This document shows, piece after piece, positions 1 to 22,728 of a stretch of 22,728 nt of DNA. This stretch comes from a virus, in IMG/VR virus record IMGVR_UViG_3300031658_000146, positions 1-22,728 of that record; one strand, given 5' to 3'. Position numbers and translations under genes: made by a program. Position 1 is the stretch's first letter, and each line of letters begins with the position of its first letter. The notes beneath the pieces are model-generated. The model was not told where the DNA came from and did no database searches. It worked only from the letters and a program-made list of their open reading frames with translations.

Positions 1-3000
1 TATCTGTGTAATTACTAGAATGGATATTAGATGAGTTAGTTAATGACCAATCAATATGTTCATTAGCAACGAAGCCTGTTAGACTATCATGAGTGAAGTC
101 AGAGGATACATAAGTAGTATCAGTAAAAACTGCTCCACTTGGCACTGCTGTTTCTACTAAAGGATGAACTACGTTAGTAACTTTAGCAGTGTTAGCTGTT
201 ATTGCTGAAGCTTGACTAGGAGTTATTCCTACTTTAGCAGTGTTAGCCGTAACACTAGCATTGGCTGAAACTCTAGCTTCAGTATAATATTTATTAGAAC
301 TATTCTCCGAAACATTAGTTGTATCTAGAGTAACAACACCTGTCTTTCCAGCAACACTAAGTACGTTATCTGTTGGTGTTGATAAGAGGGTGTAATCAGC
401 CATTGTACCTGCTGATCCACTATTATGTATGTAGGCTTTGTTCTCATCGGAACGGACTACTACATCTCCCTCTTGAGCAGTTAGGGATAAATGAGCCGTT
501 TGATTAGCCGCAGTCTGTACCGTTGTTAGGGCGAGTGCTGTAACACTAATCACACCAGCGCCTGTTATACCTACTCCAGTACCTGCTGAATAAGTAGTAT
601 CAGTAAACACTGCACCACTAGGTACTGCTGTTTCTACTAAAGGGTGAACTACGTTAGTAACTTTAGCAGTGTTAGCTGTTATTGCTGAAGCTTGACCTAC
701 TGTAATGCCTGTCTTAGCTGTATTAGCCAACACTTGAGTATTGTTAGTAATTATGCCTTGTACAGTTGTGGTGTATACTCCATTAGTGACAGTACCAGCG
801 TTCCCACTGACAGCTGTTTGAACTATGTTAGGTGCAGAGTTAGTCAAAGTAACAGAACCAGAAGTACCTCCGCCAGACATACCAGTGCCTGCTGTGACAC
901 CTGTAATATCACCTACGTTAGCTGTTGCCCCTGAGGCAATACCGTCTAACTTAGACTTATCAGCACCTGTCTGTACACCTGCAACCGTAGTAGTAGCTGC
1001 TGGTATGACTGCGTTGGTACCATCTGAGCTATTGACAGTGACTGTAGTTGATGCTGTAGTAGTAGATAGGTTAGTCGTTACGTTGTGATTAACGTCAGAT
1101 ACCTTCGCAGTGTTAGCTGTTATTGCTGAAGCCTGAGCTGCTGTAATACCTGTCTTTGCTGTATTCAATGCAACGGCATCTGAAGCTGTAGATGAATAAG
1201 AGATCTTTGCTGTGTTAGCTGTGATTGCTGTAGCTTGACTTCCAGTGACACTAGTGGCTGCAATACCTAAAGAGTCAATATCTGTCTTAGTTTGATCTGC
1301 AGTTGCATTAGCTTCAATAGTATCTAGTTTAGTTCCATCTACTGATACATCACGACCATCAAAGGTGCTGGTAGTTGTGATAGCGCCTGTAAAGGCTGCA
1401 CCTGTTAGTAAGGCTGCACCTGATAGTGATGCATAGGCTGCTACCCAAGCACTACCTTCATAGACTTTCATAACATCATCAGTCGTATTGAAGTAAAGCG
1501 AACCAGCTAATAATGTAGCTCCATCATTATCTGTTGTAGGATTAGATGCTTTCTGACCCAAGTATCTATCATCAAAAGAGTCAAAGGCTGCTAATGCCGC
1601 ATCTCTTGCTGCTTCCGCTGCTGACTTAGCCGTTGCTGCACTTGTTGCAGATGTGGAAGCTTCAGAGGCTTTAGTGGTTGCTGTAGAAGCAGAGGTTGAA
1701 GCAGATGTAGCAGATGTAGCAGCGCCAGTAGCACTAGTGGCTGCATTGGTTGCAGATGTAGAAGCTTCAGATGCCTTAGTTGTTGCAATGTCTGCTTTAG
1801 TGGTTGCTGTAGTGGCAGATGTAGAAGCCGCAGTTGCACTGGTACTTGCTGCGTTAGACGATGTAGTTGCTGAGGCAGCTTTAGTTGTAGCTGTAGAAGC
1901 AGAGGTTGAAGCAGATGTAGCACTAGATGCTGCATTGGTTTCACTAACAGCTGCATCATCTTCACTAGACTGTGCATTAGTAGCAGACGTAGAAGCTTCA
2001 GATGCTTTAGTTGTAGCAGTGGAGGCAGAAGTGGATGCTGCTGAAGCACTCGCCGCCGCTTCACTTGCTTTAGTTGTAGCAGTGCTAGCTTGTGTAGTAG
2101 CTGTAGATGCCGATCCAGATGCTGCTGTCGCGCTAGAAGAGGCTTCATTTGCTTTAGTAGTTGCTGTGGAAGCATTAGTTCCTGAAGATACTACATCAGC
2201 ATTAGTCAGTACAACGTCTGCGTTGGTAGTGATCTTGTCTAAGCCAGTTTGCACTTTGTCAGCTTCAGCTAATACTACGTCAGCGTGGGTTAATACCACG
2301 TCAGCATTTGTAGCTATCTTATCTAAACCAGTCTGTACCTTATCAGCTTCAGCAAGAACTACATCAGCATGAGTAAGCACTACATCCGCATTGGTTGATA
2401 CCTTATCCGCTGCAGTTACTATTGCTGCTGCTAATACTGCATCATACTTAGCTATGTACTCTGTAGTTGAAGAACCAGCAGCACCTGTGGCACCTGTAGG
2501 TCCTGCTACAGTAGAGTCAGCTCCTGTGGCACCTTGAGGTCCTGTAGAGCCTGTGGCACCTGTAGGTCCAACCACAGTAGAGTCAGCTCCTGTAGAGCCT
2601 TGAGCGCCTGTAGCTCCTATAGAGCCTTGAGGTCCTCTAGGTCCTGTAGAGCCTGTAGGTCCTGTAGGCCCTGCTACAGTAGAGTCAGTTCCTGCAGCTC
2701 CTGTAGTGCCTGTATATCCTCTAGGCCCTGCTACAGTAGAGGTAGGTCCTGTGGCACCTGTAGGTCCTGCTACAGTAGAGTCAGCTCCAGTAGAGCCTGT
2801 GGCACCTTGAGGTCCTGTAGAGCCTGTAGGCCCTGCTACAGTAGAGGTAGGTCCTGTGGCACCTGTAGGTCCTGTAGATCCTGTGGCACCTTGAGCGCCT
2901 GTAGAGCCTGTGGCACCTGTGGGTCCAACTACAGTAGAGTCAGCTCCTGTAGAGCCTTGAGCGCCTGTAGAGCCTGTAGATCCTGTGGCACCTGTGGGTC

Positions 3001-3445
3001 CAACTACAGTAGAGTCAGCTCCTGTAGAGCCTTGAGCGCCTGTAGCTCCTATAGAGCCTTGAGGTCCTGTAGAGCCTGTAGGCCCTGCTACAGTAGAGTC
3101 AGCTCCTGTAGAGCCTTGAGGTCCTGTAGAGCCTACAGGTCCTGTGGCACCTGTAGGTCCTGTAGAGCCTTGAGCGCCTGTGGCACCTGTAGGACCTGTA
3201 GGTATACCAAAGGCTAACACACCTGTAGAACTTGTATAACCAGCCGTTGCGTTTGAACCTAAAGTTAGTGTAGAAGCTGTGGCTGTTACTTCTTTAATTT
3301 CCGATGCACTTGAGGCTGCTTCTGTTGCACTCGTTGCTGCAGCGGTTGCTGAATTTGCGGCACTAGTTGCCTGTGTTGTAACTGCGTTGATCGTAGAGTC
3401 AGTTGTTGAATCTCCTGAACCCCCTATACCACGAAATATAGCCAT
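1..3445 (-). CDS. Giant collagen-like / coiled-coil tail fibre (3' end outside window)
   Basis: Open reading frame of at least 1148 codons from the ATG at 3445, with no stop before the left edge. It is likely a receptor-binding tail fibre. Seen in the translation: an N-terminal Ala/Ser/Thr-rich part starting [12 protein letters not shown]; a collagen-like Gly-X-Y block (GPTGATG, GPQGSTG, with STVAGP or STVVGP interruptions) at about residues 80-322; heptads of the type xxADVVL at about 335-412; a long low-complexity [11 protein letters not shown] coiled-coil stretch to about 615; then [29 protein letters not shown] and SLSGAALTG-like motifs (about 630-690) typical of marine podovirus fibres; then repeated ITANTAKV units and [10 protein letters not shown] near the edge. 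The receptor-binding C-terminus is missing from the window. It follows the capsid gene after a terminator. Function is inferred from the fibre-type repeats and location; confidence that it is a fibre is high, its exact attachment role unknown. Confidence 0.9.
110..216. repeat. Long direct repeat in fibre gene, copy 1
   Basis: This roughly 107-bp stretch recurs exactly 480 bp (160 codons) to the right at 590-696 with only a few mismatches. It encodes the fibre segment containing [18 protein letters not shown]. Because the offset is in frame, the repeat probably arose by in-frame duplication and could recombine without disrupting the gene. A shorter related copy lies near 1100-1135. Confidence 0.85.
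590..696. repeat. Long direct repeat in fibre gene, copy 2
   Basis: Second copy of the repeat at 110-216, in the same orientation and reading frame. Differences are scattered single bases, mostly silent. Confidence 0.85.
2232..2399. repeat. Two tandem 84-bp heptad-coding repeats
   Basis: Two adjacent 84-bp units (2232-2315 and 2316-2399) each encode 28 residues, that is four heptads: [21 protein letters not shown] and TGLDKIA or TGLDKIT. This is the rigid coiled-coil part of the fibre immediately after the collagen-like block. The unit length is a multiple of both 3 and 7 codons, so copy-number change would keep frame and heptad register. Confidence 0.85.
2480..3210. repeat. Collagen-like Gly-X-Y coding repeat block
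   Basis: On the minus strand this block encodes uninterrupted Gly-X-Y triplets (mostly [15 protein letters not shown]) broken at intervals by DSTVAGP or DSTVVGP. Near-identical DNA segments recur inside it; for example the sequence around 2571-2641 returns about 432 bp (144 codons) away around 3003-3073. Such blocks form triple-helical rods in phage fibres and tend to vary in length between related phages. Confidence 0.9.
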
Positions 3446-3470
3446 TGTTTTTACCACTGTTGTTAAATCT

Positions 3471-3519
3471 AAAGAAAAAAAGGGAGCCTCAAGTGTTCTT
3501 TAAGTACCTGAGGCTCCCT
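3471..3519 (-). terminator. Intrinsic terminator after the capsid gene
   Basis: On the minus strand a perfect 11-bp stem AGGGAGCCTCA / TGAGGCTCCCT (3519-3509 with 3491-3481), loop of 17 nt, is followed directly by a run of T (TTTTTTTC). It sits 19 bp after the capsid stop codon, where high-level capsid transcripts would be cut before the tail fibre. The stem also has potential as a 5' stem-loop (see finding on the T7-like motif). Confidence 0.9.
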
Positions 3520-3537
3520 ATAGTGGTTATTTTTTTA

Positions 3538-4491
3538 TTAACCGTTTACTGCCATTACAAATCCAGTCTCTGGACGAAGTACCTGAGTACCATACAAACG
3601 GTCTGCAGTATACAAGGTTCCTAAGAACTCTTGCTTGTACTGAGTTTGAGAGCGTACACCCTGTTGCTCAGCAAGTACCATAGTGTCCTTATGACATAGC
3701 AAGGCACCACGTACAACACCACCAGCAGCATTCTCTGCAGCAGTCTCAAGGATTGGGCAGTTAGTAGATACATAAATATCCACACCATACAGCTCACCAA
3801 TCTTACCATTAACAACACCTTGGCCATTAACGAAGTCACTAGATACATAACGATCAATACCCATAATTGCATTACGCAAGCTTGGTGGAATTACCAATGA
3901 GCGTCCATCCATTGGGGTGTCAGCATCATCCATTTTCTGAACCATATCACGTAGGAAGCTATCAGCAAATGCATCAGCAGTGACAAGAGTATCAACAGCA
4001 TAGGCAGAAGTACCGCCAGATGCATCGTTGTAGAAGGTAGCTGAGTTAGTCCAATCTGAACCATCACCATCACCAAAGGACTTGCCTAAGGTAAATAGAT
4101 CATCATCCACTTGCTTACCTAGGGCATAACCAGCATCACCAGTATAGAACTGACGTAATGAAGCAAGTGCTTGTACGTTAGTAATATCTTCGATCATACG
4201 TGAGTATTCAAAGTGCTTGTTAATGGTAACTAGAACTTCTGACTCTGTAGCGTTCTGAATAGTTACTGCTGTGTTTTCTGCCTTAGCAGATGCAGTGCCT
4301 CGAGTAGGAGCAGGGATATGAATTGTATCGCCCTTCTTACCTTGCATTGCAATTTTCTTAACTAGGGGTGCAAGTACAAGTGATTTCTCATACGCTGCAA
4401 TTACTTCGTCAGACCAAATTTCGGGGATGAAAGTTGCTGCGGAAGTGTTATCTACCATACCGCCCGTGGCGGGATATACTGAAGTAGCCAT
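3538..4491 (-). CDS. Major capsid protein
   Basis: A 317-residue protein predicted to form the icosahedral head shell, probably with the HK97 fold. Start MATSVYPATGG is followed by TFIPEIWSDEVIAAYEKSLV, a pattern common at the N-terminus of phage major capsid proteins in podoviruses, and by KKGDTIHIPAPTRG. Later segments contain DRYVSSDFVNGQGVVNGKIGELYGVDIYVSTN, here read as the usual 'epitope of particle assembly' region where the protein confirms the peptide's location in the complex. The ATG at 4491 has an AGAGA ribosome-binding site 8-12 bp upstream. It is directly downstream of the scaffold gene and followed by a strong terminator, as expected for the most abundant virion protein. Family membership is by motif and context; I did not compare structures. 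Confidence 0.9.
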   Translation of the reverse strand: MATSVYPATGGMVDNTSAATFIPEIWSDEVIAAYEKSLVLAPLVKKIAMQGKKGDTIHIPAPTRGTASAKAENTAVTIQNATESEVLVTINKHFEYSRMIEDITNVQALASLRQFYTGDAGYALGKQVDDDLFTLGKSFGDGDGSDWTNSATFYNDASGGTSAYAVDTLVTADAFADSFLRDMVQKMDDADTPMDGRSLVIPPSLRNAIMGIDRYVSSDFVNGQGVVNGKIGELYGVDIYVSTNCPILETAAENAAGGVVRGALLCHKDTMVLAEQQGVRSQTQYKQEFLGTLYTADRLYGTQVLRPETGFVMAVNG

Positions 4492-4514
4492 TTTAATTTC
4501 TCTCTATAGTAAGG

Positions 4515-5333
4515 TTATTTGACCCTCTTCTCCGCATATGCCAGTGTAATGTCATCTGAGAGTGCTAAGTAGCGATCTGGGTCTGTTTTCATTAGTTTAA
4601 TAATATCAGCTCGTCTATAGATTTTTTTGGAAGAACTTGAGTCTGGATTACCACGAGTGTAACCATTTGACCCATCCTTGACAGCCCTCTGTCTTCCTTC
4701 TTTCTCAGCCTGAAGTGTTTGGTTGATAACCCCATTACGGTCTTTCCATAGTGAGAACAGCTCATTAGCTGCTTCCGTATCATAGTGCTGATCTGCCGCG
4801 ATAAACATTCGTGTCCTAATATTAGAGGCTTGAATCCATTCAGCAAACTTAGGATCACTTATGATCTCTTGTATGTCTGGATGACCTTCCTTTAGAAGTG
4901 CCATTGACGTTTGCTTTTTATAAGCTCTCGTGGACTCTTCTGCTGCTCTAACTGAAGGATGATTGTCTATAGCCCGACTGATAGCCCTTTCAGGATCAGA
5001 GTAAAAATCTATATCATCATCTGTGTCGTCAGCTGCCTGTGTAGGTTGCTGATCATGGAGTTGTGTGTTGATATAACTATCGACTACGTTACGTAAGTCA
5101 CCCACTTCTGAGCTTTGACGACCTAAGAGCTTCTCAGCCTCTTGGTGCATCCTAACTACATCTTGTAACGACTTACCGCTGTACTTGTCTGGTATCTCTG
5201 TGGGCTCAGGGGTTACCTCAGGGTTAGCCTCTAGTGCTTCCTGTGGTTCTGTTGTGCCTTTGGTGAGATCATCTAAGCTATCAAAACGCTCACTTTGTAA
5301 TTCCTCATCTTGATCGAGGATAACTGCTGCCAT
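4515..5333 (-). CDS. Capsid assembly scaffolding protein
   Basis: A 272-residue acidic, helical protein. The N-terminal 50 residues are Glu/Pro/Thr rich, then comes PDKYSGKSLQDVVRMHQEAEKLLGRQ, the usual scaffold-like helical segment, and the C-terminus is basic (SSKKIYRRADIIKLM...YAEKRVK), like scaffold tails that bind coat protein. It would guide procapsid assembly and leave or be degraded before DNA packaging. Position directly before the major capsid gene (23 bp gap) is the classical scaffold position. Start ATG at 5333 has CGGAG about 7 bp upstream. Identification rests on composition, motif memory and gene order. Confidence 0.82.
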   Translation of the reverse strand: MAAVILDQDEELQSERFDSLDDLTKGTTEPQEALEANPEVTPEPTEIPDKYSGKSLQDVVRMHQEAEKLLGRQSSEVGDLRNVVDSYINTQLHDQQPTQAADDTDDDIDFYSDPERAISRAIDNHPSVRAAEESTRAYKKQTSMALLKEGHPDIQEIISDPKFAEWIQASNIRTRMFIAADQHYDTEAANELFSLWKDRNGVINQTLQAEKEGRQRAVKDGSNGYTRGNPDSSSSKKIYRRADIIKLMKTDPDRYLALSDDITLAYAEKRVK

Positions 5334-5388
5334 ATTAAACTCCGTACCTTAGTATTATGGAGAAAGTAAAAATGAAAGCTTCCTAGTG

Positions 5389-5619
5389 TTAGGAGTTGGC
5401 TTTCTCTGCTTTTTCTCTACTACGTTCATGATCCTTAGCCCACTTAATGGTGGCACCAGCAAAGTCGCCAGAGAAGGGATCTAACATAGAACGTGGAGAG
5501 GAAAGTTGTCTGGTTGCTAGAGCTTTACAGGTTTTACACACTTGTGAGTCTGGAGAGCCTTTAACCATATGTTCATTAACGTGCCCTGAGACACACTTGT
5601 AATCATAAAATCTATACAT
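5389..5619 (-). CDS. Small FmdB-like zinc-ribbon protein
   Basis: A 76-residue protein starting MYRFYDYKC. Cys9 and His13 (CVSGH) and the pair Cys28-x2-Cys31 (CKTC) are followed by ATRQLSSP, the pattern of FmdB-type zinc ribbons. The C-terminus is charged (KDHERSREKAEKANS). It overlaps the upstream 89-aa gene by 8 bp and precedes the scaffold gene. Such proteins are common between portal and scaffold genes in related phages, but their role is not known; a regulatory or assembly function is only a guess. Confidence 0.75.
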   Translation of the reverse strand: MYRFYDYKCVSGHVNEHMVKGSPDSQVCKTCKALATRQLSSPRSMLDPFSGDFAGATIKWAKDHERSREKAEKANS

Positions 5620-5881
5620 GCGAGTACTGGTCTACGATGGGATCTTCAATACGTTGAGATTCCTCTTGTCCAATGCGTGTAGTTTCTTCTAGATTCAAGA
5701 TAGTGCCTAAGATGTTGAGTTGTCCTTTACGGAAGTAGAGGTCTTTCTCATCTTTAGCGCTTTCAATTGAGTTAATGAGAGGGATATTTGAGCTTAAGTC
5801 TTTAACTAGAGTCTGCCAACCATCCGTCCTGAATAGTTCGTTCATCTGTCTAAAGTAAAGCTCTAATTCATTATCTGTCAT
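5612..5881 (-). CDS. Hypothetical protein between portal and zinc-ribbon genes
   Basis: An 89-residue protein (MTDNELELYFRQMNELFRTDGW...). It is mostly helical and charged, with no recognisable motif. It is the first gene after the internal promoter at 5921-5893, and the predicted start of transcription (about 5886) leaves only about five bases before the ATG at 5881, so the transcript from that promoter would be almost leaderless; read-through from the portal transcript would instead carry an AGG upstream. It overlaps the next gene by 8 bp, suggesting translational coupling. Confidence 0.75.
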   Translation of the reverse strand: MTDNELELYFRQMNELFRTDGWQTLVKDLSSNIPLINSIESAKDEKDLYFRKGQLNILGTILNLEETTRIGQEESQRIEDPIVDQYSHV

Positions 5882-5892
5882 TTATACTACCT

Positions 5893-5921
5893 ATTATACC
5901 ATATATTAGCTTAAAAGTCAA
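5893..5921 (-). promoter_or_regulatory. Sigma-70 promoter inside the structural operon
   Basis: On the minus strand: TTGACT at 5921-5916, a 17-bp spacer, and TATAAT at 5898-5893. Only one base differs from consensus. It lies in the 70-bp gap after the portal gene and would boost the small genes, scaffold and capsid relative to terminase and portal. Confidence 0.8.
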
Positions 5922-5951
5922 GGTTTTTCTTTACTTTTGACCTTGGTTGTG

Positions 5952-8009
5952 TTAGCCAGCGTTAATTTGGCCACCTGCTCCTCGAGGTCTTCCAGCTTGC
6001 TCAAAAGCCTGCTGTAACTGCTGTTGATTTGCTCCACTACTTGGTTGAGCTCTCGCTGGGATACCATTGTTCTGTGCTCCGTTGGGATTCATTTGTTTTA
6101 AGTCAATAGCTTTCTCTTTAAGCATCCGATCCGCTACCTTAAGCCTACGCTCAAACTCACGATCATCATTTTCACCGTCTTTTAGGTTAGTTGTGATAGC
6201 TTTAATTCGATCTATTTCCATTTCTACAGGTATAGCCTTGGCTTCAACCATAAGCTTCTGTGCTCTCATCTCTGATTCATGCGCCTGAGCTTCAAGAGCG
6301 GCAGTTTGGGAGGCTTGGAAAGCTAATTCAGCTTGTCTAGTCTCTTCTTGTGCTTTCTGGCTCTCTGGTGAGGGTTTAGCGGCCTCGTCTATCAGTCCAA
6401 TCAACTCTTCTCTATTAGAGACATTCATATTATCTACGATAGACTTAAGCATGATGGGGTAATAAGGTGTCTCCTTGCCCATAGTCTGCAACAGCTGCAC
6501 TAACTGGCTAACCTCATACTCTCTAGCTACAATACCTAACGTAGACGTAGCGTTGAACTTGTAATCAGACACAGGGTAGAGCTCAGGCTCGTACTGCATA
6601 TAACGCCAAGCCGCCTTAGATACGAAGGGTATCAAGAAGGACTCTTGGAAGTTAATCAAGGTGCGCTTATGTCGCTTGATGATTGCACCTAGAGACATCG
6701 AAATGCCTGCAGCAGTAGCTTCTCCATTGATTTGACCACCAACACCAGAAGAATCTACAGCACCTGTACTTTGTTGTACCATAGATTGTAGTGCTGCAGC
6801 CTGAGCAAATGTTATTTGGCTTACGTTGCCAAAGTTAAACGGATTGATGATCTCTCGTGGGTCACCATTGGTTAATAATAACTTACCAGCACGAATCTCT
6901 GGCTTAGTTCCCCTTGGGATGCGTGTAGCGTCCATAGCTAGCATTGGATGTACAGTTAACGCTAGGGCATCAATACGTGCCCTAAGCTCAGCGTCTAGTG
7001 CTTTCTGGCTATTGTAGCCTTTCTCGCATACACCACGGCCCCAAAAGCGACTAGGAACAACATCCCACGGGAATGCTACTACTGGGCGATCCTTCATCAT
7101 ATAAGGACTTGGCTCTGCCTTAAGCAGGTGTCCTTCGTTAGCAATGATGACCACAGCTTCAATGTAATAACTTTCTTTGTCTTCATCATCTAAGGCATAG
7201 TCAAGCTCTTGCTCCAACAGATGACGCGGCACTAGGCCATAGTACTTAGTCAGACGAGTCTTATCATCTTGTGTAACCGTGAGCTCAGAGTCAGGCTCTA
7301 AGTTGAAGTCTTCACTAGCAGAGCCAATGTAGGTGTCACGATAGATACCCTGCTCTTGTAACTGTTCAACAATATGAGTACCAACAAACTCATCTATAGC
7401 ACAACCTAAAGCTTCCTCAATGTTAGTAGCTACAGGGTCTATACGGAAGTTCTGAGGCAAGACAGGGCGTAGACGCACAATGGTACGTTTGGACACAGTG
7501 ACTCCCACAGCTTCCATAGCGCCACCCATAACCTTCTCAGTCGAGGGCTTCATCTCATTGATTTCTTCTAATACAACTTCACCAATACCATTGCCAAAGA
7601 CAGCTGAGTTGATTAAGCATTCAGATACATCCCTACGTATCTTAGCTGTATTAAAGTCCTCATGTAGCTTATTGCGGAGGAAAGCAATGTCAGTAGTCTC
7701 TTGGTCACCCATGTTATCTTTAATGTCAAAGTACTTACCTCTACCGAAGGTTGCCTCTTCTATCTCAGCTACATTAGACTCCACAGCTTGCTGTAGTGCT
7801 GGAGCAATGATTTGACTACGCTCTGCTGATCTAGTCTTGTCACTAGCATTCCAGATGCCACGCCATAGGCGGTAGTATTCCTCATGCTTCTTTGAGTAGT
7901 TAGTTTCATAATAGTCACCCCAATCGTTGACTTTAGTCATTACCCAATCTTCTAAGGATTGCTCAATGATGATAGGATCTGTTGATTGGTTGTTATCTAG
8001 CATTCTCAT
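5952..8009 (-). CDS. Portal protein (head-tail connector)
   Basis: A 685-residue protein that would form the dodecameric DNA entry channel at one capsid vertex and dock terminase and tail. N-terminal segments LEDWVMTKVNDWGDYYETNY and KTRSAERSQIIAPALQQAVES resemble podovirus portals. The central region has the characteristic FPWDVVPSRFWGRGVCEKGYNSQKALDAELRARIDA and TGAVDSSGVGGQINGEATAAGISM. Residues about 540-620 are a long charged coiled coil (SQKAQEETRQAELAFQ...), and the end is Gln/Gly/Ala rich, like the barrel and tail of P22-type portals. It starts 3 bp after the terL stop. Two candidate starts exist, ATG 8009 and ATG 8003, neither with a strong ribosome-binding site, so translation is probably coupled to terL. 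Confidence 0.92.
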   Translation of the reverse strand: MRMLDNNQSTDPIIIEQSLEDWVMTKVNDWGDYYETNYSKKHEEYYRLWRGIWNASDKTRSAERSQIIAPALQQAVESNVAEIEEATFGRGKYFDIKDNMGDQETTDIAFLRNKLHEDFNTAKIRRDVSECLINSAVFGNGIGEVVLEEINEMKPSTEKVMGGAMEAVGVTVSKRTIVRLRPVLPQNFRIDPVATNIEEALGCAIDEFVGTHIVEQLQEQGIYRDTYIGSASEDFNLEPDSELTVTQDDKTRLTKYYGLVPRHLLEQELDYALDDEDKESYYIEAVVIIANEGHLLKAEPSPYMMKDRPVVAFPWDVVPSRFWGRGVCEKGYNSQKALDAELRARIDALALTVHPMLAMDATRIPRGTKPEIRAGKLLLTNGDPREIINPFNFGNVSQITFAQAAALQSMVQQSTGAVDSSGVGGQINGEATAAGISMSLGAIIKRHKRTLINFQESFLIPFVSKAAWRYMQYEPELYPVSDYKFNATSTLGIVAREYEVSQLVQLLQTMGKETPYYPIMLKSIVDNMNVSNREELIGLIDEAAKPSPESQKAQEETRQAELAFQASQTAALEAQAHESEMRAQKLMVEAKAIPVEMEIDRIKAITTNLKDGENDDREFERRLKVADRMLKEKAIDLKQMNPNGAQNNGIPARAQPSSGANQQQLQQAFEQAGRPRGAGGQINAG

Positions 8010-8012
8010 AAT

Positions 8013-9287
8013 TTAGTATCCACTGATTGAGTCAAGGGTTTCAAAGTCGTCATATTCAGTAAAGTTACCAGCATAGGTTACTTTAGCGAGTTGATCTATA
8101 TAGGCTAAGGAGTCTATTAAGTCGTCATGGGTTAAGGGGTCTGGAAACTGGAATAGTTCATCACAGAAGCGTGAGTGCCATTCCTTCTTCTTCTTGTTGA
8201 GCGTTATGCGTCCATGTTCAAAGCGCCCCTGTAGAGCCCACATGATTCTATCAGTCTTCTTTTGGTTGCCATGAGTTAGCTCCTCTACTCTAAAGTAGAA
8301 GTTCTGACGCTTCATCATATCCATTATTGGTGACATAACCGCTTGCTTAGATATACCTTTCTCTATGCCTACTGAAAGAGGCTTATAGTCGCGTACAGCT
8401 TGAAAGATCTTTGTTGCAGTCTCGTCTAGCGTCCAGCGTCCATAGATTACATCCTCAACAAACCATCCATCTTCATTGACATATACAATTGAGATAGCTG
8501 AGTTGTCTAATCGGCTTGTGTTACCTTTCTTCTTGCTGACATCTTGAAAGCCAGCTAAGTCTATAGCAATATAATAGTCACCTTCACCAGTGGGCTTTGT
8601 GCCGAATGAGAGCCATTCCTCTTTGAACATCTCTGAGCCTTGGTTCTTAAAGGATGCCATGAACTCCTGTTGGAAAGCATGAGAGCTCATAGACTTCTTA
8701 GCCATGTCAAGTTCTTCTGGATCTAATGTTTCATTATCGTAACTGGTGAAGTGATAGGAGGTGAAGGAAGGATCATCCTCAGTGAGCTCAGCATACTTGT
8801 AGAGATCATAGAAGTGGTTACGTCCCTTAGGTGTACCTATGAATAGACAGCCGCCCTTTTGGTCAGCTAAGGCAGGACGTAGGATCTCCTCAAATACCTC
8901 AGGTTTCATATCCGCATATTCGTCAAGCACTAAGTAGTATAAAGAGACACCACGCATAGTGTCAGGTCTATCGGCACCCTTAAGTGAGATAGTAGTGCCA
9001 TTGATCAATGTGATCTGCATGTTGTTTATGTGGGCTGACTTGATGACAGGGCCACCTAGTTCGACTAGGAGCTTCCACATAATGTCTCGTGCCTGACCTT
9101 GTGTGGGAGCGACATAGAAGATGTGTGAGTTTGGTAGTGTAGCTTCGAGACCCTTTACGATTAGCTTCCAAGCAGCTAGCCTAGATTTACCGCAACGGCG
9201 ACCTGCAGCACATACAATGAAACGTGTAGGATCAACCCATACTTTCTTTTGCCACTCTAGGAGTTCTATGGTTAGATCTGAGCTCAT
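8013..9287 (-). CDS. terL: Terminase large subunit (packaging ATPase and nuclease)
   Basis: A 424-residue motor protein that pumps DNA into the procapsid and cuts concatemers. Visible motifs: Walker A GRRCGKS at residues 29-35; Walker B LVLDE ending at Asp122-Glu123; motif III GTPKGR at 151-156; then a RNase H-like nuclease domain with AIDLAG (Asp243), GIEKG (Glu309) and THDDLIDSLAY (Asp388/Asp389). Length is typical. Its ATG overlaps the terS stop (ATGA at 9287-9284), so the two subunits are translationally coupled. All catalytic residues are present, so it should be functional. Confidence 0.97.
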   Translation of the reverse strand: MSSDLTIELLEWQKKVWVDPTRFIVCAAGRRCGKSRLAAWKLIVKGLEATLPNSHIFYVAPTQGQARDIMWKLLVELGGPVIKSAHINNMQITLINGTTISLKGADRPDTMRGVSLYYLVLDEYADMKPEVFEEILRPALADQKGGCLFIGTPKGRNHFYDLYKYAELTEDDPSFTSYHFTSYDNETLDPEELDMAKKSMSSHAFQQEFMASFKNQGSEMFKEEWLSFGTKPTGEGDYYIAIDLAGFQDVSKKKGNTSRLDNSAISIVYVNEDGWFVEDVIYGRWTLDETATKIFQAVRDYKPLSVGIEKGISKQAVMSPIMDMMKRQNFYFRVEELTHGNQKKTDRIMWALQGRFEHGRITLNKKKKEWHSRFCDELFQFPDPLTHDDLIDSLAYIDQLAKVTYAGNFTEYDDFETLDSISGY

Positions 9288-9703
9288 ACGACAGTGTACT
9301 CCGCATCATCTATAGTGTCTTGAGTATCCTCAGAGCCTGAGATGTCCGTAGAGCCTACACCAGTGATATTGATTTGGATGGAGTTCTTACCACCTCCTTT
9401 AATGATCTCTTTCTCAAAGGCTGCTACAGGAGCCACACGATCCATGACTAGCTTCCATGCACTTGCTTGGTTCTTGTGCTCATTGTCTAAAGCAGCATCA
9501 AAGATAGCTTCAAGCACCTTAGCTGACTTAGGACTAGCAAGCATACGAGCCTTGTACTCATTGATGATAGTAGCATCACCTTTGGGCCTGCCTATGATTC
9601 CTTTAGGTTTCTTTAGGGCTGACTTAGGTGGCCGACCAACCCTTTTTACTTTGTCTTTTGTGCCTTTAGATTCTTTTGTGTCTTTAGATTCTTTTGTTGA
9701 CAA
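9284..9703 (-). CDS. terS: Probable terminase small subunit (TTG start)
   Basis: A 139-residue protein directly upstream of and overlapping terL, the usual place for the DNA-recognition subunit of terminase. The N-terminus is very basic with repeated KESK/DTKESK and AT-hook-like GRPPK and GRPKG motifs, then a helical segment (EYKARMLASPKSAKVLEAIFDAA), and an acidic C-terminus (SEDTQDTIDDAEY). The start chosen is TTG at 9703 because AGAGG lies exactly 8 bp upstream (9716-9712) and no ATG is available near. Function is inferred mainly from position and DNA-binding character. The leader between the promoter and this start is about 130 nt and carries CTTAAG repeats. Confidence 0.8.
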   Translation of the reverse strand: MSTKESKDTKESKGTKDKVKRVGRPPKSALKKPKGIIGRPKGDATIINEYKARMLASPKSAKVLEAIFDAALDNEHKNQASAWKLVMDRVAPVAAFEKEIIKGGGKNSIQINITGVGSTDISGSEDTQDTIDDAEYTVV

Positions 9704-9735
9704 ATCAATTACCTCTATGTTGAGATTGAGTCTTA

Positions 9736-9764
9736 GTGTCTTAAGTATACTTAAGTGTCTTAAG
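9736..9764 (-). promoter_or_regulatory. CTTAAG repeat element in the terS leader
   Basis: Contains the perfect 16-bp palindrome CTTAAGTATACTTAAG (9740-9755) and two direct copies of GTGTCTTAAG (9736-9745 and 9755-9764, plus-strand reading). Read in the direction of terS transcription, CTTAAGTATACTTAAGACAC matches the sequence at 13395-13414 in 19 of 20 bases. A further CTTAAG lies at 9826-9831 close to the start of transcription. Probably an operator or an RNA hairpin in the leader. Confidence 0.7.
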
Positions 9765-9842
9765 AGGCGTTAAGGATATTCTTTAATAATTCATAAAGTA
9801 ATAACTAAACGATCTCTTAAAGCTGCTTAAGTACATAAGTAT

Positions 9843-9871
9843 ATTATAACATATTTAGAGCTAAATGTCAA
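9843..9871 (-). promoter_or_regulatory. Perfect-consensus sigma-70 promoter for the virion operon
   Basis: On the minus strand: TTGACA at 9871-9866, spacer of exactly 17 bp, TATAAT at 9848-9843. Predicted start of transcription is near 9836, giving a 5' leader of about 133 nt before terS. A fully consensus promoter on late genes suggests that they are held back by a repressor or leader control, or else expressed from the beginning by host RNA polymerase. Confidence 0.92.
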
Positions 9872-9929
9872 CACTTATCTCATGTTTCTTGTATCTTCTC
9901 ACGTATACATAAGTGCCCTTAACGCTAAA

Positions 9930-9944
9930 TAAGAATCATTCTCA
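9930..9944. promoter_or_regulatory. Fur-box-like 7-1-7 element
   Basis: TAAGAATCATTCTCA matches the 7-1-7 ferric uptake regulator pattern TGATAAT-N-ATTATCA at 11 of 14 informative positions and holds the perfect palindrome AGAAT-C-ATTCT. It lies about 60 bp upstream of the -35 box of the terS promoter. A single site found by eye; it may be chance. Confidence 0.3.
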
Positions 9945-10149
9945 TTCCCGTGTGCACTGTAGGTTTCCTTTAGATTTCAATTGCATTCTTATGTTGACTT
10001 TACTAACAAAAGCAAAACCACTCTCTTTTGTGAGCTGGAGGGTACCACTGTTATTCACGAGTGAACTCACGCCCCCGCCCCCATCAGATCCCTAGCACAC
10101 ACAGGGCCTTGTGTCAACCTTGTGCAGCCCTAGGTATGCCGCAGTCAGA

Positions 10150-10188
10150 CCGTGACTACCTAAGGCACTTGAGTCACGGGGGTTGACA
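10150..10188 (+). promoter_or_regulatory. Inverted repeat + TTGACA unit 1
   Basis: Perfect 8-bp arms CCGTGACT (10150-10157) and AGTCACGG (10172-10179), followed by GGG and TTGACA at 10183-10188. The distance from the first arm to TTGACA is 33 bp, identical to unit 2. No convincing -10 box follows at 16-18 bp, so the TTGACA may be part of the repeat rather than a promoter. Confidence 0.65.
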
Positions 10189-10259
10189 GAAGTGTACAAG
10201 TGTGTGCCAAGGTGGGTGCCTACGGATGCTATAGCACACCATGGACACTATAGCAACTA

Positions 10260-10298
10260 TTGTGACTATTTAGCCTGCTATAGTCACAAGGGTTGACA
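10260..10298 (+). promoter_or_regulatory. Inverted repeat + TTGACA unit 2
   Basis: Perfect 10-bp arms TTGTGACTAT (10260-10269) and ATAGTCACAA (10280-10289), loop of 10 nt, followed by GGG and TTGACA at 10293-10298. Compared with unit 1 the outer two bases change from CC...GG to TT...AA, which keeps pairing. The downstream -10 candidate TAGTTG is weak. Confidence 0.65.
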
Positions 10299-10393
10299 AC
10301 GGCACGACACTGGTGTAGTTGAGACACCTATTGTTTATGCGCACACACGCGAGTATCATGCTTGCCTATGACTTGTCAAGTATTACTCATTAC

Positions 10394-10408
10394 GTGACTA
10401 GCCAGTCA
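10394..10408 (+). promoter_or_regulatory. Short inverted repeat upstream of the early promoter (unit 3)
   Basis: GTGACTA at 10394 and AGTCA at 10404-10408 form a shorter TGACT-AGCC-AGTCA hairpin 15 bp before the TTGACA of the functional-looking early promoter. It uses the same GTGACT/AGTCA arm sequence as units 1 and 2 but with a 4-nt loop. Confidence 0.5.
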
Positions 10409-10422
10409 GTTATCAATAGTGC

Positions 10423-10450
10423 TTGACACATTGCTAGTGTGGTGTATACT
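10423..10450 (+). promoter_or_regulatory. Sigma-70 promoter for the early operon
   Basis: TTGACA at 10423-10428, 16-bp spacer, TATACT at 10445-10450. It ends 44 bp before the first early gene, with no other gene between. It most likely drives the eleven small genes up to 13300. Confidence 0.85.
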
Positions 10451-10494
10451 TGACCCAACAACAACGCAACAGGCCCTAGGCCATTGGAGTTACT

Positions 10495-10734
10495 ATGCAG
10501 GTATTTAATCAAGTGTCAGATTCGGCTCAGATGCACAAAGTGGCAGCTTTCAAAGGTGTTACTATACTTGAAGCTAAGGCGGCGGCTAGTGAACAACTAG
10601 ACATAGTGTTAGCTAAGACTGAGCGTAACGAGTATGTAACATGGGTGTACGTGTTTGGTCAATTCGCAAGTGGCCATTACTTTGGCAATGACATAGCACA
10701 AGCTGGTGCAGACTATGCGGAGCGTGTAGCATGA
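10495..10734 (+). CDS. Early hypothetical protein, first gene of the rightward operon
   Basis: A 79-residue soluble protein (MQVFNQVSDSAQMHKVAAFKG...). GGAG lies 5 bp before the ATG, supporting this start. Helical N-terminal half with Ala-rich ILEAKAAASEQL, then aromatic WVYVFGQFASGHYFG. No family recognised. As the first product made from the strong promoter at 10423-10450 it would be expressed earliest after entry, so a role in host take-over or protection is plausible but unproven. Its TGA overlaps the ATG of the next gene. Confidence 0.8.
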   Translation: MQVFNQVSDSAQMHKVAAFKGVTILEAKAAASEQLDIVLAKTERNEYVTWVYVFGQFASGHYFGNDIAQAGADYAERVA

Positions 10735-10814
10735 AAGCACTAGGCTACACACTATTAACTATAGGCATGATAGTAAGCATGCTTCATTTAGCTACAGTTA
10801 CTGGAGTATTATAA
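10731..10814 (+). CDS. 27-residue membrane peptide
   Basis: ATGA overlap with the preceding gene and a complete short reading frame: MKALGYTLLTIGMIVSMLHL then ATVTGVL. Residues 4-24 are one hydrophobic segment after a single Lys, compatible with a single-pass inner-membrane peptide. No family recognised. Support comes from translational coupling and composition only. Confidence 0.6.
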   Translation: MKALGYTLLTIGMIVSMLHLATVTGVL

Positions 10815-10816
10815 TC

Positions 10817-11590
10817 ATGGGCGCAATGATGCAAGGGCCACGGGCCACACCACTAAAGGCAAAGGCTAACGTATTAGGCTTTACGTTATACCATGGGCCC
10901 TCAGTACTAGATCCTAGTCGCACAATAGCAGCTATACTCACTCTTAAGACAAGCAACCGCAAGACGGGTAACATGGCGCAAGTATGGATTATTGATGCAG
11001 GCCCATTGAATCCTGTGGAGCTAAGCAAGGCAAAGCAAGATGATAGTATATGTGGCAATTGCCTACACCGACAAAGTCTAGGTGGTGCTTGTTATGTCAA
11101 TATAGGCCAAGCACCATTAGCAGTGTATAGAGCATTCAAGCGTGGACGCTATGAGCCTTTTAACCCTAGTGAGCATGGGCACTACCTAACCTCTAGACGT
11201 ACACGACTTGGCGCTTATGGTGATCCAGCGGCAGTGCCTTATGCTGTACTAAAGCAGATAACCGAGCTATCGCTAGCGCACACAGGTTATACACATCAAG
11301 CAGCACATAGTGCCTTTGATTCTAGATATACTCAGATATGTATGGTATCAGCTGATACACCTAAGCAGGCCCTAAAATGGCAAGCACTAGGCGCACATAC
11401 GTTTCGCGTAGCACTAGCAGGCGATACTTTAGCAGCTAACGAGCTAGAGTGCCTAGCGGATAGCAAAGGTCTCACATGTAACGAATGTGGCCTGTGTGAT
11501 GGTAGCACAAAGAATATCGCAATAACTGTACATGGCTCTAGAGCTAAACGTTTCTCTAGCCGTTTGATTAATCTAACCGAGGTAGCATGA
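10817..11590 (+). CDS. Conserved cysteine-rich phage protein of unknown function
   Basis: A 257-residue protein with two clusters that look like metal-binding sites: CGNC...GGACYVN (Cys79, Cys82, Cys92) and CNECGLC (Cys221, Cys224, Cys227), plus Cys175 and Cys212. Segments APLAVYRAFKRGRY, AYGDPAAVP, TGYTHQ and NIAITVHG recall a protein seen in many marine phage early regions (I associate it with a domain of unknown function but cannot name it with certainty). The cysteines could hold zinc or an iron-sulfur cluster. Start ATG 10817 is 2 bp after the 27-aa gene; GGAG is 12 bp upstream, a long spacing, so ATG 10826 or 10829 remain possible. Confidence 0.85.
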   Translation: MGAMMQGPRATPLKAKANVLGFTLYHGPSVLDPSRTIAAILTLKTSNRKTGNMAQVWIIDAGPLNPVELSKAKQDDSICGNCLHRQSLGGACYVNIGQAPLAVYRAFKRGRYEPFNPSEHGHYLTSRRTRLGAYGDPAAVPYAVLKQITELSLAHTGYTHQAAHSAFDSRYTQICMVSADTPKQALKWQALGAHTFRVALAGDTLAANELECLADSKGLTCNECGLCDGSTKNIAITVHGSRAKRFSSRLINLTEVA

Positions 11591-11591
11591 T

Positions 11592-11768
11592 ATGACTAAC
11601 AAAGAATATCACGACCAAATGAGCCTATTATCGCCCACTATGCGGCAATATGTAGAGAGTTGTATAACAGATTCTGAGTTATTAGAATACTTAGATGCAC
11701 ATGGCGTCCATACGTGGGCTTACTATCAAGATGCAGTACACGAATATAAAACAGATCAGGAGCAATAG
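11592..11768 (+). CDS. 58-residue early hypothetical protein
   Basis: Complete reading frame MTNKEYHDQMSLLSPTMRQY to HEYKTDQEQ. GAGG is 9 bp upstream and the start is 1 bp after the preceding stop. Acidic, soluble and helical, no recognised motif. Coding is supported by ribosome-binding site, tight packing and the absence of any other frame in this gap. Confidence 0.7.
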   Translation: MTNKEYHDQMSLLSPTMRQYVESCITDSELLEYLDAHGVHTWAYYQDAVHEYKTDQEQ

Positions 11769-11772
11769 ACCT

Positions 11773-12051
11773 ATGAGCAAATATGAGCAATTCAAGCAGG
11801 CACTGTGGCTAGCTATACTAGCGCCCACAGATGAACAAGAGAAACGTGCTACGGCACATGCACTAAAGCTACTACCATGGCTATCTGTGCGGCAGGAGAA
11901 GCAAGCAAAGTCTGAGGTGCTTACTAGGTTAAATAAAGCCACCTCGGTTGAACTTGATGATGGTAGTGGTTGGCATATGACTGCAGAGGAGCAGGAAAGA
12001 TGGGATATGTGCCACACAGGAACCGTCACTAGCAGGAGTAAAGCACAATGA
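11773..12051 (+). CDS. 92-residue early hypothetical protein
   Basis: Starts MSKYEQFKQALWLAILAPTD and ends TSRSKAQ. The ATG at 11773 is preferred over an upstream in-frame start at 11695 because AGGAG lies 10 bp upstream and the longer form would overlap the preceding gene by 74 bp. Residues 1-45 are helical with an Arg/Lys-rich face (EQEKRATAHALKLLPWLSVRQEK); the end is acidic then basic. No family recognised. Its TGA overlaps the next ATG. Confidence 0.75.
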   Translation: MSKYEQFKQALWLAILAPTDEQEKRATAHALKLLPWLSVRQEKQAKSEVLTRLNKATSVELDDGSGWHMTAEEQERWDMCHTGTVTSRSKAQ

Positions 12052-12209
12052 AACAAGACCTAAAGAACCACGGTCAAGGGCTTAACGCAAGCCCTCAGGT
12101 AACACAAGCCCTTAAGCGTCATAATACCATAGCAATAGCAGTAAACGTAACAGGCAGCCTTATTGGTGCCTTGTGTGTTATCTTTGCTATTGTAGTACTA
12201 TTTAACTAG
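12048..12209 (+). CDS. 53-residue single-pass membrane protein
   Basis: MKQDLKNHGQGLNASPQVTQ leads through ALKRHN to a C-terminal hydrophobic segment (about residues 27-52: TIAIAVNVTGSLIGALCVIF onwards) ending LFN. This is a polar N-terminus of about 26 residues followed by one transmembrane helix. ATGA overlap with the preceding gene and AGGAG upstream support translation. Function unknown. Confidence 0.7.
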   Translation: MKQDLKNHGQGLNASPQVTQALKRHNTIAIAVNVTGSLIGALCVIFAIVVLFN

Positions 12210-12228
12210 GATTAGGAGCACAAGTATC

Positions 12229-12597
12229 ATGATCAACACTACACAAACTAAAGCACAAGTAGAAGCAATGCTAGCTAAGTTAACAGTAAAGGAGCTACGC
12301 GACAAGCGTACAGGGCTGACCTTAGAAGCTAAAGCAATTTACAACCAGCTTTTAATGCTCAATTGGTCTGAACCATACATAACTATGGACGACCTAGAGC
12401 AAACAACAGGTATAGAGCGCCACACACTTGCACCAGTGCTTGGAGAGCTAATTAGTGCTAGGAGAGTATTATCAGGTAACGAGGACGTTTTAGGAGGCAC
12501 TGTGTACACTTATACGCCTATAATCAAAGGACAAGCGTATGGTTATCCCTTAGATTTCTTTAAGAGCTACTATGAATTTATGGAAAATGCTTTATGA
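12229..12597 (+). CDS. Putative winged-helix-like early protein
   Basis: A 122-residue protein. Residues about 30-95 (LTLEAKAIYNQLLMLNWSE, ITMDDLEQTTGIERHTLAPVLGELISARRVL, then VLGGTVYTYTPI) read like a winged helix-turn-helix: a helix, a DDLEQTTGIERHTL turn, a recognition helix and a beta wing. That would make it a candidate DNA-binding regulator of the repeats in this phage, but the call is by eye and weak. AGGAG lies 10 bp before the ATG. The stop overlaps the next gene. Confidence 0.7.
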   Translation: MINTTQTKAQVEAMLAKLTVKELRDKRTGLTLEAKAIYNQLLMLNWSEPYITMDDLEQTTGIERHTLAPVLGELISARRVLSGNEDVLGGTVYTYTPIIKGQAYGYPLDFFKSYYEFMENAL

Positions 12598-12728
12598 TGA
12601 CCTATGCAACAGATGCTTTATACCTGCTAGGCTTGCTAGTAGTGTACACAGGCGCAGTTATGGGCCTAGTGGCACTAGCAGGTGCAGTAGTAGCAATAGT
12701 GATAACGCTACTCACTAAAGATAACTAA
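12594..12728 (+). CDS. 44-residue hydrophobic membrane peptide
   Basis: MMTYATDALYLLGLLVVYTG is followed by AVMGLVALAGAVVAIVITLL and TKDN. About 33 of 44 residues are hydrophobic, either one long helix or a tight hairpin of two, with a short charged C-terminus. It overlaps the previous stop (ATG 12594, or ATG 12597). The Gly/Ala-rich helix resembles small holins or membrane-perturbing phage peptides, but its location in the early region argues against lysis. Confidence 0.65.
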   Translation: MMTYATDALYLLGLLVVYTGAVMGLVALAGAVVAIVITLLTKDN

Positions 12729-12744
12729 AGAAAAGGATTGACAT

Positions 12745-12804
12745 ATGGACAAATGTATTGATATACTTATTGACCTAATCATTATATTCCTAGCAATAGG
12801 CTAA
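12745..12804 (+). CDS. 19-residue hydrophobic micro-peptide
   Basis: MDKCIDILIDLIIIFLAIG, preceded by AAGGA about 7 bp before the ATG. It is the only reading frame between its neighbours and is nearly all Ile/Leu/Phe after residue 4. Too short for homology, so it is supported only by its ribosome-binding site, spacing and the presence of other membrane peptides nearby. Confidence 0.45.
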   Translation: MDKCIDILIDLIIIFLAIG

Positions 12805-12827
12805 CTAAAGACAAGAGAGGTAATACC

Positions 12828-13022
12828 ATGAGATGTAAAGCATGTAACACAATACTAAGCGATTACGAGCTAAGCCGCAAAGAGAGTGACACAGGAGAAT
12901 TTATAGATCTATGTAATAGATGCTTGACAAGTGCTAGAGAGGGCGAGTATAATTATTCTATAGATGCAGCAGATCTGGATGTAAATGAAACTAAAGGTGA
13001 TAGCCCGTGGTTACGAGAGTAA
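12828..13022 (+). CDS. Small zinc-ribbon protein
   Basis: A 64-residue protein starting MRCKACNTILSDYEL. Cys3-x2-Cys6 and Cys29-x2-Cys32 (CNRC) form a four-cysteine zinc site, with the pattern TGEFIDLCNRC typical of small phage zinc-binding proteins. The C-terminal half is acidic. GAGAGG lies 7 bp before the ATG. Such proteins are widespread in phage early regions; some zinc ribbons bind RNA polymerase or DNA, but there is no direct evidence of that here. Confidence 0.8.
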   Translation: MRCKACNTILSDYELSRKESDTGEFIDLCNRCLTSAREGEYNYSIDAADLDVNETKGDSPWLRE

Positions 13023-13057
13023 TCTAGGGTAAACCATAGAGGAGAGAGGATAGAGCA

Positions 13058-13300
13058 ATGACAGAATCAACAATAAATCTTGAGTTACAAATAGGTACCT
13101 ATACCGAAGTGCCTTTGGAAGTAGAGGTACAATGGAGCTTAAATAGCCTAGGTGAAGTAGACATAGATGACTTTTATGCTTATTATGTAGCCTTAGACGA
13201 CACAGGGCACAAGACGTTTGAACGTATACCTTACTGGATGCATAAGATACTTGAACTAGAGCTAGAGGAGTATCATGAAGATATAGAAAATAAAGCTTGA
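13058..13300 (+). CDS. Acidic early hypothetical protein, last gene before the replication promoter
   Basis: An 80-residue acidic protein (MTESTINLELQIGTYTEVPLEVEVQW...ELELEEYHEDIENKA). The N-terminal half alternates hydrophobic and polar residues like beta strands; the end is a Glu-rich helix. A purine-rich ribosome-binding site (GAGGAGAGAGG) precedes it. Its stop codon TGA is part of the TTGACA of the replication promoter. Acidic beta proteins of this size can act as DNA mimics, but no family is recognised. Confidence 0.75.
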   Translation: MTESTINLELQIGTYTEVPLEVEVQWSLNSLGEVDIDDFYAYYVALDDTGHKTFERIPYWMHKILELELEEYHEDIENKA

Positions 13301-13325
13301 CACACTTTGGACACAATGGTATAAT
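13297..13325 (+). promoter_or_regulatory. Perfect-consensus sigma-70 promoter for the replication operon
   Basis: TTGACA at 13297-13302, spacer of exactly 17 bp, TATAAT at 13320-13325. Predicted start near 13332 leaves a leader of about 140 nt before the SSB gene, containing the CTTAAG element at 13382-13414. Confidence 0.92.
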
Positions 13326-13381
13326 ATACCTAAGAGAGCAGAGAAAATACTTTATGAATAATCTTAAAGTATAATAGTAAA

Positions 13382-13414
13382 GTGTCTTAAGGCTCTTAAG
13401 TGTACTTAAGACAC
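13382..13414 (+). promoter_or_regulatory. CTTAAG repeat element in the replication-operon leader
   Basis: Arms GTGTCTTAAG (13382-13391) and CTTAAGACAC (13405-13414) are perfect inverted repeats; between them is a third CTTAAG (13395-13400). CTTAAGTGTACTTAAGACAC at 13395-13414 differs at one base from the element in the terS leader. It may act as an operator or as a leader RNA hairpin controlling both operons together. Confidence 0.7.
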
Positions 13415-13471
13415 CGTAGTAAAGACCTATTTTGGTCATAATAGATAATCTTATTAAAGAGAGTAAAGCGT

Positions 13472-13834
13472 ATGTCAGTATTAACAGGTTCAGTAGCATT
13501 TTCAAACTTAGATGAACATGAAATGTATCAAGGTCAGAGCACAGGTAAGTTTTCCGTGGTGCTAACTTTAGATGAAAACAATGCAGCCTTATTGTCTGAT
13601 GCAGGAGTAAAGCTGCGTGACTATGAAGACAACAAGCAACGAAAGTTTGCTAGTAAGTTTGCAGTAGACGTAGTGGACATTGAAGGTGAGCCATGCAAGG
13701 AACGTATCACACGAGGTTCTCTAGTGCGCATTCAGTACACACTAGGCCAAGAGCATCCAGTGCATGGTATCACGCCTTACTTGGATAAGATTCGTGTCTT
13801 AGAGCTAGCCACATCTAATGATGATGATTTCTAG
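13472..13834 (+). CDS. Probable single-stranded DNA-binding protein (short gp2.5-like)
   Basis: A 120-residue protein, first gene of the replication operon and directly before primase-helicase. The sequence alternates strands as in an OB fold (GKFSVVLTLDENNAALL, KFAVDVVDIEGEPC, GSLVRIQYTLG) and ends in an acidic tail with terminal phenylalanine (SNDDDF), the signature used by T7 gp2.5 and bacterial SSB to contact polymerase and helicase. It is about half the length of T7 gp2.5 (232 residues), so it is a minimal version or a different family. The identification rests on the tail, strand pattern and gene order. Confidence 0.7.
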   Translation: MSVLTGSVAFSNLDEHEMYQGQSTGKFSVVLTLDENNAALLSDAGVKLRDYEDNKQRKFASKFAVDVVDIEGEPCKERITRGSLVRIQYTLGQEHPVHGITPYLDKIRVLELATSNDDDF

Positions 13835-13862
13835 TTAAGCGTCTAAGCAACGCTAAGTTAAC

Positions 13863-13894
13863 CCCTAGCCCTACTATTACTTTAGTGGCTAGGG
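13863..13894 (+). other. Hairpin between SSB and primase genes
   Basis: Perfect arms CCCTAGCC (13863-13870) and GGCTAGGG (13887-13894) with a 16-nt loop. A smaller hairpin with AGCGT/ACGCT arms precedes it right after the SSB stop. No T-run follows, so it is not a standard terminator; it may tune expression or stabilise the SSB message. Confidence 0.5.
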
Positions 13895-13926
13895 CCCTTA
13901 CACAGGCTTACAGGAGCTTACAGAGC

Positions 13927-15564
13927 ATGTATCCCACGGAAAGAACAGAAAGTACGTTTGTAAAGCATGGCCCATGTGCTCAATGTGGCTCTAGTGACGC
14001 TTTAGCAATCTATAGTGATAATCATAGTGTATGTTTTAGCTGTCAAGCGTATACCCACGGTGATGGTTCTATAGTATCACCCAACCAGACAAGAGCGAGG
14101 CCCTTAGAAATGACAGGTACAATAACAGCAATACAAGATCGCAGGATTAGCATGGACGTAGCCAAGCGGTATGGCGTCACAGTAGAACATGACGCAGATG
14201 GTAGCATAAGCAAGCATCACTACCCATATCATAACCAAGAGGGCTCTAGAGTAGTAGGAACTAAGGTTCGAGGAGTAGTTGATAAACAATTCTACTCTAC
14301 TGGCGACCTAAGCGAGGCTGGCTTATTTGGTCAACAAGCCTTTACAGCTGGTGGTAAATACATAACCATTACAGAAGGAGAGCTAGACGCATTAGCAGTT
14401 AATGAGATGTTTGATGGTAAGTGGCCGGCGGTGAGTATACGCTCTGGTGCAGCCTCAGCAGCTAAGGACATAAAAGCCAGCCTAGAGTACCTAGAGACAT
14501 TTGACAATGTGGTAATATGTTTTGATACAGATGAAGCTGGCGCTAAAGCGGCTGCTGCAGTCGTGGGGCTCTTTAGTCCTCGTAAAGCTAAGGTCTGCAC
14601 ATTACCTCTTAAAGATGCTAGTGATATGCTTAAGGCTAACAAGGTACGAGAGTTCACACGCTGTTGGTGGGATGCTAAAGCCTTTAAGCCCGAGGGGGTA
14701 GTAAGCCTAGGTGATGCCGAAGTATGGGATAAGTTCCTAAAGCGTGGTACTGAGGAAGTAACACCACTACCAGCTAGCTTTGGCTCCTTAAATGCCATGA
14801 TGAATGGTGGCATTGCAGCTGGTGAGGTCACAGTTATTGGAGCCTTAACAAGCATAGGTAAGAGTACAATGGTCTACAACCTAGTCCATGGTATGTATGC
14901 TGAATCAGCTAAGAAGATTGGTTGTGTGTTCTTAGAGGCAGACGTAGGTGAGACAGTAGAGAAGCTACTTAGTGTGTATATGGGCACTAACATAAGTGAC
15001 ATACAAACCAAGGATCGCGACTACAACTTATACCACGAGAAGTATAACGAGCTAGCTAAGAGTGACAAACTACACATCTTGGATCACCAAGGCGCTTTAG
15101 AAGCTGACGAGCTATTTGCTAAGATGCAATATTTAGTTAAAGGTCTTGACTGTGACATTATCATCCTAGATCCGCTACAAGCTGCAGTGACTAGTAATGA
15201 GAATGGAGTCATTGATGCCTTTATGGATAAGTGCTTGAAGCTGGCTAAGAATACTGGTGTCAGCATCATCATTGTAAGTCATATGCGTAAACCTAATGCT
15301 AGAAATGCACATGATGTAGGCGAGTATGATCTTAAGGGTTCTGGCTCCATTAACCAGATAGCTTTCAATACTATACTACTTAGTAGAGATAAAATGACGG
15401 AAGATGATTACGCACGTAACTGTACTCAGGTGCAACTAGTTAAGTGTAGACGTACAGGACGTACAGGTGTAGCTGGTTGGCTTTACTATGAGAATAATAC
15501 CTCAAGGCTAGTGGCTACACAGGCACCTGAGACTAAAGCAGCGAATGCACATGAGGACTTTTAA
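13927..15564 (+). CDS. T7 gp4-like DNA primase-helicase
   Basis: A 545-residue bifunctional replication enzyme that unwinds DNA and makes RNA primers. With the ATG at 13927 (AGGAG 10 bp upstream) the zinc-finger cysteines fall at 17, 20, 36 and 39, the same positions as in T7 gp4A; an upstream GTG at 13885 is therefore not preferred. Domains in order: zinc ribbon CAQCGSSD...CFSC; TOPRIM with ITEGELDALA (catalytic Glu151) and CFDTDEAG (Asp200, Asp202); RecA-like helicase with Walker A GALTSIGKST (305-314) and Walker B IIILDPLQ; then SHMRKP and an ending in EDF, where an acidic phenylalanine tail resembles T7 gp4. Length is close to T7 gp4A (566). It lies between SSB and DNA polymerase, matching a replisome operon. 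Confidence 0.96.
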   Translation: MYPTERTESTFVKHGPCAQCGSSDALAIYSDNHSVCFSCQAYTHGDGSIVSPNQTRARPLEMTGTITAIQDRRISMDVAKRYGVTVEHDADGSISKHHYPYHNQEGSRVVGTKVRGVVDKQFYSTGDLSEAGLFGQQAFTAGGKYITITEGELDALAVNEMFDGKWPAVSIRSGAASAAKDIKASLEYLETFDNVVICFDTDEAGAKAAAAVVGLFSPRKAKVCTLPLKDASDMLKANKVREFTRCWWDAKAFKPEGVVSLGDAEVWDKFLKRGTEEVTPLPASFGSLNAMMNGGIAAGEVTVIGALTSIGKSTMVYNLVHGMYAESAKKIGCVFLEADVGETVEKLLSVYMGTNISDIQTKDRDYNLYHEKYNELAKSDKLHILDHQGALEADELFAKMQYLVKGLDCDIIILDPLQAAVTSNENGVIDAFMDKCLKLAKNTGVSIIIVSHMRKPNARNAHDVGEYDLKGSGSINQIAFNTILLSRDKMTEDDYARNCTQVQLVKCRRTGRTGVAGWLYYENNTSRLVATQAPETKAANAHEDF

Positions 15565-15576
15565 GGGGAGAGGCCA

Positions 15577-17301
15577 ATGTCAAGACTAATATTCGACATA
15601 GAAACTAATGGGCTCAACCCTAGCATAGTGTGGTGCATAGTCACTAAAGACATTGACAGTGGCGCTGTAGTCACTTACGTGAAAGACCAGTGGCTTGAGT
15701 TCAACGCGGCAATAGAAGCTGCAGACGAGGTAATAGGTCACAACATAATTGGGTATGACATTCCAGTGTGTGAGCGTTTGTTATGTACTAACTTCTCTAA
15801 GGCTACCATAGTGGACACCTTAGTAATGTCAAGACTAGCCAACCCACAACGGGATTCACATTCACTAGCATATTGGGGAGAATTACTTGGGTATCCTAAA
15901 GGTGATTATAATGATTGGTCATGCTATACTGTGGAAATGCGGGATTATTGTGAGCAAGACGTTAATGTTAATGAACAGGTATACAGGAGAGTCTTATCCG
16001 AGCTGGATAGCTTTGGAGATCAGAGTATACTTCTGGAGCATTCAACACAAACTATTATACAAAAGCAAATAAGAAATGGCTGGCTCTTGGATCAACCAAA
16101 AGCTAGAGACTTAGTAGCACAACTTAAGGAAAAATCATATGATCTTGAAGAAATTGTCCAACAAGTTTTTCTTCCTCTACCTACGTACATTAAGGAGATT
16201 GTTCCCAAGCTTAAGAAAGACGGTACCATCAGCATCGTTGGACTCAAGTTCCTCGGTGAAAGATGGGAGCAAGTAGGTGGCCCTTTTAGTCGCATTGATT
16301 GGCCTATTTTTAATCTTGGGTCTAGGCAGCAAATAGGACGTTACCTTAAACACTTTGGGTGGAAGCCTAAGTTATTCACTGAGACAGGACACGCCATAGT
16401 GTCTGAGGACGTACTACAGAATGTCAAAGGCATACCTGAGGCGGAGCTTATAGCTTCATACCTCTTGGTTGGCAAGCGTATAGCGCAAGTACGTAGCTGG
16501 CTCGAGGCAGTTGATGAAACCACACAACGAGTCCACGGATACGTAAACACCAACGGTGCGGTAACCGGACGCATGACACACAGCAAACCTAACCTAGCAC
16601 AGGTGCCCAGCTCAAGTAGCTTATATGGGCCTGAATGCAGAGGTTGCTGGATTGTTGCTGATGGATACAAGCTGGTAGGTATAGATGCTTCGGGGCTTGA
16701 GTTACGAATGTTAGCACATTACATGAATGACACTAAGTACACTAATGAGATACTTAGCGGTGATATTCATACTGCTAATCAGCTAGCAGCAGGGTTGGCT
16801 ACACGCAACCAAGCAAAGACTTTCATATATGCTTATTTGTATGGGGCAGGTGACGAGAAGATTGGTTCTATAGTGGGCGGTGGTAGAGCAGTAGGTAAGA
16901 GGCTTAAGGCTAAGTTTCTAGAGGCCACACCAGCACTGGCCACACTCAAGGAGAATGTAGCTATCTCAGCAGGTAAGGGCTATGTTACTGGGCTGGATGA
17001 TCGTAAGATATTCATAAGATCAGAACATGCAGCACTTAACTCATTGCTACAGTCAGCTGGTGCACTAATTATGAAACAAGCCTTGATTATTTTGGATAAG
17101 TATGCTACAATGTATAGGTTAGACTATAAGTTTGTAGGCAACATTCATGATGAATTTCAAGTTGAGGTTCTAGAGAGTCAAGCGGAGAGATTTGGTGCCT
17201 TAGCAGCCAGCTGTATAGAAGCTGCAGGTATACATTTCAAGCTTAGGTGTCCACTGGCTGGAGACTATAAGGTAGGCAACAGTTGGGCTGATACACACTA
17301 A
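15577..17301 (+). CDS. T7-like family A DNA polymerase
   Basis: A 574-residue replicative polymerase. 3'-5' exonuclease: FDIETNGL (Asp7, Glu9), HNIIGYD (Asp61) and YCEQD (Tyr124, Asp128). Polymerase: GRMTHSKPNLAQVPS; motif A DASGLELRMLAHYM (Asp370); motif B RNQAKTFIYAYLYGAG with Lys414 and Tyr418; motif C HDEFQVEV (Asp525, Glu526). All catalytic residues are present. Tyr418 is at the position of T7 Tyr526 / E. coli Phe762. It is about 130 residues shorter than T7 gp5 and the span from exonuclease motif to motif A is about 60 residues shorter, which fits loss of the thioredoxin-binding loop. GGAG lies 6 bp before the ATG; starts 12 bp after the helicase stop. Confidence 0.96.
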   Translation: MSRLIFDIETNGLNPSIVWCIVTKDIDSGAVVTYVKDQWLEFNAAIEAADEVIGHNIIGYDIPVCERLLCTNFSKATIVDTLVMSRLANPQRDSHSLAYWGELLGYPKGDYNDWSCYTVEMRDYCEQDVNVNEQVYRRVLSELDSFGDQSILLEHSTQTIIQKQIRNGWLLDQPKARDLVAQLKEKSYDLEEIVQQVFLPLPTYIKEIVPKLKKDGTISIVGLKFLGERWEQVGGPFSRIDWPIFNLGSRQQIGRYLKHFGWKPKLFTETGHAIVSEDVLQNVKGIPEAELIASYLLVGKRIAQVRSWLEAVDETTQRVHGYVNTNGAVTGRMTHSKPNLAQVPSSSSLYGPECRGCWIVADGYKLVGIDASGLELRMLAHYMNDTKYTNEILSGDIHTANQLAAGLATRNQAKTFIYAYLYGAGDEKIGSIVGGGRAVGKRLKAKFLEATPALATLKENVAISAGKGYVTGLDDRKIFIRSEHAALNSLLQSAGALIMKQALIILDKYATMYRLDYKFVGNIHDEFQVEVLESQAERFGALAASCIEAAGIHFKLRCPLAGDYKVGNSWADTH

Positions 17302-17310
17302 GGAATTATA

Positions 17311-17835
17311 ATGACAACTATGCAATTAACACGCAGTAGACCTAATACAGTAATACTTGATCTTGATGGTGAGCAATGGTATGTACACTCTGATGGTGGA
17401 AGACGAAGATTAGACTCACTCCACCGCTTTAACGACAAGCGTATGTTTGTTAATAGTAAATATGTACCACAGACACACCCATTATGGAAGTCTGGAAGAT
17501 ACAAATCATTCAATGATGCAGCCTTTAGTTCTTTTGAGAATTATAAGAAAATAACTAAAGGTGAAGTATATATAATTACTAATAAAGCATGGCCTGAGTG
17601 GATTAAGGTTGGCAAGGCTGTTAACACAGAGGATCGGCTTAAGGGTTATCAAACAAGCGACCCTTTTAGAAGTTACAAAATACATCACTCCTTCAAGGTC
17701 AATAACCGCCATACTTTTGAAGTATTTTCACACGATCTCTTGAAAGGAGAGTGTACTGAGTTTAAGAATGAATGGTTTAAGATGAATCCTTGTCAAGCTA
17801 AGAAACTTATGGAGGTTGAACATGAAAAATGGTAA
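17311..17835 (+). CDS. GIY-YIG / T5orf172-like endonuclease (probable homing endonuclease)
   Basis: A 174-residue protein. The C-terminal two thirds show a GIY-YIG nuclease domain: GEVYIITN (Gly84, Tyr87), IKVGKAV (Gly101), DRLKGYQ (Arg109), TFEVFSHDLL (Glu137) and NEWF. All key residues are present. The N-terminal 80 residues (including KYVPQTHPLWKSGRYKSF) may bind DNA. The coding sequence is visibly more A/T rich than the neighbouring genes, and the gene sits between polymerase and exonuclease, a favoured site for free-standing homing endonucleases. AAGGA lies 6 bp before the ATG. The ribosome-binding site of the next gene lies inside its 3' end, and the genes overlap by 14 bp, so it is well integrated. 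It could alternatively be a host-directed nuclease. Confidence 0.85.
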   Translation: MTTMQLTRSRPNTVILDLDGEQWYVHSDGGRRRLDSLHRFNDKRMFVNSKYVPQTHPLWKSGRYKSFNDAAFSSFENYKKITKGEVYIITNKAWPEWIKVGKAVNTEDRLKGYQTSDPFRSYKIHHSFKVNNRHTFEVFSHDLLKGECTEFKNEWFKMNPCQAKKLMEVEHEKW

Positions 17836-18562
17836 ACCTTTTGATATTTGCTTTGTTGATGCTGATAGTATAATCTATCGTATAGCCTTAAAGACTGATA
17901 TTAGCTTGTCTAAGGCCACGGAGTACTACGATAAAGCAATAGAGGACATTGAGTGGGCTACAGTAGCCACTGAGGTTAAGGTAGCACTCAAAGGCAAAGG
18001 TAACTTCCGTTACGACATAGCTGAGGACTACAAAGGTAGCCGCAGCACTAAGCAAGTGGATGAAGCACTAGTGGAGAGGCGTAAGGATCTAAACGAGTAC
18101 GCATACAGCCTAGGTCACTTTCAGTCAGACAACTGTGAAGCTGATGATGTGGTATCCATATGGGCTCAAGAAGCTTTAGACGCTGGTGAGAACTACGTCA
18201 TAGCACACATAGATAAAGACATTGATATGGTGGAAGGTTGGCATTACAACTTCACCAAGGAAACTTTATACTATATAGATGCTGATGAAGGTTGGTATAA
18301 GATGTGCCTACAGATGCTTACTGGTGACTCCACGGATAACATACAGGGCTTACGTGGCATTGGCCCTAAGACAGCACAGAAGCTATTAGCAGATGTTCCT
18401 AGAGCTGATATGATAGCTAAGGTGCAGGAGGTGTGGAGAGAGCATCACCCTGAGGACTGGCATGAGAGGCTTGAGGTGTGTTGGAATTTGATATACATGA
18501 GGCGCAACTGGGATAGTTTTCATCAGTTGACTATAGAGCAGGAGCTGTCTAATGACACCTAA
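17822..18562 (+). CDS. T7 gp6-like 5'-3' exonuclease (FEN family)
   Basis: A 246-residue flap/5'-3' exonuclease that removes RNA primers and degrades host DNA for nucleotides. Metal-binding acidic residues: VDADSIIYR (Asp13, Asp15), CEADDVV (Glu106, Asp108, Asp109), HIDKDIDM (Asp131, Asp133) and LTGDSTDN (Asp169, Asp172), followed by a helix-hairpin-helix GLRGIGPKTAQKLL (about 176-189). The ATG at 17822 is chosen over an in-frame TTG at 17816 because GGAGG lies exactly 6 bp upstream at 17811-17815. It overlaps the endonuclease genes on both sides (14 and 11 bp). Slightly shorter than T7 gp6 (300). Confidence 0.93.
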   Translation: MKNGKPFDICFVDADSIIYRIALKTDISLSKATEYYDKAIEDIEWATVATEVKVALKGKGNFRYDIAEDYKGSRSTKQVDEALVERRKDLNEYAYSLGHFQSDNCEADDVVSIWAQEALDAGENYVIAHIDKDIDMVEGWHYNFTKETLYYIDADEGWYKMCLQMLTGDSTDNIQGLRGIGPKTAQKLLADVPRADMIAKVQEVWREHHPEDWHERLEVCWNLIYMRRNWDSFHQLTIEQELSNDT

Positions 18563-18938
18563 GCTTAAGTTCCGATCAGGTCTCGAAAGCGCATTTAGCG
18601 AGGCAGTGGGCACCAAAGACTTCCTTTATGAGCCCTACAGACTACCCTACATCATTAGAAAGAAGTATGTACCTGACTTTATTGACACACGTACTGGAGC
18701 TATGATAGAGTGTAAAGGGTTCTTTAGAGTTGGGGACACACAGAAGTATAAGGCCATACGTGATGAAATTGATAGACCACTTATCTTTATATTCTCCGAT
18801 TCACGTAAGCGCCTACGTAAGGGTTCTAAGATGAACCTAGGGGAGTGGTGTGAGAAGGAAGGTTTAGCTCACTTCACTATGAAATCAGTTGATAAGCTAC
18901 TGGAGCATCTAGCATGTCTAGCACCTTTGAAGAAATAA
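18552..18938 (+). CDS. T7 gp3-like endonuclease I (Holliday junction resolvase)
   Basis: A 128-residue enzyme that resolves branched DNA and breaks down host DNA. Alignment by eye with T7 endonuclease I: FRSGLE (Glu12 for Glu20), YVPDF (Asp42 for Asp55), IECKG (Glu53 and Lys55 for Glu65 and Lys67), and later FSDSRKRL and GEWCEK. All catalytic residues are present. GGAG lies 7 bp before the ATG, inside the end of the exonuclease gene. It is about 20 residues shorter than T7's, mainly at the ends. In T7 such nucleases with gp6 supply nucleotides to phage synthesis, fitting its neighbours. Confidence 0.95.
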   Translation: MTPKLKFRSGLESAFSEAVGTKDFLYEPYRLPYIIRKKYVPDFIDTRTGAMIECKGFFRVGDTQKYKAIRDEIDRPLIFIFSDSRKRLRKGSKMNLGEWCEKEGLAHFTMKSVDKLLEHLACLAPLKK

Positions 18939-19078
18939 GAGAGCAAATACTAAACAATTATGATGTTGACTTCTTATGTGAGCTACTAGGGATTACTAGT
19001 GAATCATTAGTGGATCGTTATGAGGATATGATCATGAAGAACCTTTCACTGTTTGAGGAGGACACTAAAGATGACTAA
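18914..19078 (+). CDS. 54-residue hypothetical protein after endonuclease I
   Basis: Complete frame from MSSTFEEIREQILNNYDVDF to EEDTKDD. It begins inside the endonuclease I gene (25-bp overlap) and ends 8 bp into the next gene. Acidic and helical, with the pattern NYDVDFLCELLGITSESLVDR that I recall in small phage proteins at this position. Without it the interval would be an unusual gap in a tightly packed operon. Function unknown. Confidence 0.75.
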   Translation: MSSTFEEIREQILNNYDVDFLCELLGITSESLVDRYEDMIMKNLSLFEEDTKDD

Positions 19079-19400
19079 GCTATTAAAGGATGTTCTTAAG
19101 ATGAATAGAGCACTAGACAAACAGGTCGGTGGTAATCATTATACCAACATGAAGCAACAGCCTCTTGAGAAGACTTATCTTCAGTACGGATATGCAGGTG
19201 TCAAGCACTCTATCTATACCAAGGTAGATAAGTATCTTACTAGGGACAAAGGTACGAATAGGGTTGACATTGAGAAAGCAATCCACTGCTTACAGTTGCA
19301 GTTGGAGTTCTATGATAGATACCATACGTTAGATAATCGCTCTGATGGGCGTTTAGAACCAACATTCAGTCAAACCACAGCAATAGATGGGAATAAGTAA
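19071..19400 (+). CDS. DUF3310-family (SaV-like) nucleotide kinase-like protein
   Basis: A 109-residue protein. The signature is KQVGGNHY followed by QQPLEKTYLQYGYAGVKHSIYTKVDKYLTRDK and DIEKAIHCLQLQLEFYD, the DUF3310 pattern (VGGdHY ... KYl.R ... DL.KA..yL). T7 gp1.7, a nucleotide kinase, is related to this family, so a role in dNTP or dideoxynucleotide handling is possible. The ATG at 19071 has AGGAGG 9 bp upstream; an upstream TTG at 19053 in the same frame is less likely. It sits between DNA-degrading and nucleotide-making genes. Confidence 0.85.
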   Translation: MTKLLKDVLKMNRALDKQVGGNHYTNMKQQPLEKTYLQYGYAGVKHSIYTKVDKYLTRDKGTNRVDIEKAIHCLQLQLEFYDRYHTLDNRSDGRLEPTFSQTTAIDGNK

Positions 19401-19401
19401 T

Positions 19402-19830
19402 ATGAGCAAATTAATAGAGATGATAAAGCGTCATGAGGGAGTTAAGACACATGCTTACAAGTGTACAGCAGGTAAGATCACTGTAGGTGTGGGACGCAAT
19501 ATAGATCCTGATGGAGGCATAGGTCTCTCTGATGAAGAGATTAATTTTATGCTTGGTAATGACATTGATCGCGTAGAAGAGGAGCTATACGCTTCACTAC
19601 CATGGTTAGGTGACATTGGTATCAGTGAGGTGCGTTATGATGCTTTAATAAACCTAAGTTTCAACCTAGGCTTACCAAGGTTCCTTAAGTTCAAGAAAGC
19701 TTTAGCAGCCATGGAAGCTGGAGACTATGAGCTATCAGCAGACGAGTTTCTAGATAGTCGTTGGGCAAAGCAGGTAGGCTTAAGGGCTATAGAGGTTACG
19801 GATATGATTAGAACTGGAGAATACTCATGA
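19402..19830 (+). CDS. Phage lysozyme (GH24 endolysin)
   Basis: A 142-residue T4-type lysozyme that cleaves peptidoglycan. Catalytic triad in the form Glu12 - Cys21 - Thr27 (RHEGVKTHAYKCTAGKITVGVG); the E-8 residues-C/D-5 residues-T spacing matches the family, with Cys in place of T4 Asp20, as in P22-like lysozymes. Later motifs RYDALINLSFNLG and SRWAKQVGLRA also fit. No signal peptide or signal-anchor helix is seen at the N-terminus, so it would need a holin, which is not identified in the window. ATG 19402 (GGGA 9 bp upstream) is preferred over ATG 19387. It lies inside the nucleotide-metabolism cluster rather than with late genes, recalling T7 gene 3.5. Confidence 0.93.
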   Translation: MSKLIEMIKRHEGVKTHAYKCTAGKITVGVGRNIDPDGGIGLSDEEINFMLGNDIDRVEEELYASLPWLGDIGISEVRYDALINLSFNLGLPRFLKFKKALAAMEAGDYELSADEFLDSRWAKQVGLRAIEVTDMIRTGEYS

Positions 19831-20087
19831 TTGTTAAGTTATACACAGGGCCTAACTGTAGTGCATGTGCTAAGCTAAAGGATCGCTTAGCTTCTGTGGG
19901 TATATCAAGCACCAGCTACACAGAGGCTGATGTTAACAACCCTTCCAACAGGGCTGATGTTGTTAAGTTAGGATTCAGAGGCATACCTTTGTTAGTTAAG
20001 TATGCTGCAGACGGTGGGGAAATGATAGCTACCTTGATGGGTGCAAGTTATCCCGACAGTAAGTACAAGGAGTTCTTTAGCGTATGA
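19827..20087 (+). CDS. Glutaredoxin-like protein
   Basis: An 86-residue thioredoxin-fold redox protein. Active site CSAC (Cys11, Cys14) follows a beta strand (KLYTGPN), and GIPLLV contains the conserved cis-proline. It overlaps the lysozyme stop (ATGA), so it is translated with it. Ribonucleotide reductases need a dithiol electron donor; the phage reductase downstream makes this protein a likely donor, though that is inference. Confidence 0.93.
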   Translation: MIVKLYTGPNCSACAKLKDRLASVGISSTSYTEADVNNPSNRADVVKLGFRGIPLLVKYAADGGEMIATLMGASYPDSKYKEFFSV

Positions 20088-20185
20088 TGATCATAGAGCA
20101 TATACAGCAGATAATGGATGGTTTCAAGTGTGATCTAAACACAGCAATGCAGCTGTACAAGCGTGGTACTGTTTGGGAGGACTAG
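20084..20185 (+). CDS. 33-residue hypothetical protein upstream of ThyX
   Basis: MMIIEHIQQIMDGFKCDLNT then AMQLYKRGTVWED. It starts overlapping the glutaredoxin stop (ATGATGA) and ends 4 bp before the ThyX ATG, with the ThyX ribosome-binding site in its end. Amphipathic helix with no known family. Supported by coupling and packing only. Confidence 0.6.
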   Translation: MMIIEHIQQIMDGFKCDLNTAMQLYKRGTVWED

Positions 20186-20189
20186 AGCA

Positions 20190-20876
20190 ATGAAAGCTGA
20201 ATATATAAGTCACATGGGCTCTGACTTGACTGTAGTGAATGCCGCTAGGGTGTCCTTTGACAACGAGAGTGCCTATGAGAATGAAGATTGGCCTCACGAA
20301 GATTTTGAAGAACCAAACTACTTAGGTAAAGCAGACGTAAAGCTAATCAAGTATCTAGCTAAGCATGGACACTGGACACCCTTTAGTCACCCGCAGGTGA
20401 CACTAAGGTATACAGTGCCTATCTTCATAGCCAGACAGGAATTCAAGCACATCGTAGGCTTCACTCGTAATGAGGTTAGCCGTAGGTATGTTGATGATAC
20501 ACCTGAGTTCTACACTCCAGACACTTGGCGCAGTAGGCCAGAAGGTAGTGTTAAGCAAGGCTCAGGTGGTGCTAGTGAAGAGAGTGAGTCTGTAGCAATC
20601 TGGTATGACAAGGTTCTTTGTGAGGCTTATGATACTTACGTGATGATGATTGACTTGGGTATAGCACCAGAGCAAGCACGTATGGTCTTACCTCAGTCCA
20701 TGTACACCAGCTACTACATCACTGGTTCATTAGCAGCCTTTGCACGAATGGTTAAGCAACGCTCAGACCCTCATGCTCAAGTAGAAATACAAGAGCTAGC
20801 AGCTCTGGTTGATGCGGTGATTAGACCTTTATTCCCCGCAAGCTGGGCGGCCTTAGTGGACACAAATGACACATAA
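20190..20876 (+). CDS. thyX: Flavin-dependent thymidylate synthase ThyX
   Basis: A 228-residue FAD-dependent enzyme making dTMP from dUMP. Visible motifs: ARVSF (19-23), HGHWTPFSHPQ (59-69), and the signature region RQEFKHIVGFTRNEVSRRYV (82-101), plus PQSMYTSYYITGSLAAF (about 175-190). The classic RHR-x7-S signature is altered to KHI-x8-S, a variant I recall from marine phage ThyX proteins, while NEVSRRY is intact. GGGAGG lies 9 bp before the ATG at 20190; an in-frame GTG at 20163 would overlap the preceding small gene. With the reductase it supplies dNTPs independent of host regulation. Confidence 0.95.
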   Translation: MKAEYISHMGSDLTVVNAARVSFDNESAYENEDWPHEDFEEPNYLGKADVKLIKYLAKHGHWTPFSHPQVTLRYTVPIFIARQEFKHIVGFTRNEVSRRYVDDTPEFYTPDTWRSRPEGSVKQGSGGASEESESVAIWYDKVLCEAYDTYVMMIDLGIAPEQARMVLPQSMYTSYYITGSLAAFARMVKQRSDPHAQVEIQELAALVDAVIRPLFPASWAALVDTNDT

Positions 20877-20987
20877 CAGTGTCACAAGAGTGTACTAAAG
20901 TGCTTCTTAATGTGTACATTGTACATTTATATGTACATTAAAGTGTTTTAAGGGGCTTTTGTAAGACCATTTGTACAAGAGGTCAAC
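20877..20987 (+). promoter_or_regulatory. TGTACA-rich intergenic element
   Basis: Four TGTACA palindromes at 20913-20918, 20920-20925, 20932-20937 and 20972-20977, plus TGTACT near 20891. The middle copies form a larger inverted repeat with TTAATGT and ATGTACATTAA arms. No clear -35/-10 pair is seen. This is the only gap above 100 bp in the replication half after 13472 and precedes the ribonucleotide reductase sub-operon, so it is probably a control site. Confidence 0.55.
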
Positions 20988-21260
20988 ATGAACAATCAAT
21001 GTGACGGATGTATAAGGGGTGTACCTATAGTCAATGGGATACACAAAGATGAACAATACTTTGGAATGATGTGTAGCAAAGAGAGGTATGAAGACATGAG
21101 TAGGACTAGAAGAAAGTCACTCAGGGGTGGTAAATCCGTTGATAAGTCCTGTAGGAACAACGGTGGCTGTCCGGTGTGTGAAGGTAATAGACTACACAAA
21201 CATAACAAGCGTAAGGTGTCCGGTGAAGATACTAACATAAACCAAAGAATAGAAGAATAG
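20988..21260 (+). CDS. Cysteine-rich small phage protein
   Basis: A 90-residue protein with six cysteines: CDGC (5, 8), Cys29, Cys55 and CPVC (61, 64), giving a plausible zinc site or two. The opening NNQCDGCIRGVPIVNGIH is a form I have seen in phage hypothetical proteins. Arg/Lys-rich middle (SRTRRKSLRGGKS) could bind nucleic acid. AGAGG lies 6 bp before the ATG (20977-20981). Function unknown. Confidence 0.78.
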   Translation: MNNQCDGCIRGVPIVNGIHKDEQYFGMMCSKERYEDMSRTRRKSLRGGKSVDKSCRNNGGCPVCEGNRLHKHNKRKVSGEDTNINQRIEE

Positions 21261-21270
21261 AGAGAACAGA

Positions 21271-21504
21271 ATGAAACTGAAGCTAAAACCTTGCCAGATG
21301 GAACAAATTACAGTAACTTACTTAGACCAGTTACACTATGATCTAAAAGAAGAACTGTTAGCACATGACATTGACCCTTACCTAGACGCTGATGATGTAG
21401 TAGAGGTCACACGCTCCATTATTGCAATTGAGGTTGTTATGAAGGACTTAATGTTTGAAGACTTCTATTATCAATGGAAGCTTGTAAACGGGGTAGAGCT
21501 ATGA
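21271..21504 (+). CDS. 77-residue acidic hypothetical protein
   Basis: MKLKLKPCQMEQITVTYLDQ onwards, helical and acidic, ending WKLVNGVEL. AGAGAG lies about 8 bp before the ATG. Its TGA overlaps the ATG of the reductase gene (ATGA), so translation is coupled; it may assist or be a neighbour of the reductase. A protein of this look is common in marine phages but no function is known. Confidence 0.78.
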   Translation: MKLKLKPCQMEQITVTYLDQLHYDLKEELLAHDIDPYLDADDVVEVTRSIIAIEVVMKDLMFEDFYYQWKLVNGVEL

Positions 21505-22728
21505 GCGTCTATGAAGACTACATTCACAAGTCACGTTACGCTAGATACCTACCCAATGAGCAGCGTAGAGAGAGCTGGAGCGAGACTGTCACTCGGTATC
21601 TAGATTACTTCAAAGACCGTGGTTCACTGGATGATAAGACGTACAAAGAGCTATACAAAGCTATCATAGCCAAAGAAGTCATGCCCTCCATGAGAGCTCT
21701 TATGACCGCTGGTAAAGCTTTAGACCGTGATCACATTGCTGGTTTCAACTGCAGCTACATGACGATTGACCACCCTAAAGCCTTTGACGAGATGATGTAT
21801 ATTCTTATGTGCGGCACAGGTGTTGGCTTCAGCGTAGAGCGACAATATGTTAGCAAGTTGCCTGAGGTATCCGAGGAAATGCACCAAACTGATACGTGCA
21901 TTATTGTGGACGATAGTAAGATTGGCTGGGCTAAGGCCTTTCGTGAGCTAGTCGTCTTGCTATATTCAGGTCAAGTGCCAACATGGGACATTAGCAAAGT
22001 ACGTGAAGCAGGTGCACCATTGACTACCTTTGGTGGTCGTGCGTCAGGCCCTGAGCCTCTAGTGGACTTGTTTAAGTTTACTGTTGGTGTCTTCAAGGGA
22101 GCTGCAGGACGTAAGTTGAGTAGTATAGAGGCACATGACTTATGCTGTAAGATTGCTCAGATTGTAGTCGTTGGAGGAGTCCGTAGATCAGCTTTGATAA
22201 GCCTAAGTAACTTGACTGACGATAGACTTAGACGTAGCAAGCATGGACAATGGTGGGACACAGAGCCACAACGAGGCTTAGCTAACAACAGTGCATGTTA
22301 CACCGAGAAGCCAGACTTTGAAGCCTTTATGAATGAATGGAGTAGCCTGTACGAAAGTCGTAGTGGAGAGCGTGGTTTCTTTAGTCGTGTAGCTAGTCAG
22401 AAGCAAGCAGCTAAGAATGGTAGACGTGAAGCAGACCATGAGTTCGGGACAAATCCATGCAGCGAGATAATCTTACGACCACAGCAACTGTGCAATTTAA
22501 GTGAGTGTGTAGTGCGTTGGGATGATACTCATGCTACACTGAAGAAGAAGGTACGTCTCGCTACTATCTTGGGTACACTCCAAGCTACGTTGACTGACTT
22601 TAGATACTTACGGAAGAAGTGGAAGGATAATACAGCTGAAGAATGCTTGTTGGGAGTTAGCCTAACAGGTATATTAGATAACCAAAGAATGGGAACAGTG
22701 GGCCCAGAGCTAGCTAAGGAGCTAGAAG
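21501..22728 (+). CDS. Class II (adenosylcobalamin-dependent) ribonucleotide reductase, 3' end outside window
   Basis: 409 codons open to the right edge. Features of the monomeric RTPR type: FNCSYM (Cys84, equivalent to the redox cysteine 119 of the Lactobacillus enzyme), DEMMYILMCGTGVGFSVERQY (95-115), VGGVRRSALISL and GTNPCSEI with Asn318, Cys320 (thiyl radical site) and Glu322, then QLCNLSE with Cys331 (second redox cysteine). It converts ribonucleoside triphosphates to deoxy forms using B12, without the oxygen-dependent small subunit. The host must therefore have or import cobalamin. Start overlaps the previous stop by 4 bp. The C-terminal cysteines that accept electrons lie outside the window. 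Confidence 0.95.
   Translation, partial: MSVYEDYIHKSRYARYLPNEQRRESWSETVTRYLDYFKDRGSLDDKTYKELYKAIIAKEVMPSMRALMTAGKALDRDHIAGFNCSYMTIDHPKAFDEMMYILMCGTGVGFSVERQYVSKLPEVSEEMHQTDTCIIVDDSKIGWAKAFRELVVLLYSGQVPTWDISKVREAGAPLTTFGGRASGPEPLVDLFKFTVGVFKGAAGRKLSSIEAHDLCCKIAQIVVVGGVRRSALISLSNLTDDRLRRSKHGQWWDTEPQRGLANNSACYTEKPDFEAFMNEWSSLYESRSGERGFFSRVASQKQAAKNGRREADHEFGTNPCSEIILRPQQLCNLSECVVRWDDTHATLKKKVRLATILGTLQATLTDFRYLRKKWKDNTAEECLLGVSLTGILDNQRMGTVGPELAKELE

Follow-up and report, generated by a model that had tools for sequence, protein, structure and literature searches.

Palindromic putative operators in the divergent control region of an uncultured marine phage lineage

Introduction

What purpose is served by a set of inverted repeats that lie beside TTGACA boxes between the two oppositely directed gene blocks of an uncultured phage: are they binding sites for a regulator, cruciforms, or elements of a replication origin? 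The DNA in question is a 22.7-kb virus record (IMG/VR IMGVR_UViG_3300031658_000146, positions 1 to 22,728), the whole of which is referred to here as the window. Its terminase, portal and capsid genes point leftward, and the early genes, followed by those for a T7-type primase-helicase and a family A DNA polymerase, point rightward. The palindromes lie in the divergent gap at 9704-10494, between the gene for the terminase small subunit on the minus strand and the early genes on the plus strand. The left part of this gap is AT-rich, and a GC-run is located at 10069-10083.

No close relative of the window phage was present in the isolate phage collection, where the matches to terminase, portal and polymerase all had less than 60% identity, and a blastn search of the gap against the isolate phages gave zero matches. 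Many relatives were found in IMG/VR. The lineage is an abundant, uncultured group of marine phages that lacks a close isolate in the phage collection searched. Elsewhere in the window, a large open reading frame with collagen-like repeats on the minus strand (2-3457) probably encodes a tail fibre, a terminator-like perfect 11-bp inverted repeat with a 17-nt loop (3481-3519) is located between the tail-fibre and capsid genes, and a T5orf172/GIY-YIG-like protein (17311-17835) is inserted between the polymerase and exonuclease genes.

Results

The gap contains two perfect palindromes of the form GTGACT-N14-AGTCAC, each beside a TTGACA box. Unit 1 (10150-10179, arms at 10152-10157 and 10172-10177) is followed on the plus strand by TTGACA at 10183-10188, 5 bp past the second arm. 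Unit 2 (10260-10289, arms at 10262-10267 and 10282-10287) is followed, again 5 bp past the second arm, by TTGACA at 10293-10298, which opens a promoter-like sequence on the plus strand, TTGACA-17-TAGTTG (10293-10321). The original prediction had described these arms and boxes, an identical distance of 33 bp from the first extended arm to TTGACA, and outer base pairs reading CC/GG in unit 1 and TT/AA in unit 2, and each of these observations was confirmed. The third, shorter copy that it had placed ahead of the early promoter was also recovered, as GTGACT-N4-AGTCAG at 10394-10409 (arms at 10394-10399 and 10404-10409), with half-sites 10 bp apart and not 20. It precedes the early promoter predicted from sequence on the plus strand, TTGACA-16-TATACT (10423-10450), and the relative L010 is arranged likewise. 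For the composition of the window, 0.0012 perfect copies of GTGACT-N14-AGTCAC were expected versus the two found, and the gap contained six perfect inverted repeats whose arms were 8 or longer (overlapping registers counted) versus 0.3 in dinucleotide shuffles. Lone GTGACT hexamers were not enriched in the window (20 versus 16 expected), hence the paired arrangement is the special feature. Palindromes of another kind, the CTTAAG type, are repeated at 9739-9835 and 13382-13414 and possibly mark another protein site; CTTAAGTA, which is of this type, occurs 155 times across 40 of 67 related gaps.

When IMG/VR was scanned for the palindrome together with TTGACA, 62 contigs had it at an arm spacing of 14, compared to three at spacing 13 and four at spacing 15. 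Lineage proteins were encoded by 60 of the 62 contigs, and the remaining two were L120, a chance hit, and L091, a fragment of a T4-like phage. The palindrome was placed between the terminase and early genes wherever a contig had both flanks, and in those relatives' contigs that were checked at their whole length it was restricted to this gap. Among the lineage members that carry it, terminase identity falls to as little as 47%. A set of loci retrieved through their terminase, independently of the motif, and then dereplicated contained 13 exact palindromes; all 13 had a spacing of 14, and no other spacing between 0 and 60 was seen. Cellular genomes (257 Gb), searched in the same way, yielded three unrelated hits and no host regulon. 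In the literature, searches for the palindrome and for arrays of DnaA boxes in phages of this type yielded nothing directly relevant. In the comparison of this gap among relatives, for which the original prediction had named unconserved arms as the contrary outcome, the arms proved to be conserved across the lineage. The gene order is also kept in many relatives without the palindrome, which is thus not essential to such phages.

The exchange of the outer base pairs between units 1 and 2 had been interpreted as covariation and as a sign of a selected structure. We examined covariation in 56 palindrome copies from 36 dereplicated loci, with the expectation derived from column composition. The pair just outside the arms was complementary in 20% of the copies versus 33% expected, the second pair outside in 18% versus 29%, and complementarity of the inner pairs was likewise not above expectation. 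The 12 arm bases were nearly invariant, the A and T just inside them were strongly favoured, and the other positions were free; the arms themselves yield no covariation, since their bases do not vary. As many of the 36 loci had been picked for exact arms, the test was repeated with an arm-independent anchor, the downstream GTGGGTGCC element. Exact unit-1 arms were present in 26 of 30 loci anchored in this way, and the exceptions had mostly lost the arms without compensation. The arms are conserved as sequence and not as pairing. Because the outer pairs match below expectation and covariation is absent, the CC/GG versus TT/AA exchange is a coincidence of two copies, and neither a cruciform nor an RNA structure is indicated. 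Conserved arms, a free loop and a fixed spacing form the sequence pattern of a dyad operator. Hence, of the selected elements proposed originally, an operator-type element in a promoter/origin region is retained, and the cruciform, for which the 56 copies offer no compensatory changes, is not.

The half-site reads GTGACTA. The long form (N14) sets its half-sites 20 bp or two helical turns apart, the short form (N4) 10 bp or one turn, so that in both they are on one face of the DNA. The spacer between the palindrome and TTGACA on the right was 3, 4 or 5 bp in 38 of 56 copies, and that to a mirrored TTGACA on the left was 3-5 bp in 26 of 56; the inner half-site usually lies 3-5 bp upstream of a -35 box, and a second -35 box is often mirrored opposite. 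Where the spacer is 14-15 in place of 4-5, the shift corresponds to about one helical turn. A spacer of 8, which breaks the helical phase, characterizes the group with 61-64% identity. Under a tentative direct-repeat reading, TTGACA as a possible fifth half-site is compatible with the 10-bp register.

Of 23 distinct left-facing flanks, 18 had the extended -10 sequence TGnTA at a distance of 17 or 18 bp behind TTGACA, and none had it at 15, 16 or 19 bp. Right-facing flanks outside the unit-1 class had TA at 17 in 11 of 18 cases, and at the position of unit 2 relatives have TATATG or TAAATG where the window has TAGTTG. With TTGACA as the -35 box and a -10 or extended -10 at 16-18 bp, the left-facing and unit-2-class flanks look like real, weak sigma70 promoters. 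In relatives too, the short form stands before promoter-like sequences; between the window and L096, for example, its position is shifted by about one turn. A scan anchored on TATAAT produced mostly chance hits inside genes and was discarded.

In the unit-1 class, a -10 at 15-19 bp behind TTGACA was found in none of 23 distinct relatives, and a promoter role of unit 1 is therefore doubtful. The place of the -10 is taken by a stretch reading TTGACA-agtGTatgCC-N3-GTGGGTGCC; in the window, the conserved element GTGTGTGCC-N3-GTGGGTGCC occupies 10200-10220 on the plus strand, and in relatives it lies one helical turn nearer or farther. It is the most conserved unit, that of the unit-1 class, which faces this conserved GTG element, at a distance of 22-24 or 32-34 bp from the palindrome, with one turn between these two sets of distances. 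The complete TTGACA-GTGTGTGCC-N3-GTGGGTGCC sequence (10183-10220 and in relatives) is single-copy and phased by one helical turn with the palindrome.

The gap is probably a replication origin region. In many relatives (among them L001, L004, L007, L015, L044, L051 and G001), the corresponding gap contains DnaA boxes with the consensus TTATCCACA in arrays whose members are spaced by multiples of about 11 bp, with up to 12 boxes per gap. These arrays adjoin a GC-run and an AT-rich stretch, and in a 39.9-kb contig all nine DnaA boxes lie inside the gap, within about 300 bp. The relatives thus display the clustering of DnaA boxes that is typical of a DnaA-type origin. No DnaA box (TTATNCACA; searched as TTAT[CA]CACA) was found in the window gap, and the arrays are also absent from the nearest two-palindrome relatives of the window. 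The phages with these oriC-like arrays have a polymerase and a T7-type primase-helicase of their own. In the window, the cumulative GC skew is lowest at 10160, and in several relatives its minimum likewise lies near the palindrome; this minimum also falls in the gap in 17 of 20 palindrome-lacking relatives, so the skew was dropped as palindrome-specific evidence and supports the gap, not the palindrome, as an origin or divergence point.

Several other explanations of the palindromes have to be weighed at this point. That the repeats arose by chance or by a recent local duplication and have no function is hardly credible: the two window copies are 70% alike over 37 nt, but the arms have stayed unchanged down to 47% terminase identity although loops and flanks have diverged, and the control spacings gave three and four contigs versus 62. 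It is very unlikely that the inverted repeats act as a DNA cruciform or RNA hairpin. Pairing is kept by different outer bases in the two window copies, and one degenerate copy, in L009, has partly symmetric changes. Against these stand the 56 copies without covariation, with outer pairs below expectation, the lack of any Rfam match, the long loop of 12-14 nt of free sequence, and the recurrence of the same protein-like half-site at N4 spacing. A possible but rather improbable alternative is that the palindromes are initiator-binding sites of the origin, with TTGACA as a part of the site or of a replication-priming transcript. This would fit the helically spaced TTATCCACA boxes in the same gap of many relatives, the position of the skew minimum, the TTGACA of unit 1 that lacks a -10, and the finding that two or three palindromes go together with zero DnaA boxes in the window, L010, L093, L107, L127 and L132. 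However, DnaA arrays and palindromes co-occur in several relatives, the short form and unit 2 are located at promoters, and the skew minimum is shared by palindrome-lacking relatives and can be caused by divergent gene direction alone.

If a protein binds the palindromes, it may be the phage's or the host's. Searches of the early proteins with Pfam and PHROGs did not find a regulator. The putative winged-helix protein named as a possible binder in the original prediction (12229-12597, plus strand) does have a predicted winged-helix fold (mean pLDDT 88.6) that resembles MarR-type DNA-binding domains; as a binder it is a weak candidate, and it was not found in divergent palindrome-bearing groups. 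Foldseek gave weak matches (best E 0.006), and a PDB profile search with the family returned nothing informative. In the main clade the family tracks the palindrome, being present in 16 of 16 palindrome-bearing loci examined and in 0 of 11-12 palindrome-lacking ones, but this split follows phylogeny and is seen in other early genes too. Moreover, the family was not detected in palindrome-bearing L116, L134/G005, L105 and L138, and its predicted recognition helix shows unconstrained variation (RHTLAP, KRQLAP, RSKLAP, IYNLTQ) whereas the arms stay the same. That this protein is the binder is hence doubtful in our estimation. The T4-like fragment L091, which shares no protein with the lineage and has a baseplate protein resembling PA5oct-type phages, has two divergent TTGACA-17-TATAAT promoters with the palindrome exactly between them (2900-3020), and a weaker parallel exists in L172/L178 (palindrome-4-GTGAAA-17-TATAAT). 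A one-sided single hit outside the lineage is expected by chance, but the two-sided arrangement in L091 is not easily so, which makes a host-encoded binder conceivable. We propose only tentatively, and regard as unlikely, that a host regulator binds the palindrome and that its site has been adopted separately by unrelated marine phages, namely the podovirus-like lineage, the T4-like L091 and possibly L172/L178. If true, early transcription and origin firing of these phages would read the state of the host via one host factor.

Discussion

Our favoured explanation, held with moderate confidence, is that the palindromes are putative operators for a dimeric or tetrameric regulator, in a divergent control region that probably doubles as a replication origin. 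The sequences themselves show the arms, how these are spaced and conserved, where they stand with respect to TTGACA and the extended -10, and that they lie in the gap. The operator reading is favoured by the confinement of 60 of 62 contigs to the lineage, the single spacing of 14, the retention of the arms next to free neighbouring positions, the placement relative to the -35 and -10 boxes, the one-turn shifts, and L091. It is weakened by the unit-1 class without a -10 (23 of 23), the spacer of 8 in the 61-64% identity group, and the palindrome-lacking relatives. A dimer or tetramer would occupy GTGACTA half-sites two turns (N14) or one turn (N4) apart on one face of the DNA. Centred near -54, the protein would be in reach of host RNA polymerase, and contact between the two could switch on or tune the divergent promoters. 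Judged from this placement, the putative regulator would probably activate rather than repress, and we infer that transcription here may feed both early expression and origin firing.

The palindrome, GTGACTA-N12-TAGTCAC, provides an exact and testable DNA target for a factor that would regulate early expression and perhaps replication as well. In addition, DnaA arrays are present in this gap in some relatives and missing in others, so that naturally occurring variants can be compared for the way in which lytic phages with their own replisome start replication.

The region resembles several known systems in part. The C-boxes of restriction-modification controller proteins have inverted GACT/AGTC-type half-sites, as do the palindromes here, and appear to differ from them in half-site spacing. 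Unlike in those systems, a PF01381 (HTH_3) controller was absent from 13 phage records including the window, with all control genomes positive, and restriction-modification genes were not seen in the window. Operators of the C.Esp1396I type come in pairs: a single bound dimer recruits sigma and so activates, whereas two dimers cause repression (PMC4041747). DnaA-dependent, oriC-like origins have a counterpart in the gap of the relatives, where TTATCCACA boxes, separated by multiples of about 11 bp, adjoin AT-rich and GC-run stretches; in contrast to such origins, the window lacks an exact DnaA box, and the phages have genes for a family A polymerase and a primase-helicase of the T7 type. The primary origin of T7 consists of tandem promoters and an AT-rich stretch near the early genes. 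The promoters of the gap here are divergent and sigma70-like, and a phage RNA polymerase was not seen in the window (a PF00940 search for T7-type RNA polymerase gave 0 matches in 12 records, with control genomes equally silent), but they too lie beside an AT-rich stretch near early genes. Compared to bacterial class I/II-type activator sites, the palindromes differ in their two-turn spacing, their invariant GTGACTA arms and the unit-1 class without a -10, but they share with these sites the dyad half-sites on one face of the DNA, the position a few bp upstream of the -35 box, and the one-turn shifts.
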